NCBI GenBank assembly: GCA_015068455.1
Contig: SVKO01000004.1
Coordinates: forward strand, 62,001-126,000
Source of the DNA: Oscillospiraceae bacterium
GTDB lineage: Bacteria > Bacillota > Clostridia > Oscillospirales > Oscillospiraceae
DNA length: 64,000 nt
Reading direction: 5' to 3'
Within the stretch, counting starts at the first letter, position 1. Each line of letters opens with the position of its first letter. This document shows, piece by piece, positions 1 to 64,000 of this stretch. A model generated the notes under the pieces. It ran no database searches. It was not told the DNA's origin and saw only the letters and a program-made list of their open reading frames with translations. Made by a program: the position numbers and the translations under genes.

Positions 1-1227
1 GCCATCATGCGCAGGCATTGGAACAACTGCTTCCGCCTGTCCGTCACCCTGCATGAGGACGTGGATCCTGCGGTCCTGGAACAGGCCGTGAAGGCGCTGG
101 AGCCACGGTTTCCGACCATGTTTGTGCGGCTTCGCACGGGATTTTTCTGGTATTTTCTGGAGCAGATCCGGGAACCGGTGCGCGTCCAGCCGGAATATGC
201 CTACCCACTGACCCATATGAGCCGGTCCGAGCTGCGGAAAAGCTGCCTGCGGGTTTTGTATTTCCGCAACCGCATCGCCGTGGAGTTTTTCCATTCCGTC
301 ACCGACGGCACCGGCGGCCTGATATTTGTGAAAAATCTGGCGGCGCGGTATCTTTCGATCAAATACGGCCTTGAGATCCCGGCGGAGGACGGCGTCCTCG
401 ATCCGGGCGAAGCGCCGCGGCCTGAGGAGCTGCGCGACTGCTTCCAGGAGTGCGCCGGCCCCCGCGCCGCCGGCGGCGCGGAGGAGAAGGTCCTGCGCCT
501 GCGGGGCACCCCCGAGCCGGACCGCTTCCGCCACCTGATCACCGGCGTGGTGGATACCCGGGCCCTGCTGGACGCCGCCCATGCCCAGGGCGTCTCCGTC
601 AGCGCGTTCCTGGCGGCGGTGATGGCCGAGGCAGTGCAGCGCCGTCAGGCGGCCGAATGCCCGCCGCGGAAATGGAAGCCCATAAAGATCACGGTCCCCG
701 TCAATCTCCGGCAGCTTTACGGCAAGGACACCATGCGCAATTTTGCCCTGACGGTGAACATCGGCTTCGACCCCCGGGACGGCGAGTATTCCCTGGCTGA
801 GATCTGCCGGCAAATGACCCATCAGCTTGCCGCCGAGGCCGTGCCGCAGAAGATGTCCGCCAAGATCGCCGCCAACGTCAATCCCCAGCGCAGTCTGGCG
901 CTGCGGCTGGCGCCCCTGCCCCTCAAGACCCTGGTCATGCGCCTGGTCTACAGCGCGCGGGGAGAAAGCGGCGGCTGCCTGAACGTGTCGAATCTCGGCC
1001 GGGCGAGCGTCCCCGCGGTGATGGAGCCATACATTTCGCGCTTTGAATTCATCATCGGCGTGCAGTATACCTATCCCAACAACTGCTCCGTGCTCAGCTA
1101 CGGCGGCAGGACCTGCATCAATATGATCCGCAGCATCCGCGAATCGGAGCTGGAACGGCTGTTTTTCTCCCGCCTGGTGGAGCTGGGCGTACCCGTGGAG
1201 ATCGAGAGCAACGAAAGAAAGGATTGA
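1..1227 (+). CDS. Alcohol acetyltransferase / condensation-like acyltransferase, 5' partial
   Basis: The reading frame is open back to base 1, so the true start lies before the window; the first ATG (base 7) falls where this family is already in its conserved N-terminal region. The motif HSVTDGTGG (near residue 96 from that ATG) fits the HxxxDG catalytic signature of CoA-dependent acyltransferases and condensation domains, where the His acts as general base. The family (often annotated alcohol acetyltransferase) moves acyl groups onto an alcohol or similar acceptor; the substrate cannot be read here. The stop lies 3 nt before the next gene, a zinc-ribbon membrane protein that commonly accompanies this family, so the two probably work together at the membrane. 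Family assignment is fairly firm, substrate unknown. Confidence 0.8.
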   Translation, partial: AIMRRHWNNCFRLSVTLHEDVDPAVLEQAVKALEPRFPTMFVRLRTGFFWYFLEQIREPVRVQPEYAYPLTHMSRSELRKSCLRVLYFRNRIAVEFFHSVTDGTGGLIFVKNLAARYLSIKYGLEIPAEDGVLDPGEAPRPEELRDCFQECAGPRAAGGAEEKVLRLRGTPEPDRFRHLITGVVDTRALLDAAHAQGVSVSAFLAAVMAEAVQRRQAAECPPRKWKPIKITVPVNLRQLYGKDTMRNFALTVNIGFDPRDGEYSLAEICRQMTHQLAAEAVPQKMSAKIAANVNPQRSLALRLAPLPLKTLVMRLVYSARGESGGCLNVSNLGRASVPAVMEPYISRFEFIIGVQYTYPNNCSVLSYGGRTCINMIRSIRESELERLFFSRLVELGVPVEIESNERKD

Positions 1228-1230
1228 GCC

Positions 1231-1917
1231 ATGTACTGTGTCAAATGCGGCGTGAAGCTGCCGGACGGCGCGGGCGCCTGCCCGCTGTGCAATACGCCGG
1301 TACTATATGATGACGGCGCTGCCCGGGAGGCGCGGTATTCCGACCGCTATCCCGCCGAGCAGCGCCACGGGAAATTTGTGCTGCTGGCCCTGCTGACCGC
1401 AGTTATGGCGGCGACGGGGATGATCTGCCTGATCCTCTGCCTGAAGACCTACGGCAGGGCAAGCTGGTCGGGCTATGTGCTGCTGGGCCTTGCCCTGGCA
1501 TGGATCGTGGCGATCCTGCCGGCCTGGTTCCGGCGGTGGCATCCGTTCATCTTCCTGTCGGTGGATATCGCGGCGATCTGCGGCTTTTTGGTCTATGTCA
1601 ACGGCGTCACCGGCGGCCATTGGTTCCTGCCCTTCGCCTTTCCCGTCACGCTGCTGCTGGGGGCGATCCTCCTGGTGATCGTCGCGCTGATGCGCCGGGT
1701 CCGCCGTGGCCGGCTTCGTCTGACGGCGGTGCTGATCATCTGCGTCGGTCTGAGCTGCATGCTCATCGAGCTGTTCGAGCACATCACCTTCGGCACGCAG
1801 ATGTTCCTGTGGTCACTGTACTGCGTGAGCGCCTTCGGCGCCGTCGGCCTGTTCCTGCTGATCGCCTCCCTGATCCCGCCCCTGCGGGCGTTCCTGGAGC
1901 GGAAGTTCTTTATTTGA
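1231..1917 (+). CDS. Zinc-ribbon, six-TM membrane protein (DUF6320-like)
   Basis: This 228-residue protein opens with a CxxC...CPLC zinc ribbon (residues 3-22, CVKCG and CPLCN) followed after a short linker by about six hydrophobic segments (from FVLLALLTAVMAATGM near residue 48 to the C-terminus), so it is an integral membrane protein with a small cytosolic metal-binding head. It starts 3 nt after the acyltransferase stop, preceded by AAAGGA, which makes co-translation likely. The arrangement matches the DUF6320 family that sits beside alcohol-acetyltransferase-like genes in Clostridia. No enzymatic motif is visible. An anchor or regulator for the upstream acyltransferase is the simplest guess, but it is inference from context only. 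Confidence 0.75.
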   Translation: MYCVKCGVKLPDGAGACPLCNTPVLYDDGAAREARYSDRYPAEQRHGKFVLLALLTAVMAATGMICLILCLKTYGRASWSGYVLLGLALAWIVAILPAWFRRWHPFIFLSVDIAAICGFLVYVNGVTGGHWFLPFAFPVTLLLGAILLVIVALMRRVRRGRLRLTAVLIICVGLSCMLIELFEHITFGTQMFLWSLYCVSAFGAVGLFLLIASLIPPLRAFLERKFFI

Positions 1918-1939
1918 TGCAAGCTGCGAGGAAACAGCC

Positions 1940-2869
1940 ATGAAATATGACGTGATCTGTATCGGCACGGCCCTGGTGGACTCCATCATCCTGGGCTTTG
2001 ATCCCCAGCCCATCACCGTGTCCGGCTATCGGGCAGAGGCGTGCACTCTGCACGCGGGCGGCGAGGCAGTCAATGATTCCGTCGCCGCGGCCAAGCTCGG
2101 CCTGCGCGCGGCGATCCTGTGCTTCCTGGGCGAGGACGGCGCGGGACAGATCGTGGAGGACGCCCTCCGGCGCGGCGGCGTGGCAACGGAGCTCATCGTG
2201 CGCTCGGCGGAGCATCCCACGCCGGTGACCACCATGTTCGTCCGGGCGGACGGCACCCGGAAATCCATCACCAACGGCGCCCACCGGTACAACTTCCATC
2301 CGGAGCGGTATGCCGGATGCTTTTCGCAGACCCGGGCCGTGATCCTGGGCTCCCTGTTCCGGGCGCCCTTTGACGATGCGGGTGTTATCTCCGACGTGCT
2401 GCACCGGGCCAGGGACAATGGCGCTCTGGTGTTTGCCGACACCAAGCTGCCCAATTTCCGCCCGCTGACCCTGGATGACCTGGCGGATATCCTGCCCCTG
2501 GTGGATTACATCACGCCCAACGAGGATGAGGCCAGGTATTATACCGGGAAGGATACGCCGGAGGAGATGGCGGAGGTATTTCTGCGATACGGCGTGGGCC
2601 ATGTGATCATCAAGCGCGGCGCGGAGGGCTGCTATTTCCGCGATCCCGAGATCTCCCTGCCCGCTTTCCCCATTGATGCGGTGGACGCCACCGGCGCGGG
2701 GGATAATTTCCTGGCGGGCTTTGCCGCCGAGATCCTCCGCGGCGCCGGGCCCCTGGAAGCGCTCCGCTTTGCCGGCGCCTGCGGGGCCATCTGCACCACC
2801 GCCTCCGGCGCGGGGACGGCGCTGCGGGACGAGGCCCAGGTCCGGGCGTTCCTCGCGGCGCATTCGTAG
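1940..2869 (+). CDS. PfkB-family carbohydrate kinase
   Basis: The 309-residue protein has both PfkB signatures: the N-terminal glycine-rich HAGGEAVNDSVAAAKLG stretch (about residue 38), which lines the substrate pocket, and the C-terminal DATGAGDNFLAGF motif (about residue 248), which holds the anion hole and catalytic Asp. Length is normal for ribokinase-type enzymes. These phosphorylate sugars, nucleosides or similar alcohols with ATP. The exact substrate cannot be told from sequence; neighbours are not a sugar operon and there is no adjacent transporter. The gene follows the membrane protein by 22 nt and precedes the exonuclease by 11 nt, so all four genes probably share one transcript. 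Confidence 0.88.
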   Translation: MKYDVICIGTALVDSIILGFDPQPITVSGYRAEACTLHAGGEAVNDSVAAAKLGLRAAILCFLGEDGAGQIVEDALRRGGVATELIVRSAEHPTPVTTMFVRADGTRKSITNGAHRYNFHPERYAGCFSQTRAVILGSLFRAPFDDAGVISDVLHRARDNGALVFADTKLPNFRPLTLDDLADILPLVDYITPNEDEARYYTGKDTPEEMAEVFLRYGVGHVIIKRGAEGCYFRDPEISLPAFPIDAVDATGAGDNFLAGFAAEILRGAGPLEALRFAGACGAICTTASGAGTALRDEAQVRAFLAAHS

Positions 2870-2880
2870 AGGGCGGGACG

Positions 2881-3420
2881 ATGGCTTCCTACCGATATAT
2901 CGCCTTTGACGTGGAGACGCCCAACCGCTACAACGACCGCATGAGCGCCATCGGGATCACGGTGGTCGAGGACGGGCGGATCGTGGGCGAGCACTATACG
3001 CCGGTGAACCCGGAAACCTTTTTTGATGATTTCAACACCCGCCTGACCGGCCTGGACCAGGACGCGGTGCGCGGCGCGCCGACCTTTCCGGAGCTCTGGC
3101 AGCAGATCGCGCCGGTGTTTGAAAGCGGGCTTCTGGTGGCCCACAACGCGGTGTTCGACCTGGGCGTGCTGAAAAAATGCCTCCGGGATTATGAGATCCC
3201 GTGGCGGCGGTATGCGCGCTATCTTTGCACGGTGCAGATGGGCCGGCGGCTCCTGCCGGGGATCGGTCACCGGCTGAACGAGATGTGCTGCTATTATAAT
3301 ATCCCCCTGTCCCATCATCACGCCGGCAGCGACAGCCGCGCCTGCGCCGAGATCCTGCTGCGTTATTTCCGCTCCGGCGCAGACCCGAAGCAGTTCATCC
3401 GGACCTATTCCCTGATATGA
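2881..3420 (+). CDS. DEDDh 3'-5' exonuclease (DnaQ-like)
   Basis: A stand-alone 179-residue exonuclease domain of the DnaQ/epsilon type. The metal-binding residues are visible: DVET near residue 10 (Exo I), AHNAVFDLG near residue 86 (Exo II) and HHAGSDSRACAE near residue 142 (Exo III with the catalytic His and Asp), which places it in the DEDDh class. Such proteins trim DNA or RNA 3' ends using two metal ions. There is no polymerase or helicase fusion, so it may be a repair or RNA-turnover nuclease rather than the replicative proofreader. It ends the four-gene operon, just before a strong terminator. Confidence 0.85.
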   Translation: MASYRYIAFDVETPNRYNDRMSAIGITVVEDGRIVGEHYTPVNPETFFDDFNTRLTGLDQDAVRGAPTFPELWQQIAPVFESGLLVAHNAVFDLGVLKKCLRDYEIPWRRYARYLCTVQMGRRLLPGIGHRLNEMCCYYNIPLSHHHAGSDSRACAEILLRYFRSGADPKQFIRTYSLI

Positions 3421-3433
3421 CAATGCATAAACC

Positions 3434-3475
3434 AAAGCCCCCGGCGCTCCCAAACGGAGCGCCGAGGGCTTTTTG
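3434..3475 (+). terminator. Rho-independent terminator after the exonuclease
   Basis: The stem AAAGCCCCCGGCGCTCC / GGAGCGCCGAGGGCTTT around a CAAAC loop is followed by a T run. The A-rich left side means it can also stop leftward transcription, and the facing gene ends at 3479. Confidence 0.9.
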
Positions 3476-3478
3476 ACG

Positions 3479-4156
3479 TTATTTCATTTTTTTCTGAGCT
3501 GTTAAATCTGCGGCGGTGAGGACGGCCGCAATCCCGGCGAATACCGCCACGATGCGCATTACCAGGTCGGAGAAAAACTGCTGCGGAACCATCTGGATCA
3601 GCCGTTCGTCGGGATAGAGCTGCCAGAGGTCGTTGTCAAACAGCAGCTCGTGGAAGCTGCGCCAGAAATGGTAGAAATCCGCCGCAGCATACACGGCCGC
3701 CGCGGCCAGCAGGAGGCCGAAGACGCCGAAGCCGGCGAGTATGCCCCGCAGAGCGGTTTTCCGGTGCCGCTTTGCAAAGAGGATCAGCAGCAGCGCCAGA
3801 GCGGCGGCTGCGATCGCGGCGATCCGGGCCACGGACATGGCGGTGCGGTACAGAGCCTTGACGTCTGTCATGTGGGCCTTTTCCCGCGCGTCGAACATCT
3901 CCACGGTCTCGCCGTTCACCGTTGTGCGCAGATCCAGATCGTCCCGCCGGTCCTTGAGATAATCCAGCAGGGTATCGGTGGCCTCCATGAGGTCGCCGTG
4001 GGCCATGCCCATCTCCCGGGCGGTATCCAGCTTCGCGTATTCCGATTCATAGAAGCTCCGGCGGAAGCAGCATCCGTCCACGGTGAACAGTCCCACGGAC
4101 ACCAGCAGCAGAAAGCCCAGCAGCGCCGCGCAGATGCGGGTCATGATTTTGTTCAT
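3479..4156 (-). CDS. TIGR01906/DUF1461 family integral membrane protein
   Basis: A 225-residue membrane protein with a first TM segment at residues 5-25, a long extracytoplasmic stretch containing YESEYAKLDTAREMGM, two central TM segments and one C-terminal TM segment. The pattern fits the TIGR01906 (DUF1461) family of uncharacterised Firmicutes membrane proteins. I start it at the ATG at 4156, preceded by GGAG at normal distance; the longer frame to 4225 runs through a hairpin and has no Shine-Dalgarno. It lies downstream of recR on the same strand. No function is known for the family. Confidence 0.8.
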   Translation of the reverse strand: MNKIMTRICAALLGFLLLVSVGLFTVDGCCFRRSFYESEYAKLDTAREMGMAHGDLMEATDTLLDYLKDRRDDLDLRTTVNGETVEMFDAREKAHMTDVKALYRTAMSVARIAAIAAAALALLLILFAKRHRKTALRGILAGFGVFGLLLAAAAVYAAADFYHFWRSFHELLFDNDLWQLYPDERLIQMVPQQFFSDLVMRIVAVFAGIAAVLTAADLTAQKKMK

Positions 4157-4175
4157 AATGTACTCCGATACGCCA

Positions 4176-4199
4176 AGCCTCCGGCGGGAGCCGGAGGCT
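4176..4199. repeat. Perfect inverted repeat upstream of the DUF1461 gene
   Basis: AGCCTCCGGC and GCCGGAGGCT pair perfectly across a GGGA loop, ending 20 nt upstream of the start at 4156. There is no T tract on either side, so it is not a clear terminator; it could be a leader hairpin. Function unknown. Confidence 0.5.
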
Positions 4200-4251
4200 G
4201 ATGTGTGATTTGAGCCCCGCGGCAAGGGGTCGCCGGGGGCAAGCCATATTC

Positions 4252-4273
4252 GGGCCGCGCTTTGCCGCGGCCC
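4252..4273 (-). terminator. Hairpin after recR (weak terminator candidate)
   Basis: GGGCCGCG and CGCGGCCC pair across a six-base loop 6 nt past the recR stop. The strong GC stem suits termination of the ffs-dnaX-ybaB-recR transcript, but no T tract follows, so this is only a candidate. Confidence 0.4.
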
Positions 4274-4279
4274 TTCGCA

Positions 4280-4879
4280 TCAAATATCCTGGCGGCCCTC
4301 CAGAGCCCGCAGGAGCGTCACCTCGTCGGCATACTCCAGCTGGCTGCCCACGGGGATGCCGTAGGCCAGGCGGGTCACACGCACGCCCAGGGGGCGAAGA
4401 AGGCGGGAGATGTACATGGCCGTGGCCTCGCCCTCGGTGTCGGGATTGGTGGCCATGATGACCTCGCGCACACCGCCCTCGCTGACCCTGGCCAAAAGCT
4501 CGCGCACCCGGATATCGTCCGGGCCCACGTGGTTCAGGGGGGAGATGACGCCGTGCAGCACGTGGTACACGCCGGTATACTCCCGGGCGCGCTCCATGGC
4601 GATCACGTCCCGGGGCTCCGCCACGACACAGATGACGCCGTGGTCGCGCCGGTCATCGTCACAGATGGCGCACAGGTCCCGGTCCGTCAGATTCTGGCAC
4701 ACAGGGCAGGTGTGTACCGCCGCCCGGGCCTCCAGAATGGCCTGGGCGAAGGCCTCGGCGTCCTCCCGGGGCATGCTCAGGGTATACAGCGCCAGCCGCT
4801 GGGCGCTCTTGGCGCCGATGCCGGGCAGGCGTGCAAACTGTTCTGTCAGCCGCTCCAGGGCGGCGGGAAGATACCGCAT
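4280..4879 (-). CDS. recR: Recombination protein RecR
   Basis: RecR of normal length (199 aa). In order: an N-terminal helix-hairpin-helix (LPGIGAKSAQRLALY, about residues 18-32), a four-cysteine zinc finger (CPVC...LCAIC, about residues 57-72) and a Toprim domain (VVAEPRDVIAMER and MATNPDTEGEATA). With RecF and RecO it loads RecA onto SSB-coated single-stranded gaps. The start is 1 nt past the ybaB stop, and the order dnaX-ybaB-recR behind the SRP RNA is the classic Firmicutes arrangement, so these replication and repair genes are probably one operon. Confidence 0.97.
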   Translation of the reverse strand: MRYLPAALERLTEQFARLPGIGAKSAQRLALYTLSMPREDAEAFAQAILEARAAVHTCPVCQNLTDRDLCAICDDDRRDHGVICVVAEPRDVIAMERAREYTGVYHVLHGVISPLNHVGPDDIRVRELLARVSEGGVREVIMATNPDTEGEATAMYISRLLRPLGVRVTRLAYGIPVGSQLEYADEVTLLRALEGRQDI

Positions 4880-4880
4880 C

Positions 4881-5228
4881 TCAGAACAGCCCGCCCAGGT
4901 TCAGACCGCCGGTGAGCTTGGACATGTTGGCGGAGTTTTCGGCGTCCGCCTTGCGGATTGCCTCGTTCACCGCGGCGATGACCATGTCCTGGAGCATTTC
5001 CACGTCGTCGGGGTCCACGGCCTCGGGATCGATCTCCAGGCGAAGCAGCTCATGCTTGCCGCTGACCGCAGCCTTGACCATGCCGCCGCCGGAGGTGGCC
5101 TCGTACTCCCGGGACTCCATCTCCTCCTGCATTTTCAGCATGTCCTGCTGCATTTTCTGGGCCTGACGCACCATGTTCATATTCATGCCGCCGCCCATCA
5201 TGGGGCCGCGATATCCGCCCTTTGCCAT
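4881..5228 (-). CDS. YbaB/EbfC nucleoid-associated protein
   Basis: A 115-residue YbaB/EbfC family protein. A glycine/methionine-rich N-terminus (MMGGGMNMNMVRQAQKM) leads into a long helix rich in Gln, Met and Glu (KMQQDMLKMQEEMESREYE), then the conserved segment with VDPDDVEMLQDMVIAAVNEA. The family forms dimers with a tweezer shape that bind DNA. The Gly/Met-rich head is longer than in most homologues. It sits between dnaX (12 nt upstream) and recR, with AAGGAG before the ATG. Confidence 0.95.
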   Translation of the reverse strand: MAKGGYRGPMMGGGMNMNMVRQAQKMQQDMLKMQEEMESREYEATSGGGMVKAAVSGKHELLRLEIDPEAVDPDDVEMLQDMVIAAVNEAIRKADAENSANMSKLTGGLNLGGLF

Positions 5229-5240
5229 AATGATTCTCCT

Positions 5241-6950
5241 TTATTCTTTGATGTGAATGATATCGGGATACTCTTTCGCCCGGTCCAGAAGCCGGGCGAA
5301 GGCATCCTGCCCGCCGTCGGTTTTCTCATCGCCCACGGCGAATACAACGCGCACCGGCGCGCCCGCGAGCTGCAGGGCTGCCCGGGCGATGGGATCTTTC
5401 AGTTTTTCTGCCATGCCCATGGTGAACACGTCGCAGGCGCTCACGCGCAGTATGCTGCCGTCCAGACGGCCGTGCACCCGCTCCCGGGCCTCCGGGCGGA
5501 ACATCCACTGGTCCCGGAACGAGAGGGTGGGCAGGATGACGGTGCAAAGCTTCTTCCAGAAATCCTCCTGTGCGGCGTGTGCAGCGGGTTCGACGGGGGG
5601 CTGCTGCGGCGCTTTCCGCGCAGGGCATTCCGGCCCGGCCGGCGCGGCGGGGATTTTTTCCGGCGGCGCGTCCTGTGCCCAGGGCGGGGCATCCGCATCC
5701 TGCGGAGGCGGCGCATCCTGCGCCCAGGGCGGGGCGTCCTCATCCTGCGGAGCAGGCGCGTCCGGTTTTTCCGGCGGCGTCGGGACAACGGGCCGGGCAA
5801 GCGTGCCGGAGGCAGCCAGGGCCTCCAGACGGCTCAGACGGTCCGTCAGCGCCGCGGGATCGGCGTCCAGGCGCGGATCGCACAGCTTGAGCAGGCACAG
5901 CTCCACGTCGATGCGGCGATTGGCGCTGCGGTTGAAGCCGGAGGCCGTATCCTGCAGAAGGGTGGTCATGCGCAGGAGCTGCTCGCTTGTAAAGCGGGGC
6001 AGCAGCCGAGTCAGCAGCGCAGGATCGATCACACCGGAGATCAGGGCGGGCGCCTTCGGCGCGGTTTTCATGATCAAAAGGTCCCGGCAGGCGCCGGTCA
6101 GCTCGTCCACCATGGCCCCCAGATCCTTGCCGGAGCTGTAAAGGGAAGAGAAGGCGGACAGCAGCTTTTCGCGATCGCCGTCGGCAATATAAGTCAGGAG
6201 TTCCGCAGTGCTGCGTTCTCCGGCCAGACCCAGGCAGCGGTAGACGGTGTCCGCCGTGACGCGGCCCTGGGCGGCGCTGGCGCACTGGTCCAGCAGGCTC
6301 ATGCCGTCGCGCATGGCGCCGTCGGCCAGACGGCTTAAAAGAGCGATGGCCTGATCGTCGATCTCAATGCCCTCGCGCAGGGCGCATTCGTTGATGCGCG
6401 CGCCGATATCCTCCGGCAGGAGCCGGCGGAAGGAAAAGCGCTGGCAGCGCGAGAGGATGGTGGCAGGCACCTTATGCAGCTCCGTGGTGGCCAGGATGAA
6501 CAGCAGATGGGCGGGGGGCTCCTCAATGAGCTTGAGCAGGGCGTTGAACGCCGAGATGGACAGCATGTGCACCTCGTCGATGATGTACACCCGCATCTTC
6601 ACCTCCGCCGGAGGATAGATGGCGTCGTCGCGCAGGGCGCGGACGTTGTCCACGCCGTTGTTGGAGGCGGCGTCGATCTCCAGCACGTCCATGCAGCTGC
6701 CGCTGTCGATGGCCAGGCAGGCGCGGCATTTGTTGCAGGGATTGCCGTTTTCCGGATGCTCGCAGTTGACGGCCTTGGCCAGGATCTTGGCGCAGCTGGT
6801 CTTGCCGGTGCCGCGGGAGCCGGTGAACAGATAGGCGTGGCTGAGCTTGCCGGACTGAAGCTGGGCCTGGAGCGTCTGCGTCACGCCGATCTGCCCCACC
6901 ACCTCGTCAAAGGTCTGGGGACGGTATTTCCGATACAGCGCCTGGTACAC
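5241..6950 (-). CDS. dnaX: DNA polymerase III gamma/tau subunit
   Basis: The clamp-loader ATPase: Walker A GSRGTGKTSCAK (about residue 43), a four-Cys zinc module (CEHPENGNPCNKCRAC), Walker B DEVHML and a sensor/arginine region, followed by the gamma/tau domain III. Residues about 385-460 form a low-complexity Pro/Ala/Asp linker with a repeated DAPPWAQDAPP unit before a tau-type C-terminal domain. I start at GTG 6950 (MYQALYRKYRP, the usual DnaX N-terminus): AGGAGG is then 8 nt away, whereas the in-frame GTG at 6959 abuts the Shine-Dalgarno. Product 569 aa. It follows the SRP RNA and precedes ybaB-recR. Confidence 0.96.
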   Translation of the reverse strand: MYQALYRKYRPQTFDEVVGQIGVTQTLQAQLQSGKLSHAYLFTGSRGTGKTSCAKILAKAVNCEHPENGNPCNKCRACLAIDSGSCMDVLEIDAASNNGVDNVRALRDDAIYPPAEVKMRVYIIDEVHMLSISAFNALLKLIEEPPAHLLFILATTELHKVPATILSRCQRFSFRRLLPEDIGARINECALREGIEIDDQAIALLSRLADGAMRDGMSLLDQCASAAQGRVTADTVYRCLGLAGERSTAELLTYIADGDREKLLSAFSSLYSSGKDLGAMVDELTGACRDLLIMKTAPKAPALISGVIDPALLTRLLPRFTSEQLLRMTTLLQDTASGFNRSANRRIDVELCLLKLCDPRLDADPAALTDRLSRLEALAASGTLARPVVPTPPEKPDAPAPQDEDAPPWAQDAPPPQDADAPPWAQDAPPEKIPAAPAGPECPARKAPQQPPVEPAAHAAQEDFWKKLCTVILPTLSFRDQWMFRPEARERVHGRLDGSILRVSACDVFTMGMAEKLKDPIARAALQLAGAPVRVVFAVGDEKTDGGQDAFARLLDRAKEYPDIIHIKE

Positions 6951-6973
6951 GTACTTCACCTCCTGGCTGGGTT

Positions 6974-7282
6974 AAAAAACCTCCGGCCTGTGACAAGATC
7001 GCACACCTACATTTGAACATATACTATATCCGTTACCCGCGCAGCCAGCTCGGAAACGGCACCCCCGCGGCACACGCGACGGTCCGTTTAATGCTGCTCG
7101 GTTCCCCGCCTGACATGGTTCCCGGGGTCACGTTGCGCGGGACCGGTTCCTCATCGCCGCTTACGTGGGTCAGACAATACAGCATATGCCCGGGTGTAGG
7201 AATTCACTCCTGCTGTAGCGGATTGCAGGTTACAGGGCACCGCTATCTCCCCGGCTAGTGCGACCTTGTCACAGGCCGGAGG
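6974..7282 (-). ncRNA. ffs: Signal recognition particle RNA (large Firmicutes type)
   Basis: Read on the minus strand, the sequence carries GCCGGGGAGATAGCGGTGCC...GCAATCCGCTACAGCAGG near its 5' end, the Alu-domain signature of Firmicutes SRP RNA, and CATGTCAGGCGGGGAACC..GAGCAGCA, the Ffh-binding helix 8 region. The ends pair: 7258-7282 with 6980-7004, 25 bp with a single G-U pair. The 3' strand of that stem is followed directly by TTTTTT (6974-6979), so the terminal helix also looks like the terminator. The position immediately upstream of dnaX matches other Firmicutes. The 5' end is estimated; a further GTCACAGGCC/GGCCTGTGAC palindrome spans 7268-7290. Confidence 0.95.
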
Positions 7283-7314
7283 CCTGTGACGGGTCAATGA
7301 ATGATTGTGTGGGA

Positions 7315-7533
7315 TCAGCCGATGCGCTCCTCCACGAAGGCAACAAACTCACCCACGGTGCTGAGCTTTTCCTCGAGCTCCAGGTCGACATTGAGCTCCT
7401 GCTCGAGGTCCATGAGCATTTCCACGGTGTCGAGGGAGTCGATGCCGAGGCTTTCAAAGGTGGTGTCGTTGGTGATGCTCTCCACGGGCACATCCATCTG
7501 GCGGGAAAGGTAGTTCGCAATCTTTTCAAACAT
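7315..7533 (-). CDS. acpP: Acyl carrier protein
   Basis: A 72-residue acidic protein with the phosphopantetheine attachment motif GIDSLDTVE (Ser about residue 37). It carries growing acyl chains in fatty-acid synthesis. The start at 7533 (MFEKIANYLS) has GGAGG 8 nt upstream; the upstream in-frame ATGs lack this. It stands apart from other fab genes here, between the SRP RNA and sigA, with its own promoter. Confidence 0.95.
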   Translation of the reverse strand: MFEKIANYLSRQMDVPVESITNDTTFESLGIDSLDTVEMLMDLEQELNVDLELEEKLSTVGEFVAFVEERIG

Positions 7534-7576
7534 ATCAGTATCCTCCATCGGAATGGTTCGCAAAATCTACATAGAT

Positions 7577-7604
7577 ATGATACGGTTTTTTTTTATAATG
7601 TCAA
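7577..7604 (-). promoter_or_regulatory. Sigma-A-type promoter for acpP
   Basis: On the minus strand TTGACA (7599-7604) and TATCAT (7577-7582) are separated by 16 nt, with an A-rich spacer, about 45 nt before the acpP start. Confidence 0.65.
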
Positions 7605-7621
7605 GAGCGGATTTTTGTTTT

Positions 7622-8767
<1,146 letters not shown>

Positions 8768-8771
8768 TGCG

Positions 8772-10520
8772 TTACCCTCCATATCCTTTCTTTTGCTTCA
8801 GCCGGTCCCGCAGGGCCAGCAGATCCTGATCCGTGCGGACGCCGGATCTGGCCGATTCGTCCAATATGATTCCCAGATAGTCGCGGAAGGCGTCCTCTGA
8901 GACGAGTTCGTTTTTCTTCTGGCTCATCTGGGTCAGATGGGCCAGCTCCTCCGCCGTGAAGCTCTCGCCCAGGGCCGCCAGGGAGACCTGCAGGCCCTCC
9001 CGGCTGCGCTCGCGCAGGGCGGCGTAGGCCCGGCCCAGCAGGGGGGAGGAGAAGTCCTCCGGCGCGAGGTCTCCGGTCTGATCCAGCAGGGCGGGTTCGC
9101 GCAGGATCATCCGCAGCAGCCCCTCCTCGGCCATGGCCGAGCGCAGATTGCTGTAGCGGATCGAGCGTGATTCGGGCTGGGCATGGGCGGCGGGCGCCAT
9201 GGCCTCGCGCTCCCGGGCCTTCTTCTCCCGGCTCAGACGGCGGCGGTAGGCCTTATTGACCTCGATCTTCATGGCCTCCGGGGTGATCCCCGCGCTCTGG
9301 GCCGCCCGGGCCCCGTAGACCTCCCGCTCGATGGCGCTGGGAAGGCCGGCGATCATCTGCGCAGCCTCCGAGAGGAAGGCGACGCGCTGCTCGTCCAGGC
9401 TCAGGTCGTACCTGCGCTCCAGGGTCTGGAGCTGATACTCCGCGTGGTTCTCCGAGCGCTCCAGCAGCAGGCGGAAGCGGTCGGCGCCGAATTTTTTGAG
9501 GAATTCGTCCGGGTCCTTGGCCCCCTCCATGCGCAGGATCTTTACCTTCAGCCCCGCCTTTTCCAGGATGGGCACAGCCCGGCGGGTGGCGTTCTGTCCG
9601 GCTTCGTCGGAGTCGTAGGTCAGCACGATCTGCTCGGTGTATTTGCTCAAAAGGTTCGCGTGCTCCTCGGTCAGGGCGGTGCCCAGGGAGGCCACGGCGC
9701 TGTCAAAGCCGTACTGGTGCAGGGCGATGGCGTCCATGTAGCCCTCGGTGAGGATGATATAGCCCAGCTTGCTCTTTTTTGCCACGTTCATGGCGAAGAG
9801 ATTCTTTCGCTTGTTGAAAATGGTCGATTCCGGGGAATTGAGGTATTTGGGGGTGGAATCGTCCATGACCCGTCCGCCGAAGCCGATGACGTTGCCCCGG
9901 ATGTCGATGATGGGGAACATCAGCCGGTTGCGGAACCGGTCATAGGCCCCGCCGCTCTTCTGCGAGCGCAGGGCCAGGCCCGCGGCCATCAGCTCATCGA
10001 CGCTGTAGCCCATCTCCTTCATGGCGTCCAGCAGGCCGGACCAGCCCGGCGGGGCGAAGCCCAGGCCGAAATTCGTCACCGTCTGCCGGGACAGGCCGCG
10101 GCCGACGATGTACTCCACGGCCTGCTTCCCCTCGGGGGAGAAGAGCTGCCTGCGGTAGTAGCGGGCGGCGTCCCTGCACAGGGCCCAGAGCCGCTCCTGC
10201 AGCTTGTACTGGCTGCGGTAGGCTTCGTCCTCGGGCACCTCCAGCCCCGCCCGATTGGCCAGGAAGCGCACCGCGTCGGGATAGCTCAGGCCCTCGATGT
10301 CCATGATAAAGTTGATCACGCCGCCGCCCTTGTGGCAGCCGAAGCAGTAATAGAGCTGGGCGTCGGGGGAGACGGAGAAGGAGGCGGTCTTTTCCCCGTG
10401 GAAGGGGCACAGGCCGAACAGACGGCCGCCCTTGCGCTTGAGCTCCACATATTGGCTCACCACGTCTTCGATGGGATTGCGCACGATCAGCTCGTCGATG
10501 AATGCGGCGGGAAAAGCCAT
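8772..10520 (-). CDS. dnaG: DNA primase
   Basis: Primase of 582 residues. A CHC2 zinc-binding domain ([16 protein letters not shown] then [10 protein letters not shown], residues 38-66), a catalytic core with Toprim acidic motifs ([12 protein letters not shown] and [13 protein letters not shown]) and a DnaB-binding C-terminal region. It makes RNA primers at the replication fork. The stop sits 4 nt from the sigA start, indicating tight translational linkage; dgt lies 48 nt upstream on the same strand. Confidence 0.97.
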
Positions 10521-10568
10521 GTTGTACCCCTCCTTTCCACTGTTTCCCGTTTCCGGGCCGGTGATGCG

Positions 10569-11576
10569 TCAGCGCATCTGCCAACCGCTGGGAATGAAAA
10601 TCTGCTCGTACTGATAAATGGCGTATTTATCGGTCATGCAGGCGATGTAGTCGCAGACCACCCGCTCGATGCCGTCGAAATCCAGCTGGGGCCGGAAGTT
10701 CTCCGGGAGCTGCTCCGGGTGGCGCATGTAGTGCTCATACAGGCTTTTTAGAATATCCCTGGCTTTGGATTCCTCCCCCTTGGCAACGGGATTACGGTAA
10801 ACCTTCTCAAACATGAAGGTGCGCAGGGCGTCCATGGCCTCGGCCACCTTCGGCCGCATGCGCAGGGTATTGCTGATGCCGGTCTGGGTGATCAGCTCCT
10901 CCACCAGGGTGTTGATCCGCTCGGAGTGGGAATGGCCCAGGATGCCGGAGATCTCCTTGGGAATGTCGGATTCACACAGGATCCCGGCGCGCATGGCGTC
11001 GTCAATGTCGTGGTTGATGTAGGCGATGCGGTCGGCGAAGCGGATCACGTGGCCCTCCATGAAGTCCGGGGGGTCCGCGCTCCAGCTGTGGCCGAGGATG
11101 CCCATGCGGGTCTCATATGTCAGATTCAGCCCGGCGCCGTCCTTTTCCAGGATGTCCACCACCCGCAGGGACTGCTCGTTGTGGCGGAAGGGCTTTCCGG
11201 TGACCTCGCTCAGGGCGATCTCGCCGGCGTGGCCGAAGGGGGTGTGGCCCAGGTCGTGGCCCATGGCGATGGCCTCGGTGAGATCCTCGTTCAGCCGCAG
11301 GCCCACGCTGATGGCCCGGGCGATGCGCGAGACCTCCAGGGTATGGGTCATGCGGGTGCGGTAGTGGTCGCCCTCCGGCTGGAGGAAGACCTGGGTTTTA
11401 TGCATCAGGCGGCGGAAGGCCTTGGAATGGATGATGCGGTCGGTGTCCCGCTGGAAGCAGGTGCGGCTGTCGCGCTCCGCCTCCGGATTGGCGCGGCCGC
11501 GGGACTGGTCGGCAAAGGACGCCAGGGGAGAGAGGATCTCATGCTCCTGCCGCTCGATGCGTTCACGGATCGTCAT
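10569..11576 (-). CDS. dgt: Deoxyguanosinetriphosphate triphosphohydrolase-like protein
   Basis: HD-domain dNTPase of 335 residues with H...HD...D metal ligands: HTLEVSRIARAISVG (H85 region), AIAMGHDLGHTPFGHAGE (HD pair), and a later D in FADRIAYINHDIDDA. Family members hydrolyse dNTPs to nucleosides and triphosphate, controlling dNTP pools. AAAGGAGG precedes the ATG at 11576. In Clostridia this gene commonly precedes dnaG-sigA as here, linking dNTP supply to replication. Confidence 0.93.
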   Translation of the reverse strand: MTIRERIERQEHEILSPLASFADQSRGRANPEAERDSRTCFQRDTDRIIHSKAFRRLMHKTQVFLQPEGDHYRTRMTHTLEVSRIARAISVGLRLNEDLTEAIAMGHDLGHTPFGHAGEIALSEVTGKPFRHNEQSLRVVDILEKDGAGLNLTYETRMGILGHSWSADPPDFMEGHVIRFADRIAYINHDIDDAMRAGILCESDIPKEISGILGHSHSERINTLVEELITQTGISNTLRMRPKVAEAMDALRTFMFEKVYRNPVAKGEESKARDILKSLYEHYMRHPEQLPENFRPQLDFDGIERVVCDYIACMTDKYAIYQYEQIFIPSGWQMR

Positions 11577-11593
11577 ACTGGACGCCTCCTTTG

Positions 11594-12223
11594 TTATCTT
11601 TTGTAGGGGCCGGGCAGATATTCCGTACCGGCGTCGACGGGGACGAGCTTCCCGGAGGAAAGATCGGTGAGTCTTACGGCGAAGGCGTCGGCCCTGCCCA
11701 TCGGGATGCGCACGGTCATATCCACCTGCGCGCCGTATTCCGCGGCGGCGATCTGGCCCTCGTGGGCCTCGACCTCCAGCTTCACCCGCTCAAAGAGGGG
11801 ATAGGGGCAGGGGATCTCATAGCGCTGCCACAGGCGCATGATGCTGACGCCCGCGGCGTCCACAGCCATGGCCGCGGCCTTGGAGTAGGCCCGCACCAGG
11901 CCGCCGGTGCCAAGCAATATGCCGCCGAAGTAGCGGGTGACCACGCAGCACACGTTCTGCAGCTCCTGGCGGCGCAGCACGTCCAGCACCGGCATGCCGC
12001 CGGTGCCCTGGGGCTCGCCGTCGTCGGAGTAACGCATGGCCCCGCCGCGGATGATGTAGGCGTAGACGTGGTGCCGGGCGTCCCACATGGATTCCCTTGT
12101 GGCTTTGATGGCGGCCAGGGCTTCCTCCTCCGTGTCGGTGCGCCAGATATGCCCGATGAAGCGGGAGCGCTTTTCGGTATGTTCGTCGATGCCCTCCCCG
12201 GAGGGTACGAGATATTCTTCCAT
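11594..12223 (-). CDS. YigZ/IMPACT family protein
   Basis: A 209-residue YigZ family protein: RFIGHIWRTDTEEEALAAI, YSDDGEPQGTGGMPVLDVL and VTRYFGGILLGTGGLVRAY are the family's hallmark glycine-rich blocks, followed by a C-terminal EF-G-like ferredoxin fold (residues about 140-200). IMPACT relatives bind ribosome-associated factors in eukaryotes; the bacterial role is unsettled. It ends 17 nt before the dgt start, so may be co-transcribed with dgt-dnaG-sigA. Confidence 0.93.
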   Translation of the reverse strand: MEEYLVPSGEGIDEHTEKRSRFIGHIWRTDTEEEALAAIKATRESMWDARHHVYAYIIRGGAMRYSDDGEPQGTGGMPVLDVLRRQELQNVCCVVTRYFGGILLGTGGLVRAYSKAAAMAVDAAGVSIMRLWQRYEIPCPYPLFERVKLEVEAHEGQIAAAEYGAQVDMTVRIPMGRADAFAVRLTDLSSGKLVPVDAGTEYLPGPYKR

Positions 12224-12310
12224 TGCTTTCCCCTATACAGTGAATGATCGATGATGGGCCGGCCCGTCCGGCGCTCCCTCCGGATGAGAGAAGCGGCCAG
12301 TCTTACCGGA

Positions 12311-13039
12311 TCAGTAAATTGTGACCGAAGTGCCCGGGGTGACGGTCTGCAGGATCTTGATCATGCTCTCCTCCGACACGCCCACGCAGCCGCCGGTGGG
12401 GGAGTCGGGACCTCTCCAGCAGTGCAGGAAGATGGCGTTGCCCGCATAGGGGGCGTCGGCGCGGTTGTAGCCCAGATCCAGCAGATAGTTGTATACGACG
12501 GGATAGTCGATCAGGTGCTCGTCCTCGGAGTAATCGGCGTCGGGATCGTCGCTGCGGTAGATCAGCGTATTGTACTTTTTGCCGTTGGAGCCGGTGGCGC
12601 ACCAGTACATATCGTCGGTGACCTTGGTATATGGCAGCAGGCTGCCGGGGTCGTCGTTGATGCCGTAGGCTTCGCCGATCTCCCAGGTTCCGAGGGGCGT
12701 TTTCGTGTCGCCCTCGGACTGCTTGCCGGGGCCGTTCTTGCCCACGACGGCGGGGCAGGTAAACACCGGCTCATATTTCCCGCCTCTGGCCTGATAGATC
12801 GTCAGCTCCGCGTGGAAATCGCCGTTGATGGCGGTCTTGATGCCGATGCGGTATTCGCCGTCGCGCTCGGCGGAGATGGGCTGGGCGAACAGGGTCTGCT
12901 CGACCTCCTGCTGGGAAATGACGTTTTTATAGCGCTTGAAGTGCGACTGGTGGACCGCCATCGCTGCAATGACGGCAAGCAGCGCCAGCACGACGACGCA
13001 GAGCGCTGCAATGATGGCGGTTGTCTTTTTCTTGCTCAT
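12311..13039 (-). CDS. L,D-transpeptidase (YkuD-domain) membrane-anchored
   Basis: The 242-residue protein has a signal-anchor TM segment (residues 7-29, IIAALCVVVLALLAVIAAM) and a C-terminal YkuD catalytic domain. The active-site block reads LHCWRGPDSPTGGCVGVS: His near 204 and the nucleophile Cys218, matching the HxxxxxxxxS(H)GC pattern with Thr-Gly-Gly before Cys. Such enzymes form 3-3 peptidoglycan cross-links or act on spore or wall peptides outside the membrane. No peptidoglycan-binding domain is fused. It lies between yigZ and an unknown membrane protein. Confidence 0.88.
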   Translation of the reverse strand: MSKKKTTAIIAALCVVVLALLAVIAAMAVHQSHFKRYKNVISQQEVEQTLFAQPISAERDGEYRIGIKTAINGDFHAELTIYQARGGKYEPVFTCPAVVGKNGPGKQSEGDTKTPLGTWEIGEAYGINDDPGSLLPYTKVTDDMYWCATGSNGKKYNTLIYRSDDPDADYSEDEHLIDYPVVYNYLLDLGYNRADAPYAGNAIFLHCWRGPDSPTGGCVGVSEESMIKILQTVTPGTSVTIY

Positions 13040-13122
13040 TCTTTTTTCTCCTTCATCTGATTTCGAAGCCGGATGACTGCCGCATACGGTGACGGTGTCC
13101 GCGGTTCCGTACTCTGCCGAAA

Positions 13123-13647
13123 TCAGCGGTACAAATCCCGCTTTATGAATGTGATTTCCGGCCGCATTTCACGGATTTTCTGTTCCATTTCTTCCGAGTA
13201 TCCGAAGATGATGTATTCTTTCGGCCTTTTACTATAATAGGATGAATATTTGTGTTTTTCTTTTTTCATACGCGCAGGCAGCGGACTTTTTGAAAACAGA
13301 AAAAACTGCATACAGGAATGCGGCAACCGAAACATCGGCCCCGTCCGGATGATATAGGCATAGGGATAATCGTTCCAGGCAATGGCACGTTTTCTGCGAA
13401 AAACGGAATACTCTGTGATCCCGGACGGCGCAAGCTGATATTCACGGAACAATCCTGCCGTCGTTTTTACAAAAAGCGGGCAGAAACCTAATAAAATGGC
13501 TAAGAACAAGACAGACGCATAAAGCGCTGAACGATCCCTCGAACCGCGGCATAGAAGGAGAACAACGTCGCAAACGGCAATTGCAAAAAAGATGATCGTC
13601 AATACGAGCCAATAATAAGCATCACGGGTTTTTCTTGTCCGCAGCAT
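13123..13647 (-). CDS. Hypothetical two-TM protein with PH-like C-terminus
   Basis: I do not recognise a named family. The 174-residue product has two adjacent TM helices (YYWLVLTIIFFAIAVCDVVL and LYASVLFLAILLGFCPLFV) and a basic, beta-rich C-terminal half (EYQLAPSGITEYSVFRRKRAIAW) reminiscent of bacterial PH-like domain proteins. It is more AT-rich than its neighbours. The ATG at 13647 is chosen over 13662 because GAGGA then stands at good spacing. It is flanked by the transpeptidase and hflX, with no obvious functional link. Confidence 0.6.
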   Translation of the reverse strand: MLRTRKTRDAYYWLVLTIIFFAIAVCDVVLLLCRGSRDRSALYASVLFLAILLGFCPLFVKTTAGLFREYQLAPSGITEYSVFRRKRAIAWNDYPYAYIIRTGPMFRLPHSCMQFFLFSKSPLPARMKKEKHKYSSYYSKRPKEYIIFGYSEEMEQKIREMRPEITFIKRDLYR

Positions 13648-13724
13648 GGTTCCTGTCCTCATTTTGCACTGTATTTTCTGCGCCCCCCGGTTCCCTCACA
13701 CCATCGTATGGAAATCCCGGTGCG

Positions 13725-14975
13725 TTACTCCTGCACCCAATCCCTCAACTGCCCGAACAGGGCCTCGGGGACGATGGCTTCCACGGCGATGCCCTCGCCG
13801 GTGTACTCGCAGGAGAGGACCTGGGCCTTCTCGTGGAGCTGCTCGATCCTGCCGCCCTGGGCATAGGGAAGCAGGAGTTTGCAGTGATGCAGGCCCCGGT
13901 TCAGGGTGGTCTCGATGAGGGAAAGCAGCTCGTCCATGCCCTCGCCGGTGGCGGCGCTGACACGCACGCACTCGCTCCGGTGGGGGATGCGGTCCTCGGG
14001 GACCAGGTCTGACTTGTTGTAGCATTCGATCACCGGCGTGCCGGGCTTTGCCAGCTGCTCTATTAGACGATCCACCACGGCGATATGTTCCGCCCGATCC
14101 GGGTCGGAGGCGTCGATCACGTGCAGGAGCACATCGGCGTATTCCAGCTCCTCCAGGGTGGCGCGGAAGGCGCTGACCAGGTGGTGGGGCAGCTTGGCGA
14201 TGAAGCCGACGGTGTCCGACAGCAGCACCGTCAGGGTATCGGAGACCTTCAGACGGCGGGTGGTGGTGTCCAGGGTGTCGAACAGGCGGTCATTGGCGGG
14301 GATCTCCGCCCCGGTGAGGCGGTTGAGGATCGTGGATTTGCCCGCGTTGGTGTAGCCCACCAGGGCCGCCACGGGCACGCTGGCATGGATGCGGCGCTCC
14401 CGCGCCGTGGCGCGCACCTGGCGCACGGCCTCCAGCTCCTGTTCCAGCTTTTCGATCCGCCGGCGGATGTGGCGGCGGTCCGTTTCCAGTTTGGTTTCGC
14501 CGGGGCCGCGGGTGCCGATGCCGCCGCCGAGGCGCGACAGGCTCGTGCCCATGCCCGACAGCCGGGGCAGCAGATAGCGGTACTGGGCCAGCTCCACCTG
14601 GAGCCGGCCTTCGGCGGTGCGCGCCCGCTGGGCGAAAATATCCAGGATCAGAGCGCTGCGGTCCAGCACCACGGCCCCGGTCAGCTCCTCCAGTGCCCGC
14701 ATCTGGCTGGGGGAGAGCTCATTGTCAAAGATGACCATGTTGGCGTCCGTCGCCCGGACGAGCTCGGCCACCTCCTGGGCCTTGCCCTCGCCGATGAAGC
14801 TGTGGGCGTCGGGGGCGTGGCGGTTCTGCAGCACGGTGGCGGTGCATTCGCCGCCGGCGGTTTCGAGCAGACTGCGGAGCTCCTCCAGGGTGCGCTCCGT
14901 GGCGGCCTGCTCGGGGCGGAAGCAGTCGGCGTTCAGACCGACCAGCACTGCCCGGTCGATGATATGTTGTTCCAT
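13725..14975 (-). CDS. hflX: GTPase HflX
   Basis: HflX-type ribosome-associated GTPase, 416 aa from the ATG at 14975. N-terminal HflX domain (VIFDNELSPSQMRALEELTG, RTAEGRLQVELAQY, GGIGTRGPGETKLE), then the G domain with G1 GYTNAGKST, G3 DTVGFI and G4 NKSD. HflX splits stalled or hibernating ribosomes. An upstream TTG (15023) would extend it but sits beside the rpmE terminator and has no Shine-Dalgarno. The gene runs in the same direction as rpmE upstream and is separated from it by that terminator. Confidence 0.95.
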   Translation of the reverse strand: MEQHIIDRAVLVGLNADCFRPEQAATERTLEELRSLLETAGGECTATVLQNRHAPDAHSFIGEGKAQEVAELVRATDANMVIFDNELSPSQMRALEELTGAVVLDRSALILDIFAQRARTAEGRLQVELAQYRYLLPRLSGMGTSLSRLGGGIGTRGPGETKLETDRRHIRRRIEKLEQELEAVRQVRATARERRIHASVPVAALVGYTNAGKSTILNRLTGAEIPANDRLFDTLDTTTRRLKVSDTLTVLLSDTVGFIAKLPHHLVSAFRATLEELEYADVLLHVIDASDPDRAEHIAVVDRLIEQLAKPGTPVIECYNKSDLVPEDRIPHRSECVRVSAATGEGMDELLSLIETTLNRGLHHCKLLLPYAQGGRIEQLHEKAQVLSCEYTGEGIAVEAIVPEALFGQLRDWVQE

Positions 14976-15034
14976 AAACGTCTCAAATCTGACAGTATTT
15001 CCAATTTTTCGGGGCAGTCCCAAAAGGAATGGAT

Positions 15035-15066
15035 GAAAAAAGCCCGCACCTGTCTGCGGTGCGGGC
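15035..15066 (-). terminator. Terminator after rpmE
   Basis: On the minus strand GCCCGCACC...GGTGCGGGC with a short loop is followed by TTTTTTC. It begins 10 nt after the L31 stop codon. Confidence 0.9.
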
Positions 15067-15075
15067 CCCGATCGA

Positions 15076-15276
15076 TTATTTCAGGCCGTATTTCTTGTTG
15101 AAGCGCTCTACGCGTCCGCCGGTGTCGACCAGCTTCTGCCGGCCGGTATAGAACGGATGGCACTTGGAGCAGATTTCAACCTTGATATCTTTCTTCGTGG
15201 AGCCCGTCTCAATGATCGCGCCGCAGGCACAACGGATCGTGGTCTGCTGGTAATTGGGATGGATACCTTCCTTCAT
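15076..15276 (-). CDS. rpmE: 50S ribosomal protein L31, zinc-binding form
   Basis: The 66-residue L31 begins [10 protein letters not shown] at 15276, with AGGTG upstream. Cysteines in IRCACG and [13 protein letters not shown] form the zinc site, so this is the C+ form of L31. It belongs to the large ribosomal subunit near the central protuberance. It is monocistronic, bounded by its own promoter and terminator. The longer frame to 15357 is rejected because it reads through the leader. Confidence 0.97.
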
Positions 15277-15353
15277 GGGATACACCTCATCTTTCAAAAT
15301 CTGTAAAAGAGCGTCGCGCTCTTCCCTTGGCTTTTTAAGGCTTGATGATTTTA
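15277..15353 (-). promoter_or_regulatory. rpmE promoter and leader
   Basis: TTGCAT (15371-15376) and TAAAAT (15348-15353) are spaced 17 nt apart on the minus strand. The short transcribed leader contains an AGAGCGCGACGCTCT hairpin, which could be an L31 autoregulatory leader; that role is a guess. Confidence 0.6.
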
Positions 15354-15402
15354 CCACAAGATGCGCGGCAATGCAAGCACTTTTTTCTCTTTTTTCTGGT
15401 TT

Positions 15403-16563
15403 TCAGTCCTCCGGCGCGCAAAAAACCCGCGGCTTTTGGGGAATCGCCGGGAATTCCTGTGCAGGGAGGAACAGGGGATAGAGCCGCGCGGCCCGCTGCT
15501 CCAGCTCGAAATACCGTCCCTCGCCCGCTTCGCCGGGGTGCAGGATCGCGATATCGCCGCCGGTTCGCGCCCCGCGCAGGATCTCCCGGCCCCTGCCATT
15601 GAAGGCCAGGGCACGGACGTAGGGCGCGGGCGCGGCAAGATCGGCCTCCCGAACGCCCAGAAACGCACACAGGATCATGCGCTCGATGCGGGCTCTGGCA
15701 TAGCGGCGGGACTTGACCGATGCGATCAGTTCTTCCAGGCTCCCGGCCCTGCGGCTCCCTGCCATCAGCTTGCGCCAAAGGCCCTCGGCGCCGTAGGGGA
15801 GGGCTTCAAATTCGCCGTCGTCCATGGCCCGCAGCCGGGCCAGGATCGCACGCTCGCCCCATTCGATCCGGTGGAGCTTCGCCTCCGCGAACAGCGGCCG
15901 CGCCGCCTCCGGCACATGGTCCAGCCACCGGGGATCCGGCATCACGGCCCGCAGGGCCGTGGCGGAGGGATTGACCGGGTCGATCCCCGTATCGTGGTAG
16001 CCGCCTTCGCGCCGGACGGCCAGGGGTTCGATGCCGCTGCCCCGGGCCAGCAGGGCCTTGCAGTATTCCACCGCCAGGATGTCGTTGGGATTGCGCAGGA
16101 TTGTCCCGTCCCCGCCGACGGCCTCCAGGGCCGCCTGCCGCGTGGCGGCAAAGCTTTTTCCCTCCGGCAGCCGGGCGCGCAGCGCTTCGGAAAACGCCCC
16201 GGAGCGCAGGCGTTCAGCGGTTGACATAATTAAATTACCGTCACCGGATTCGCAGCCGAAGCACAGGCAGTCCACCGCGCCCAGCCGGTCCAGCACGTCC
16301 ACGGCGCCGGCGGCGAAGCCCTCGGCGCTGGAAAGGGAGGCGGTCAGGGGCAGCTCCAGCACCAGATCCGCCCCGCTCTCCACCGCCGCCCGGGCCCGGG
16401 TGGGGGCGTCGATCACGGCGGGACGGCCCCGCTGGACAAAGCTGCCGCTCATGAGGCAGACGATGCGCGCATCCGCCCCCAGGGCCTGCCGCGCCAGGCG
16501 ATACTGCCGCACATGGCCCAGGTGCAGGGGGTCGTATTCACAAACGATGGCGGCGGTGCGCAT
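15403..16563 (-). CDS. tmcAL: tRNA(Met) cytidine acetate ligase family
   Basis: The N-terminus AAIVCEYDPLHLGHVRQY is the nucleotidyltransferase (HxGH-like) motif of the TmcAL/YlbM family, which makes N4-acetylcytidine at the wobble position of elongator tRNA-Met using acetate and ATP. Later LILELPLTAS-like text (VLELPLTASLSSAEGFA) and ILRNPNDILAVEY are also conserved. 386 aa from the ATG at 16563, preceded by an AGG-type Shine-Dalgarno. It is divergent to ackA, an acetate-metabolising enzyme: a fitting but possibly coincidental pairing. In the family text the first block is usually GFNPFHNGH; here it is EYDPLHLGH. Confidence 0.88.
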   Translation of the reverse strand: MRTAAIVCEYDPLHLGHVRQYRLARQALGADARIVCLMSGSFVQRGRPAVIDAPTRARAAVESGADLVLELPLTASLSSAEGFAAGAVDVLDRLGAVDCLCFGCESGDGNLIMSTAERLRSGAFSEALRARLPEGKSFAATRQAALEAVGGDGTILRNPNDILAVEYCKALLARGSGIEPLAVRREGGYHDTGIDPVNPSATALRAVMPDPRWLDHVPEAARPLFAEAKLHRIEWGERAILARLRAMDDGEFEALPYGAEGLWRKLMAGSRRAGSLEELIASVKSRRYARARIERMILCAFLGVREADLAAPAPYVRALAFNGRGREILRGARTGGDIAILHPGEAGEGRYFELEQRAARLYPLFLPAQEFPAIPQKPRVFCAPED

Positions 16564-16601
16564 TTTACCTGCCCCTTTTCCGAAAAATTTTGATTTTTGG
16601 C

Positions 16602-16630
16602 TTGTATGATGGGCCAAAATATTATACAAT
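16602..16630 (+). promoter_or_regulatory. Promoter for ackA
   Basis: TTGTAT (16602-16607) and TACAAT (16625-16630) with a 17-nt spacer lie about 65 nt before the acetate kinase start, inside the 131-nt divergent region shared with tmcAL. Confidence 0.55.
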
Positions 16631-16694
16631 AACTGTCGGTGCTTTATTTTATCACAAAATCATGCGAAAGCATACTTTTTTTTGAGGTGTAACT

Positions 16695-17894
16695 ATGAAT
16701 ATTCTTGTCATCAACGCAGGCTCGTCCTCTCTGAAGTATCAGCTCATGGACCCGGATACCGGCTGGGTCAGCGCCAAGGGCCTCTGTGAGCGCATCGGCA
16801 TCGACGGCCGTCTGACGCACCGCATCCCCGCCAAGGGCGAGAAGGTGTCCCGCGACATCCCCATGCCCACCCATTCCGAGGCCATTTCCGCCGTCCTGGA
16901 CATCCTGGTGGACGAGCGCTACGGCGTCATCAAGTCCCTGGACGAGGTGGACGCGGTGGGTCACCGCGTGCTGCACGGCGGCGACAAGTTCGTCGAGTCC
17001 TGCATCATCAACGAGGCCTGCAAGCAGGCCATCCGCGACTGCATCCCCCTGGGCCCCCTCCACAACCCCGCCAACCTCAAGGGCATCGAGGCCTGTGAGA
17101 AGGTCATGCCCGGCAAGCCCCAGGTGGCCGTGTTCGATACCGCCTTCCATATGACCATGCCCCCGAAGGCCTATCGCTATGCCATCCCCACCAAGTACTA
17201 TGAGGAAGACCATCTGCGCCGCTACGGCTTCCACGGCACCTCCCACCGCTTTGTTTCCAAGCGGGCCATCGAGCTCATGGGCAAGCCCGCCTCCGAGCTC
17301 AAGATCATCGTCTGCCACCTGGGCAACGGCTCGTCCCTGTCCGCCGTGGCCGACGGCAAGTGCCAGGATACCTCCATGGGCCTGAGCCCTCTGGCCGGTC
17401 TGCCCATGGGCACCCGTTCCGGCGACATCGACACCTGCGTGGCCCAGTTCATCATGAACAAGTACAACCTCAGCGCCGACCAGTGCCTGAACATGCTCAA
17501 CAAGCAGTCCGGCGTGCTGGCCCTGTCCAATGGTCTTTCCTCCGACTTCCGCGACCTCGAGTCCGCCGCGAAGGAGGGCAACGAGGCCTGCCAGCTGGCG
17601 CTGGACAAGTTCTGCTATGAGACCCGCAAGTACATCGGCGCCTATGCCGCCGCCCTGGGCGGCCTGGACTGCCTGGTGTTCACCGCCGGCGTCGGCGAGA
17701 ACGGCAGCACCAACCGCGCCAATATCTGCAAGGGCCTGGAGTTCATGGGCGTCAAGATCGACCCCGAGCGCAACAAGGTCCGCGGCGAAGAGGCCCTCAT
17801 TTCCACCGACGATTCCAAGGTCAAGGTCTGGGTCATCCCCACCAACGAGGAGCTCATGATCGCCCAGGATACCGCCGAGCTGTGCGGAAAGTAA
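16695..17894 (+). CDS. ackA: Acetate kinase
   Basis: Acetate kinase of usual length (399 aa). It opens with NAGSSSLKYQ, the ATP/acetate-binding signature, and has GHRVLHGGDKF, HNPANLKGIEAC and FDTAFHMTMP with the catalytic Arg/Asp region, and GENG near the C-terminus. It converts acetyl-phosphate and ADP to acetate and ATP, the last step of fermentative acetate formation. Its codon use is markedly biased to C-ending codons, suggesting strong expression. It stands alone (no adjacent pta) with its own promoter and terminator. Confidence 0.98.
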   Translation: MNILVINAGSSSLKYQLMDPDTGWVSAKGLCERIGIDGRLTHRIPAKGEKVSRDIPMPTHSEAISAVLDILVDERYGVIKSLDEVDAVGHRVLHGGDKFVESCIINEACKQAIRDCIPLGPLHNPANLKGIEACEKVMPGKPQVAVFDTAFHMTMPPKAYRYAIPTKYYEEDHLRRYGFHGTSHRFVSKRAIELMGKPASELKIIVCHLGNGSSLSAVADGKCQDTSMGLSPLAGLPMGTRSGDIDTCVAQFIMNKYNLSADQCLNMLNKQSGVLALSNGLSSDFRDLESAAKEGNEACQLALDKFCYETRKYIGAYAAALGGLDCLVFTAGVGENGSTNRANICKGLEFMGVKIDPERNKVRGEEALISTDDSKVKVWVIPTNEELMIAQDTAELCGK

Positions 17895-17902
17895 GCTGAA
17901 AA

Positions 17903-17939
17903 CAAAAAAGTGCAGCCCCGATCGGGCTGCACTTTTTTG
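17903..17939. terminator. Bidirectional terminator between ackA and the GyrI-like gene
   Basis: AAAAAAGTGCAGCCC / GGGCTGCACTTTTTT form a near-perfect stem with A and T tails on both sides, between two convergent genes. Confidence 0.92.
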
Positions 17940-17971
17940 TTGTGCAAGGCATACGGATCGCGCACAGCAGT

Positions 17972-18604
17972 TCAGATTTTTCTGATCGGATGGCGGATCA
18001 CGGTTCTCAGCTTTTCCGGCGCGGTTTTTCTCGCGTCGCTCAGATAGATTTCGTGGTGGCGTCTTGTGTCGGAAAAATCGAGGACGCAACCTTCCGCCAG
18101 CATATATTCGTGCATCTTTTCCACCGTGGCGGGCTCGTCGTCATAGGGACCGAGGTGCATGCACTGCACGCAGAGCCCCTCATCGATGGACAGAAATTCC
18201 ACCCTGGAAAAATCCGTCTTTTTCTTCCGGGTTGCTTCGGCCACGGCCCAGTCAAAATCTGCTCTGGTCACGAAATCCGGCAGGCGGATGACGGAGACCC
18301 ATTCAAAGGTTTCTTTGTGCGCATAGTCCACGCCCTCGACGCCCTCCTGCCGCCAGAAGCCCTCCAGGGGCGGCACCACGTAGTCAAAGTAGCCCTCGAT
18401 CCGGTGATCGCCCTTTTTGCTCATTTTGATGGTGAAGGCAATGCCGTAGAGCAGCCCGATGGCGGCCTGGTATTCGCCGTCGGGATCGTTGGGGTCGCCC
18501 TTGCCGCGCACGGCGATATAGTTCATGGGCGGCACCGTCACGATGGACGGCTCGTTCTTCGGAAGATAGAACTCCTTATATTCTTTCTTGTAGTCAAAAG
18601 CCAT
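17972..18604 (-). CDS. GyrI-like domain protein
   Basis: A 210-residue stand-alone GyrI-like (AraC effector-binding/SOUL-type) protein. Typical text: MNYIAVRGKGDPNDP and YDYVVPPLEGFW-like blocks (FDYVVPPLEGFWRQE), and a C-terminal segment CVQCMHLGPYDDEPATVEKM. These domains bind hydrophobic small molecules and a subset are cyclopropanoid hydrolases; no DNA-binding domain is fused here. It faces ackA convergently and lies 64 nt downstream of asnS across that gene's terminator. Specific ligand unknown. Confidence 0.85.
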   Translation of the reverse strand: MAFDYKKEYKEFYLPKNEPSIVTVPPMNYIAVRGKGDPNDPDGEYQAAIGLLYGIAFTIKMSKKGDHRIEGYFDYVVPPLEGFWRQEGVEGVDYAHKETFEWVSVIRLPDFVTRADFDWAVAEATRKKKTDFSRVEFLSIDEGLCVQCMHLGPYDDEPATVEKMHEYMLAEGCVLDFSDTRRHHEIYLSDARKTAPEKLRTVIRHPIRKI

Positions 18605-18620
18605 GTCGTCACCTCGTATT

Positions 18621-18662
18621 GAAAAAGAACGGCGCAGCCGCGGGGAAGCCCCGGGCTGCGCC
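18621..18662 (-). terminator. Terminator after asnS
   Basis: Minus-strand stem GGCGCAGCC...GGCTGCGCC with an inner GGGG/CCCC extension, followed by GTTCTTTTTC, starting 6 nt after the asnS stop. Confidence 0.85.
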
Positions 18663-18668
18663 GGCGTA

Positions 18669-20060
<1,392 letters not shown>

Positions 20061-20087
20061 AATTCTGTCTCCTTTCGTATGAAAGCG

Positions 20088-21104
20088 TTACAGCAGCATG
20101 ACGCCCGCTTCGTCGCAGATGCGGTGGGTTTCGTCGTCCCAGATGGACGACTGCACCTCGCCGATGTGGGCGCAGCCCATCATCAGCATGCACAGCCGCG
20201 ACATGCCGATGCCGCCGCCGACGGTCAGCGGCAGCTCGCCGGCGAGCAGGGCCTTGTGGAAGGGAAGACTGCGGCGGTCGTCGCAGCCGGCGGCGGTGAG
20301 CTGGCGGTCCAGGGATTCCTCATCCACGCGGATGCCCATGGACGAGATCTCGAAGCTGCGGCCCAGCACGTCGTTCCAGTAGAGGATGTCGCCGTTGAGG
20401 GCCCAGTCGTCGTAGTCCGGGGCGCGGCCGTCGTGGGGCTTGCCGGAGCGCAGGGCCCCGCCGATGCCCATGAGGAACACCACGCTGTCGCGGTGGTCGG
20501 AGAGGTAGGCGGTCTCCCGGTCGCTGCCGCCCGGCAGATCGGGATACAGATCCTCCAGCTCCTGGGTGGTGACGAAGCGCACATTGCGGGGCAGATCCAC
20601 CGTGAGCTGCGGGAATTCGATCTTCAGCGTTTCGTTGGTGACGTAAATGGCGTTGGCGATGGAGCGCACGACGCCCTGCAGGTATTCCACATTGCGGTTT
20701 TCCCGGGTGATGACCTTTTCCCAGTCCCACTGGTCCACGTAGACCGAGTGCAGATTGTCCAGGGTTTCGTCGCGCCGGATGGCGTTCATGTCGGTGACGA
20801 GGCCGTTGCCGGGGAAGAAGTTGTAGCGCTTGAGCGCGTAGCGCTTCCACTTGGCCAGGGACTGCACCACCTGGCTCTCCGCGCCCACGGCGGGCACGTC
20901 GAAGCTCACGGGGCGCTCATAGCCGTTGAGATTATCGTTCAGACCGGAGGATTCCTCTACGAACAGCGGGGCGGAGACCCGCTTCAGATTCAGGGCGTGG
21001 CACAGATTTCGCAGGAAATTGTGCTTGATGAATTCAATGGCCCGCTGGGTCTCGTAGACAGACAGCGGATTTTTGTAACCTTCGGGGATGTAGCAGCTGT
21101 TCAT
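20088..21104 (-). CDS. asnA: Aspartate--ammonia ligase (asparagine synthetase A)
   Basis: AsnA of 338 residues: VSAPLFVEESSGLNDNLNG, FPGNGLVTDMNAIRRDE, YVDQWDWEKVI and GGGIGMSRLCMLMMG are all family blocks, the last being the class II motif 3 equivalent. It makes asparagine from aspartate, ammonia and ATP and is an ancient paralogue of class II aminoacyl-tRNA synthetases. AAAGGAGG precedes the ATG. It heads an asnA-asnS operon with a clear promoter but I see no T-box leader. Confidence 0.97.
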   Translation of the reverse strand: MNSCYIPEGYKNPLSVYETQRAIEFIKHNFLRNLCHALNLKRVSAPLFVEESSGLNDNLNGYERPVSFDVPAVGAESQVVQSLAKWKRYALKRYNFFPGNGLVTDMNAIRRDETLDNLHSVYVDQWDWEKVITRENRNVEYLQGVVRSIANAIYVTNETLKIEFPQLTVDLPRNVRFVTTQELEDLYPDLPGGSDRETAYLSDHRDSVVFLMGIGGALRSGKPHDGRAPDYDDWALNGDILYWNDVLGRSFEISSMGIRVDEESLDRQLTAAGCDDRRSLPFHKALLAGELPLTVGGGIGMSRLCMLMMGCAHIGEVQSSIWDDETHRICDEAGVMLL

Positions 21105-21142
21105 AACACGCCCTCCTTTTCCGGGTGAATAAATACCTTGTT

Positions 21143-21171
21143 AGTATACGTCAAAACTTCCCAATTTACAA
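21143..21171 (-). promoter_or_regulatory. Promoter for asnA-asnS
   Basis: On the minus strand TTGTAA (21166-21171) and TATACT (21143-21148) are 17 nt apart, 39 nt before asnA. The leader is too short for a T-box. Confidence 0.7.
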
Positions 21172-21175
21172 GTGC

Positions 21176-21204
21176 AAAAATCCGCCCGAAAGGGCGGATT
21201 TTTT
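21176..21204 (-). terminator. Terminator between the TIGR04255 gene and asnA
   Basis: AAAAATCCGCCC and GGGCGGATTTTTT around GAAA: a textbook hairpin with tails on both sides, about 95 nt past the TIGR04255 stop. Confidence 0.9.
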
Positions 21205-21300
21205 GGCAATTTGACGATAGAACGGCCGAGACAGCCTCCGAATGTATGAGAAGCTGTCTCCGAAGCCGGGGCGCGGGCAGGGTCCGGCTGTTCCGGGGGC

Positions 21301-22074
21301 TCAGATTTCCTGCGGGTCCATGGCGTCGTGCAGGGCATCGGTGATCGCGCCGCGGAAGATGCTGTCGGCATGGCTGTGGACGATGTTGAGGCCGGCGGCC
21401 ACATGGCTGAGCTCCATATTGCCGTCCATGTACACGTCGATGTCCAGCATATATACCGGCTCGTCCACCGTTTCGCGGGTCTTGTTGTTGACCTTGTGCA
21501 GGGTGCCGTGGCCGCATTTGATGTTGCATCGCGCCCCGCCGGGCAGGGACATGTTGACATTCTGTTCGTTCTTGCCGAAGGCGCCCTCGGGCGCGTCCTC
21601 CTCGGCCATGAGGCCGAGATAGCCCGGCTGGATCAGCTCGCGCCAGCCGACGCCCTCCAGCTCGAGACGCTCGCGGCTGATGGCGTTGATATAGCGCAGG
21701 CCAACGCGGTTGAAGCAGGCGGGGCGGTACACGCCGATCACATGGGCGATGATTTTGTCAAGCCGCTGGGCAAAGTCCTCCCAGGTGGTGTAGCGGTGGG
21801 TGGACAGGGAGACGAAGCTCTGGGTCAGGTTGACCTTCCAGCCGCCGTCCAGGGAGATAAACTGGTGGTTCTTCACCGTGGCGGGCTTGGTATTCGGCTT
21901 GGCGGGGGGCTGCTCCTCTTTATAGGAATAGTTGGGATAATCTTTGCGGATCAGCTCCTGGAATTCATAGGGGGATTGGTTTTCAATTTTCAGGATCGCG
22001 GGGAAGCGGAGCTGACATACGACCTCAAGCAGCTGCGACTTGCCGTAACGGCATCGCGGGGCGTCGGAAAACAT
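21301..22074 (-). CDS. TIGR04255 family protein
   Basis: A 257-residue protein matching the pattern of the TIGR04255 family: an N-terminal LLEVVCQLRFPAILKI, a central SLDGGWKVNLTQSFVSLST, and a C-terminal LDIDVYMDGNMELSHVAAGLNIVHSHADSIFRGAITDAL. The family is uncharacterised and widespread; members are sometimes near toxin-antitoxin or defence genes, but here it is a single gene with its own promoter and terminator among housekeeping genes. No catalytic motif is evident. Confidence 0.8.
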   Translation of the reverse strand: MFSDAPRCRYGKSQLLEVVCQLRFPAILKIENQSPYEFQELIRKDYPNYSYKEEQPPAKPNTKPATVKNHQFISLDGGWKVNLTQSFVSLSTHRYTTWEDFAQRLDKIIAHVIGVYRPACFNRVGLRYINAISRERLELEGVGWRELIQPGYLGLMAEEDAPEGAFGKNEQNVNMSLPGGARCNIKCGHGTLHKVNNKTRETVDEPVYMLDIDVYMDGNMELSHVAAGLNIVHSHADSIFRGAITDALHDAMDPQEI

Positions 22075-22113
22075 GGGAACACATCCTTTCGCGGAGGGAT
22101 CGCTTTTTCTAAT

Positions 22114-22142
22114 AGTATAGCGAAACGGCCATGGTTTTTCAA
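22114..22142 (-). promoter_or_regulatory. Promoter for the TIGR04255 gene
   Basis: Minus strand TTGAAA (22137-22142), 17-nt spacer, TATACT (22114-22119), 40 nt before the start codon. Confidence 0.7.
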
Positions 22143-22151
22143 GGTGAAGTG

Positions 22152-22180
22152 TTGGCGTTTTTTGCCGGATGTGCTATAAT
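22152..22180 (+). promoter_or_regulatory. Promoter for the hydrolase-dUTPase fusion
   Basis: TTGGCG (22152-22157), 17-nt spacer, TATAAT (22175-22180) preceded by TGC (extended -10). It lies back to back with the leftward promoter at 22114-22142. Confidence 0.7.
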
Positions 22181-22212
22181 GGACCCAAAGAACCGAACGG
22201 GAGGTGCGGGCG

Positions 22213-23595
22213 TTGATCATTGCAATCATTTTCGCTGTGCTGGTACTGCTGGCGCTGGCGGCGGGCTATGCCGGACTCCGGGTGGCCTGCGCCTGGGGCC
22301 GGCGGATCGATCCGCTGGACGCGAAGACTTATCAGAAGGGCATCTATGCGAAAAACGGCGCGCTCCTCTATGAAAACGCCAGAGCCCTGGCAGAGATCCC
22401 GGCGGAGGATCTGTACATCACGAGCTGCGACGGCCTGCGCCTGCACGGCCGCCTCCTGCCGCTGGAGTCGCCCAAGGCCACGATCCTGATGTTCCACGGC
22501 TATCATTCCTTTGCCGACGTAGACTTCGGCTGCGCCGTGCCCCTGCTGCGGGAGATGGGTTATCAGCTTCTGCTTGTCGACGAGCGCGCCCACCAGGGCA
22601 GCGAGGGAAAATACATCACCTACGGCGTGAAGGAGCGGCGGGACGTGCTCTCCTGGGCGGATGAAATGGCCGCCCGTCTCGGCCCGGCGCATCCGCTGTA
22701 TCTGCAGGGGATCTCCATGGGCGCAGCCACGGTGCTCATGGCGTCGGATCAGGTCTTCCCCGCGAATGTCCGGGGCATCGTGGCCGACTGCGGATTTACA
22801 TCTCCCGCGGAGATCGTGCGCAAGGTCATGCGCGATATCATGAAGGTGCCTCCGTTCCCGATGCTGTATCTGACGGAGCTCTGGTGCCGGCTCCTGGCGG
22901 GCTTCTCCCTGTGGGGCTATTCCACGGAGCGGGCCCTTTCGCGGTGCCGGCTGCCGGTGCTGTTTGTTCACGGCAAGGCGGACAGCCTGATCCCCTGGCA
23001 GATGACCCAGCGCAGCTATGACGCATGCGTGTCGGACAAGACCCTGCTGTATGTCGACGGCGCCGGCCACGGAGAGAGCTTCCTCATCGACCGGCCCGCC
23101 TGTGAGCAGGCGCTGCGGGAATTCTTCCTGAAAACCGCGCCGGAAGCGGAGGGCAGACTCCCGGTGCGCGTGCAGCTCCTGCGGGAGAACGCCGCCCTGC
23201 CGGTCTACGGCTCCGCCGCGGCGGCGGGGGCGGATCTGCGGGCCTGCCTGGATGCGCCGGTGACCGTCGAGCCGGGACAGACCGTCATGATCCCCACCGG
23301 TCTGGCCATGGAGCTGCCCGAGGGATACGCTGGCCTGGTCTACGCCCGGAGCGGGCTGGCGGGCAAACGCGGCCTGGCTCCGGCCAACAAGGTGGGCGTT
23401 ATCGATTCGGATTACCGCGGCGAAGTCCTGGTGGCCCTGCACAACCACGGGACACAGCCCCAGAGCATCGAGCCCGGCGAGCGCATCGCCCAGCTGGTGC
23501 TGGCGAAAGCGCCGCAGGCGGCCTTTTCCGTCGCCGAAAGCCTCAGTGATACGGCCAGGGGCGGCGGCGGCTTCGGCTCCACCGGAAAAAAATAA
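22213..23595 (+). CDS. Alpha/beta hydrolase fused to dUTPase
   Basis: One 460-residue frame holds two unrelated enzymes. Residues 1-20 are a hydrophobic anchor; about 60-305 is an alpha/beta hydrolase with the nucleophile elbow GISMG (Ser168), Asp257 in GKADSLIP and His286 in GAGHGES. About 317-460 is a trimeric-type dUTPase with all five motifs: AGADLRA, YARSGLA, GVIDSDYRGEV, ERIAQLVL and RGGGGFGSTG. dUTPase makes dUMP and keeps uracil out of DNA. The TTG at 22213 has GGGAGG at 8 nt; the GTG at 22204 overlaps it. No stop or start separates the parts. A membrane-anchored dUTPase would be odd; internal initiation near 23160 is possible but no Shine-Dalgarno stands out. Confidence 0.85.
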   Translation: MIIAIIFAVLVLLALAAGYAGLRVACAWGRRIDPLDAKTYQKGIYAKNGALLYENARALAEIPAEDLYITSCDGLRLHGRLLPLESPKATILMFHGYHSFADVDFGCAVPLLREMGYQLLLVDERAHQGSEGKYITYGVKERRDVLSWADEMAARLGPAHPLYLQGISMGAATVLMASDQVFPANVRGIVADCGFTSPAEIVRKVMRDIMKVPPFPMLYLTELWCRLLAGFSLWGYSTERALSRCRLPVLFVHGKADSLIPWQMTQRSYDACVSDKTLLYVDGAGHGESFLIDRPACEQALREFFLKTAPEAEGRLPVRVQLLRENAALPVYGSAAAAGADLRACLDAPVTVEPGQTVMIPTGLAMELPEGYAGLVYARSGLAGKRGLAPANKVGVIDSDYRGEVLVALHNHGTQPQSIEPGERIAQLVLAKAPQAAFSVAESLSDTARGGGGFGSTGKK

Positions 23596-23689
23596 TCCAT
23601 TTTTTTGAAAATTTCATTAGAAATCACGAAAAAACTGTGGTAAACTGTATATAGAAGCGATATAACGGCGAAATAGTTCGGAGGTTTCT

Positions 23690-24214
23690 ATGTATCAGGT
23701 CGGCGATTATCTGGTCTACGGGATGGAGGGCGTCTGCCGCGTCGCGGACGTGGGACACCCGAAGCTCTCGGGTGTGAGCCGCACGCAGCTCTATTATACC
23801 CTCGTGCCCGTCGGGAAGACCGATTCTATTTACATCCCTGTGGATACCCAGGTCTATATGCGCCCGCCCCTCTCCCGGGAGGCCGTGCTTGCCCTGCTGG
23901 AGGCGCTGCCCGCGCTGCCGGTCTGCGCCGATCTGCCCGCCGACGCACGGCTTTTGGCGCCCTATTATCAGGAGATCATCGCTTCCCACGACTGTGAGCG
24001 CCTTCTGCGGCTGTACAAGACCATCTGGTGCAAGCAGCAGATCCTGGCCGGCAGCCGGCGCTCGCTGAGCGTGACGGACATGCGCTACTGGAAGCAGGCG
24101 GAGAACCTGCTGCTGGGGGAGATCGCCTTCGTTCTGGATATCCCCTATGCCGAGGCGGTCAAGACCGTCAGACAGCGGCTCGGCGAAGCTTCGCAAGCCA
24201 CTCCAGCACCTTGA
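23690..24214 (+). CDS. CarD family transcriptional regulator
   Basis: The N-terminal 60 residues (MYQVGDYLVYGMEGVCRV, LYYTLVPVGKTDSIYIPV) form a CarD/TRCF Tudor-like RNA-polymerase interaction domain; the helical C-terminal part (to residue 174) would contact DNA at promoters. CarD proteins bind the RNAP beta subunit and stabilise the open complex. CGGAGG precedes the ATG. Its last 47 nt overlap the 3' end of spoIIR on the other strand, so the two transcripts are antisense there. Confidence 0.9.
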   Translation: MYQVGDYLVYGMEGVCRVADVGHPKLSGVSRTQLYYTLVPVGKTDSIYIPVDTQVYMRPPLSREAVLALLEALPALPVCADLPADARLLAPYYQEIIASHDCERLLRLYKTIWCKQQILAGSRRSLSVTDMRYWKQAENLLLGEIAFVLDIPYAEAVKTVRQRLGEASQATPAP

Positions 24215-24773
24215 ATCTGATTTCATAGTGATCCGCCTCCGTGATGAGGCGGATCTCTTTGTTTGTAAACCCCGCCCCGGCCGCCACCGCTTCCAGATCC
24301 TCTGCGCAGGCGCTCTGGCACAGCGTGGGAAAGCATACGCACCACCAGTTGTGCCCCCGGGCGCTGCCGATGCGCACCTGCAGGGAGGTATAGGGCCCGG
24401 CGGGCAGGGAGAAGGTGTCGTAGACGCGGGTGGGATAGATCTCGCGGCCGAGGGTGACCTCCACAGCGTCGGCGCAGCCGAGGCGGCGCAGCGTCTGCTC
24501 CGCCTGCGCTTTGAGCTGCGGCAGGGAATCCCTCAGGACATGCAGCATTTCCGCCCGGGTTTGCGTTCGCTTTGCCATGGGCGCCAGGGTGTCCAGCAGG
24601 GCGTCGCGAACCGCCAGCTTGTTGGATTGATCGGCCTCGGCGTCGGAGTCCGCCACCACATGGAAGCGGATCAGCTTGTCCGCCAGGGCCCGCTGTTGGA
24701 TCAGAAGTCCCGTACAGCCGAGCAAGGCGGCCAAAACCAGCGCCAATCCGGTCAGAATGAGTTTTTTTCGCAT
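24168..24773 (-). CDS. spoIIR: Stage II sporulation protein R
   Basis: A 201-residue secreted signalling protein. N-terminal TM/signal segment (KKLILTGLALVLAALLGCTG) followed by the conserved IRFHVVADSDAEADQSNKL and VEVTLGREIYPTRVYDTFSLPAGPYTSL blocks and NWWCVCFPTLC. In sporulation it is made in the forespore under sigma-F and triggers SpoIIGA to process pro-sigma-E in the mother cell. It shows that the organism can, or recently could, sporulate. ATG 24773 or GTG 24782 could start it; the Shine-Dalgarno (AGGATGG) lies inside the terminator hairpin of ispE. Confidence 0.93.
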   Translation of the reverse strand: MRKKLILTGLALVLAALLGCTGLLIQQRALADKLIRFHVVADSDAEADQSNKLAVRDALLDTLAPMAKRTQTRAEMLHVLRDSLPQLKAQAEQTLRRLGCADAVEVTLGREIYPTRVYDTFSLPAGPYTSLQVRIGSARGHNWWCVCFPTLCQSACAEDLEAVAAGAGFTNKEIRLITEADHYEIRFKVLEWLAKLRRAAV

Positions 24774-24781
24774 AAAAAACA

Positions 24782-24812
24782 CCGTCCATCCTTTTTTCAG
24801 AGGATGGACGGA
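24782..24812 (-). terminator. ispE terminator overlapping the spoIIR translation start region
   Basis: CCGTCCATCCT pairs with AGGATGGACGG; on the minus strand it is followed by TGTTTTTTATG. The right stem arm contains the spoIIR Shine-Dalgarno, so it may also hide that site in read-through transcripts. Confidence 0.75.
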
Positions 24813-24823
24813 AGTATGACATA

Positions 24824-25699
24824 TTATACGCTGTGAGCATAAAAAACGGCGTTTTCTCCGCCTTTGAGCGATTCACAGGCGCGTTTTGCCGCGTCCGGAC
24901 CGGAGAACAGACCGAAGACGGCAGAGCCGGAGCCGGTCATCTGGGCGCCGCAGGCGCCGCAGGCGAGCAGCGCTTCTTTGATTTGCCCGATCTCGGGATG
25001 AAGCTGAACGGCGAGGGGCTCAAACACATTGCACAGCTGCGCGCCCGCGTTTTCCGCGTCGCCCTGCCGCAGACAGCGGAGCAGCGCGTCTGTGTCGGGT
25101 CTGCGCGCGGGAACGTGCGTGTCGGAGGCGGCATAGAGGGCGGCGGTGGAGATGCCGAAGGGAGGCTTAACGATCACATAATGCTGGACCGGATCAAGCC
25201 GGACGGGGCGTACCCGTTCGCCGCGGCCGCGCACCCGGGCCGTACCGCCCCGGATGCAGAAGGGAACGTCGCTGCCGCAGTCCGCGCCGAGTTCCGACAG
25301 CGGCTTCGGGCGCAGCGGCTTGCCGCAGAGGGCGTTCAGCCCCCGCAGGACGGCAGCCGCGTCGGCGCTGCCGCCGGCAAGGCCCGCCTGGGCGGGGATG
25401 CGCTTGACAATGCGGATCGACAGACCGCTGTCGGGGATGCCGGTTTTTTGGAAAAAGAGGTCCGCCGCCCGCCAGGCAAGGTTTCGTTCGTCTGCGGGGA
25501 TATCCGGCAGAGGATTGCCGGCGGGATCTTCGCAGATCAGCGCCCTGGCCCCGCCGGTATCGGCGGCGATCTCGATGCTGTCGCACAGGGACACGGCCTG
25601 CATCAGCATATCCAGCTCGTGGTAGCCGTCGGGACGCAGGCCCAGGATATCCAGGGTCAGATTCAGCTTCGCGGGGGCAAGAACGCGGATCGTTTTCAT
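24824..25699 (-). CDS. ispE: 4-diphosphocytidyl-2-C-methyl-D-erythritol kinase
   Basis: GHMP-kinase family IspE, 291 aa: N-terminal APAKLNLTLDILGLRPDGYHEL, the phosphate-binding PAQAGLAGGSADAAAVLRG loop, and C-terminal MTGSGSAVFGLF. It phosphorylates CDP-ME in the non-mevalonate isoprenoid pathway, feeding undecaprenyl phosphate for wall synthesis. The start overlaps the upstream DUF1015 stop by 4 nt (ATGA), so they are translationally coupled. Confidence 0.96.
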   Translation of the reverse strand: MKTIRVLAPAKLNLTLDILGLRPDGYHELDMLMQAVSLCDSIEIAADTGGARALICEDPAGNPLPDIPADERNLAWRAADLFFQKTGIPDSGLSIRIVKRIPAQAGLAGGSADAAAVLRGLNALCGKPLRPKPLSELGADCGSDVPFCIRGGTARVRGRGERVRPVRLDPVQHYVIVKPPFGISTAALYAASDTHVPARRPDTDALLRCLRQGDAENAGAQLCNVFEPLAVQLHPEIGQIKEALLACGACGAQMTGSGSAVFGLFSGPDAAKRACESLKGGENAVFYAHSV

Positions 25700-26940
25700 T
25701 TCTGAATTATTCTGGCTTCCAGATAGTATCGCTTTTCACGGCTGTGGCCCATGGAGAATGTTTTCCTCGGCAGGGCGCCGTCGGCGATGACGCTGGGGAA
25801 GAGCTGACGCTTTTCCATGGCGGGCAGAAGGAAGCCGATGGTGTCGTCGTGATCTGCCAGTCCGATGAGGACGTCGTCGTCGTGGATGTAGTCGATGCGG
25901 CCGTCGTTTTCGGCCAGATAGTCGTCCAGGAAGCTTTGCAGGATGCCCACGGCCAGGGTGCCCTTGCTCTTGTCGAGATAGACGGTGCCGTGTTCCTTGC
26001 CGATGTACCAATCCACCGCATAGCCGTCGTCAGCACAGCAGGTCTGCTCCAGCAAGGCCAGCAGCTTCCGGGGATCGGTTTTGAAGATGACTCTGTGGAT
26101 GGGCTCAAAGACCTGGGCGGGATCGTGGATGTTTTCCAGCTCCGCCAGGGCATAGCGGGCGGGATGGCCGGAGAAATCCTTGCCGGGGTTGGCGGACTTG
26201 AGCTTTTCATAGAACGTTTTGGCGGTGGCCAGGGAGTGGTTTCCGTCGCCCACGGCGAGCACCATGGGCGTGCCGGGGATGCCTTCGTATTTTTCGCCCA
26301 CGTGGGCGGTGTATTCGGTCAGGATGCCGTCAAATTCCTCCGCCGCCTTGCCGCTGACCAGCCAGCCGGCGATGCGGCCGCCGCCGAGCATCAGCTCGAA
26401 GTCGTAGAGCTTGGGCAGGCGATCCTTCTTTTCGCCGATGGGCTCAATGAGCTTGTGCTCAAAATCGTCGCACAGAAGCAGCACATGAGGCAGCTCGATG
26501 CTGGCGTAGCGCCGGATCTGCTGGCGGGGCGGGATGCGCTCAAGCACGGTGCGCTCGGTGGAGCGGATGGGGGAGGAGGAGCCGGGGTTGAAGTCGTAAT
26601 CCTCCAGGTCGATCATGCCCAGCAGGCCGCGGCGGATGGAGCCGTTTTCCAGGGTGCGCTCGATATAGATATAGCTGTGGGGATAGGTGCGGAACAGGTT
26701 GTCGGAGAGATATTGTTCCATCGTCTCGTGAATCTCACGGATATGCTCGAATTCCCGGGGCGTGCCGAGCTCGGCCTCCGGAAGGATCAGATGGTATGCA
26801 GAGGGCACGCCCTTGGCGAGCTTGCGGACTCTATCCCAGTAGATGGGTTCGGAGGTAAATTGGTCGCAGGCAATGACTGCCCATTTTTCAAGGCTTTTGA
26901 CCTGCGGAAGAAGAATGTCGGATGCGGAAAAGCAATTCAT
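25696..26940 (-). CDS. DUF1015 family protein
   Basis: A 414-residue DUF1015 protein: SLEKWAVIACDQFTSEPIYW near the N-terminus and VLAVGDGNHSLATAKTFYE in the middle (about residue 220) are the family's strongest blocks. The HSLA region holds a conserved His and the family is often annotated as SpoOJ/ParA/ParB/repB-like, without proof. It is coupled to ispE by a 4-nt overlap. Function unknown. Confidence 0.9.
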   Translation of the reverse strand: MNCFSASDILLPQVKSLEKWAVIACDQFTSEPIYWDRVRKLAKGVPSAYHLILPEAELGTPREFEHIREIHETMEQYLSDNLFRTYPHSYIYIERTLENGSIRRGLLGMIDLEDYDFNPGSSSPIRSTERTVLERIPPRQQIRRYASIELPHVLLLCDDFEHKLIEPIGEKKDRLPKLYDFELMLGGGRIAGWLVSGKAAEEFDGILTEYTAHVGEKYEGIPGTPMVLAVGDGNHSLATAKTFYEKLKSANPGKDFSGHPARYALAELENIHDPAQVFEPIHRVIFKTDPRKLLALLEQTCCADDGYAVDWYIGKEHGTVYLDKSKGTLAVGILQSFLDDYLAENDGRIDYIHDDDVLIGLADHDDTIGFLLPAMEKRQLFPSVIADGALPRKTFSMGHSREKRYYLEARIIQK

Positions 26941-26994
26941 GGGAAACCACCTTTACGAGAAATGCGCGCGGGCCGTATGCGCCCAACCTGTTCT

Positions 26995-27022
26995 ATTATA
27001 TACATCTTGCCGACAATTTCAA
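26995..27022 (-). promoter_or_regulatory. Promoter for DUF1015-ispE
   Basis: Minus strand TTGAAA (27017-27022), 16-nt spacer, TATAAT (26995-27000), about 55 nt before the start. Confidence 0.65.
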
Positions 27023-27101
27023 GAAAAATTTCGAATCTGCGCATATTTATGCGGCCGCTGGAGCAAAATAGCGGTGCAAATACGGAAATGGAGGTCATCA
27101 A

Positions 27102-27308
27102 ATGGATACGTTGGCTCTGATCCTGGCCATTGTCGGCGCGATCAACTGGGGCCTGGTCGGCCTGTTCCGGTTCGATCTGGTCGCATGGATCTTCGGCGGG
27201 CAGACGGCGGGGCTTTCACGCGTGATTTTTTCGCTGGTGGGCCTGGCGGGCCTGTGGTGCATCACCCTGCTGTTCCGCAGGGGCGCGAATGCCTCGGCGG
27301 AGGATTGA
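27102..27308 (+). CDS. DUF378 small membrane protein
   Basis: A 68-residue protein with two TM helices: LALILAIVGAINWGLVGLFRFDLV and VIFSLVGLAGLWCITLLF. The GAINWGLVG block with the following FDLVAWIFGG is the DUF378 (YuzA-like) signature. It has a GGAGG site before the ATG and is monocistronic, ending at a strong terminator. Function unknown. Confidence 0.93.
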   Translation: MDTLALILAIVGAINWGLVGLFRFDLVAWIFGGQTAGLSRVIFSLVGLAGLWCITLLFRRGANASAED

Positions 27309-27314
27309 TTTGCA

Positions 27315-27352
27315 CGGCGTGCCGGACGTTTCCGGCACGCCGCTTCCTTTTT
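27315..27352 (+). terminator. Terminator after the DUF378 gene
   Basis: CGGCGTGCCGGA and TCCGGCACGCCG form a perfect 12-bp stem followed by CTTCCTTTTTC. Confidence 0.88.
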
Positions 27353-27430
27353 CGCCGTCACAAACCGGGCCGGGCGTCATAGAATGGGGTTGAAAGCGAC
27401 TGGCTTTACGACAAAACAGGAGGCGATCCC

Positions 27431-28222
27431 ATGGCTGAACAGATTTCGGAGCGGCCGACGCCGGAGCGCGCCGGCGCCATGTGTATCCATACCAATCGGA
27501 TCACCGACGTATGTCTGGATAAGGACTGCGTCGAGGATCTGCGCGTCTATCTGACCGAAGACGCGCAGGCGCTGCTCGATCGCTCTGCCGGAGCGCGGGC
27601 GCGCAGCGCGGAACTTCTGACGGCGGCCATCGATGTGGAGGAGCTGGGCTTCCAGCGGGGGTTCTACTCGGTGGATCTGACGTTTTATTACCGGGTGCGC
27701 GGCGACGTCAGCGCCGGCGGCGTGCGCGCCGGCGAGCTGGACGGACTGGCGGTATTCAGCAAGCGGGTGGTGCTCTTCGGCGGAGAAAGCGGAACAAAGA
27801 TCTTTTCCAGCACGGGTCCGGCCCTGGCCGTGCCGGGCACGGAGCAGCCGCCGGAGGCCATCGTGGAGGTCATCGACCCGATGGTGCTCTCCACGCGGGT
27901 GCTGGAGGGCGGCGGCGACACGCCCCAGGAGCTTGTGGAGATCCCGGAGCAGATCCGGGACCTGTTCCCGCAGCCGCTGGTGACAGAGGGCGACGGACGC
28001 CGGCTGCTGGTCACCGTCGGCCAGTTCTCCACCATCCGCCTGGAGCGGGAAGCCCAGCTGACCCTGTCCGGGACGCGATACTGCGTGCCGCAGAAGTCCT
28101 GCTGCGACGAAGGCGCCTGCCAGGAGGACCCCTGCGACGTGTTTTCACGCATTGAATTTCCATACGGGACCTTCTATCCCCGCGGCGCAGGCTGCGAATG
28201 CGTTGAAGCCGCCCAGGAATGA
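27431..28222 (+). CDS. Conserved Cys-rich protein of unknown function
   Basis: I cannot give a function. The 263-residue protein begins with a Thr/Cys segment (MCIHTNRITDVCLDKDCVED), has a beta-rich middle (FYSVDLTFYYRVRGDV) and a Cys cluster near the C-terminus (YCVPQKSCCDEGACQEDPCD...GCECVE), about nine Cys in all. No signal peptide or TM helix. A Shine-Dalgarno (AGGAGG) stands 7 nt before the ATG. The abundance of Cys without CxxC zinc spacing suggests a structural protein, for instance of a spore layer, but this is speculation. It is monocistronic with a terminator. Confidence 0.75.
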   Translation: MAEQISERPTPERAGAMCIHTNRITDVCLDKDCVEDLRVYLTEDAQALLDRSAGARARSAELLTAAIDVEELGFQRGFYSVDLTFYYRVRGDVSAGGVRAGELDGLAVFSKRVVLFGGESGTKIFSSTGPALAVPGTEQPPEAIVEVIDPMVLSTRVLEGGGDTPQELVEIPEQIRDLFPQPLVTEGDGRRLLVTVGQFSTIRLEREAQLTLSGTRYCVPQKSCCDEGACQEDPCDVFSRIEFPYGTFYPRGAGCECVEAAQE

Positions 28223-28224
28223 AA

Positions 28225-28266
28225 AAAGCAGTACCGGCCGTATTTCCGGCCGGTACTGTTTTGCTT
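28225..28266. terminator. Bidirectional terminator between convergent genes
   Basis: AAAAAAGCAGTACCGGCCG / CGGCCGGTACTGTTTTGCTTTT hairpin serves the Cys-rich gene (rightward) and the DUF362 gene (leftward). Confidence 0.9.
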
Positions 28267-28267
28267 T

Positions 28268-29413
28268 TTACTTATTGAGGAGCCTTGCCAGCGGCGGGCG
28301 GACGACCTTCATGGCGCCCCTGGGGCAGAATTCCTGGCAGCAGAAGCAGCGGATGCAGAGCCTGCGGTCGATCTTCGGCTTGCCCCGACGCATCCCGATG
28401 GCCTTGGCGGGGCAGACCTGGGCGCATTTTTGGCAGCCGATGCACTCCGGACTGCATACCTGCGGCCGGGAAGCAATGTGACGCATCATAAAGGGCGAGA
28501 GGAACCTGCCCAGGGGAGTGTGGAAGTTGTCCTGGAACAGAATGCCGTTTTTCGTTTCGATTTTTTGGAAATCCGGGACGAGGAAGGCGTTGATGTCTCC
28601 GGCGATCTCCAGATCCTGCACGCTGTCCGGAATGAGGCCGCGCGCCCGGGCGGCCTCCAGGGTCGGGATCTCGCTGCGCGCAATGCCCAGCACGCTTGCG
28701 CAGGCCAGATCCACCTTGTGGGGGCTCTCGCCGGCCAGCAGGCAGCCGATGGCCCTGGGCGTACCGGCGGTGGGGCCGTTGCCCTCCATGCCTACCACGG
28801 CATCCACGATGCTCAGCCGGGGCTTCCAGTATTCCGCCAGATCCACGATCATGTCGGCGAAATCCCGGGCGTTGGGGAAGCGAAAGTGGTACTCCGGCTT
28901 CATGGTGCCGGGGATGGTGCCGAACATGTTTTTTGCCGCGGCGGACATGGACATCATGCCGTGGGATTTGAGCTTGCAGAAGTCGATGACCGCGTCGCAG
29001 CCGTCCAGCCAGGCGGTGTACTGGAAGGTTTTCATCACCGCAGCGTCGGGCATCTCGCCCTTGGCCTGGGAGAAGTCCTGGTTGAGGCGGGCGCCCCAGC
29101 GCTCCACCTGCGTGACCCCCGTACCGCGGTATACGGCGTTGACGTAGGCGGAGGTATAAAGACCGCCCGGGCTGTCGCCGACGATCACCTCGGCGCCCCG
29201 CCCGCGCAGCAGCTCCGTCAGGGCGCAAAGCAGGGCCGGATGGGTGGTGGCGGCGGCTTCCGGCTTGAGCATGGATACCAGATTTGTTTTTACGGCGATC
29301 TTCATTCCCGGCTGTACCCAGGCAAGTCCGCCGAAGGGGGCGAGCACCGCCCGCAGGGCGGAAAGGCAGCTGTCACGGTCATAGGTTTGGCACGGTGCGA
29401 TGGCGACGTCCAT
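28268..29413 (-). CDS. DUF362 protein with two [4Fe-4S] clusters
   Basis: A 381-residue DUF362 domain protein (VGDSPGGLYTSAYVNAVYRGTG, CDAVIDFCKLKSHGMMSMS, KNMFGTIPG) with a C-terminal ferredoxin domain: CIGCQKCAQVCPAKAI and CIRCFCCQEFCPRGAM give eight cluster ligands. The family is a putative iron-sulphur oxidoreductase of unknown substrate. I start at ATG 29413 (MDVAIAPCQTYD) with AAAGGA upstream; the longer frame to 29470 runs over the promoter. Confidence 0.9.
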   Translation of the reverse strand: MDVAIAPCQTYDRDSCLSALRAVLAPFGGLAWVQPGMKIAVKTNLVSMLKPEAAATTHPALLCALTELLRGRGAEVIVGDSPGGLYTSAYVNAVYRGTGVTQVERWGARLNQDFSQAKGEMPDAAVMKTFQYTAWLDGCDAVIDFCKLKSHGMMSMSAAAKNMFGTIPGTMKPEYHFRFPNARDFADMIVDLAEYWKPRLSIVDAVVGMEGNGPTAGTPRAIGCLLAGESPHKVDLACASVLGIARSEIPTLEAARARGLIPDSVQDLEIAGDINAFLVPDFQKIETKNGILFQDNFHTPLGRFLSPFMMRHIASRPQVCSPECIGCQKCAQVCPAKAIGMRRGKPKIDRRLCIRCFCCQEFCPRGAMKVVRPPLARLLNK

Positions 29414-29460
29414 TGGCTCGATCCTTTCCGTGGAACAATTTGTTCCGGAATTCGTTATAT

Positions 29461-29489
29461 ACAATAGCACATTCCCGGCGCAATGGCAA
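29461..29489 (-). promoter_or_regulatory. Promoter for the DUF362 gene
   Basis: Minus strand TTGCCA (29484-29489), 17-nt spacer, TATTGT (29461-29466). Confidence 0.5.
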
Positions 29490-29527
29490 AGAAAAAGACA
29501 GCGAATTCACGAATTTTCGTTTTTTTG

Positions 29528-29556
29528 TTTACAGGCCGGGAAAAGCGCGATAAAAT
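29528..29556 (+). promoter_or_regulatory. Promoter for the LCP gene
   Basis: TTTACA (29528-29533), 17-nt spacer, TAAAAT (29551-29556), 27 nt before the start codon; AAAGGAGG follows. Confidence 0.65.
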
Positions 29557-29582
29557 AAAGAAACGAAAGGAGGTGGCCGATT

Positions 29583-31061
29583 ATGGGCCTGGATCCCTTT
29601 GATTATGACGAACTGAGCCGAAATGTGGAGGATCTTCTCAACGACGAGTACGGCGTCCAGGATGAGACGTTTGACGTGCGCCTGGACGGCGCCGACCTCC
29701 CCGACGATCCGGTGGAATACCGCAACGCCGCCAACGGTTACGGCGTGCAGCAGCCCGGCGGCGCGCCTGAATTTGACGAAGAAGCCGCGGCAATGCGCTA
29801 CGATCCCCAGACCAATTCCGGCGCGGCCATCCGTGCCTACAATACCGACTATGCTTCCCGCGCCGCCAAACGCGCCAACCGGAACCCTCCGCCCAAGGCG
29901 CGGCGCTCCAATGACCGGGCAGACGCCACGCAGCAGCTGCCCCGCAGAAAGAGCTACGACCGGGCAGACGCCACGCAGCAGCTGCCCCGCAGAAAGAGCT
30001 ACGACCGGGCGGACGCCACGCAGCAGTTGCCCCGCGGAAAGAACTATGACCGGCAGGAGGTGCTGGACCGGATCGAGCGCAGGCCCCGCCGCCCGGAGCG
30101 GCCTGCCCGTCCCGCGCCGCAGCCCGTCCGGGAGGAGGCACCCGTGAAAAAGGAGAAAAAGCACGGCTTTTTGAAGTTCCTGATCTGGCTGTTGATCCTG
30201 CTTATCCTGGCGATGATCGCGCTGTGGATCTTTGCGAAGCAGCCGGAGGGCGACAGCCTCGGCGTGCATCGCGACGGCTGCAGCGCCATCCTTCTGGCAG
30301 GCACCGACGCCGACGGCGCCCGCACCGATACAATGATGCTCCTGTATGTGGATCAAAACGCCGGGGAGCTGAATTTGCTGTCCCTGCCCCGCGACACCTA
30401 TACCAGCATGGATTTCGAAGTGCCGAAGCTCAATGCGGTTTACGGTGTGGCCGGCGGCGGCAAGGAGGGCATGGAGCGCCTGATGGACTATGCGGCCGAG
30501 TGCATCGGCTACCGGCCCGACGGCTATATTCTGGTGGACCTGGACTGCTTTGAGAAGATCGTCAACGTCATGGGCGGCGTCCGGTTCGACGTGCCCTGCG
30601 ATATGCAGTATGAGGACCCCTACCAGGATCTTTATATCGATCTGAAGGCCGGCGAGCAGAAGCTCAACGGCAAGCAGGCCATGTGGCTGGTGCGTTTCCG
30701 CGCCGGTTATGCCGAGGCGGATCTGAAACGCGTGCAGGTGCAGCGCGACTTTATGCGCGAGGCGATCAGGCAGTGGTCGGGCATCGGCCGGATCTGGAGA
30801 GCGCCCGCGGCCGCGGTTGTGCTGTCGGCCAACACCACCACGGACCTCAGCGCCCGGGAACTGGCCTGGATCGCAAAGGCGATCAAAATCGTCGGCACCA
30901 AAAATATGTATACCGAGACGCTGCCCGGCGAGGCGGCCTATATCGACGGCGGCTCGTTCTATGTGCTCTGGCCGGAGACCACGGCGGACCTGGTGAACGG
31001 ACATTTCAACCCCTATCGGGAGGACGTCTCTTCTGAGGACATTTACTCCCCCTATTATTGA
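29583..31061 (+). CDS. LytR-CpsA-Psr family cell-wall ligase
   Basis: A 492-residue LCP protein. Residues 1-190 are a long cytosolic, acidic then basic tail with three exact-length 15-residue repeats (DRADATQQLPRRKSY type, residues 111-155). A TM helix follows (about 196-217, FLKFLIWLLILLILAMIALW), then the extracellular LCP domain with AGTDADGARTDTMMLLYVD, SLPRDTYTSM and LVRFRAGYAEADLKRVQVQ, whose Arg and Asp residues bind the polyprenyl-pyrophosphate substrate. LCP enzymes attach secondary polymers to peptidoglycan. The cytosolic tail is much longer than usual. gluQRS follows immediately. Confidence 0.93.
   Translation: MGLDPFDYDELSRNVEDLLNDEYGVQDETFDVRLDGADLPDDPVEYRNAANGYGVQQPGGAPEFDEEAAAMRYDPQTNSGAAIRAYNTDYASRAAKRANRNPPPKARRSNDRADATQQLPRRKSYDRADATQQLPRRKSYDRADATQQLPRGKNYDRQEVLDRIERRPRRPERPARPAPQPVREEAPVKKEKKHGFLKFLIWLLILLILAMIALWIFAKQPEGDSLGVHRDGCSAILLAGTDADGARTDTMMLLYVDQNAGELNLLSLPRDTYTSMDFEVPKLNAVYGVAGGGKEGMERLMDYAAECIGYRPDGYILVDLDCFEKIVNVMGGVRFDVPCDMQYEDPYQDLYIDLKAGEQKLNGKQAMWLVRFRAGYAEADLKRVQVQRDFMREAIRQWSGIGRIWRAPAAAVVLSANTTTDLSARELAWIAKAIKIVGTKNMYTETLPGEAAYIDGGSFYVLWPETTADLVNGHFNPYREDVSSEDIYSPYY
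29913..30047 (+). repeat. Three 45-bp tandem repeats in the LCP gene
   Basis: Copies at 29913-29957, 29958-30002 and 30003-30047, nearly identical at DNA level, encode three DRADATQQLPRRKSY-like units in the cytosolic tail. Such repeats can expand or contract by slippage. Confidence 0.9.
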
Positions 31062-31062
31062 T

Positions 31063-31986
31063 ATGAAGCCCGAAACGGTCGGCCGCTTTGCCCCGAGTCC
31101 CTCGGGCATCATGCACCTGGGCAACGCCTATTCCGCCCTGCTTGCCTGGCTTTCCGTGCGCGCGGCAGGGGGTCGGATGATCCTGCGCATCGAGGATCTT
31201 GATCCGGATCGCTCCAGGCAGGAATATGCCGACGCGATCCGGCGGGATCTTCTCTGGCTGGGCCTTGACTGGGACCTGGAAAGCGCGCCCCAGTCGGCCA
31301 GGACCCGGCGGTATGCGGCGGCGTTTGAACAGCTGGCGGAAATGGGCCTGGTGTATCCCTGCTACTGCACCCGCGCCCAGCTCCATGCCGCCTCCGCGCC
31401 CCACGCCTCCGACGGCCAGACGGTCTATCCCGGCACCTGCCGGGATTTGGCGCCGGACGCCCGTCCCGCGGGCAGAGCGCCTGCCTGGCGCGTGCGCGTG
31501 CCCGACGAGGACGTGGAATTCTGCGACGGGCGCATGGGCCCGGTGCGGGAAAATCTGGCCAGGGACTGCGGCGATTTCATCATCCGCCGGTCCGACGGGG
31601 TCTATGCCTATCAGCTGGCGGTGGTGGTGGACGACGCCGAAATGGGCGTCAGCCAGGTGGTGCGGGGCTGCGACCTGCTGCACTCCACGCCCCGGCAGCT
31701 CTATCTCTACCGGCTGCTGGGCCTGCAGGCCCCGGAATTCTATCACGTGAGCCTGCTTTGCGCCCCGGACGGGCGGCGGCTTTCCAAGCGCGACGGCGAC
31801 CTGGATCTCGGCGCGCTGCGGCAGCGTTATTCCGCCGAACAAATCGTGGGCCTTCTCGCCTGCGCGGCGGGTCTGCAGCCGACGCCGGCGCCCGTGCGCG
31901 CGGAAGAGCTGGCAGAGGCTTTCCGCTGGGAAAAAGTTACGGCCGAGACGGCCGTTGATATCAGAGCATGGATGGAAACCATTTGA
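31063..31986 (+). CDS. gluQRS: Glutamyl-Q tRNA(Asp) synthetase
   Basis: A 307-residue truncated glutamyl-tRNA synthetase without the anticodon-binding domain. N-terminal GRFAPSPSGIMHLGNAYSA holds the HIGH-equivalent, CYCTRAQLHA with GTC supplies zinc ligands, and RRLSKRDGDLDLG is the KMSKS loop. It glutamylates queuosine at the tRNA-Asp wobble position. The start lies 1 nt past the LCP stop, with no separate Shine-Dalgarno, so translation is probably coupled. The lack of the C-terminal domain and the short length separate it from GltX. Confidence 0.93.
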   Translation: MKPETVGRFAPSPSGIMHLGNAYSALLAWLSVRAAGGRMILRIEDLDPDRSRQEYADAIRRDLLWLGLDWDLESAPQSARTRRYAAAFEQLAEMGLVYPCYCTRAQLHAASAPHASDGQTVYPGTCRDLAPDARPAGRAPAWRVRVPDEDVEFCDGRMGPVRENLARDCGDFIIRRSDGVYAYQLAVVVDDAEMGVSQVVRGCDLLHSTPRQLYLYRLLGLQAPEFYHVSLLCAPDGRRLSKRDGDLDLGALRQRYSAEQIVGLLACAAGLQPTPAPVRAEELAEAFRWEKVTAETAVDIRAWMETI

Positions 31987-32010
31987 CTTCTTTCTTATTG
32001 AGGAGACAGC

Positions 32011-32865
32011 ATGTACAGAATCGTCAAGAAACAAGAGCTCAACGAAGCGGTCACCCGCATGGAGATCGAAGCCCCCTTCGTGGCGCGCAAGGCCCGGGCG
32101 GGCCAGTTCATTATTTTCCGGGTGGATGAGCGCTCGGAACGGGTGCCCCTGACCATCGCCGACTACGACCGGGAGAAGGGGACCGTCACGGTCATCTTCC
32201 AGAAGGTCGGTCTGTCCACCAAATTGCTGGGCGGACTGAACGAGGGCGATTCCATCGCCGATTTCGTCGGCCCCCTGGGTCGTCCCACCCAGGTGGAGGG
32301 GGTGCGACGCGTATGCGTCATCGGCGGCGGCGTGGGCTGCGCCATCGCCCTGCCCTCGGCGGCTGCCTTCCGGGCGGCCGGCGCGGAGGTGGACGCCATC
32401 GTGGGCTTCCGCAGCCGGGACATCGTGATTCTTGAAGAGGAATTCAGGGCTGCCTCGGACCATCTTTACATCATGACCGACGACGGCTCCTACGGCGAGC
32501 ACGGCTTCGTCACGGCCAAGCTGCAGCAGCTGCTGGAATCCGGGCGGGAGTATGACGAGGTCCTGGCCATCGGCCCGATCCCGATGATGAAATTTGTCGC
32601 CCGGACCACCAAGCCCTTTGGCGTGAAGACCGTGGTCTCCCTGAACCCCATCATGGTGGACGGCACCGGCATGTGCGGCTGCTGCCGCGTCACCGTGGAC
32701 GGCCGGGTGCGCTTCGCCTGTGTGGACGGACCGGACTTTGACGGCCATCTGGTGGATTTTGACGAGCTTATCAACCGCAACAGCGTGTACCGGGAGCGGG
32801 AGAAGCAGACCGAGCAGACCCATCTGTGCCGTCTGGACGCCCTGGGCCGGAAGCTGATCCCCTGA
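32011..32865 (+). CDS. nfnA: NfnA/NfnS: FAD and [2Fe-2S] subunit of the bifurcating transhydrogenase
   Basis: A 284-residue ferredoxin-NADP reductase type protein: FAD-binding ERVPLTIADYDRE, NAD-binding VCVIGGGVGCAIALPSA, and C-terminal GTGMCGCCRVTVDGRVRFAC, whose four Cys/Asp-area ligands hold a [2Fe-2S] cluster. With the glutamate-synthase-like partner it forms NfnAB, which couples NADH and reduced ferredoxin oxidation to NADP+ reduction. The same fold occurs in PyrK and sulfide dehydrogenase subunits, but the adjacent gltD-like gene, 12 nt downstream, favours Nfn. Confidence 0.92.
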   Translation: MYRIVKKQELNEAVTRMEIEAPFVARKARAGQFIIFRVDERSERVPLTIADYDREKGTVTVIFQKVGLSTKLLGGLNEGDSIADFVGPLGRPTQVEGVRRVCVIGGGVGCAIALPSAAAFRAAGAEVDAIVGFRSRDIVILEEEFRAASDHLYIMTDDGSYGEHGFVTAKLQQLLESGREYDEVLAIGPIPMMKFVARTTKPFGVKTVVSLNPIMVDGTGMCGCCRVTVDGRVRFACVDGPDFDGHLVDFDELINRNSVYREREKQTEQTHLCRLDALGRKLIP

Positions 32866-32877
32866 GGAGGACTTGCC

Positions 32878-34266
32878 ATGCCGAACTTATCCAAAACCAA
32901 AGTTCCCATGCCGGCGCAGGCGCCGGAGGTCCGGGCCCGCAATTTCCGCGAGGTCGCCCTGGGCTATACCCCGGAGATGGCCGCAGAGGAGGCCCGGCGC
33001 TGCCTGAACTGCAAGCATCCGGCATGTGTGGAAGGCTGCCCCGTGAATATCCGCATTCCGGATTTCATTCGGGAAATCGCCGCGGGCAATTACAAAGAAG
33101 CTTACGAGATCATTTTCGGCGCCAATGCCCTGCCGGCCCTGTCCGGGCGGGTCTGCCCCCAGGAGAGCCAGTGCGAATGCCGCTGCGTCCGGGGGAAGAA
33201 CGGCGAGAGCGTGGCCATCGGCCGGCTGGAGCGGTTTGCCGCAGACTGGTTTCGGGAGAATGTGAACGAGGCCCCCGTCCCTGCCGAATCCAACGGCGTG
33301 AAGATCGCCGTGGTGGGTTCCGGCCCCGCGGGACTGAGCTGCGCGGGCGACCTGGCCCGGCGCGGCTATGCCGTCACCGTCTTTGAGGCGCTGCACACCC
33401 CCGGCGGCGTGCTGGTCTACGGCATCCCCGAATTCCGCCTGCCCAAGGCCATCGTTGCCGGCGAGGTGGAAAAGCTGAAGGCCATGGGCGTGGAGTTTAT
33501 GACCAACATGGTCATCGGCCGGGTGCTGACCGTCGACGAACTGTTCGAAATGGGATACCGGGCGGTGTTCATCGGCTCCGGCGCCGGCCTGCCCATGTTC
33601 ATGCACATCCCCGGCGAGGCCCTGCAGGGGGTCTACTCCGCCAACGAGTACCTTACCCGCATCAACCTGATGAAGGCCTATGAGGAGAGCTACGATACGC
33701 CCATCATCCGCTCCAACCGCGTGGCGGTGGTGGGCGGCGGCAACGTGGCCATGGATGCGGCCCGCTGCGCCCTGCGCCTCGGGGCCGAAAAGGTATATAT
33801 CGTCTACCGCCGCAGCGAAGCCGAGCTGCCCGCCCGGGCGGAGGAGGTGGAGCACGCGAAGGAAGAAGGCGTGGAATTCCTCCTGCTGCACAATCCCGTG
33901 CGCATTCTCGGCGACGCGGCCGGCCGCGCCGAAAAGATGGAATGCATCCGCATGGAGCTGGGCGAGCCCGACGCTTCCGGCCGCCGCCGTCCCATCCCCA
34001 TCCCCGGCAGCGAGGTGACGCTGGAGGTGGATACGGTCATCATGGCCCTGGGAACCAGCCCGAATCCGCTGCTGTGTTCCGCCACGCCCGGCCTGGAGAC
34101 GAACAAAAAGGGCTGTCTGATCGTGAATGAAAACGCCATGACCACCCGCGACGGCGTCTATGCAGGCGGCGACGCGGTGACCGGCGCTGCCACGGTGATC
34201 CTGGCCATGGGCGCGGGCAAGAAGGCCGCTGCTGAGATCCATAAAAGAATTTCCGCGGAGGATTAA
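32878..34266 (+). CDS. nfnB: NfnB/NfnL: glutamate synthase small subunit-like oxidoreductase
   Basis: A 462-residue protein. N-terminal double [4Fe-4S] region (RRCLNCKHPACVEGCPVNI and CPQESQCECRCVRG), then FAD-binding VAVVGSGPAGLSCAGDLARRG-like text (IAVVGSGPAGLSCAGDLA), NADPH-binding VAVVGGGNVAMDAARCA and the C-terminal GVYAGGDAVTGAATVILA flavin block. It is the NADPH-site subunit of NfnAB. Annotation often reads gltA or gltD; the neighbouring nfnA decides for Nfn. There is no large glutamate synthase subunit nearby. Confidence 0.92.
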   Translation: MPNLSKTKVPMPAQAPEVRARNFREVALGYTPEMAAEEARRCLNCKHPACVEGCPVNIRIPDFIREIAAGNYKEAYEIIFGANALPALSGRVCPQESQCECRCVRGKNGESVAIGRLERFAADWFRENVNEAPVPAESNGVKIAVVGSGPAGLSCAGDLARRGYAVTVFEALHTPGGVLVYGIPEFRLPKAIVAGEVEKLKAMGVEFMTNMVIGRVLTVDELFEMGYRAVFIGSGAGLPMFMHIPGEALQGVYSANEYLTRINLMKAYEESYDTPIIRSNRVAVVGGGNVAMDAARCALRLGAEKVYIVYRRSEAELPARAEEVEHAKEEGVEFLLLHNPVRILGDAAGRAEKMECIRMELGEPDASGRRRPIPIPGSEVTLEVDTVIMALGTSPNPLLCSATPGLETNKKGCLIVNENAMTTRDGVYAGGDAVTGAATVILAMGAGKKAAAEIHKRISAED

Positions 34267-34335
34267 ATCCGCGATTTGGTGGAATACTTTTACAAAGCGC
34301 CCGCCGACGGCGGGCCAGGATCAAAGGAGGTTTCT

Positions 34336-34767
34336 ATGCAGGTCAAGGACGTGATGACGAAGGAAGTGATTTGCGTACAGCCCGACGAGACCGTAGCGGT
34401 GGCGAGCCGCCTGATGGCGCGGCACAATCTGGGCGTACTGGCTGTGTGCAGCCCCGACGGAAAACTCAGGGGCATGGTCACGGACCGGGACGTGGTTCTG
34501 CGCTGCGTGGCTGCGGACGAGGATCCGGCGGAGCTGAAGGTGAAGCAGGTGATGACCCGCCGGGTCGTGACCGTGGATCCCGAGGACAGCCTGGAGACGG
34601 CGTCAAAACGCATGGCAGCCCAGCAGGTGCGACGCCTTCCCGTGGAGCGGGACGGCAGGCTTGCCGGCATGGTTTCCCTGGCGGATCTCACCCGCGCGCC
34701 GGAGCTGCGCATGGAGGTTGCCGAGGCTCTGTGCGATATCTGCGATCCCGTGAGAAAACAGAAATAA
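34336..34767 (+). CDS. CBS-domain pair protein
   Basis: A 143-residue protein with two CBS domains: VKDVMTKEVICVQPDETVAV...GMVTDRDVVLR and VKQVMTRRVVTVDPEDSLE...GMVSLADLTRA. CBS pairs bind adenine nucleotides and act as energy or second-messenger sensors. No catalytic domain is fused. I start at the ATG at 34336 (AAAGGAGG at 7 nt). It lies 69 nt after nfnB and ends at a terminator. Confidence 0.92.
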   Translation: MQVKDVMTKEVICVQPDETVAVASRLMARHNLGVLAVCSPDGKLRGMVTDRDVVLRCVAADEDPAELKVKQVMTRRVVTVDPEDSLETASKRMAAQQVRRLPVERDGRLAGMVSLADLTRAPELRMEVAEALCDICDPVRKQK

Positions 34768-34780
34768 CGGCGATTTGTAA

Positions 34781-34823
34781 AGCACCCCGCTGATTTTCGG
34801 AATCGGCGGGGGTCTCTTTTTTT
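34781..34823 (+). terminator. Terminator after the CBS gene
   Basis: GCACCCCGCTGATT...AATCGGCGGGGGT around a TTCGG-type loop, followed by CTCTTTTTTT. Confidence 0.9.
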
Positions 34824-34914
34824 GAATAAACAAACAAATGTTCAAAAATTATAACTTCCCGCGTTTTGCCTGAAAAAAACCTGAAATTTCTGCAAAAAAA
34901 ATCCGTAAATGCTC

Positions 34915-34943
34915 TTGCAATTTTTGAAGAGGGGGGGTATACT
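34915..34943 (+). promoter_or_regulatory. Main promoter of the dcw cluster
   Basis: TTGCAA (34915-34920) and TATACT (34938-34943) with a 17-nt spacer that includes seven consecutive G. It lies 60 nt before mraZ, right after the CBS terminator. Confidence 0.8.
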
Positions 34944-34951
34944 AAAAGAGC

Positions 34952-34990
34952 GAAATGGAGCAAAATGGATGAAAAATGAGCAAAAAGGAA
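34952..34990 (+). promoter_or_regulatory. Four 10-nt-spaced MraZ-box-like repeats
   Basis: GAAATGGAGC, AAAATGGATG, AAAAATGAGC and AAAAAGGAAA follow one another at exactly 10-nt steps between the -10 element and the mraZ Shine-Dalgarno. MraZ is known to bind direct A-rich/TGG repeats upstream of its own gene and repress it, so these are the likely operator. Confidence 0.7.
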
Positions 34991-35003
34991 AGAGGTGCGC
35001 AGC

Positions 35004-35420
35004 ATGTACGGAAAATATCGCCATTCGGTGGACCCGAAGGGCCGTCTGTTCGTGCCGGCCAAGCTGCGCGACGAGCTGGGCGAGGCGTTCTATGTGACCC
35101 TCGGCCTGGACAAATGCCTCACGGTTTATACCCAGGCCAGCTGGGACAGCTTCATGGAGAAGTACAACGCCGTGCCTTTCTATCAGCTGGGAACGCTCCG
35201 TTTTCTGCTGGCCAATGTGGTCAAATGCGAGCCGGACAAGCAGGGCCGATTCCTGCTCCCGCCGGATCTTCGCGCTTATGCAAATATCACACAGAATGTG
35301 GTCTTCGTCGGCCAGGGCACCCACGCCGAGATCTGGGACGCCGAGACCTACGACCAGCTTGAGCAGGTGCAGCTCAACCCCGAGAACCTGCTCTCCGCCA
35401 TGAAGGAGCTGGGCTTCTGA
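35004..35420 (+). CDS. mraZ: Transcriptional regulator MraZ
   Basis: MraZ of 138 residues with two SpoVT/AbrB-like swapped-hairpin repeats: YRHSVDPKGRLFVPAKLRDEL (1-25) and VKCEPDKQGRFLLPPDLRAYA (about 70-92). It binds the repeat array in front of its own gene and represses the dcw cluster. I start at the ATG at 35004 (AGAGGTG at 8 nt); the upstream GTG at 34995 is part of that ribosome site. The stop overlaps the rsmH start (TGATG). Confidence 0.95.
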   Translation: MYGKYRHSVDPKGRLFVPAKLRDELGEAFYVTLGLDKCLTVYTQASWDSFMEKYNAVPFYQLGTLRFLLANVVKCEPDKQGRFLLPPDLRAYANITQNVVFVGQGTHAEIWDAETYDQLEQVQLNPENLLSAMKELGF

Positions 35421-36352
35421 TGAACTTTTATCATGCCTCCGTCCTGCTGGACGAAGCCATTGAAGCGCTGGCGATCCGCCCCGACGGGATCTACCTCGAC
35501 GGTACCCTCGGCGGCGCCGGCCATTCCCTGAAAATCGCCGAGCGGCTGACGACCGGACGTCTGATCGGCGTCGACCGGGACGCCCAGGCGCTGGAGGCCG
35601 CGGCGGCGCGCCTGGCGCCGTATATGGAGCGGGTCAGCCTGGTTCATGCCAATTATCGGGCGCTGGACGGGATCCTCGACGGCCTCGGGATCGAAAAGGT
35701 GGACGGCATGCTTTTTGACCTGGGCGTATCCTCGCCCCAGCTGGACGACGCCAGCCGCGGTTTTTCCTACATGACGGACGCGCCGCTGGATATGCGCATG
35801 GACCGGGGAGACTCCCTCACCGCCCGGACGGTGGTGAACGAGTGGCCGCGGGAGGAGCTGCGGCGGATCCTGTACGAATTTGGCGAAGAGCGGTATGCGC
35901 CGCAGATCGCGCTTGCCATCGAGCGCGCCAGGGCGGCACGTCCCATTGAGACGACCCTGGAGCTTGTGGACGTGATCCGCAGCGCGCTGCCTGCGCAGGC
36001 TCTGCGGGAAAAGCAGCATCCTGCCAAGCGGAGCTTTCAGGCGATCCGCATCGCAGTGAACGATGAGCTCTCCGGCGTCAGCGAAATGATGCGCGCCGCC
36101 ATCGGGCGGCTGAATCCCGGCGGCATCCTGGCGGTGATCACCTTCCATTCCCTGGAAGACCGCATCGTCAAGAACGGCATGCAGACCGCCGCAAGGGGCT
36201 GCACCTGCCCGCCGGAGTTTCCGGTGTGCGTCTGCGGAAAGAAGCCGCAGATCCGGATCCTGACAAAAAAACCCATTGTACCCGATCCCAAAGAATTGGA
36301 GGAGAATCCCCGCGCCAGGAGCGCAAAGCTGCGCGTGGCGCAGAAGCTGTAG
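35420..36352 (+). CDS. rsmH: 16S rRNA (cytosine1402-N4)-methyltransferase
   Basis: RsmH/MraW, 310 residues. SAM-binding YLDGTLGGAGHSLKIAE near the N-terminus, FDLGVSSPQLDDASRGFSY, and the C-terminal ITFHSLEDRIVKN block. It methylates N4 of C1402 in the 30S P site. The ATG shares a base with the mraZ stop, so it is translationally coupled. Typical place in the dcw cluster. Confidence 0.97.
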   Translation: MNFYHASVLLDEAIEALAIRPDGIYLDGTLGGAGHSLKIAERLTTGRLIGVDRDAQALEAAAARLAPYMERVSLVHANYRALDGILDGLGIEKVDGMLFDLGVSSPQLDDASRGFSYMTDAPLDMRMDRGDSLTARTVVNEWPREELRRILYEFGEERYAPQIALAIERARAARPIETTLELVDVIRSALPAQALREKQHPAKRSFQAIRIAVNDELSGVSEMMRAAIGRLNPGGILAVITFHSLEDRIVKNGMQTAARGCTCPPEFPVCVCGKKPQIRILTKKPIVPDPKELEENPRARSAKLRVAQKL

Positions 36353-36397
36353 ATTCAGCGCGTAGAGAAAGAAAAGAAGAGAAAGGAGCGGCTGATC

Positions 36398-36958
36398 ATG
36401 GCTCGCAATGATCGAAGCGGCCGCCGGCGCAGCGCCCGGCCTGTCTATCGCACCAACGGCGCTGCGGCCTATGACGTCCGCTATTCACCGAGAGAGCTGG
36501 AGTACGGCGGCGCCGCCCGGCGATATCCGGAGCCGGAGCGCAAGCCCCGATCCCGGCCCAGATCCCGGCCGAAGCCCAAGGCGAAGCTGTCCGTTTCGCC
36601 CCTGGCCGTGGCGGGAATGCTGGCTGTGGCGTTTATGCTGGTGTTCGTTATGTGCGGCTATGTGCAGCTCTATGAAGAGACTGCCGCCGTGGCCGATCTG
36701 CAGGATCAGATCGAGGTCGCGCAGGAGTACCACGGCCGGCTGCAGGCCATTTATGACAGCAAGGTCGATCTGGACGCCATCGGCCAGAGAGCGGCTGCCC
36801 TCGGGATGACCGAGCCGAACAGCCGACAGACGATCCTGCTGAATCTGCAGGGCACCGACCGCGCGGTGATCACCGGCGTCGGATCGGAAAACGTGGTGCA
36901 GACGGCATGGAACGCCATCGTGCGAAGCGTCCGCACCCTGAAGGAATACTTCAGCTGA
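36398..36958 (+). CDS. ftsL: FtsL-like septum formation protein
   Basis: A 186-residue bitopic protein. A basic cytosolic tail (residues 1-65, with RSRPRSRPKPKAKL) precedes one TM segment (about 68-90, LAVAGMLAVAFMLVFVMCGYV) and an extracellular coiled coil (VADLQDQIEVAQEYHGRLQAI). It occupies the position between rsmH and the PBP where FtsL stands in all dcw clusters, and its shape fits. It would join FtsB/DivIC and DivIB to activate FtsW and the septal PBP. Sequence identity to known FtsL is weak as usual, so the name rests on context and architecture. Confidence 0.85.
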   Translation: MARNDRSGRRRSARPVYRTNGAAAYDVRYSPRELEYGGAARRYPEPERKPRSRPRSRPKPKAKLSVSPLAVAGMLAVAFMLVFVMCGYVQLYEETAAVADLQDQIEVAQEYHGRLQAIYDSKVDLDAIGQRAAALGMTEPNSRQTILLNLQGTDRAVITGVGSENVVQTAWNAIVRSVRTLKEYFS

Positions 36959-37008
36959 CAACGAAATATATTTTGCTATCGAACGCTGTGCGTTGGATGA
37001 CAGACGAT

Positions 37009-37037
37009 CATGGGCGGTGATAACTTCTCCGCCCATG
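37009..37037 (+). repeat. Hairpin upstream of the septal PBP
   Basis: CATGGGCGG and CCGCCCATG form a perfect 9-bp stem with an 11-nt loop, 20 nt before the PBP start. No T tract follows. It could slow translation or protect the mRNA end. Confidence 0.5.
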
Positions 37038-37057
37038 TTTGCAATTTGGGTGATACG

Positions 37058-39571
37058 ATGAAAAAACGAAAAAACAATGTCATTCCGCTGCGGCCCCGCA
37101 GACGGAGAAGTCAATATTCCAGGGAGACCACCAACCGGCCCTATTTGCTGCGCACGGTGGTCGTGGGCTGCATTGTGGGCCTGGCGTTTCTGGCGCTGGT
37201 GGGACGGCTGTTCCAGATGATGATCCTGCAGCATGATAAATATGAGAGCGAGGCCATCCGCAACCAGACCCGCAGCATCTCCGTCAGCGCCAATCGCGGC
37301 AAGATCTATGACTGCAACATGGACCTGCTGGCAAACTCCGTCAGCGTGGAGACCGTGTTTATCGATCCGGAGTGGATCGCCAGGGAAGAGGAGGATGTGG
37401 ATCTGATCGCCGAAGGCCTGTCGGATATCCTGGGCGTGGACGCCGATTTCGTGCGGGAGCAGGCGGCGGATACGGAAATGCTCTACAAGATCATCAAGCG
37501 GAAGATCCCCGAGGCTTTGGCCGATGAGGTCCGGCAATTCATCCTGGACAATCACCTCGGCGGCGTCCATCTGGAGGCGGACAGCCAGCGAAGCTATCCC
37601 TGCGGCACGCTGGCGGCCCAGGTGATCGGTTTTACCAACGATGAAAATCAGGGCTCGGAGGGCCTGGAGGCGGGCTACGACGGCCTGCTCAAGGGCACGG
37701 CCGGCGCCGTGGTGAAGACCCGGGGCAACGGCGGCACGGAGATGCTCTACTCCTATGAAAAATACTACCAGGCCTCCAACGGCCACGACCTGGTGCTGAC
37801 CATCGACAACAACGTGCAGATGTTCCTGGAGAAGAACATGCAGCAGGCCATCGAGAAGTACGAGGTGCAAAACGGCGCCTTCGGCATCGTTATGGACGTC
37901 AATACCGGCGAGATCAAAGCCATGGCCAACATGGGCAGCTACGATCCGAACGATTATCTGGAGATCTATGACGAGAAGACCCGAACCGAGCTCGACGAGC
38001 TCTACGAAAAGGCGCTGGAGGCGAAGACCCGGGAAGAAATCCTCGCCGCGCAGGAAAAGCTGAAAGCGCAGCAGGCGACCGGGGAGAAAGCGCCCGCAGC
38101 GGACAAAGACCGGAAGGAAGACGAAGCGCCGGAAGAGGAAGAAGACGAAGACGGCGAAGAAGACGGGGAAGAGGAGCAGAAGGAGCCGGAAAGCTATCAG
38201 ACCCTGATCGATCAGTACAACCAGGGCGTCATGGAGGCCAGACTCAAGCAGTGGCGCAACCGCACCGTCTCCGACGGCTACGAGCCGGGCTCCACCTTCA
38301 AGACCATCACCCTGGCCTCGGCGCTGGAGGAGGGGGCCGTCAGTCTGGACGACACCTGGTTCTGCGGCGGCGAGGCAAAGATCGAGCGCCGCGACCAGAT
38401 CCTGCACTGCTGGTACGCCCAGGGCCACGGCGCGCAGACCACCGCCCAGGCCCTGCAGAATTCCTGCAACATTGCCTTTGCCAACATCGGCATCGCCCTG
38501 GGCGGCGAGAAGCTGTATGAATACGTCAAGGCCTTCGGCCTGCTGGAAAAGACCGGCATCGACCTGCCCGGAGAGGGCACGGGTTACTTCTTTACCCACG
38601 ACGCCATCGCCAATCCCGAGACCTATGCGTCCCTGACCTCCGCCGCCTTCGGCCAGACCTTCAAGGTCACGCCCATTCAGCTGGTGCGGGCCATCTCCGC
38701 CGTGGTGAACGGCGGCTATGTGCTCGAGCCCTTCGTGGTCAGCGAAGTGCTGGACGACAACGGCAATGTGATCGAAAAGCAGGAGCGCCATGTCCTGCGC
38801 CAGGCCATCAGCGAGCAGACTTCCCACACCATGCGTGAGCTGATGGAGAGCGTCGTCACCGAGGGCACCGCCAGCAATGCGCAGGTGGTGGGCTATGCCA
38901 TCGGCGGCAAGACCGGCACCTCGGAAAAAATCGACGAATTCGATGAAAACGGGCGGCCTGTGGACGACAAGATCGTCTCCTTTGTGGGCGTCGCCCCCAT
39001 CGACGATCCGCAGTATATCGTACTCGTGGCCCTGGATACGCCCTCGCCCGAAGCGGGCTACTATATCTCCGGCGGCGTCATGGCTGCGCCTGTGGTGCGC
39101 GACGTATTCACCGACATCCTCCCGTATCTGGGCGTGACGCCCCACTACGAGGAGGAGGATATTCACTATGTCAATATGGTCATGCCCAATGTGACGGCCC
39201 TCAGCCGCGCGGAGGCCGAGAAGAATCTGCTCAGCGAGCATTTGCAGGTGGAGTTTATCGGTGAGGGCGCCGTCGTCACCGATCAGATCCCGTCGTCCGG
39301 CGCCGAGGTGCCCGGCAATTCCACGGTTTTGGTCTATCTCGGCGAGGAGAAGCCCACGGACCTGGTGACCGTTCCGGACCTGTCCGGCTTGACACAGTAC
39401 GAGGCGCGCAGTACAATAAACAGCATCGACGGCCTGTATCTGCAGACCCGCGGCTCCAAGAGCGACAGCGGATCCGTCGCCGTCAGCTATCAGGATATCC
39501 CCCCGGGAACCGAGGTCGAGCGAGGCACCACCGTCACGGTGGAGCTCACCGACTCTTCGGCCCAGGATTAA
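37058..39571 (+). CDS. Septal class B penicillin-binding protein (FtsI/SpoVD-like) with PASTA domains
   Basis: An 837-residue class B PBP. Short basic tail, a TM segment (about 33-55), pedestal domain (ANRGKIYDCNMDLLANS), transpeptidase domain with Ser412 in GSTFK, SCN (Ser469) and KTG (Lys618), then two PASTA domains (from about 715). It cross-links septal or spore-cortex peptidoglycan with FtsW. Residues about 314-380 are an Ala/Lys then Asp/Glu-rich insertion between pedestal and transpeptidase, absent from textbook homologues. I start at MKKRK (37058), since the longer frame reads through a hairpin. Whether it serves division (FtsI) or sporulation (SpoVD) is not decided by the sequence. 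Confidence 0.93.
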   Translation: MKKRKNNVIPLRPRRRRSQYSRETTNRPYLLRTVVVGCIVGLAFLALVGRLFQMMILQHDKYESEAIRNQTRSISVSANRGKIYDCNMDLLANSVSVETVFIDPEWIAREEEDVDLIAEGLSDILGVDADFVREQAADTEMLYKIIKRKIPEALADEVRQFILDNHLGGVHLEADSQRSYPCGTLAAQVIGFTNDENQGSEGLEAGYDGLLKGTAGAVVKTRGNGGTEMLYSYEKYYQASNGHDLVLTIDNNVQMFLEKNMQQAIEKYEVQNGAFGIVMDVNTGEIKAMANMGSYDPNDYLEIYDEKTRTELDELYEKALEAKTREEILAAQEKLKAQQATGEKAPAADKDRKEDEAPEEEEDEDGEEDGEEEQKEPESYQTLIDQYNQGVMEARLKQWRNRTVSDGYEPGSTFKTITLASALEEGAVSLDDTWFCGGEAKIERRDQILHCWYAQGHGAQTTAQALQNSCNIAFANIGIALGGEKLYEYVKAFGLLEKTGIDLPGEGTGYFFTHDAIANPETYASLTSAAFGQTFKVTPIQLVRAISAVVNGGYVLEPFVVSEVLDDNGNVIEKQERHVLRQAISEQTSHTMRELMESVVTEGTASNAQVVGYAIGGKTGTSEKIDEFDENGRPVDDKIVSFVGVAPIDDPQYIVLVALDTPSPEAGYYISGGVMAAPVVRDVFTDILPYLGVTPHYEEEDIHYVNMVMPNVTALSRAEAEKNLLSEHLQVEFIGEGAVVTDQIPSSGAEVPGNSTVLVYLGEEKPTDLVTVPDLSGLTQYEARSTINSIDGLYLQTRGSKSDSGSVAVSYQDIPPGTEVERGTTVTVELTDSSAQD

Positions 39572-39590
39572 ACCATCAGGAGGCCTGTAT

Positions 39591-41048
39591 ATGCGGCTTG
39601 ATACCTTACTGTCCGGCATCGACGTGCTTGAACTGCACGCGGACCCGGCCCTTGAAATCTCGGACGTCTGTTACGATTCGCGCGCCTGTGCGCCTGGCGC
39701 TCTGTTCGTGGCCATTTCCGGCTTCGCCGCCGACGGCCACCGCTTCATCCCCGCCGCCCTGGAGAACGGCGCCTGCGCCGCGATCGTGGAGCGGCCGCCG
39801 GAAACGCCCTGCGCCTATGTCCTGGTGGCGTCTACCCGCCTGGCCCTGGCACAGCTCGGCGCCAACTGGTTCGGCCATCCGGCGGACGCCATGAAGATCA
39901 TCGGCATTACCGGCACCAACGGCAAGACCACCAGCACGTACCTTCTCAAAAGCGTTCTGGAGCGCGCGGCGGGCGCCAGGGTGGGTCTCATCGGCACGAT
40001 CCAGAATATGGTGGGCGATAAGGTGCTGCACACAGAGCGCACCACCCCCGAGAGCTTTGAGCTCCACCGTCTGTTCGCCGAAATGCGCGACGCCGGATGC
40101 ACCCATGTGGTGATGGAGGTCTCCTCCCATGCCCTGGTGCTCGAGCGGGTGGGCGCCATCCGCTTTGCCGTGGGCGCCTTTACGAATCTGACCGAGGACC
40201 ATCTGGATTTCCACAAGACCATGGAGGCCTATGCCGAGGCAAAGGCCATCCTGATGGAGCGCTGCGACCGGGCCGTGGTGAATACCGACGATCCCTGGGC
40301 GGAGCTCATGAAAAAGCACGCGGCATGTCCTGTGCTGACCTATGGCATCGATTCCGGGGCGGAGCTCACGGCCCGGAATATCGCCCTGCACGCCGACGGG
40401 ATCGAATTTGACGCCGTCTACGGCGGACAGACCTGCCCCGTGCGTCTGGGCATCCCCGGGCAGTTCACGGCCTATAACTGCCTCACCGTCATCGGCTGCG
40501 CCCTGTCGCTGGGCCTTTCCCTGACCGAGATCGCCGGAGCGCTGGCCGAAGCGAAGGGCGTCAAGGGCCGTGTGGAGGTCATCCCCACCCCCGGCACCGA
40601 CTATACGGTGCTGGCGGACTACGCCCACACCCCCGACGCTTTGGAAAACGTGCTGCGCACGGTGCGCGGCTTCTGCAAAGGCCGGGTCATCGCCCTGTTC
40701 GGCTGCGGCGGCGACCGCGATCCCATCAAGCGGCCCATCATGGGCAAAATCGGCGTGGATTACGCCGACCTGGCGGTCATTACCTCCGACAATCCCCGCA
40801 CCGAGGACCCGAACGCCATCATCGCCGATATCCTTCGGGGCGTGGAGGGGACGAAGACCCCCTATGTGACCATTGAGAACCGGCCCGAGGCCATCTACTG
40901 GGCCATGGCCCACGCGCAAAAGGACGACGTGATCGTGCTGGCGGGCAAGGGCCACGAGGATTATCAGGAAATCAACCATGTCAAACACCATCTGGACGAG
41001 CGTGAGGTCGTGGCCGACTGCCTGGCGCGCCTGACGCGGGAGGAATGA
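39591..41048 (+). CDS. murE: UDP-MurNAc-L-Ala-D-Glu--2,6-diaminopimelate ligase
   Basis: Mur ligase of 485 residues: ATP-binding GITGTNGKTTSTYLL (about 107), the carbamoylated-Lys region, GRVEVIP and the selectivity motif DNPRTEDPN (about 404). DNPR marks the meso-diaminopimelate-adding MurE (Lys enzymes have DDPR/DNPA-type variants), so the wall is likely of mDAP type. AGGAGG lies before the ATG, 19 nt after the PBP stop. Confidence 0.97.
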   Translation: MRLDTLLSGIDVLELHADPALEISDVCYDSRACAPGALFVAISGFAADGHRFIPAALENGACAAIVERPPETPCAYVLVASTRLALAQLGANWFGHPADAMKIIGITGTNGKTTSTYLLKSVLERAAGARVGLIGTIQNMVGDKVLHTERTTPESFELHRLFAEMRDAGCTHVVMEVSSHALVLERVGAIRFAVGAFTNLTEDHLDFHKTMEAYAEAKAILMERCDRAVVNTDDPWAELMKKHAACPVLTYGIDSGAELTARNIALHADGIEFDAVYGGQTCPVRLGIPGQFTAYNCLTVIGCALSLGLSLTEIAGALAEAKGVKGRVEVIPTPGTDYTVLADYAHTPDALENVLRTVRGFCKGRVIALFGCGGDRDPIKRPIMGKIGVDYADLAVITSDNPRTEDPNAIIADILRGVEGTKTPYVTIENRPEAIYWAMAHAQKDDVIVLAGKGHEDYQEINHVKHHLDEREVVADCLARLTREE

Positions 41049-41049
41049 A

Positions 41050-42414
41050 ATGCTGACACTGAAACAGGTGGCCCAGTGGTGCGACGGCTCCGTCGCCCCG
41101 GAATACGCCAACATTGAGATCACCGGCATCAGCACGGATACCCGGGCGATCCAGCCCGGCGAGCTGTTCATCGCGCTGCAGGGCGAGAGCTTCGACGGCC
41201 ATATTTTCGTCCGTCAGGCCCTGGAGAAGGGCGCCGGCGCCGTCATGACCCACAAGCAGATGGGCCCCGGCGTGCCGGCGGTATTCGTCGACGACACCCT
41301 GGTGGCCCTCGGCGCACTGGCCAGGGGCTACCGCGCAAGCCACAGCTGCCGTGTCATCGGCATCACCGGCAGTGTGGGAAAGACCACCACCAAGGAAATG
41401 ATCGCCGACATTCTGGCTACGACCTACCGCACCTGCCGCACAAAGGGCAACCACAACAACAATGTTGGCCTGCCCCTGAGCATCCTGTCCATCGAGGCCG
41501 ACTGCGAGATGGCAGTCATGGAAATGGGCATGAACCATTTCCGCGAAATGTCTTACCTCACGTCCATCGCCCGGCCCAATGTGGCGCTGATCAACAACAT
41601 CGGCACCATGCACATCGAGCATCTGGGCTCCCGGGAGGGCATCCTCAGCGCGAAGATGGAGATCCTGGAGGGCCTCATGCCGGGGGGCAAAGCCATCTTC
41701 AACGGCGACGAGCCTCTGCTGTGGAACCAGCGCGAGCAGCTGAGCGAAAAGCCCATCTATTTCGGTATCGAGAATCCCGCCTGCGACATCGTCGCCACCA
41801 ACATCGTGCAGGCCGACGGCGGCATGTATTTCCGCGTCACGGGCATCGGTCAGGAATTCGACGTCTTCGTGCCTGCCGAGGGCATGCACATCGTCTATGA
41901 CGCCCTGGCCGCCATCACCGTGGGCCTGGCGGAAAATGTGCGCCCGGAGCGCATCCAGTCCGCCCTGTCCCGGTTCCGGAATACCGGCAGCCGTCAGAGC
42001 ATCTACGAGCGGGCCGGCTTCACCATCATCGAGGATTGCTACAATGCCGGCCCCGAATCCATGAAGGCCGCCCTGGACGTGCTGGGCGAGCATCGCGGCG
42101 AGGGCCGCAGGATCGCCGCCCTGGGCGACATGCTGGAGCTGGGCACCTGCTCCATCGCAGAGCATTACCGCCTTGGCCGCCTGGCTGCCGAGAAGGCGGA
42201 TCTGGTCTACGCCTACGGGCCCCACTCCGACCGCGTGGTCATCGGCGCCATCACCGGCGGCATCAACAACAAGGCCACGGCCAGATTCGACACCCACGAG
42301 GAAATGGCCGCCGTTCTGCGCCGCGTGGCAAAGCCCGGCGATACCCTCCTGTTCAAGGGAAGCCGCGGCATGAAAATGGAGCAGGTTCTGGAGCTGTTCC
42401 TGGAAGGAAAGTAA
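41050..42414 (+). CDS. murF: UDP-MurNAc-tripeptide--D-Ala-D-Ala ligase
   Basis: MurF, 454 residues. The P-loop GITGSVGKTTTKEMIAD (about 109) and NHNNNVGLPLSIL, EMGMNHFREMSYL and DCYNAGPESMKAAL are all MurF blocks. It adds D-Ala-D-Ala to UDP-MurNAc-tripeptide, the last cytosolic step of stem-peptide assembly. The start is 1 nt beyond the murE stop, implying coupling. Confidence 0.97.
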   Translation: MLTLKQVAQWCDGSVAPEYANIEITGISTDTRAIQPGELFIALQGESFDGHIFVRQALEKGAGAVMTHKQMGPGVPAVFVDDTLVALGALARGYRASHSCRVIGITGSVGKTTTKEMIADILATTYRTCRTKGNHNNNVGLPLSILSIEADCEMAVMEMGMNHFREMSYLTSIARPNVALINNIGTMHIEHLGSREGILSAKMEILEGLMPGGKAIFNGDEPLLWNQREQLSEKPIYFGIENPACDIVATNIVQADGGMYFRVTGIGQEFDVFVPAEGMHIVYDALAAITVGLAENVRPERIQSALSRFRNTGSRQSIYERAGFTIIEDCYNAGPESMKAALDVLGEHRGEGRRIAALGDMLELGTCSIAEHYRLGRLAAEKADLVYAYGPHSDRVVIGAITGGINNKATARFDTHEEMAAVLRRVAKPGDTLLFKGSRGMKMEQVLELFLEGK

Positions 42415-42435
42415 CATACAAAAGGAGTCAAGCGA

Positions 42436-43431
42436 ATGCTGAACCGTGAGATTATATATATCATCCTGGCCGCTTTCTGCGCGTTTGCGGCGGCCCTGCT
42501 GGTCGGAAAGCTTTTGATCCCGGCCCTGCGGGCCCTCAAGGCGGGGCAGTCCATCCGGGAGATCGGACCCACCTGGCACAACAGCAAATCCGGCACCCCC
42601 ACCATGGGCGGCCTCATCTTCATGGCCGGACTGCTGCTCATCATCCCCTTTGGGTGGCGCGGCATGAAAAGCGGCGACTGGACCCATCTGCTGGTGCTGG
42701 CGTTCTCCCTGGTGTTCGGCGTCATCGGCTTCCTCGACGACTTTTTCAAGGTCAAATACAAGCGCAATCTCGGCCTGACGGCCCTGCAGAAGCTGCTTTT
42801 GCAGCTGGCGGCCAGCGCCCTGTACGTCTATATCCTCTATCGCCTGGGCGAGCTGACCTGCGATCTCTACGTGCCGTTCTTCAATGTTTCCTGGCACCTG
42901 CCTCTGGCGGTCTATATTGCCCTGGCCATGTTCATCATCGTCGGCTGCGTCAATGCGGTCAACCTCACCGACGGCATCGACGGTCTGGCCGCCGGCGTCA
43001 CCATCCCGGTGATGCTCTTCTTCACCGTTGCGTGCATCGCGGCGAAGAAGCTGACCCTCGGCCTGTTCCCGGCCTGCCTGCTGGGCGGCCTTGCGGGCTT
43101 TTTGTGCTACAACTTCTACCCGGCAAAGGTGTTCATGGGGGATACCGGCTCGCTGTTTCTCGGCGCGGCGGTGTGCGGCATGGCCTTTGCCCTGGATCTG
43201 CCTCTGGTGCTGATCCTGGTGGGCATCATCTATATCATCGAGACCCTTTCGGTCATTTTGCAGGTGGGCTATTTCAAGCTGACCCACGGCAAGCGCATCT
43301 TCCGCATGACCCCCATCCATCATCATTTTGAGATGGGCGGCTGGAGCGAGAAGAAGATCTTCGCCGTATTCACCGCCATCACCTGCATCGCCTGTATCGT
43401 CGCCTGGTTCGGCGTCGCGGCGCGCCTCTGA
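42436..43431 (+). CDS. mraY: Phospho-N-acetylmuramoyl-pentapeptide transferase
   Basis: A 331-residue, ten-TM enzyme with SGTPTMGGL, FLDDFFKV (catalytic Asp pair), NAVNLTDGIDGLA and the HHHFEMGGWSE motif near the C-terminus. It moves phospho-MurNAc-pentapeptide onto undecaprenyl phosphate, giving lipid I at the cytosolic membrane face. AAAGGAG precedes the ATG. Confidence 0.98.
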   Translation: MLNREIIYIILAAFCAFAAALLVGKLLIPALRALKAGQSIREIGPTWHNSKSGTPTMGGLIFMAGLLLIIPFGWRGMKSGDWTHLLVLAFSLVFGVIGFLDDFFKVKYKRNLGLTALQKLLLQLAASALYVYILYRLGELTCDLYVPFFNVSWHLPLAVYIALAMFIIVGCVNAVNLTDGIDGLAAGVTIPVMLFFTVACIAAKKLTLGLFPACLLGGLAGFLCYNFYPAKVFMGDTGSLFLGAAVCGMAFALDLPLVLILVGIIYIIETLSVILQVGYFKLTHGKRIFRMTPIHHHFEMGGWSEKKIFAVFTAITCIACIVAWFGVAARL

Positions 43432-43462
43432 GCCCGCCGCATTCCGCGGAAAGGAGGGACCC

Positions 43463-44644
43463 ATGGCCAAACAAACCGAACATCCCGAGGCCCTTGCCCC
43501 GGAGCAGGATGAACGGGGTCTGATTGACCTGCCGTTTTTGTTGCTGACGGTGCTGCTTGTGGTCATCGGCGTTATCATGCTCTTCTCTGCAAGCTATGCC
43601 AGCGCCTATGCGGATTCCGACATTCAGAATTCCTCGTATTATTTTGTCAGACAGGGCGGCTTCGCTCTGGCGGGGATCGCCGCCATGTGGTTCATCAGCC
43701 GGATCAATTACCAGGCGTTCCGCTTTTTCAGCGTGTTTATCCTGGCAGGCTCCATCCTCCTGCTGGCCATGGTTCCGGTGATCGGCATGGAGGAGAACGG
43801 CGCGAAACGCTGGATCCGCCTGTTCGGCATCAACTTCCAGCCCTCGGAGCTTGCCAAGGTGGGCGTCGTCATGATCTTTGCGACCCTGATGTCCGTCTGG
43901 CGGGACCGGATGCACACCTTCCGCTACGGCGTCGCGCCGTATCTCGGCATTCTGGCCGTGATCGCGCTGCTTCTGTATATTGAGCGCCATCTTTCCGCGA
44001 CGCTGATCATTTTTATGACCGGCGCGATCATGATGCTGCTGGGCGGCACCAGCAAACGCTGGCTGATCGGCCTGGCCATCGTTGCCGTGGGACTGATCGC
44101 GATCTATCTGCTGACCAGAGGCTACACCGGCGACCGAATAAAGGCCTGGCTGCACCCGGAGGAATTCGCCTCCGACGAGGGCTACCAGGTCATCCAGTCC
44201 CGCTATGCCATCGGCTCCGGCGGACTGACCGGCCTCGGCTTCGGAAAGAGCCGGCAGAAGTACCTGTATCTGCCCGAGGAGCACAACGACTATATCTTCG
44301 CCATCGTGTGTGAAGAGCTGGGCTTCATCGGGGCAACGCTGATCGTGGTGCTGTTTGCGCTGCTGGTGCTGCGCGGCTACTGGATCTCCATGCATGCGCA
44401 TGACCGCTTCGGCGCGCTTCTGTCGGCCGGCCTCACCACCCTCATCGGTCTGCAGGTGCTGCTCAACATCGGCGTGGTGACGAACCTTCTGCCTTCCACC
44501 GGCATTTCGCTGCCCTTCTTCTCCTACGGAGGCACGGCGCTGCTGGTCAATCTGGCCGAGATGGGCATGATACTGAGCGTTTCACGTCAGAATACCAACC
44601 GTATGGTCGTGAAGCGGCGGAAGAAGAGGAGAAGAGCCGGATGA
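43463..44644 (+). CDS. ftsW: Septal peptidoglycan polymerase FtsW
   Basis: A SEDS-family glycosyltransferase, 393 residues, about ten TM segments. Motifs RWIRLFGINFQPSELAKVG, YQVIQSRYAIGSGGLTGLGFGKS and the C-terminal LPSTGISLPFFSYGG are diagnostic. It polymerises lipid II together with the septal PBP. The ATG at 43463 (AAAGGAGGG) is used; the frame is open upstream into mraY but without a start signal. It overlaps murG by 4 nt. Confidence 0.96.
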   Translation: MAKQTEHPEALAPEQDERGLIDLPFLLLTVLLVVIGVIMLFSASYASAYADSDIQNSSYYFVRQGGFALAGIAAMWFISRINYQAFRFFSVFILAGSILLLAMVPVIGMEENGAKRWIRLFGINFQPSELAKVGVVMIFATLMSVWRDRMHTFRYGVAPYLGILAVIALLLYIERHLSATLIIFMTGAIMMLLGGTSKRWLIGLAIVAVGLIAIYLLTRGYTGDRIKAWLHPEEFASDEGYQVIQSRYAIGSGGLTGLGFGKSRQKYLYLPEEHNDYIFAIVCEELGFIGATLIVVLFALLVLRGYWISMHAHDRFGALLSAGLTTLIGLQVLLNIGVVTNLLPSTGISLPFFSYGGTALLVNLAEMGMILSVSRQNTNRMVVKRRKKRRRAG

Positions 44645-45765
44645 GAGTGATTTTTACCTGCGGCGGCACCGGCGGCCACATCAACCCGGCCCTGGCCGTG
44701 GCGAAGCTCCTGCGCGAGCGCCGTCCCGACAGTGAGATCCTGTTTATCGGCGCCGTCGACGGCATGGAGCAGACCCTCGTTCCCAGGGAGGGCTTCCGCC
44801 TGGAGACCATCAAAATCGATTTTTTTGAGCGTAAGCTGACCCCCAAGGCCCTGTTCCACAATGGAAAGACCGCGCTGCAGATCGGCGGGGCCCTGCGCCG
44901 GGTGGACGCGATCCTGAAGGAATTCCGGCCCGACGTGATCCTGGGCACCGGCGGCTATGCCAGCTTTCCGGCCCTTCGTCAGGGGGCGCGCCGCGGCATT
45001 CCCACCGCGGTGCACGAATCCAACGCCGTGCCCGGCCTGGCCACCCGCATGGTCATGAAAAAGGTGGACCGGATCCTGGTATGCTACGACGAATGCAAGG
45101 AGCAGTATCCCGACCCGGCGAAGGTGAGCGCCGTCGGCATGCCCGTGGGAGAGGAGTTCATCTTCACGAAGCGGGCCGACGCCCGCCGCGCCCTGGGCAT
45201 CGGGGAAGAAGAGCGGCTGATCGTCTCCTGCTGGGGCAGCCTGGGCGCCCGGGAAATGAACAAGAAAATCGCGCGCTTCATCCAGCTGGAGAGTGCGCGT
45301 GATGAATTCCGTCATATCCACGCCACCGGTTCCTACGGCTGGCGGTGGATGCCGGATCTGATCCGGGATATGGGCGTGGATCTGAATGCCCACCCCGGGA
45401 TCGAGATGCGGGAATATATCTACAACATGCCGGAGCTCATGGCGGCGGCGGATCTGGTGATCTGCCGGGCGGGCGCCTCCACGCTCAACGAGGTGGCGGC
45501 CAGCGCCGTGCCGGCGATCATCGTACCGTCGCCCAACGTGACGGACAATCATCAGGAAAAGAATGCCCGGATCCTGGACCGGCGCGGCGCAGCCGTGGTG
45601 GTGCGGGAATCCGAGTGCGACGGCGACAGCCTCTACGCCCTGGCAAGGGAGTTGCTGAGCGATCCCGACCGGCTGAAGGGCATGCGCCGGGCCCTGCAGG
45701 ATATGGCGGTGCTCGATTCCGCCGAACGGATCTACGCGATCCTGCGGGAGCTGGCCGCACGATAA
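44641..45765 (+). CDS. murG: UDP-GlcNAc--lipid I GlcNAc transferase
   Basis: GT28 enzyme of 374 residues: the N-terminal lipid-binding loop TCGGTGGHINPALAVAKLL, GTGGYASFPAL, AVHESNAVPGLATR, and the UDP-GlcNAc site CRAGASTLNEVAAS with a Gln in NHQEKNA. It converts lipid I to lipid II. ATG overlaps the ftsW stop (ATGA). Confidence 0.97.
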   Translation: MRVIFTCGGTGGHINPALAVAKLLRERRPDSEILFIGAVDGMEQTLVPREGFRLETIKIDFFERKLTPKALFHNGKTALQIGGALRRVDAILKEFRPDVILGTGGYASFPALRQGARRGIPTAVHESNAVPGLATRMVMKKVDRILVCYDECKEQYPDPAKVSAVGMPVGEEFIFTKRADARRALGIGEEERLIVSCWGSLGAREMNKKIARFIQLESARDEFRHIHATGSYGWRWMPDLIRDMGVDLNAHPGIEMREYIYNMPELMAAADLVICRAGASTLNEVAASAVPAIIVPSPNVTDNHQEKNARILDRRGAAVVVRESECDGDSLYALARELLSDPDRLKGMRRALQDMAVLDSAERIYAILRELAAR

Positions 45766-45815
45766 AAAGAACCTTCGCATAGGATGGGGAAACCCGACGA
45801 TGCGGAGGGATGAGT

Positions 45816-47069
45816 TTGAAGATTCTGACGATCGAGGGCGGTCGTCCTCTGACCGGCTGCGTCCGCGTCAGCGGCGCAAAGAATGCGGTCCTGCCTCTGC
45901 TCGCCGCCACGGCGGCGCACGGCGGCCGCTATCGCCTGGAAAACTGCCCGGCGCTGTCCGACGTGGACGCCACGGTGGATATCCTGGAGCATCTTGGCTG
46001 CCGCGTGTATCGGAACGCGGACGTCATTGAGGTGGACAGCCGCCCGATGCGCTGTGCGGAGATCCCCCGGGAGAAGATGCTCCGGCTGCGCTCCTCGGTC
46101 ATCTTTCTGGGCGCGCTGCTGGCCCGCTGCGGCCGGGCGCAGCTTTGGCTGCCCGGCGGCTGCTGCATCGGCAGCAGGCCCATCGATCTGCACCTGTCCG
46201 CCCTGCGGGAGCTGGGCGCACAAGTGACCGAGCACGGCGCGCGGGTGCATTGTGCCTGTGAGGCCCTGCGCGGCGGCACGCTGCGCCTGCGGTTCCCCAG
46301 CGTCGGCGCCACGGAGAACATCCTGCTCGCCGGCATGGGCGCCGACGGCCCCGTCACTGTGATCAACGCGGCCCGGGAGCCCGAGGTGGCGGCCCTGGCC
46401 GGGTTCCTGCGCGCCATGGGCGCGGAGATCAGCGGGGAGGGGAGCGGCGTCATCCGTCTGGTCCCGCCCCGAAGGTTCCGGGATGTCCGCTTCCGGGTGC
46501 CGCCGGACCGCATCGAGGCGGCCACCTGGCTGTGTGCCCTGGCCTCCGCCGGCGGCGCCGTGACAGTCAGGAACGTGTGCCCCGATCAGCTTGCCCCCGT
46601 CATCGACTGCCTGCGAAGTGCGGGCATGTCGATCGAATCCCGCGGGCAGACGCTGCACGCGGCGTGTGAGGCGCTGCATGCCGCCGCACCCGTGCGCACC
46701 GGACCGTATCCCGCTTTTCCCACCGACGCCCAGGCGCCGCTGATGGCGGCCCTTCTGAAAGCGGAGGGGACGACGTACATCGAAGAGACGGTGTTTGAGC
46801 ACCGCTTCGGCCACGTGGACGCGCTGCGGGCAATGGGGGCGGATATCGCCGTGTCCGGCACGAAGGCCCGTATCCGGGGCGTGGGCGCATTGCGCGGCGC
46901 CGACGTGGCGGCGACGGATCTGCGCGGCGGCGCTGCCATGGTGATCGCCGCGCTCGGCGCAGAGGGCGTCAGTCATATTACGGAATTACAGCACATCGGC
47001 AGAGGCTATGAGCGCCTCTGCGAAAAGCTCCGCGGCCTGGGCGCCGAGGCTCGACTGGACGCGGAGTGA
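45816..47069 (+). CDS. murA: UDP-N-acetylglucosamine 1-carboxyvinyltransferase
   Basis: EPT fold, 417 residues, with SGAKNAVLPLLAA at the start and LPGGCCIGSRPIDLHL around the catalytic Cys116 (fosfomycin target; the family motif is PGGCxIGxRP with Cys kept here). It catalyses the first step of peptidoglycan synthesis from UDP-GlcNAc and PEP. The upstream ATG at 45810 lies one base from the GGAGG, too close; the TTG at 45816 has 7 nt spacing and is my start. Later text (EVAALAGFLRAMGAEI) also fits. A cluster position after murG is common in Clostridia. Confidence 0.95.
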   Translation: MKILTIEGGRPLTGCVRVSGAKNAVLPLLAATAAHGGRYRLENCPALSDVDATVDILEHLGCRVYRNADVIEVDSRPMRCAEIPREKMLRLRSSVIFLGALLARCGRAQLWLPGGCCIGSRPIDLHLSALRELGAQVTEHGARVHCACEALRGGTLRLRFPSVGATENILLAGMGADGPVTVINAAREPEVAALAGFLRAMGAEISGEGSGVIRLVPPRRFRDVRFRVPPDRIEAATWLCALASAGGAVTVRNVCPDQLAPVIDCLRSAGMSIESRGQTLHAACEALHAAAPVRTGPYPAFPTDAQAPLMAALLKAEGTTYIEETVFEHRFGHVDALRAMGADIAVSGTKARIRGVGALRGADVAATDLRGGAAMVIAALGAEGVSHITELQHIGRGYERLCEKLRGLGAEARLDAE

Positions 47070-47084
47070 CTGGAGGAAACATCA

Positions 47085-48140
47085 ATGAGCAACCAAGTTA
47101 CCGAGCGGCCCGGACAAAAGCGGCAGCCGACTCGGCGCGCCGCACCGCAGCGCACGGCCAGGAAAAGCGCGCCGCAGCGCACGGCCAGGAAAAGCACGCC
47201 GCAGCGCACGGCCAGGAAAAGCACGCCGCAGCGCACGGTCCGGAACAGGCCGAAGCAGGCAACGCGGCGCAGTCGAAAAAAACCGACCCGCAGACGTGTC
47301 GCATTGGGAAAGATCTTTGGCCGGACCTTCGTTCGGCGTCTGGTTACCAGCGTGGCAGTCGCCGTATTCATCGGCCTGGTGCTGATGGCCTTCCTGCGGG
47401 TGCGGAATATCTCTGTGGTGGGGAACTCCATGTATTCCCGGGAAGAGATCCAGGAGGCTTCCGGTATCTCCGAGGGCAGCGCCCTGCTGCTGGTGAACAA
47501 GACCACGGCAGCCAGCCGGATCCGCGCCCAGCTGCCCTATATCGACGAGGTGCGGGTGGGCATCGGCCTTCCCGATACGGTGAAGATCGAGGTCGTGGAG
47601 CTGGAGACCACCTTCGCCGTGGCCGCGGACGACGGCAGCTTCTGGCTCATCAACTCCGGCGGGCGGCTCATTGAGCGCATTACCGGCAAGGACGCGGGGG
47701 ATTATCTGAAAATCGAAGGCGTCCGCATTGAAAGCGGGGAGACGGGCGATCAGGCGAAGGCCGTGGAGGAACCCGAGGCCCCCGCGCCGGAGAAGGAAGA
47801 AAACGAGGAAGAGGAAGAGACCGAGGAAGAGGAGGCCGAGGAACGGCCGCCGGAGGCGAGCGCAGCCGAGCGGCTGGATGCTGCCCTGCAGATCGTGCGT
47901 CAGCTTGCCGAAGAGGACGACATCCGGTCCATCACCTCGGTGGACGTCAGCTCGATCTACGATCTGCAGATCTGGTACGGCACCCGCTTCCAGGTGAAGC
48001 TGGGGGGCACCTCGGAGCTCAGCTACAAGCTTGAGTACATGGTTGCGGCCCTTGCACAGCTCGACAGCTATCAGAGCGGTGTGCTCGATTTGACCTTCCA
48101 GGAGGCAAAAAAAGCGACGTTCATCCCCTGGTCCAGCTAA
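47085..48140 (+). CDS. ftsQ: Cell division protein FtsQ/DivIB
   Basis: A 351-residue bitopic protein. Residues 1-80 are basic, with four 9-residue units of the APQRTARKS type (about 21-54); a TM helix follows (about 87-107, LVTSVAVAVFIGLVLMAFL), then a POTRA domain (VRNISVVGNSMYSREEIQEASGI) and the FtsQ beta domain. The region about 228-262 is very acidic (EENEEEEETEEEEAEE). It helps activate septal synthesis with FtsL/DivIC. The cytosolic tail and acidic insertion are unusual and resemble the low-complexity insertions in the LCP and PBP genes here. Confidence 0.9.
   Translation: MSNQVTERPGQKRQPTRRAAPQRTARKSAPQRTARKSTPQRTARKSTPQRTVRNRPKQATRRSRKKPTRRRVALGKIFGRTFVRRLVTSVAVAVFIGLVLMAFLRVRNISVVGNSMYSREEIQEASGISEGSALLLVNKTTAASRIRAQLPYIDEVRVGIGLPDTVKIEVVELETTFAVAADDGSFWLINSGGRLIERITGKDAGDYLKIEGVRIESGETGDQAKAVEEPEAPAPEKEENEEEEETEEEEAEERPPEASAAERLDAALQIVRQLAEEDDIRSITSVDVSSIYDLQIWYGTRFQVKLGGTSELSYKLEYMVAALAQLDSYQSGVLDLTFQEAKKATFIPWSS
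47145..47247 (+). repeat. 27-bp tandem repeats in ftsQ
   Basis: Copies start at 47145, 47172, 47199 and 47226 (the last partial), period 27 bp, coding PQRTARKS(A/T). DNA identity is nearly complete, so recent slippage is likely. Confidence 0.9.
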
Positions 48141-48177
48141 AAAAGAATAAAATCTTTCCAAAACAGAAGAATTTCTA

Positions 48178-48206
48178 TTGACCAGAACGGATTTTGCAGT
48201 TAGAAT
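48178..48206 (+). promoter_or_regulatory. Separate promoter for ftsZ
   Basis: TTGACC (48178-48183), 17-nt spacer, TAGAAT (48201-48206), in the 158-nt gap between ftsQ and ftsZ. It gives ftsZ its own transcript with a leader of about 85 nt. Confidence 0.7.
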
Positions 48207-48298
48207 AAAAGAGTATAAATGTGTGTATCATATCCCCAGGCTTTTTTAGGGCGATTATGAAGACCATAGAATCGACAGCGTACATAGGAGGAGAGCAT

Positions 48299-49369
48299 AT
48301 GTCCGAAGTTTATGCAGATAAGGTTGTCAATATCAAGGTCATCGGCGTCGGCGGTGCCGGCAACAACGTTGTCAACCGGATGATCGAAAGCGGAATCGAC
48401 GGCGTCGAATTCGTGGCGGTCAATACCGACAGGCAGGACCTGAACAAGTCCAAATGCCCGAACAAGCTGCAGATCGGCGAGAAGCTGACCGGCGGCATGG
48501 GCGCGGGCTCCAAGCCCGACACCGGCAAGAAAGCTGCCGAGGAATCCCGCGCGGTCATTGCCAAGACCCTTGAGGGCGCGGACATGGTCTTCATCACCGC
48601 CGGCATGGGCGGCGGCACTGGCACCGGCGCAGCGCCCATCATTGCGGATCTGGCTCACGAGGCCGGCATCCTCACCGTCGGCGTTGTGACCAAGCCCTTC
48701 CGTTTTGAAGGCGCCAACCGTATGCGCCAGGCCGAATCCGGCATTGCCGCGCTGTCCGACAAGGTCGATTCGCTGATCATTATCCCCAACGATCGGCTGA
48801 AGTATGTGACCGACCAGAAGATCACCTTTGCCAACGCCTTCGGCATTGCCGACGACGTGCTCAAGCAGGCGGTCTCTTCCATCTCCCAGCTGGTGAGCTA
48901 CTCCGAGAAGGTCATCATCAACCTCGACTTCGCCGACGTATCCTCCGTGATGAAGGATGCCGGCCGCGCTCACATGGGCGTGGGCGTCGCCGCCGGCCGT
49001 GACAAGGCCGAGGTCGCCGCGCAGATGGCTGTCGCCTCTCCGCTGCTCGAGACCTCCATCAACGGCGCCACCGGCGTGCTGATCAACGTGACCGGCGCCC
49101 CGGATCTGGGCCTGGACGACGTGGAGACTGCCGCCAATATCGTCATGGAAGCCGCCAACCCCGAGGCCAACATCATCTTCGGCGCCGCCTTTGACGACGC
49201 CTATGAGGATGAGATGCGCGTCACCGTCATCGCCACCGGCTTCGGCGACAAGGAGCAGGTGGCTGCGAAGCCCGGCTTCTTTGCCGATCGCCCCGCAGAG
49301 CAGGCGCCCATCGCCACCGACGAGGATGTGGACGACATCGACGCCATTTTCTCCATCTTCAACAAGTAA
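48299..49369 (+). CDS. ftsZ: Cell division protein FtsZ
   Basis: Tubulin-like GTPase, 356 residues. IGVGGAGNNVVNRMIESGI starts the G domain; the tubulin signature is GMGGGTGTGAAP, and NLDFADVSSVM is the T7 loop. The C-terminal part ends with a short acidic tail (DEDVDDIDAIFSIFNK); its conserved end for FtsA/SepF binding is DIDAIFSIF rather than the more common DIPxFL. AGGAGGAGAG precedes the ATG at 48299. No ftsA is visible in the window. Confidence 0.98.
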   Translation: MSEVYADKVVNIKVIGVGGAGNNVVNRMIESGIDGVEFVAVNTDRQDLNKSKCPNKLQIGEKLTGGMGAGSKPDTGKKAAEESRAVIAKTLEGADMVFITAGMGGGTGTGAAPIIADLAHEAGILTVGVVTKPFRFEGANRMRQAESGIAALSDKVDSLIIIPNDRLKYVTDQKITFANAFGIADDVLKQAVSSISQLVSYSEKVIINLDFADVSSVMKDAGRAHMGVGVAAGRDKAEVAAQMAVASPLLETSINGATGVLINVTGAPDLGLDDVETAANIVMEAANPEANIIFGAAFDDAYEDEMRVTVIATGFGDKEQVAAKPGFFADRPAEQAPIATDEDVDDIDAIFSIFNK

Positions 49370-49383
49370 ATCCAAGACTGCCC

Positions 49384-49419
49384 GCAGCGGCTCCGTGATT
49401 TCCGGAGCCGCTGCTTTTT
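49384..49419 (+). terminator. Terminator after ftsZ
   Basis: GCAGCGGCTCCG and CGGAGCCGCTGC pair perfectly, followed by TTTTTC. Confidence 0.9.
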
Positions 49420-49444
49420 CGCCCGAAAATTCTTCTCCAGGCGC

Positions 49445-49473
49445 TTTACTTTTACGGTTTAATCTGCTAAAAT
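49445..49473 (+). promoter_or_regulatory. Promoter for the yerC-methyltransferase-hslO genes
   Basis: TTTACT (49445-49450), 17-nt spacer, TAAAAT (49468-49473), 40 nt upstream of the start. Confidence 0.6.
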
Positions 49474-49512
49474 AATAGAGAAAAAAGAATCCATACTGGA
49501 GGTGCGTGGAAC

Positions 49513-49812
49513 GTGAACAGCCGAAACAAACAGACGAATCCCGATCATGATCTGTACAAGGCGATCCTGCTTCTGGAATCCCCGGAGGAGTGCTATAACT
49601 TTTTCTGCGACCTGTGCACCATGTCCGAAATGAAGGCCATGGAGCAGCGGTTCGAGGTGGCCAAGCTGCTGAGCGAGGGGAAGATCTACAATGATATCCT
49701 TGAACTGACCGGCACCAGCTCCGCCACCATCAGCCGCGTCAACCGCAGCCTGCACTACGGCAAAGATTCCTATTGGGAGCTGTTCCGCAAGCTGAAGGAG
49801 CAGGAGGAATGA
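49513..49812 (+). CDS. YerC/YecD family TrpR-related regulator
   Basis: A 99-residue helical protein with a TrpR-like helix-turn-helix (MEQRFEVAKLLSEGKIYNDI then LTGTSSATISRVNRSLHYG). The LYKAILLLESPEECYNFF start is typical of YerC. The GTG at 49513 follows GGAGGTG. The stop overlaps the methyltransferase ATG by 4 nt. Targets are unknown; the family is related to TrpR but no tryptophan genes lie nearby. Confidence 0.92.
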   Translation: MNSRNKQTNPDHDLYKAILLLESPEECYNFFCDLCTMSEMKAMEQRFEVAKLLSEGKIYNDILELTGTSSATISRVNRSLHYGKDSYWELFRKLKEQEE

Positions 49813-50552
49813 ACGCCTATACGTCTCTGGCGGAGGCTTATGACCGGCTGACATGGGACGTGGATTATTCCCGGATACTGGACTTCCTGGAGGCGCTGCT
49901 GCAAGCCCGGGGCAAGCACCCGCAGACGGTGCTGGACCTCGCCTGCGGCACCGGCTCCTTGTCCGTTCTTCTGGCAAAACGGGGCTACCGCGTCATCGGT
50001 GCGGACATGTCCGAGGATATGCTCGCCGTCGCCTCGGAGAAGGCGAACGAGCTGGAGGAGAACGTCCCGTTTTTCATCTGCCAGCGCATGGAGCGTCTCG
50101 CCCTGCCGGAGCCCGTGGATTGCGTTGTGTGCTGTCTGGACAGCCTGAACTATATCACGGACCCCGCCGCATGCCGGAAGGCGCTGGGGCGGATCTGGGC
50201 GGCCCTGCGCCCCGGCGGGATCTTCCTGTTCGATGTGAATACGCCGGAAAAGCTCCGGGCCATGGACGGGCAGGTCTTCCTGGACGAAGACGAGGACGTC
50301 TACTGCGTCTGGCGCGGCGCCTTTGACGAGGCCGCGCGGATCTGCTCCTACGGTATGGATCTGTTCCTGCGCCAGGGGGCGCTTTGGCAGCGCAGCTTTG
50401 AAGAGCACCGGGAATACGCCTATACCCGCCGGGAACTGGAGACCTGGCTGCATGATGCGGGCTTTGCCGATATCCGCGTGTTCGGCGACGGGCGCATGGA
50501 GCCGCCTGCGGAGGGAGAGCAGCGCATTTATTTTTCCGCTTGTAAGGAGTAA
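49809..50552 (+). CDS. Class I SAM-dependent methyltransferase
   Basis: A 247-residue Rossmann-type methyltransferase: motif I VLDLACGTGSLSVLLAKRG, motif II VIGADMSEDMLAVA, motif IV DCVVCCLDSLNYI. Small-molecule or protein target is not clear. The ATG at 49809 overlaps the upstream stop (ATGA); no other start has a good ribosome site. It is followed by hslO after 4 nt. Often annotated as a generic methyltransferase. Confidence 0.88.
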   Translation: MNAYTSLAEAYDRLTWDVDYSRILDFLEALLQARGKHPQTVLDLACGTGSLSVLLAKRGYRVIGADMSEDMLAVASEKANELEENVPFFICQRMERLALPEPVDCVVCCLDSLNYITDPAACRKALGRIWAALRPGGIFLFDVNTPEKLRAMDGQVFLDEDEDVYCVWRGAFDEAARICSYGMDLFLRQGALWQRSFEEHREYAYTRRELETWLHDAGFADIRVFGDGRMEPPAEGEQRIYFSACKE

Positions 50553-50556
50553 CAAA

Positions 50557-51432
50557 ATGGACCATATCATCCGCGCCATGTCGAGCGACGGCTTTGTGAA
50601 AGCTGTGGCCGTCGTTTCCACCGATCTTGTGGAGCGCGCAAGAAATATCCACCATACGACGGCGGTCGCCACGGCGGCCCTGGGCCGCGTGCTGTCCGCC
50701 GCCTCCATGATGGGCAACATGCAGAAGATCGAGGAGGGCTCCCTGACCCTGCAGTTCAAGGGCGGCGGGCCCCTGGGTACGATCCTGGCGGTATCCGACG
50801 CCCACGGAAACGTCCGGGGCTATGTGGACAATCCGGTGATCAGCCTGATGGAGAAGTATCCCGGCAAGCTGGACGTGGGCGCCGCCGTGGGCGCCGACGG
50901 CATGCTGACCGTGATCCGGGACCTGCACATGAAGGAGCCGTATGTGGGCTCCGTAGCCCTGGCCACCGGGGAGATCGGCGACGATATCGCGGCCTACTTT
51001 GCCCACAGCGAGCAGACCCCCACCGCCTGCGGCCTGGGCGTGCTGGTCAACCCTGACCAAAGCGTGCGGTGCGCCGGCGGTTATCTGGTGCAGCTGCTGC
51101 CCGGCGCCCCGGAGGACGTGATCAGCCGGGTGGAGATCGGCATCATGAACGCCGGCGCCGTGACGAACATGCTTGAGAACGGCCTGGACGGGGCGGGGAT
51201 CATCCGCGCCGTGCTGGAAAACTTCGAGGTGGAGCTGTTTGAGCCGGAGCCGGTGGCGTACCGGTGCTACTGCTCCCGGGAGCGGGTCACTGCCGCGCTC
51301 ATCAGTCTGGGCCGGGAAGAGCTGGGCGAAATGGCCCGCGAGGGGAAGGACGTGCACATGTCCTGCCAGTTCTGCGACGCGGATTATGTGTTCACCCCGG
51401 CGGAGTTGGAAGCGATTCTGGAGGGGTTATAA
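50557..51432 (+). CDS. hslO: Redox-regulated chaperone Hsp33
   Basis: Hsp33 of 291 residues: N-terminal core with LGRVLSAASMMGNM, and the C-terminal redox switch YRCYCSRERV ... CQFCDADYVF, giving the CxC...CxxC zinc-binding four-Cys set. On oxidation these Cys form disulfides and the chaperone becomes active. AAGGAG precedes the ATG at 50557. Confidence 0.97.
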   Translation: MDHIIRAMSSDGFVKAVAVVSTDLVERARNIHHTTAVATAALGRVLSAASMMGNMQKIEEGSLTLQFKGGGPLGTILAVSDAHGNVRGYVDNPVISLMEKYPGKLDVGAAVGADGMLTVIRDLHMKEPYVGSVALATGEIGDDIAAYFAHSEQTPTACGLGVLVNPDQSVRCAGGYLVQLLPGAPEDVISRVEIGIMNAGAVTNMLENGLDGAGIIRAVLENFEVELFEPEPVAYRCYCSRERVTAALISLGREELGEMAREGKDVHMSCQFCDADYVFTPAELEAILEGL

Positions 51433-51448
51433 AAATAGAAAAAACAGC

Positions 51449-51477
51449 TTGACAAAAAAGCGCCTTCTATGTATAAT
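51449..51477 (+). promoter_or_regulatory. Strong promoter of the tRNA cluster
   Basis: Consensus TTGACA (51449-51454), 17-nt spacer, consensus TATAAT (51472-51477), 33 nt before tRNA-Val. Confidence 0.9.
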
Positions 51478-51509
51478 AAGCTACGTCCGCTGCGATGCGG
51501 CGGCGTTTT

Positions 51510-51585
51510 GGAAGGTTAGCTCAGCTGGGAGAGCACCTGCCTTACAAGCAGGGGGTCACAGGTTCGAGCCCTGTACTTTCCACCA
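51510..51585 (+). tRNA. tRNA-Val (anticodon TAC)
   Basis: 76 nt including an encoded CCA. Acceptor GGAAGGT/ACTTTCC, anticodon stem CTGCC/GGCAG-type with loop CTTACAA, and a TTCGAGCC T-loop. Confidence 0.96.
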
Positions 51586-51590
51586 TATAT

Positions 51591-51667
51591 GGCCCGGTGG
51601 TGCAGTCGGTTAGCACGCCAGCCTGTCACGCTGGAGGTCGACGGTTCGAGTCCGTTCCGGGTCGCCA
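51591..51667 (+). tRNA. tRNA-Asp (anticodon GTC)
   Basis: 77 nt with encoded CCA; acceptor GGCCCGG/CCGGGTC; anticodon loop CTGTCAC. It would be a substrate of the GluQRS encoded at 31063. Confidence 0.96.
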
Positions 51668-51702
51668 TTTTAAAACGGGGTGATTCACATCACCCCACAT
51701 AT

Positions 51703-51778
<76 letters not shown>

Positions 51779-51781
51779 TTT

Positions 51782-51857
51782 GCGGGTGTAGCTCATCCGG
51801 TAGAGCGCCACCTTGCCAAGGTGGAGGTAGCGAGTTCGAGCCTCGTCACCCGCTCCA
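51782..51857 (+). tRNA. tRNA-Gly (anticodon GCC)
   Basis: 76 nt with encoded CCA; acceptor GCGGGTG/CACCCGC; anticodon loop TTGCCAA. Confidence 0.96.
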
Positions 51858-51860
51858 AAC

Positions 51861-51890
51861 AAATAAGGAACGCATATGCGTTCCTTATTT
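51861..51890. repeat. Perfect 30-bp palindrome between tRNA-Gly and tRNA-Cys
   Basis: AAATAAGGAACGCAT followed by its exact reverse complement. It could terminate or slow transcription between the two tRNAs, or be a processing structure. Confidence 0.8.
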
Positions 51891-51895
51891 CATAC

Positions 51896-51970
51896 GGTGC
51901 CATAGCCAAGTGGTAAGGCAAAGGTCTGCAAAACCTTCATTCCCCGGTTCAAATCCGGGTGGCACCTCCA
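51896..51970 (+). tRNA. tRNA-Cys (anticodon GCA), target of island insertion
   Basis: 75 nt with encoded CCA; acceptor GGTGCCA/TGGCACC; anticodon loop TCTGCAA. Bases from 51926 onward are repeated at 63388, showing that an element integrated into the 3' half while leaving a complete tRNA. Confidence 0.96.
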
Positions 51971-51974
51971 AAAA
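51926..51974 (+). repeat. attL: left 49-bp direct repeat (tRNA-Cys 3' half)
   Basis: Identical over 49 bases to 63388-63436, starting CTGCAAAACC in the anticodon loop and ending in the A run after CCTCC. Together they fit the core of a tRNA-targeting site-specific recombination event. Confidence 0.9.
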
Positions 51975-52003
51975 ATCCGACCATGCAAATGGTCGGATTT
52001 TTT
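51971..52003 (+). terminator. Terminator of the tRNA cluster
   Basis: AAAAATCCGACCAT and ATGGTCGGATTTTTT, directly after the tRNA-Cys CCA. Confidence 0.9.
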
Positions 52004-52127
52004 GGTGATTTTATGGAATTTCGGTGGTTTTTATATCTAAATAATTAGATTTCGACAGAATGACTGCTGTTGAATTTGGCTGGTATAATCACGCATTTTG
52101 GCCTCTTGTCCTTGTGCTATCCATACT

Positions 52128-52161
52128 ATAACCACACGCTGACCGCTTTTTGTGGTTATTT
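52128..52161. repeat. Left-end arm-type repeats
   Basis: ATAACCACAC (52128-52137, inverted) and TGTGGTTATTT (52151-52161) share a core that recurs at the other end of the island (63304-63314). They resemble integrase arm-binding sites, by analogy only. Confidence 0.4.
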
Positions 52162-52172
52162 TTATGGTTATT

Positions 52173-52312
52173 TTACAGTGCGAAATCGCGGATTGTTTCC
52201 TCCATAAATCGATCGGTAGTCGTTACATAGACTCTCTCAGTAATATTAGAAATACTATGACCCAGGTAGTCTGCCACAAGTTTTCGATTGCCGTTTGTAT
52301 ATTCGTAGAAAT
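52173..52312 (-). pseudogene. Tyrosine integrase, C-terminal remnant
   Basis: The minus strand reads to a stop at 52173 through FYEYTNGNRKLVADYLGHS followed by SNITERVYVTTTDRF. The LGHS...Y spacing is the C-terminal catalytic signature of tyrosine recombinases (LGH with the nucleophile Tyr in ITERVYV). The frame has no N-terminal half: upstream sequence belongs instead to the XRE remnant on the other strand. Placement beside attL, pointing at it, is what an integrase of a tRNA-targeting element would have. The gene is dead; the upper boundary is approximate. Confidence 0.75.
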
Positions 52313-52525
52313 ATTGAACTTGCAAATGCCCTTAATACGACAGCTGATGAATTGTTACAGGACAGCTTGGAAAACACTGCAGTAATTACTCAATGTAGCT
52401 TTAGCAATTTGCTGGCGGACTGTTCTTCCTACGAACAAAAGGTGTTATTAGACATTATTACGGCGGCAAAGGAAACGCTTAGAAATAACGAAATGCGCAT
52501 TTCTTCCCATCGCAATAAATGGTAG
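52295..52525 (+). pseudogene. XRE-family regulator, C-terminal remnant
   Basis: The frame reads IELANALNTTADELLQDSLE, the end of a Cro/C1-type helix-turn-helix domain (last helix and linker), and a C-terminal tail with LLADCSSYEQKVLLDIIT. Helices 1-3 are missing: only the final 76 residues remain, starting at a TTG without ribosome site. Its 5' end overlaps the integrase remnant, so one deletion probably fused the two truncated genes. XRE regulators next to the integrase are common in conjugative and phage-like elements. Confidence 0.65.
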
Positions 52526-52883
52526 TATGTTCAGAGAATAATTGGAATACACTTATAGTTAAATTATAAACTGAGAGTATGAAATAGAAAATGATTAGAC
52601 GAACCAATGAAGATATAGTGTAAACAAGACAGGCTTCTGATTATTGTCCAGAAGCCTGTCTTAATGTTAGGTATTCTTAAGTATTGTAGTCATTGTTCTT
52701 GTCTTGCAAAGCATCTCCAAATACACAACTGCGGCGACATAGACACATACAGCGATAATTCCAGAATAATGAACTTTTTTCACGAGTCATTGACTATATT
52801 ATTCCATGACCAAAGTCGTTTAATGGCATCAGTTGTAATTGGAGTTTTTGACCGTTTCTTATCAGCAGACTAGCTGTATAAAC
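52526..52883. other. Gene-free stretch with a hairpin
   Basis: No convincing gene. The only structure is the 52626-52662 hairpin. A 69-codon frame at 52664 has no ribosome site and is not supported. Confidence 0.6.
52626..52662 (-). terminator. Likely terminator downstream of the HD-RyR gene
   Basis: AAGACAGGCTTCTG pairs with CAGAAGCCTGTCTT over a 9-nt loop; the minus strand continues with TTGTTT. It is 220 nt past the HD-RyR stop. Confidence 0.6.
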
Positions 52884-54983
52884 TTAGTCCAACTGATAGA
52901 TCCGTAATCCATCATACTTTTTGATCAACTTAAGCATGCTGTTAAACGGTTTCCAGTCCTTTCCTTTGTCTTCGTCAGTCAGTGTATAATAGTGCTTCTT
53001 GATATCGCTATCAGATAGATTGCCGTCCATGGCAAGTTTATGCATTCTAAGTTGTTCTCTTAAATCTTTGCCGGAAAATGATCGATCTATTATTGTTAGC
53101 GCCTCTTTATCTAAATAAAGATCCCCATTTTTCCAGCCCATCCATTGATGCTCGAGTACCCAACGCTTATGCTCCATAGGGGCAAAAACAGCAGTCTGTG
53201 ATTCCTCAAAATGATCTAGAATCCGATAGCTTACAGGTCTGTCGGTATAGAAACATCCAATCGCGTTGAGATATTTGCTGAAGGATTTTGCTTGGTTGAT
53301 ATTTGACAACTGATACTCCAGAGACAGTGTTTCAAACTCTTCTTCAAGCTTCTTTGTATTAACAGTATCTTCTTTTCCATTATAGTTGTATCTTGCATTC
53401 AACACAACAGCAAAGTCATACAAATGTAAAAAGTTGCTGACGGAAAGATAGGTATGCTTGACACTACGATCCACCGGTGCCATTTTAATGCTGACCGTAA
53501 GATTGTTCTTGTCTATTTCGACGATCTTATGTATCTCTTCGAGAAAACTTTGCTCATTTTCATACATCTTGCTGAAGCTTTTTAGCTCTGGCTTTTCAGG
53601 ATCAGGAAAATGTGCCAAGCATTTTTGCAGATATCCTATATATTTGTCCTTATATTGATCGATTTTTTCCCATTCGTCAGTATCATATACATAGATTGCG
53701 TTGATTTGCCCCTTGGAAAAATCGAATTCTGCGTTGAAAGGATGGGCTTCTTGCCGTGTGTTCCTCCCATATGAGGCTCTGTCCCAGCACTGCAATTCAT
53801 CACAAAGCATCAGAAGATAAGCCAAAGGATGCTGAGTAATTTTTAAAGGGGAGTTGGGTGTTTTTCTGGCCCCGGTTTCATCCTTTTTTTTGTAAAAAGC
53901 TATGCTGAACTTAAATATACTGTTATGAAGCAGAATTGCAGTCAGGGCATCAATGTGTTCCCTTTTTATGGGGTAATGTCTATCCTCGATGCCCTGATCC
54001 CAAAAGCTCAAAAGCTTTTGAAAGAGAAGATTTGCCGAGAACCATGCATGATCCATATAAAGACCATACTTATCCGGCTTAGTTGGTTTGCACTTTATTA
54101 TATTACATAGGGCGCTCTCGTTAATATCGTAGGCTACACCAAGCTTATTGAATATATCATGTGCAAACAGTTTATTAGTGTCAGTGAATTTTTGGCCATA
54201 GAGAGTTTCGAGATGCTCCCTCATTTTAACAGGTATCTTGGTCAGTTGGTTAACATTGTGGTAGACAATATGGACGGAGTTGCGTTTACGCTTGATGTTA
54301 TCGACTTCGTAATAGGAACAAACCTCCTCAAATGGTATTTCAAAGGGATAGCCGATGTCGTGAAATAGAGATGTGAGCCCCCAGTATTCCAAAAAGAAGT
54401 GCGCTGCCATGTGATCTTCTGCAGTGTTGCTTTCATCCGTATCAAAATTATAGTATTCCTTAAATTTTTTTCGGAAGTATGCATTTGTCTCATAAATTGC
54501 AAGGCCTAGTGAGAAAACATAAACGGTGTGGGAATAATGGTCGCGATGTTTCATCAGTAGAGATGAGCCGTTGGTTTCAAATTCAGAAAGGAGTTCTACA
54601 CGTTTCTTGCTGCTGCTATAATCACCGAAGAACATTTCCATATAGCAGAAATAAACAGTGTATGCATCCTCGGCGACCCCGGAATCAATAAAGCGCTCAA
54701 GTTCGCGTTCAAGACACAAACGGTTGATGTCCATTTGCATATTAAACGGGATCTGGTGTTCTTTCATACTCTTGCCAAGCAAGATATTATTATCATCTTC
54801 TTCTTTCGTCTTGCCTGCATCGAATTGTAAATTTTCGCACCGATTGTGCAAAAACCGCAATACAGCGCTTTTAAAGTCAAAGCCATCTTCATTGAAATGC
54901 TTCTCGGGTATAGCGGGGCCGACATCCTTCCCAAACCTCTTTTTGTTTTCTTCGCTCATTTTTGATAACGCTGTGTAAGCCAT
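52884..54983 (-). CDS. HD-domain protein with C-terminal RyR-like domain
   Basis: A 699-residue soluble protein. The HD phosphohydrolase ligands are visible: His152, the pair His208-Asp209 (LFHDIGYPFE), His312 (MDHAWFSANLL), His353 (LLHNS) and Asp395 (LMLCDELQCWDR). Residues about 600-699 contain MEHKRWVLEHQWMGW, the RyR-domain signature, a module found in ryanodine receptors and in prokaryotic nucleotide-centred conflict systems. HD enzymes cleave nucleotides or cyclic nucleotides; the RyR part may sense a nucleotide-derived ligand. AAAGGA precedes the ATG. It is transcribed alone, away from the next rightward set. Function is inferred, family not named exactly. Confidence 0.75.
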   Translation of the reverse strand: MAYTALSKMSEENKKRFGKDVGPAIPEKHFNEDGFDFKSAVLRFLHNRCENLQFDAGKTKEEDDNNILLGKSMKEHQIPFNMQMDINRLCLERELERFIDSGVAEDAYTVYFCYMEMFFGDYSSSKKRVELLSEFETNGSSLLMKHRDHYSHTVYVFSLGLAIYETNAYFRKKFKEYYNFDTDESNTAEDHMAAHFFLEYWGLTSLFHDIGYPFEIPFEEVCSYYEVDNIKRKRNSVHIVYHNVNQLTKIPVKMREHLETLYGQKFTDTNKLFAHDIFNKLGVAYDINESALCNIIKCKPTKPDKYGLYMDHAWFSANLLFQKLLSFWDQGIEDRHYPIKREHIDALTAILLHNSIFKFSIAFYKKKDETGARKTPNSPLKITQHPLAYLLMLCDELQCWDRASYGRNTRQEAHPFNAEFDFSKGQINAIYVYDTDEWEKIDQYKDKYIGYLQKCLAHFPDPEKPELKSFSKMYENEQSFLEEIHKIVEIDKNNLTVSIKMAPVDRSVKHTYLSVSNFLHLYDFAVVLNARYNYNGKEDTVNTKKLEEEFETLSLEYQLSNINQAKSFSKYLNAIGCFYTDRPVSYRILDHFEESQTAVFAPMEHKRWVLEHQWMGWKNGDLYLDKEALTIIDRSFSGKDLREQLRMHKLAMDGNLSDSDIKKHYYTLTDEDKGKDWKPFNSMLKLIKKYDGLRIYQLD

Positions 54984-55469
54984 ACCATTCTTCCTTTCAT
55001 AATCAGAAACCGATGATTATTTATTATTTTCTCTATAATACCAAAAATCAAAATGACATGCAATCTAGTTCGATAAATAGAATCTTTCTATCAAGTGTTG
55101 TGGGCAGTTCAATGATCTGTAGCACATCATTCTACAATAAGACTGTCAAATCTGAGCTATGGTTTTTATTATAACCAGGTAAGAATAAATTGAGGCGTGA
55201 TTAATTATCAACTTCTGGTTTTGTTTTAACGAAATTTGAAATGAGAAACTATTTTTTGTTCGGGTTGAGGGTAGGGAACACTTTGAGAGGGCAGAGACTC
55301 CAAATGTCAACATTTATCAGTATGCGACCGGAATCACAGCTATTTATTACGATATTTAACTGGGAAAAAAGTTGAAAAAACATCTATCATAGTGTATACT
55401 ATAGTATATAATAAGATGCAATTTGGCTAGGAATGGAATTATCGTAATTATAGAAATAGGAGTAATAAT
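54984..55469. other. Intergenic divergent region
   Basis: About 490 nt between the HD-RyR gene and the TPR gene. It holds the rightward promoter at 55372-55400 and presumably the leftward one. No ORF or RNA gene seen. Confidence 0.6.
55372..55400 (+). promoter_or_regulatory. Promoter for TPR-PPase-thyX
   Basis: TTGAAA (55372-55377), 17-nt spacer, TATACT (55395-55400), inside a palindrome-rich TATACTATAGTATA segment. Confidence 0.7.
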
Positions 55470-56029
55470 ATGCAAAGCCAAGTTCAGATTTATTTAGATG
55501 ATGCCAGGAAACTTCAAAAAAATGGTGATTATGAACAAGCTATATCTTTTCTGAAATCAGCATATCTTGAGGACAGCTTAAAATTACACGAAATTGAAAT
55601 AGAAAAACTGCTGAGTTTTAATTATCGTAAAACTGGTGATTATAATTTAGCATTATTGCATATTAATCGCGCGATAAACCGGAATTCAAAAAAATGGTCT
55701 CTGATATTACCGTTGATGAGCACGCAATATGCCTCATGAATAAAGGGATTATTTATGAAGAAATGAACCGATCTAAAGACGCAATAGTGTGTTATTTACA
55801 TGCAATTAAGATTTTTGTTCAATTATATGAAAATAAACCAATCGAATACGGTAAAATAATAAATGCAATGTTCACTTTGGGACATTGTAATTATAAAAAC
55901 AGATTATTTGATAAAGCGCAGGAAACACTACAGTCCACGTTACAATACTTCGGAGAAGGAAAAGAGAACGACAGACGTTACATTGCAATATGCAATACTT
56001 TAGAGGAACTATCTAATATTGAAAACTGA
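55470..56029 (+). pseudogene. TPR protein split by an A7 frameshift
   Basis: Two overlapping frames make one tetratricopeptide-repeat protein of about 186 residues: 55470-55739 (EQAISFLKSAYLEDSLKLHE, DYNLALLHINRAINR) and a frame from about 55694 (GIIYEEMNRSKDAIVCYLHA, NRLFDKAQETLQSTLQYFGE). The switch is a -1 shift at seven A (55688-55694), where the codons read TCA AAA AAA TGG: a canonical A-AAA-AAA slippery heptamer in the right phase. It may therefore be a broken gene, a sequencing indel, or programmed -1 frameshifting. TPR proteins are scaffolds or sensors; partners are unknown. Its last bases touch the next gene. Confidence 0.65.
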
Positions 56030-56030
56030 A

Positions 56031-56354
56031 ATGATTTATTATAACAAATTAGTACGTGACAAAATCCCTCAAATTATTCATGAAAAGGGTTGCGAAGCGA
56101 TTACTCGTGTTCTTCACGATGAAGAATTTGCAGACTGCTTGAAAAACAAACTCCTTGAAGAAACTAATGAATATATTCAGGATGGAAGTGTAGAAGAGTT
56201 GGCAGATATTTACGAGGTTATCCTAGCAATACTGAGGAGCAAGGGCGTTTCTTATGAATGTTTTGAAGCGATTCGAAAAAAGAAAGAAGCAGAAAGAGGA
56301 GCTTTTACGAAAAAGATTTATTTAGAATATGTGAGTGAGTCATCACAACAGTAA
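56031..56354 (+). CDS. MazG-like nucleoside triphosphate pyrophosphohydrolase
   Basis: A 107-residue all-alpha pyrophosphohydrolase. The YYNKLVRDKIPQII start and the ExxE...ExxD metal-binding helix pair (LLEETNEYIQDGSVEELADIYEVI) are typical of this MazG-superfamily branch, usually annotated phosphoribosyl-ATP pyrophosphohydrolase or NTP pyrophosphohydrolase. It would remove pyrophosphate from (d)NTPs or modified nucleotides. The start is uncertain: ATG 56031 is used, a TTG at 56019 overlaps the TPR stop. The tandem ThyX gene follows after 14 nt. Confidence 0.85.
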   Translation: MIYYNKLVRDKIPQIIHEKGCEAITRVLHDEEFADCLKNKLLEETNEYIQDGSVEELADIYEVILAILRSKGVSYECFEAIRKKKEAERGAFTKKIYLEYVSESSQQ

Positions 56355-56368
56355 AAAAGGTGGAAAAA

Positions 56369-57712
56369 ATGATTGTTAAACTAATTAGCTGGAATCTCAA
56401 CAACGACGCATTGTGCGCAAGCGCTGCAAGAATATCCACGACAAAAGGAACCGCAATTGAGATTTTTGATAAGGCGACTGATTCGGAAAAAAACAAAAAT
56501 CTGATTGCCAAAGTTTTGAGCTCAGGACATACGTCTATTATTGAGCATGCTGTGTTTACTTTTGCTCTGGAGAACGTTTCTGCATTTACAGAGGAATTCT
56601 TCATTGAGTGTCGTCTTGCCTCCTTTACCGTAAAATCAAGGCGCTACGTTGACTTCAGCGGCCTTGGCTATTATACTCCCCAGGATCTGGAAAGCAGCGA
56701 TTTGCAGATTTACCACGCATATATGGATAAGCTTTTCGCGGCATACAATGAAATGTTGGAAAACGGGGTTCCTAAAGAAGACGCTCGTTTTCTGCTTCCA
56801 TATTCGTTCAATAGCAACTTTTATTGCACGATGAATGCTCGTGAGTTGATTCGCATCATTTCCGAAATAAGATATGGGCGGATGGCGGCTATCCCAGAAT
56901 TATGTGATCTGGCAGACCAAATTTTGCAGCAAACCGCGTCAGTATTTCCTATTGTGAATTTAGTCGTTGAGAATATGCGAGATAGCTGGCATTTGAATAA
57001 CGCTAGGGATTTCAGTTATCCCGCGATGGGTGAATTGGAAATTCTGACAGAATCAGAGATTGGTAAGGTCGAAATGCTTCAGGCACCGACAAAGCCCAAG
57101 GAGATTTTGCAAATAGCGTCTCAATGCTATCACCCACAGAAACTTAATGTAGTGGCTGTTGATGAGATATTACAGACCAACCGGAATCGTGAACTTGAGC
57201 AGCTTACTTATACTTTCCATATCAGGAACATTACTTTGTCCGGTATCACCCACATTGTGCGACATAGAATGCAGTCTTTAATAATTCCTCCGTTAACCGA
57301 AATCAATTACAATAAAATAATTGTTCCAAATACAATTGCTAAGAATCCAGAGTTGTTACACCGCTATCAAGTTGTACTTGCGGATATTGCAGACATGCGA
57401 AAGACAATCAGAACTCGTCCGACACTTCTAAAATATCAATACTATTTTGCACTCAGTGGTAATTTGGCAGACATATTATCTACGGTAAATGGTCGAGAGT
57501 TGATTCATATGATTCGATTGCGTTCCTGTAACCGTGCACAGTGGGAAATTAAAAACATCGTTGTAGCAATGTTAAAGCTCGCCAGGAGTAATTATCCAGA
57601 GTTGTTTCAAAAGGTTGGTCCAAACTGTTTCATGTACGGCAAATGTCCTGAGACACGCCTTGCGTGTGGAAAACAGAGTCAGACTATCAAAGAGTTTTCA
57701 GATCTAAAGTAA
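56369..57712 (+). CDS. thyX: Tandem-domain FAD-dependent thymidylate synthase (ThyX-like)
   Basis: A 447-residue protein with two ThyX-like halves, about twice the single-domain length. Half 1 (1-215) has SSGHTSIIEHAVFTF and, where the motif RHRxxSxxxxSxR is expected, ECRLASFTVKSRRY, so only the last Arg and the SxR part survive; ARFLLPYSFNSNFY is present. Half 2 (about 240-447) has IVRHRMQSL with the RHRxxS part intact and a good RAQWEI segment. Motifs missing in one half exist in the other, so a composite active site is possible. ThyX methylates dUMP with CH2-THF and FAD. ATG 56369 has AAAGGTGG upstream. It may work on a modified nucleotide in this island. Confidence 0.85.
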   Translation: MIVKLISWNLNNDALCASAARISTTKGTAIEIFDKATDSEKNKNLIAKVLSSGHTSIIEHAVFTFALENVSAFTEEFFIECRLASFTVKSRRYVDFSGLGYYTPQDLESSDLQIYHAYMDKLFAAYNEMLENGVPKEDARFLLPYSFNSNFYCTMNARELIRIISEIRYGRMAAIPELCDLADQILQQTASVFPIVNLVVENMRDSWHLNNARDFSYPAMGELEILTESEIGKVEMLQAPTKPKEILQIASQCYHPQKLNVVAVDEILQTNRNRELEQLTYTFHIRNITLSGITHIVRHRMQSLIIPPLTEINYNKIIVPNTIAKNPELLHRYQVVLADIADMRKTIRTRPTLLKYQYYFALSGNLADILSTVNGRELIHMIRLRSCNRAQWEIKNIVVAMLKLARSNYPELFQKVGPNCFMYGKCPETRLACGKQSQTIKEFSDLK

Positions 57713-57807
57713 ATAACTGTACCAATAGAAATGTGTTGCTTAGATTCACGAAGGATAATCTATAAACTGACCCACGAAGAGCTTTTTGTAGATCAAGCAT
57801 ACGTCCA

Positions 57808-57833
57808 CCAGGCCGCTAATATTAGCGGCCTGG
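57808..57833 (+). terminator. Palindrome after thyX
   Basis: A perfect 26-bp palindrome (CCAGGCCGCTAAT and reverse complement) followed by TATTATTTG, the first of three hairpins before the convergent gene. Confidence 0.65.
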
Positions 57834-57842
57834 TATTATTTG

Positions 57843-57870
57843 TACGGGTCGGGAGTTTTCCCGATCCGTA
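57843..57870. repeat. Second hairpin in the thyX/desulfurase gap
   Basis: TACGGGTCGGGA pairs with TCCCGATCCGTA (one G-T pair) across a short T-rich loop. Confidence 0.55.
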
Positions 57871-57881
57871 TATAATAAGAG

Positions 57882-57909
57882 GAGGCGCCCGTTTTGGCGC
57901 CTCACTTTT
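57882..57909. terminator. Third hairpin, terminator at the desulfurase stop
   Basis: GAGGCGCC pairs with GGCGCCTC, then ACTTTTT on the plus strand. The stop codon of the cysteine desulfurase is inside the right arm. Confidence 0.65.
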
Positions 57910-59077
57910 TCATATACATATTCCTATACTCCGCATTCATGCTTCTGAGTGTTGAAACCGCTGTTTTCAAAACATGGGCAAGATATAAAACCTCATCGAT
58001 CGTATTGCGCTCATTAAGGGAGATTCGAAGTGCGCCTCTCGCCAGTTCATACGGGATGCCCATAGCAAGCAGAACATGGGACGGCTCTTTTGCGTTTGAG
58101 GCACATGCGGAAGAAGATGAAGCAAAGATGCCATTCATACTCAGATACCGAACAAGATCTGAGCCGTCAACGTAATCAAAACAGATATGTAATGTTCCCG
58201 GAAGAGTATTGTCTAGGCGGCCGCTGAGATGGGCCATCGGAATATCGTGCAAAGCTTCAAGTAGGCGCAATTTGATTGACTGCACAGATTGTTTCTTCTT
58301 TAGGTCGTTTATTGCCAACTCGACTGCTGTCGCGAGGCCCATAATCCCCGGTACGTTTTCTGTGCCGCCTCTGTAACCTCTCTCCTGACCGCCACCATGA
58401 AGGAACGGTTCTATTTTGGTTCCTCGTCTAAGATATAGTATACCGATACCCTTTGGCCCACCAAGTTTATGGCCGGAAAAACTCATGGCATCAAACAATC
58501 CTTTGCTTAAATCTAGTTCAACGTTTCCAATCGCCTGAACCGCATCAGAGAAAAAAGGTATATTGTGCCAGTGAGCAAGCTCCGATATTTTATCGACTGG
58601 TTGCAATACACCGGTTTCATTGTTGGCTAGCATAACCGTTATCAGCGCGGTATTCAAATTGATAAGCGTCTCCAATTCCTCGGGAACGACCTCACCAAAG
58701 GAGTTTGTTTTGAGATAGGCTGCTTTGTATGCAAATCGTTCCAAAGCTTTAATTGCGTTGAGAACTGACGGATGTTCGATTTGACTAGTGATCAGTTCTT
58801 TCTTTTCCGATGCCATCGCCATACCGAATATTGCCCAGTTATTTGACTCTGTTCCTCCTGAGGTAAAATATAGTTCATCTGGATGACATTTTAAACAGTA
58901 TGCAATCCGTTCTCTGGCCTCATCGATATTCCTTCTAGCATATATGCCGCACTTGTGGATACTGGATGGATTTCCAAAAACAGTCTGAAGGAAAGGTTGC
59001 ATTGCTGCAACCACTTCATCTCGAACAGGCGTTGAGGCAGCATTGTCAACATAAATCTGCTGGTTACTCTGTATCAT
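57902..59077 (-). CDS. Cysteine desulfurase (NifS/IscS-like)
   Basis: A 391-residue PLP enzyme: YVDNAASTPVRDEV at the N-terminus, TSGGTESNNWAI, the PLP lysine in SFSGHKLGGPKG, the structural RGGTENVPG and the mobile loop SSSSACASNAKEPS with the catalytic Cys. It takes sulfur from cysteine as a persulfide for clusters or thiolated nucleic acids. Its start overlaps the HIT gene by 14 nt, so it is the last gene of the leftward operon. Desulfurases (DndA) serve phosphorothioate DNA modification, but no dndBCDE is here, so what takes the sulfur is unknown. Confidence 0.92.
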   Translation of the reverse strand: MIQSNQQIYVDNAASTPVRDEVVAAMQPFLQTVFGNPSSIHKCGIYARRNIDEARERIAYCLKCHPDELYFTSGGTESNNWAIFGMAMASEKKELITSQIEHPSVLNAIKALERFAYKAAYLKTNSFGEVVPEELETLINLNTALITVMLANNETGVLQPVDKISELAHWHNIPFFSDAVQAIGNVELDLSKGLFDAMSFSGHKLGGPKGIGILYLRRGTKIEPFLHGGGQERGYRGGTENVPGIMGLATAVELAINDLKKKQSVQSIKLRLLEALHDIPMAHLSGRLDNTLPGTLHICFDYVDGSDLVRYLSMNGIFASSSSACASNAKEPSHVLLAMGIPYELARGALRISLNERNTIDEVLYLAHVLKTAVSTLRSMNAEYRNMYMKK

Positions 59078-59756
59078 TATTTATCACTTCCGTTTGATGA
59101 CAAAACACGTCTATTGTTTTAATCATCTTATCTACATATGGGAACTGACGCCAATCCCAGCTTTCGGGCATATTGTAGTGATTTGCAACAATTCTTCTAA
59201 AAAACTGGGACGGCACAAAACCATCGTCCACTACGTACATGAGCCCGTCAATATCTTGCCAATAAAGATATGGCATATTATTATTGCCTAAAGGCCAAAG
59301 CTCTGAAAACGAGTGTATTTGCCTATACTTCAATGCGTAAGGAAGTATTTCCTCTGTTAAACTACAGTCATAAGGGAGTAGATGCATGTGCGCGTGGTCA
59401 ACACATCCGCCCATGGATACATCGCAAAAAGCGCTGCCATGTTCGAAACAGATTACCTGTTTTCCATAAACATCTTGAAGTCGTGTTTTCACCGCTGCTA
59501 TTAAAGTCGTCTGCTCTTCCAACATCGTTGCCGGCAAACATGCGAAGCTGGAATAGTGCTCCTTGGATACAATCAATAGGTATCCCTCTACGAAGCATCC
59601 AACGGTCGGAAACACAACGAAATTATCTGTCTCCATCACGATTCTAGACGTTTGATTGAGTTGTTTCCCCATATATTGTAGAAAATAATTACATGAATTA
59701 GGGATTTGATTTATTTCAGCGCAGAACGCACAAGTATCTTGAATCGATCGAATCAT
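59064..59756 (-). CDS. HIT-like nucleotide hydrolase/transferase protein
   Basis: A 230-residue HIT-superfamily protein. A CAFC pair lies near the start, FVVFPTVGCFVEGYLLIVSK is the usual beta core, and HAHMHLLPYD carries the HxHxH triad that binds the nucleotide alpha-phosphate. The C-terminal 90 residues (YLYWQDIDGLMYVVDDGFVP...SWDWRQFPY) resemble the longer HIT/GalT-like members. HIT proteins hydrolyse or transfer nucleoside monophosphates. I start at ATG 59756 with GAGG 8 nt upstream, inside the end of the previous gene. Coupled to the desulfurase downstream. Confidence 0.85.
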   Translation of the reverse strand: MIRSIQDTCAFCAEINQIPNSCNYFLQYMGKQLNQTSRIVMETDNFVVFPTVGCFVEGYLLIVSKEHYSSFACLPATMLEEQTTLIAAVKTRLQDVYGKQVICFEHGSAFCDVSMGGCVDHAHMHLLPYDCSLTEEILPYALKYRQIHSFSELWPLGNNNMPYLYWQDIDGLMYVVDDGFVPSQFFRRIVANHYNMPESWDWRQFPYVDKMIKTIDVFCHQTEVINNDTE

Positions 59757-59766
59757 CCATAATTCC

Positions 59767-60321
59767 TCACTCATTTAAACCGATGCAATGATTAATCCAA
59801 TTAATTAACTTCTCCTTAAGGTCTTCCTGATCTTCTATGTTTACAACTCTGTATATTAAGCTTTGCCGACCATGTACATCAAATGGAATCTTAATGCCTG
59901 TATCTCTTGCTGCTTTCTTGCCCGTCTCCGTGTTTCCTTCGGCCTTTTCTTCGACTGTATCAGCCCTAAAGCATGGGCAAACGAGACAGCCGAGCGCATG
60001 GGCCATTCCAAGCATGTAAAAAACATTTGCGTCTTTCCTAGTACACTCAACAATAGCTATATCTGCGTTATATAAGGTTTCACAATCTTTTTTTAACTCT
60101 TTATTATTGACATTAATAAGCTTTAATGCCCATGTTCCGATTTGTATTGTTTTATTTAGTTCTTCAATTACAGTTTTTACAATTCGTACAAAACAATGTA
60201 AAGCTTCTTTTTCAGCTTTCTCAAAGGTTTCTGAGTAGCTGTAAATCATAACCACCTCGTGATAGCCATTCGATGAGTGGAGATCTTGAGAAATACAGAA
60301 TGCGTTCGGACAAATAAACAT
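59767..60321 (-). CDS. NDT/TIR-like nucleotide-binding protein lacking the catalytic Glu
   Basis: A 184-residue protein with a Rossmann-like nucleoside 2-deoxyribosyltransferase (NDT) or TIR-like core: ADIAIVECTRKDANVFYMLGMAHALG (about 86-111; the two parts are quoted separately in the literature as the D-x-x-x-x-N-V-F-Y and G-x-A-H blocks). Relatives have FYELG; here FYMLG, so the usual nucleophilic Glu is Met103. It may be a sensor or inactive partner of the 563-residue protein with the same domain, whose gene ends 28 nt upstream. ATG 60321 has AAGGAG at 8 nt. Exact ligand is unknown. Confidence 0.75.
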   Translation of the reverse strand: MFICPNAFCISQDLHSSNGYHEVVMIYSYSETFEKAEKEALHCFVRIVKTVIEELNKTIQIGTWALKLINVNNKELKKDCETLYNADIAIVECTRKDANVFYMLGMAHALGCLVCPCFRADTVEEKAEGNTETGKKAARDTGIKIPFDVHGRQSLIYRVVNIEDQEDLKEKLINWINHCIGLNE

Positions 60322-60349
60322 ATTATTTTCTCCTTCCATCCAATGCCTT

Positions 60350-62041
60350 TCAAAGCTTGCGAAGCTCTTCCTTTTTCGCCCAATAATCATCCAGTTTTTT
60401 CTGGACTTCTGTTTTTTCTTTTTCCGTCATGTAAAAACTATTTATGTTATCTTTAATAAACTCAAATAGTGCCGATTGGAGATCTTCGTATGGGTAATTC
60501 TTTCCCGTTTTTTCATAACGATAGTTGTTGAGATTATTATCATTTACAGTGGTGTCATATGGAAACTCATCCTGATCTGCAGAACAAAGAAACACTTTTT
60601 TCCCGAGTCCATGTGCAAGACCGGCCTCATAGAATACATTTGCCTTTTTTCCGCTGCAATCCACAATGATGAACTGTGCCTGGCTCATGCGATCCAATAT
60701 TCGATCCATAATCGCTGCATCATAGGGCTCGTTTGTTGACAGCCACAAATTGAAGCCTGCTTCATTTAACAATTCTTCCACAGAAGAAACAGTATTTTTT
60801 GAGATCTGCGTTGCATCTCCTTCGGAAAAAGACATAAACATCACCACACTATACCGATCTATGGACCGATGCTCCATTTGGACAATATAGGGAGATATTT
60901 TCATAAAACAAGCATTATTCGACTCATGGATGTTCAAAAACTCTGTCAGAGTATGCAGAACATTTAAGCCGCGAATGTGGTGGGAAAACGTTGGCGCTTC
61001 ATCCCAGGAGAGGTACATTGATTTTTCTTCAATAGTATCAATGATTTCTTCCAAATCATCCATAAAAAGTTCAAAAAGAGAAAAGGGAAGAATATCAGAA
61101 ATCATAAGCTTTAAAATTGCGTCCAAGTATAGTAACCGGGAATCTGCCAAAAGAGTTTCCCATGTGAAATCCGTATCAGTGTTAACCCGATATGTTTCCC
61201 GAATGGTAAAGCCAGACCGAATTTCCTTATCATTCAAAGAATAAAACACGGCATCTGTCACATTTTTAACGCTATTGGTGTCATCGCGCCATGTGTAAAT
61301 AGCGTTTGAGAGTGCGAACAAAGCAGCAACAAAATCTTTCTTTTTACGATAGCGTTCAAATTTATTAGTATCATTCCGTGGAAACGACATATTTTGTTCC
61401 CTTTTTGCAAAATCGCAATATTCGCAAATATAGGAAAGAAACAGTGGCTGTGTCTTTGGTTTTATGATTTGACTACAGCCCTGTTTTGACATAAGGATAT
61501 ATGCATATGCTGTTGTCAAAACGCTGCTATCATTTTCATTTTTTATTGCGGGCTGAACCATTCCAGTTTCAGTAATAAAGGCTGCTTCTACAATCCTCCT
61601 ATTCTTTTCCATTATTTGATTAAGGTGATCACTGGTATTTGCTCCATTTTTTTGCAGTGCCAAACATGCATAAAGATGAAAAATCATCTTTAACGTAATG
61701 TTTTGGTTTGCATTCAGCCTCTTTTTACGAATCATAACATATTTATTCTGTTGTTCCTCAGGTAAGGTTGAAGCTGACTCCTTAAACATATATTCAAGTT
61801 CCGGAACAAGCTCTTGAATCATTTCTGAATATTGATCATAATAAAAAGAGAACAGTGTAAGTGCAGCTGTAGTGGCATACAGGCCAGAATAAACGCCATC
61901 CTTCCATTGCTCATACCATCCACCCTTGGGATTATCGGTCCATATGGATTTACATCTATGTGAATACATATAATCAAGAGCCTTTTTCATAGCTTCTTCA
62001 GCCTTTTGCTTGAGACTATTTATTGTTAACACGTTTTCCAT
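60350..62041 (-). CDS. Alpha-toroid-like protein with C-terminal NDT/TIR-like domain
   Basis: A 563-residue protein. The N-terminal 390 residues are helical with aromatic/Gly-rich repeats such as GGWYEQWKDGVYSGLYATTA and TTAYAYILMSKQG that recall alpha/alpha-toroid (terpene-cyclase/prenyltransferase-type) folds. Residues about 398-500 form an NDT/TIR-like domain: YSVVMFMSFSEGDATQ, then IIVDCSGKKANVFYEAGLAHG with the FYE glutamate (Glu472) kept. A charged coiled segment ends it. The combination suggests a large recognition module controlling a nucleotide-cleaving or -transferring domain. No exact family is recognised. It lies directly after an XRE gene and before the small NDT-like gene. Confidence 0.7.
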   Translation of the reverse strand: MENVLTINSLKQKAEEAMKKALDYMYSHRCKSIWTDNPKGGWYEQWKDGVYSGLYATTAALTLFSFYYDQYSEMIQELVPELEYMFKESASTLPEEQQNKYVMIRKKRLNANQNITLKMIFHLYACLALQKNGANTSDHLNQIMEKNRRIVEAAFITETGMVQPAIKNENDSSVLTTAYAYILMSKQGCSQIIKPKTQPLFLSYICEYCDFAKREQNMSFPRNDTNKFERYRKKKDFVAALFALSNAIYTWRDDTNSVKNVTDAVFYSLNDKEIRSGFTIRETYRVNTDTDFTWETLLADSRLLYLDAILKLMISDILPFSLFELFMDDLEEIIDTIEEKSMYLSWDEAPTFSHHIRGLNVLHTLTEFLNIHESNNACFMKISPYIVQMEHRSIDRYSVVMFMSFSEGDATQISKNTVSSVEELLNEAGFNLWLSTNEPYDAAIMDRILDRMSQAQFIIVDCSGKKANVFYEAGLAHGLGKKVFLCSADQDEFPYDTTVNDNNLNNYRYEKTGKNYPYEDLQSALFEFIKDNINSFYMTEKEKTEVQKKLDDYWAKKEELRKL

Positions 62042-62084
62042 TTTCTCTCTCCATTAAATCAGATACGTAATCAGTTAGTATCTA

Positions 62085-62321
62085 CTATGGCTTCGGAGGA
62101 TAATACTTCAAAATATCGCTGATACCGCAATTAAGCGCATTACAAATCCTCGCTAAAACGCCTAAATCAGGCCGTTGTACCTGATTTCGACAGTAAGAAA
62201 TCAGCTGTGATCGTTGCAGGTCAGCATACACTTCCAATTGATTCTTACTAATCTGATGTGCGTCGAGATATTCTGCAAGCTCAATTCGGACAAAGCCCCA
62301 ATCTCTTTCTATCATTTTCAT
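62085..62321 (-). CDS. XRE-family transcriptional regulator
   Basis: A 78-residue Cro/C1-type regulator consisting of little more than a helix-turn-helix domain: LAEYLDAHQISKNQLEVYAD then LQRSQLISYCRNQVQRPDLG and ARICNALNCGISDILKYYPP. A GGAGAG site is before the ATG. It heads the leftward operon (43 nt before the toroid gene) and probably regulates that operon and itself; the operator is not identified. Confidence 0.88.
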   Translation of the reverse strand: MKMIERDWGFVRIELAEYLDAHQISKNQLEVYADLQRSQLISYCRNQVQRPDLGVLARICNALNCGISDILKYYPPKP

Positions 62322-62644
62322 TCACTCTCCATTAAACGTTAGATGTACTCTTTAAATGTCATTATATAGTAACAGATGGCAAATTAAAGCTCTAGTTATC
62401 TACAGGGGGGTGTGAAGCAAGAGAAAGTAGTTGGAACCGTTAAACACTTTAGTGAATCCCATTCTTGTTAGTGTGCGATAAGAAGACAAACTGTCAGAGA
62501 GACTAATAATCTATGAAAAATGTTGCATATTTTTCGCCTGTGCTGTATTATTATTTATAATGGAAGACTAGTATGAAATTTCCACCAGTACTGCAAACAG
62601 AATCAGTCCGCCGACAGCATGGAATGCAGAAGGGATAATGCTGA
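62322..62644. other. Intergenic region upstream of the leftward operon
   Basis: About 320 nt. TATATAATGAC-like -10 text lies on the minus strand near 62370, with a poor -35. It should contain the XRE operon promoter. No gene seen. Confidence 0.5.
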
Positions 62645-63175
62645 ATGCTTTTTTCACTGCCATGTAATAGAGATGATTTGATCGATCAACAGTCTTTCGG
62701 GAAGCTGATTTACAATCTGAATCTTGTTTCCAAGAATCAGACTTGCTATAAGACTGAACCTTCTGTTGTGATCAGCAATGAGCTGTTTCGCGATTTCAGA
62801 TATACTCAAGCATTGCCTGATAATACGATCTCGGAAATTGTTAGGCGGTTAACGCATCTTCATATTGCGAATGCAACTGTTTTCATGAGTTTTTTCGAAG
62901 ATTGCGATGTCATGGATCAGCCAATCACTATACGGGTATCTGATGTTAGGCTGTCAAGTATGTTTTTTCCTTTGCCAGATTTCAGTATTCTATCGAGTTG
63001 CATCGACTATTTGAATGTGAATTCGAGTGTGTTTCATTATTATTCAATGAACATTAATGGCGGTATGCCAAGAAGATATCATCGTGTAAAGCGATTAAAA
63101 ACGGATTTACGTATTGTCAAGATTCGAGTTGAGGATATAAACAAGGCACTTGATCTTATCTATAGGTTGATATAG
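62645..63175 (+). CDS. Hypothetical protein of the island
   Basis: A 176-residue reading frame of AT-rich composition like the rest of the island. I recognise no domain or motif. It has a mixed alpha/beta look (VIRIS-type strands such as TVFMSFFEDCDVMD, a basic stretch KRLKTDLRIVKIRVED) without signal peptide. AGAAGGGA stands 10 nt upstream. It could be a real gene or the remaining part of a larger one; no partner is adjacent. Confidence 0.5.
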   Translation: MLFSLPCNRDDLIDQQSFGKLIYNLNLVSKNQTCYKTEPSVVISNELFRDFRYTQALPDNTISEIVRRLTHLHIANATVFMSFFEDCDVMDQPITIRVSDVRLSSMFFPLPDFSILSSCIDYLNVNSSVFHYYSMNINGGMPRRYHRVKRLKTDLRIVKIRVEDINKALDLIYRLI

Positions 63176-63387
63176 GGAGGCATAATGACAGCGGCAGAAT
63201 ACGCATATAATTAACAATGATCGTATGAATTCAAACCAGAGGATAGAGATAAATGCTGCCTGACGATGAGGGCCGTAAATATCAATTCATTTTCGTTTCA
63301 TCTTGTGGTTATTTGTGTGGTTTTTTTGACCCTCTAACCTGCGAGAATCTTTATAAATAAAAGGATCTTGGATAGTTCGGTTAAGAC
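63176..63387. other. Right end of the island
   Basis: No gene. It contains the arm-type copy TGTGGTTATTT (63304-63314) followed by a related GTGTGGTTTT, and the approach to attR. Confidence 0.5.
63304..63324. repeat. Right-end arm-type repeats
   Basis: TGTGGTTATTT as at 52151, followed directly by a second GTGTGGTTTT. Confidence 0.4.
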
Positions 63388-63436
63388 CTGCAAAACCTTC
63401 ATTCCCCGGTTCAAATCCGGGTGGCACCTCCAAAAA
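63388..63436 (+). repeat. attR: right 49-bp direct repeat (tRNA-Cys 3' fragment)
   Basis: Exact copy of 51926-51974. The preceding bases do not continue the tRNA (no D-arm or acceptor 5' strand), so this is a fragment left by integration. Confidence 0.9.
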
Positions 63437-63466
63437 TCCCGATCACGAAAGTGGTCGGGATTTCTT
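63432..63466 (+). terminator. Ancestral tRNA-Cys terminator, right of attR
   Basis: AAAAATCCCGATCAC and GTGGTCGGGATTTCTTT, same place relative to the CCA as the terminator at 51971 but different sequence. Confidence 0.8.
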
Positions 63467-63726
63467 TATGAAAATGTGACGACCGTGATGGAACGTACAA
63501 CTCCGGAGGAATGCGGGGATCTTTGCAAAGGAGTCCGGGAGGCGGATGCAAAGATTCCGGTTGTCAGAGGAACGGCCACGCATACAATTGAAAACAAATA
63601 GTCGGGTTTTTTGCCTTTTGGGATTGTTTTTTATGTTCGAATATGATAGAATGCAATCGCGTGTTCAGGATGTACAAGCCTGTACGGCAGACGCTTATTC
63701 ACAGGACAGAACAGGAGGACAAAACA
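63437..63726. other. Chromosomal region after the island
   Basis: Besides the terminator and promoter no supported gene is present. A 37-codon frame from 63488 (MERTTPEECGDLCKGVREA) has no ribosome site and no recognised domain. Confidence 0.5.
63624..63652 (+). promoter_or_regulatory. Promoter for the secreted protein gene
   Basis: TTGTTT (63624-63629), 17-nt spacer, TAGAAT (63647-63652), 74 nt before the GTG start. Confidence 0.6.
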
Positions 63727-64000
63727 GTGAAAAGAACAAGGACCGCCGTCAGAAGGATACTCTGCTTCCTTCTGTGCCTTTCCATGCTTCCGCTGGTGAA
63801 GGTTTCCGCAGCGGGATACAATGACGCTTATCAGACAATCATAAACTGGGCGAAGCAGGGGGAATATGGTGAGGGGCAGGAGGAAGATATAGGCAATTAC
63901 AGAGGCTGGGGCCAGATAATTGAGAAAAATGACAACGAAGGTTTTGCTGTTGTTTTTCAGGATGCTGTGGATCCCGGAAAGCAGGATCGCATTATTCTTG
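63727..64000 (+). CDS. Secreted hypothetical protein, 3' partial
   Basis: Starts at GTG 63727 with AGGAGG at 7-8 nt and runs off the window in frame; 91 codons visible. A signal peptide is clear: basic MKRTRTAVRR, hydrophobic ILCFLLCLSMLPLV, then VSAAG with a likely cleavage after SA/AA. The mature part begins with a Tyr/Asn-rich helix-like stretch (YNDAYQTIINWAKQGE) and has WGQIIEKNDNEGFAVVFQD. Family unknown from the visible part. GC content is intermediate, but it lies outside the direct repeats. Confidence 0.75.
   Translation, partial: MKRTRTAVRRILCFLLCLSMLPLVKVSAAGYNDAYQTIINWAKQGEYGEGQEEDIGNYRGWGQIIEKNDNEGFAVVFQDAVDPGKQDRIIL

What the first reader, a model, noticed from the sequence alone, without database searches (positions are those of the whole stretch)
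57902..62321. Candidate undescribed operon: XRE, toroid-NDT, NDT-like, HIT, cysteine desulfurase
Five leftward genes with gaps or overlaps of -14 to 43 nt: a regulator, two proteins with the same NDT/TIR-like nucleotide domain (one with a big helical toroid-like region), a HIT phosphohydrolase/transferase and a PLP desulfurase. The combination suggests generation, sensing and processing of a nucleotide-based, possibly sulfur-modified, molecule. Location on a tRNA island suggests a defence or conflict role. Each domain call is seen in sequence; the system is inference.
Basis: partly seen in the sequence, partly recalled or inferred. Interest (0 to 1): 0.8.

Follow-up and report, generated by a model that had tools for sequence, protein, structure and literature searches.

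The report
Nucleotide-enzyme operon on tRNA-Cys island
A small mobile DNA island in this bacterium carries two facing operons of nucleotide enzymes, one pairing an unusual histidine-triad protein with a sulfur-releasing enzyme (a pairing that recurs in unrelated bacteria) and one holding the only thymidylate-synthase gene left in the genome, so it looks like a real and undescribed nucleotide system whose exact job, defence or chemistry, is not yet proven.

Summary
The five genes are real and form one leftward unit. They sit in an 11.4-kb, 38% GC island between tRNA-Cys (51896-51970) and a copy of its 3' half (63383-63463; 49-nt identical core), with only a relic of an integrase. A second, rightward unit (TPR, NTP-pyrophosphohydrolase, double ThyX) faces it; a hairpin terminator closes each. 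The five-gene order was not found elsewhere, and the 563-aa protein has no full-length relative in what I searched. But HIT plus cysteine desulfurase recurs in Lactococcus, Streptomyces and Rhizobium, with desulfurases of different subfamilies; and HIT plus NTP-pyrophosphohydrolase plus double ThyX recurs in Parabacteroides. The HIT is CwfJ/CWF19L1-like, not HINT. The large NDT domain keeps the catalytic Glu (E472); the small one has Met there (M126), so it is probably a non-catalytic partner. 'Toroid' is plausible but unproven. Unexpectedly, the host lost thyA and folA in one deletion, and the island ThyX is its only Thy1 gene. Best reading: a nucleotide-centred conflict island with an NDT effector, a HIT-desulfurase nucleotide/sulfur step and its own dTMP supply. 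The sulfur chemistry and the defence role are inference.

The parts
51896..51970 (+). tRNA-Cys (GCA); attachment site, left end of island (attL)
   Evidence: ARAGORN; 3' half repeated at 63383-63463
52173..52325 (-). relic of a tyrosine-recombinase C-terminus (LGHSISNITERVYVTTT); no intact integrase
   Evidence: ORF translation, motif read by eye; not database-tested
52884..54983 (-). 699-aa protein with HD-type motifs and a weak RyR-like C-terminus
   Evidence: ORF; RyR only E 0.48; no Pfam or PHROG hit
55470..56029 (+). TPR gene, split by a frame change near the A-run at 55688
   Evidence: ORFs 55470-55739 and 55694-56029; TPR_2 E 5e-5
56019..56354 (+). NTP-pyrophosphohydrolase of the YxKLVRDxIPxxI type
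   Evidence: 40% identical to the Streptomyces pSMg1-2 protein, 37% to the C-terminal domain in Caulobacter
56360..57712 (+). double ThyX (two Thy1 domains), the only Thy1 gene of the genome
   Evidence: PF02511 E 4e-67, two stretches; own-genome search; PDB 1kq4 E 7e-17
57807..57834 (+). terminator-like hairpin after ThyX (12 bp)
57882..57903 (-). terminator-like hairpin at the end of the desulfurase gene (8 bp)
57902..59077 (-). cysteine desulfurase, NifS/IscS type; Lys204 (SGHK) and Cys325 (SSSSAC) kept
59064..59774 (-). CwfJ/CWF19L1-like HIT protein; H127-x-H129-x-H131 and CxxC kept
59767..60321 (-). small NDT-like protein, 184 aa from the start with the good RBS; catalytic Glu replaced by Met126 (numbering of the 207-aa form)
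60350..62041 (-). 563-aa protein: helical region 1-370 (toroid-like, unproven) + NDT/TIR-like domain about 395-535 with Glu472
62085..62321 (-). XRE/HTH_26 regulator
   Evidence: HTH_26 E 2e-14
62645..63175 (+). 176-aa protein of unknown kind, divergent from XRE
   Evidence: no hit
63383..63463 (+). attR: copy of tRNA-Cys 3' half and terminator, 88% over 81 nt, 49-nt identical core

Best explanation
An 11.4-kb tRNA-Cys-integrated island encodes a nucleotide-centred conflict system in two facing operons. SHOWN: the island ends, the gene content, the intact catalytic residues of desulfurase, HIT and the large NDT, loss of the catalytic Glu in the small NDT, recurrence of HIT+desulfurase and of HIT+NTP-PPase+double ThyX in other hosts, and loss of host thyA-folA. 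INFERRED: the helical region of the 563-aa protein holds its NDT domain inactive until a trigger (a phage product, or a ligand bound by the Glu-less small NDT), then the NDT domain cleaves the glycosidic bond of a nucleotide and stops DNA synthesis. The HIT protein forms a nucleotidyl-histidine and, with sulfur from the desulfurase, makes or removes a sulfur-bearing nucleotide that serves as ligand or protected pool. NTP-PPase plus double ThyX keeps dUMP-to-dTMP supply under island control and now replaces host ThyA/FolA, which ties the host to the island. XRE represses the unit.
For: Island ends and foreign composition. HIT found in 1 of 401 family genomes, so a rare acquisition. NDT domain hits the PADLOC TIR effector profile E 2e-6; Glu kept versus lost, where the aligned DNPH1/NDT residue is the proposed nucleophile (PMC10483697). 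HIT next to class-V PLP desulfurase in Lactococcus, Rhizobium and two Streptomyces plasmids, plus a truncated Lactococcus copy; the partners belong to different desulfurase subfamilies, all with the Cys kept, which points to selection on the pairing, not on one inherited block. Parabacteroides: double ThyX, helical-AAA ATPase, HIT, PRA-PH in one operon. Parallel Rhizobium/Sinorhizobium units pair a helical-AAA protein with a DUF4406 (NDT-like) protein. thyA-folA deletion with the island ThyX as sole Thy1; M. tuberculosis dfrA-thyA double deletions leave ThyX as the only active synthase (PMC4879365).
Against: No known defence system is matched as a whole. The five-gene order was not found elsewhere. 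HIT+desulfurase also occurs beside a membrane transporter-like protein (Lactococcus) and inside a cluster of sugar-kinase, PRTase and methyltransferase genes (Rhizobium), which suits small-molecule chemistry as well as defence. The toroid is unproven, and its similarity to the Parabacteroides/Rhizobium helical regions is not significant. ThyX may simply be metabolic cargo.
Confidence: 0.42

Rival explanations
1. Biosynthetic or metabolic module: HIT plus cysteine desulfurase make a sulfur- (or nitrogen-) containing nucleotide metabolite; the NDT proteins exchange or sense its base or sugar; NTP-PPase and double ThyX supply the pyrimidine deoxynucleotide. No defence role.
For: Rhizobium HIT+desulfurase lies in a cluster with a PfkB-type kinase, a PRPP-synthetase/PRTase-like, a TrpD-like and methyltransferase genes; Lactococcus HIT+desulfurase is followed by a multi-pass membrane protein that looks like an exporter; Streptomyces HIT lies between a dCTP-deaminase-like protein and an unknown plus desulfurase, with NTP-PPase nearby.
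Against: Operon is on a tRNA island with an XRE regulator and an NDT/TIR-like domain attached to a large helical region; no transporter, no tailoring enzymes.
Confidence: 0.3
2. Nucleotide-pool sanitation: DNPH1-like NDT proteins, NTP-PPase, HIT and HD clear non-canonical deoxynucleotides while ThyX makes dTMP; the host benefits as from a house-cleaning kit.
For: Nearest solved relatives of the small NDT are DNPH1 proteins, though only E 0.4; NTP-PPase plus ThyX is a plausible dUTP-to-dTMP route; Euzebya pairs dcd with a double ThyX.
Against: The small NDT lacks the catalytic Glu; house-cleaning does not explain the large helical region, XRE control or the desulfurase.
Confidence: 0.15
3. Unrelated cargo genes gathered on a decaying island; only NTP-PPase plus ThyX (kept because thyA-folA is lost) is under selection.
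For: Integrase relic, XRE-like relic and a frame-shifted TPR gene show decay; the five-gene order was not seen elsewhere.
Against: Five tight leftward genes with intact catalytic residues, a terminator at the end of the last gene, and HIT-desulfurase and HIT-ThyX-PPase linkage recurring in other phyla.
Confidence: 0.13

Closest known systems
DNPH1 / nucleoside 2-deoxyribosyltransferase (NDT) fold proteins
   Same: Large protein keeps the motif with the catalytic Glu (FYEAG, E472); small protein aligns to the same region of DNPH1
   Different: Helical N-terminal region; small protein has Met at the Glu position; weak similarity only (Pfam below cut-off; DNPH1 E 0.4)
TIR/NDT-like conflict effectors (PADLOC PDLC00733; common 'NVFYELGIAHAL' proteins)
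   Same: C-terminal domain type shared with many bacterial proteins, including several in its own family
   Different: No known sensor partner (CD-NTase, Argonaute, ThsB and the like) nearby; helical region without detected homologues
CwfJ / CWF19L1 HIT proteins
   Same: Profile match over 171 positions including the QF-R...DWR tail
   Different: Stand-alone bacterial protein, complete HxHxH, CxxC at the N-terminus, partnered with a desulfurase
DndA / SspA cysteine desulfurases of DNA phosphorothioation
   Same: Best PADLOC hits, E 1e-126, catalytic Cys kept
   Different: No DndB-E, SspB-D or restriction partners on the island; equally close to housekeeping NifS/IscS, so the hit is generic
ThyX (flavin-dependent thymidylate synthase)
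   Same: Two Thy1 domains; genome lost thyA and folA, as in M. tuberculosis dfrA-thyA double deletions that rely on ThyX (PMC4879365)
   Different: Duplicated ThyX with split motifs (RHR only in the second copy, SRRY only in the first), on a mobile island

Membership tests
Nucleotide-hydrolysing NDT/DNPH1 enzyme (563-aa protein) | catalytic Glu in the F/G-Y-E-x-G motif | tested here: met
   E472 in NVFYEAGLAHG
Nucleotide-hydrolysing NDT/DNPH1 enzyme (small NDT) | catalytic Glu | tested here: not met
   Met126 in NVFYMLGMAHA, aligned with the DNPH1 Glu104 position
alpha/alpha toroid protein | toroid fold of the helical region | tested here: inconclusive
   All-helical prediction but pLDDT 37-39; no family hit; no significant match to other helical-AAA proteins
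CwfJ/CWF19L1-type HIT | HIT triad plus CwfJ C-terminal extension | tested here: met
   PDB 8ro2 CWF19L1 E 2e-8 over 171 positions; CwfJ_C_1 matched by 6 of 7 members
Cysteine desulfurase | PLP Lys and catalytic Cys | tested here: met
   K204 and C325; about 40% identical to the genome's own IscS-type paralogue
Dnd/Ssp phosphorothioation system | desulfurase with DndB-E or SspB-D partners | tested here: not met
   Only the generic desulfurase profile hits; no partner among the island proteins
ThyX | Thy1 domain with RHR-x7-S type motif | tested here: inconclusive
   Two Thy1 domains over cut-off, but RHR and SRRY motif halves lie in different repeats
tRNA-integrated genomic island | tRNA 3'-end duplication and integrase | tested here: inconclusive
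   att repeats met; integrase present only as a relic
Known anti-phage defence system | matching multi-gene PADLOC system | tested here: not met
   Only single-domain hits
Known anti-phage defence system | protection against phage | not testable with these tools
   needs phage challenge

The most novel reading that the evidence does not exclude
HIT and cysteine desulfurase form a two-enzyme module that places sulfur on a nucleotide (for example a nucleoside 5'-thiophosphate made by nucleotidyl transfer from the HIT histidine to a persulfide), producing a sulfur-marked nucleotide signal read by the Glu-less NDT protein to switch the helical-NDT effector, while an island-borne ThyX has taken over the host's thymidylate synthesis and makes the island indispensable.
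Probability: 0.1. Interest if true: 0.88.

Novelty: new variant of a known kind. Interest (0 to 1): 0.58.

Why it matters
If right, it adds a sulfur-mobilising step and a bacterial CwfJ-type HIT enzyme to nucleotide-based bacterial conflict systems, and it shows a mobile island that carries its own thymidylate synthase and has become the host's only evident route to new dTMP. The HIT-desulfurase pair, recurring in four unrelated groups with different desulfurases, is a concrete, cheap biochemical target. The thyA-folA loss makes a clear prediction (ThyX complementation) that can be tested in a laboratory E. coli thyA strain.

Tried and rejected
Single-sequence genome and viral scans with the 563-aa protein, HIT, double ThyX, the Parabacteroides ATPase and the Rhizobium and Streptomyces HITs gave no usable locus. 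tblastn in phages found no relative of the 563-aa protein or of HIT. AF2 on single sequences was too poor for a fold search, so none was run. I first took the helical region of the Parabacteroides and Rhizobium AAA proteins as the same toroid; the comparison is not significant, so it is kept only as a parallel. A RyR domain in the 699-aa protein is suggested by eye but E 0.48. A Dnd/Ssp reading was rejected for lack of partners. Shared ancestry of the Rhizobium 456-aa and the Caulobacter 815-aa proteins was not supported. No empty island site was found: only one congener is held and its tRNA region is not syntenic. Literature searches found no description of the HIT-desulfurase pair; the two papers I would most want (NAR 2015 nucleotide-centric systems; and, from memory, a 2023 NAR paper on nucleotide-targeting effectors) are not held.
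Full report
OBSERVATION. The five ORFs exist as described and carry the stated domains. Gene spacing is tight; the apparent 41-nt overlap between the two NDT genes disappears if the small gene starts at 60321, where a strong ribosome-binding site precedes ATG. A hairpin terminator lies at the end of the desulfurase gene (57903-57882) and another closes the facing ThyX operon (57807-57834). So the leftward unit XRE > helical-NDT > NDT > HIT > desulfurase is one likely transcription unit.

SURROUNDINGS. GC falls from about 60% to about 38% from 52.0 kb to about 63.4 kb. The 3' half of tRNA-Cys (51896-51970) with its terminator is repeated at 63383-63463, with a 49-nt identical core that runs from the anticodon loop past the CCA end: attL and attR. 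Beside attL lie a tyrosine-recombinase C-terminal relic and an XRE-like relic. The element holds, besides the five genes, a 699-aa protein with HD-type motifs, a TPR gene with a frame break, an NTP-pyrophosphohydrolase and a double ThyX. The HIT protein is absent from 400 other genomes of the family and the helical region has no convincing relative in 398 other genomes of the phylum, so this is a rare acquisition.

RELATED LOCI. The exact gene order was found nowhere else. Parts of it recur. (a) HIT + class-V PLP desulfurase: Lactococcus pUC06C (L011), Rhizobium pRL1 (L013), Streptomyces pSMg1-2 and NBC_01278 (L014, L015), and a truncated Lactococcus copy (L017); with the window, 6 of 8 HIT loci. 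The Lactococcus desulfurase is closer to a different subfamily (L062 type) than the others, yet all keep the catalytic Cys. (b) HIT + double ThyX + PRA-PH-type NTP-PPase: Parabacteroides (L012), directly upstream of a DHFR gene. (c) HIT + NTP-PPase: Caulobacter (L016), where the NTP-PPase domain is 37% identical to the window's, and Streptomyces (40%). (d) A helical-AAA protein beside a DUF4406 (NDT-like) protein: Rhizobium beringeri and Sinorhizobium psymA. The last is a parallel in architecture; homology of the helical regions to the window's is not established.

PROTEINS. HIT: the family profile matches human CWF19L1 over 171 positions including the C-terminal extension (E 2e-8) and six of seven members hit CwfJ_C_1; phrog_23000 matches full length. 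All seven keep HxHxH; six of seven have an N-terminal CxxC; by eye, all seven have a Cys 2-4 residues before the first His, which may matter for sulfur but is not aligned strictly. NDT: the large protein keeps Glu472 where DNPH1 has its proposed nucleophile Glu104 (PMC10483697); the small one has Met126. One catalytic, one not. ThyX: two Thy1 domains, RHR in the second, SRRY in the first; Parabacteroides shows the same split, so one composite active site per pair is plausible (inference).

HOST THYMIDYLATE. The only Thy1 gene of the genome is the island's. The PF00303 and PF00186 searches find only fragments at one place (C2:6855-7333). The congener G104 has intact adjacent thyA (276 aa) and folA (173 aa); in this genome about 63 codons of thyA run into folA from about codon 55, a deletion of about 0.8 kb. 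ThyX regenerates tetrahydrofolate, and M. tuberculosis strains that lost dfrA and thyA together depend on ThyX (PMC4879365). So the island ThyX is probably the working synthase and the host is probably tied to the island. Caveats: one genome; misassembly or thymidine auxotrophy is possible.

MECHANISM. Most likely (0.42): a nucleotide-centred conflict island. Catalytic helical-NDT = effector; Glu-less NDT = ligand sensor or brake; HIT+desulfurase = nucleotide/sulfur step; NTP-PPase+ThyX = dTMP supply. The residues, linkage and island are shown; trigger, substrate and sulfur product are inferred. Main rival (0.30): small-molecule or modified-nucleotide biosynthesis, favoured by the Rhizobium cluster and the Lactococcus membrane protein. 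Sanitation (0.15) and random cargo (0.13) are less likely.

NOVELTY. No source that I could search describes the HIT-desulfurase pair, but key papers are not held, so novelty is provisional. I file it as a new variant of nucleotide-centred conflict islands, with the HIT-desulfurase pair as the part most likely to be new.

Noticed in passing
G000:C2:6810-7354 (L066:6810-7354, -) versus L081:1437-2785 (congener G104): thyA and folA lost together by one deletion of about 0.8 kb: about 63 thyA codons run into folA from about codon 55; island ThyX is the only Thy1 gene left.
   Followed up: yes
L012:3352-8638 (Parabacteroides NZ_OY725790): Double ThyX - helical-AAA ATPase - HIT - PRA-PH cassette directly upstream of a dihydrofolate reductase gene, where a thyA might be expected; may have replaced thyA in place.
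   Followed up: partly
window 55470-56029: TPR gene broken into two frames at an A-run (about 55688-55694): frameshift mutation, sequencing error or programmed shift.
   Followed up: no
window 52173-52525: Integrase C-terminal relic (-) and XRE-like C-terminal relic (+) beside attL; the island has no intact recombinase.
   Followed up: partly
window 52884-54983: 699-aa protein with HD-type motifs and a RyR-like tail that hits no family library; could be another nucleotide-targeting effector.
   Followed up: partly
L052:5957-10245 and L053:6011-10229: Rhizobium/Sinorhizobium units: helical-AAA ATPase + DUF4406 (NDT-like) + unknown 456-aa protein, the last two fused in Sinorhizobium.
   Followed up: partly
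L085:5725-8548 (Euzebya pEDY32-46I): dCTP deaminase gene close to a double ThyX 44% identical to the Parabacteroides one.
   Followed up: no
window 62645-63175: 176-aa ORF without any hit, divergent from the XRE gene, last gene before attR.
   Followed up: no
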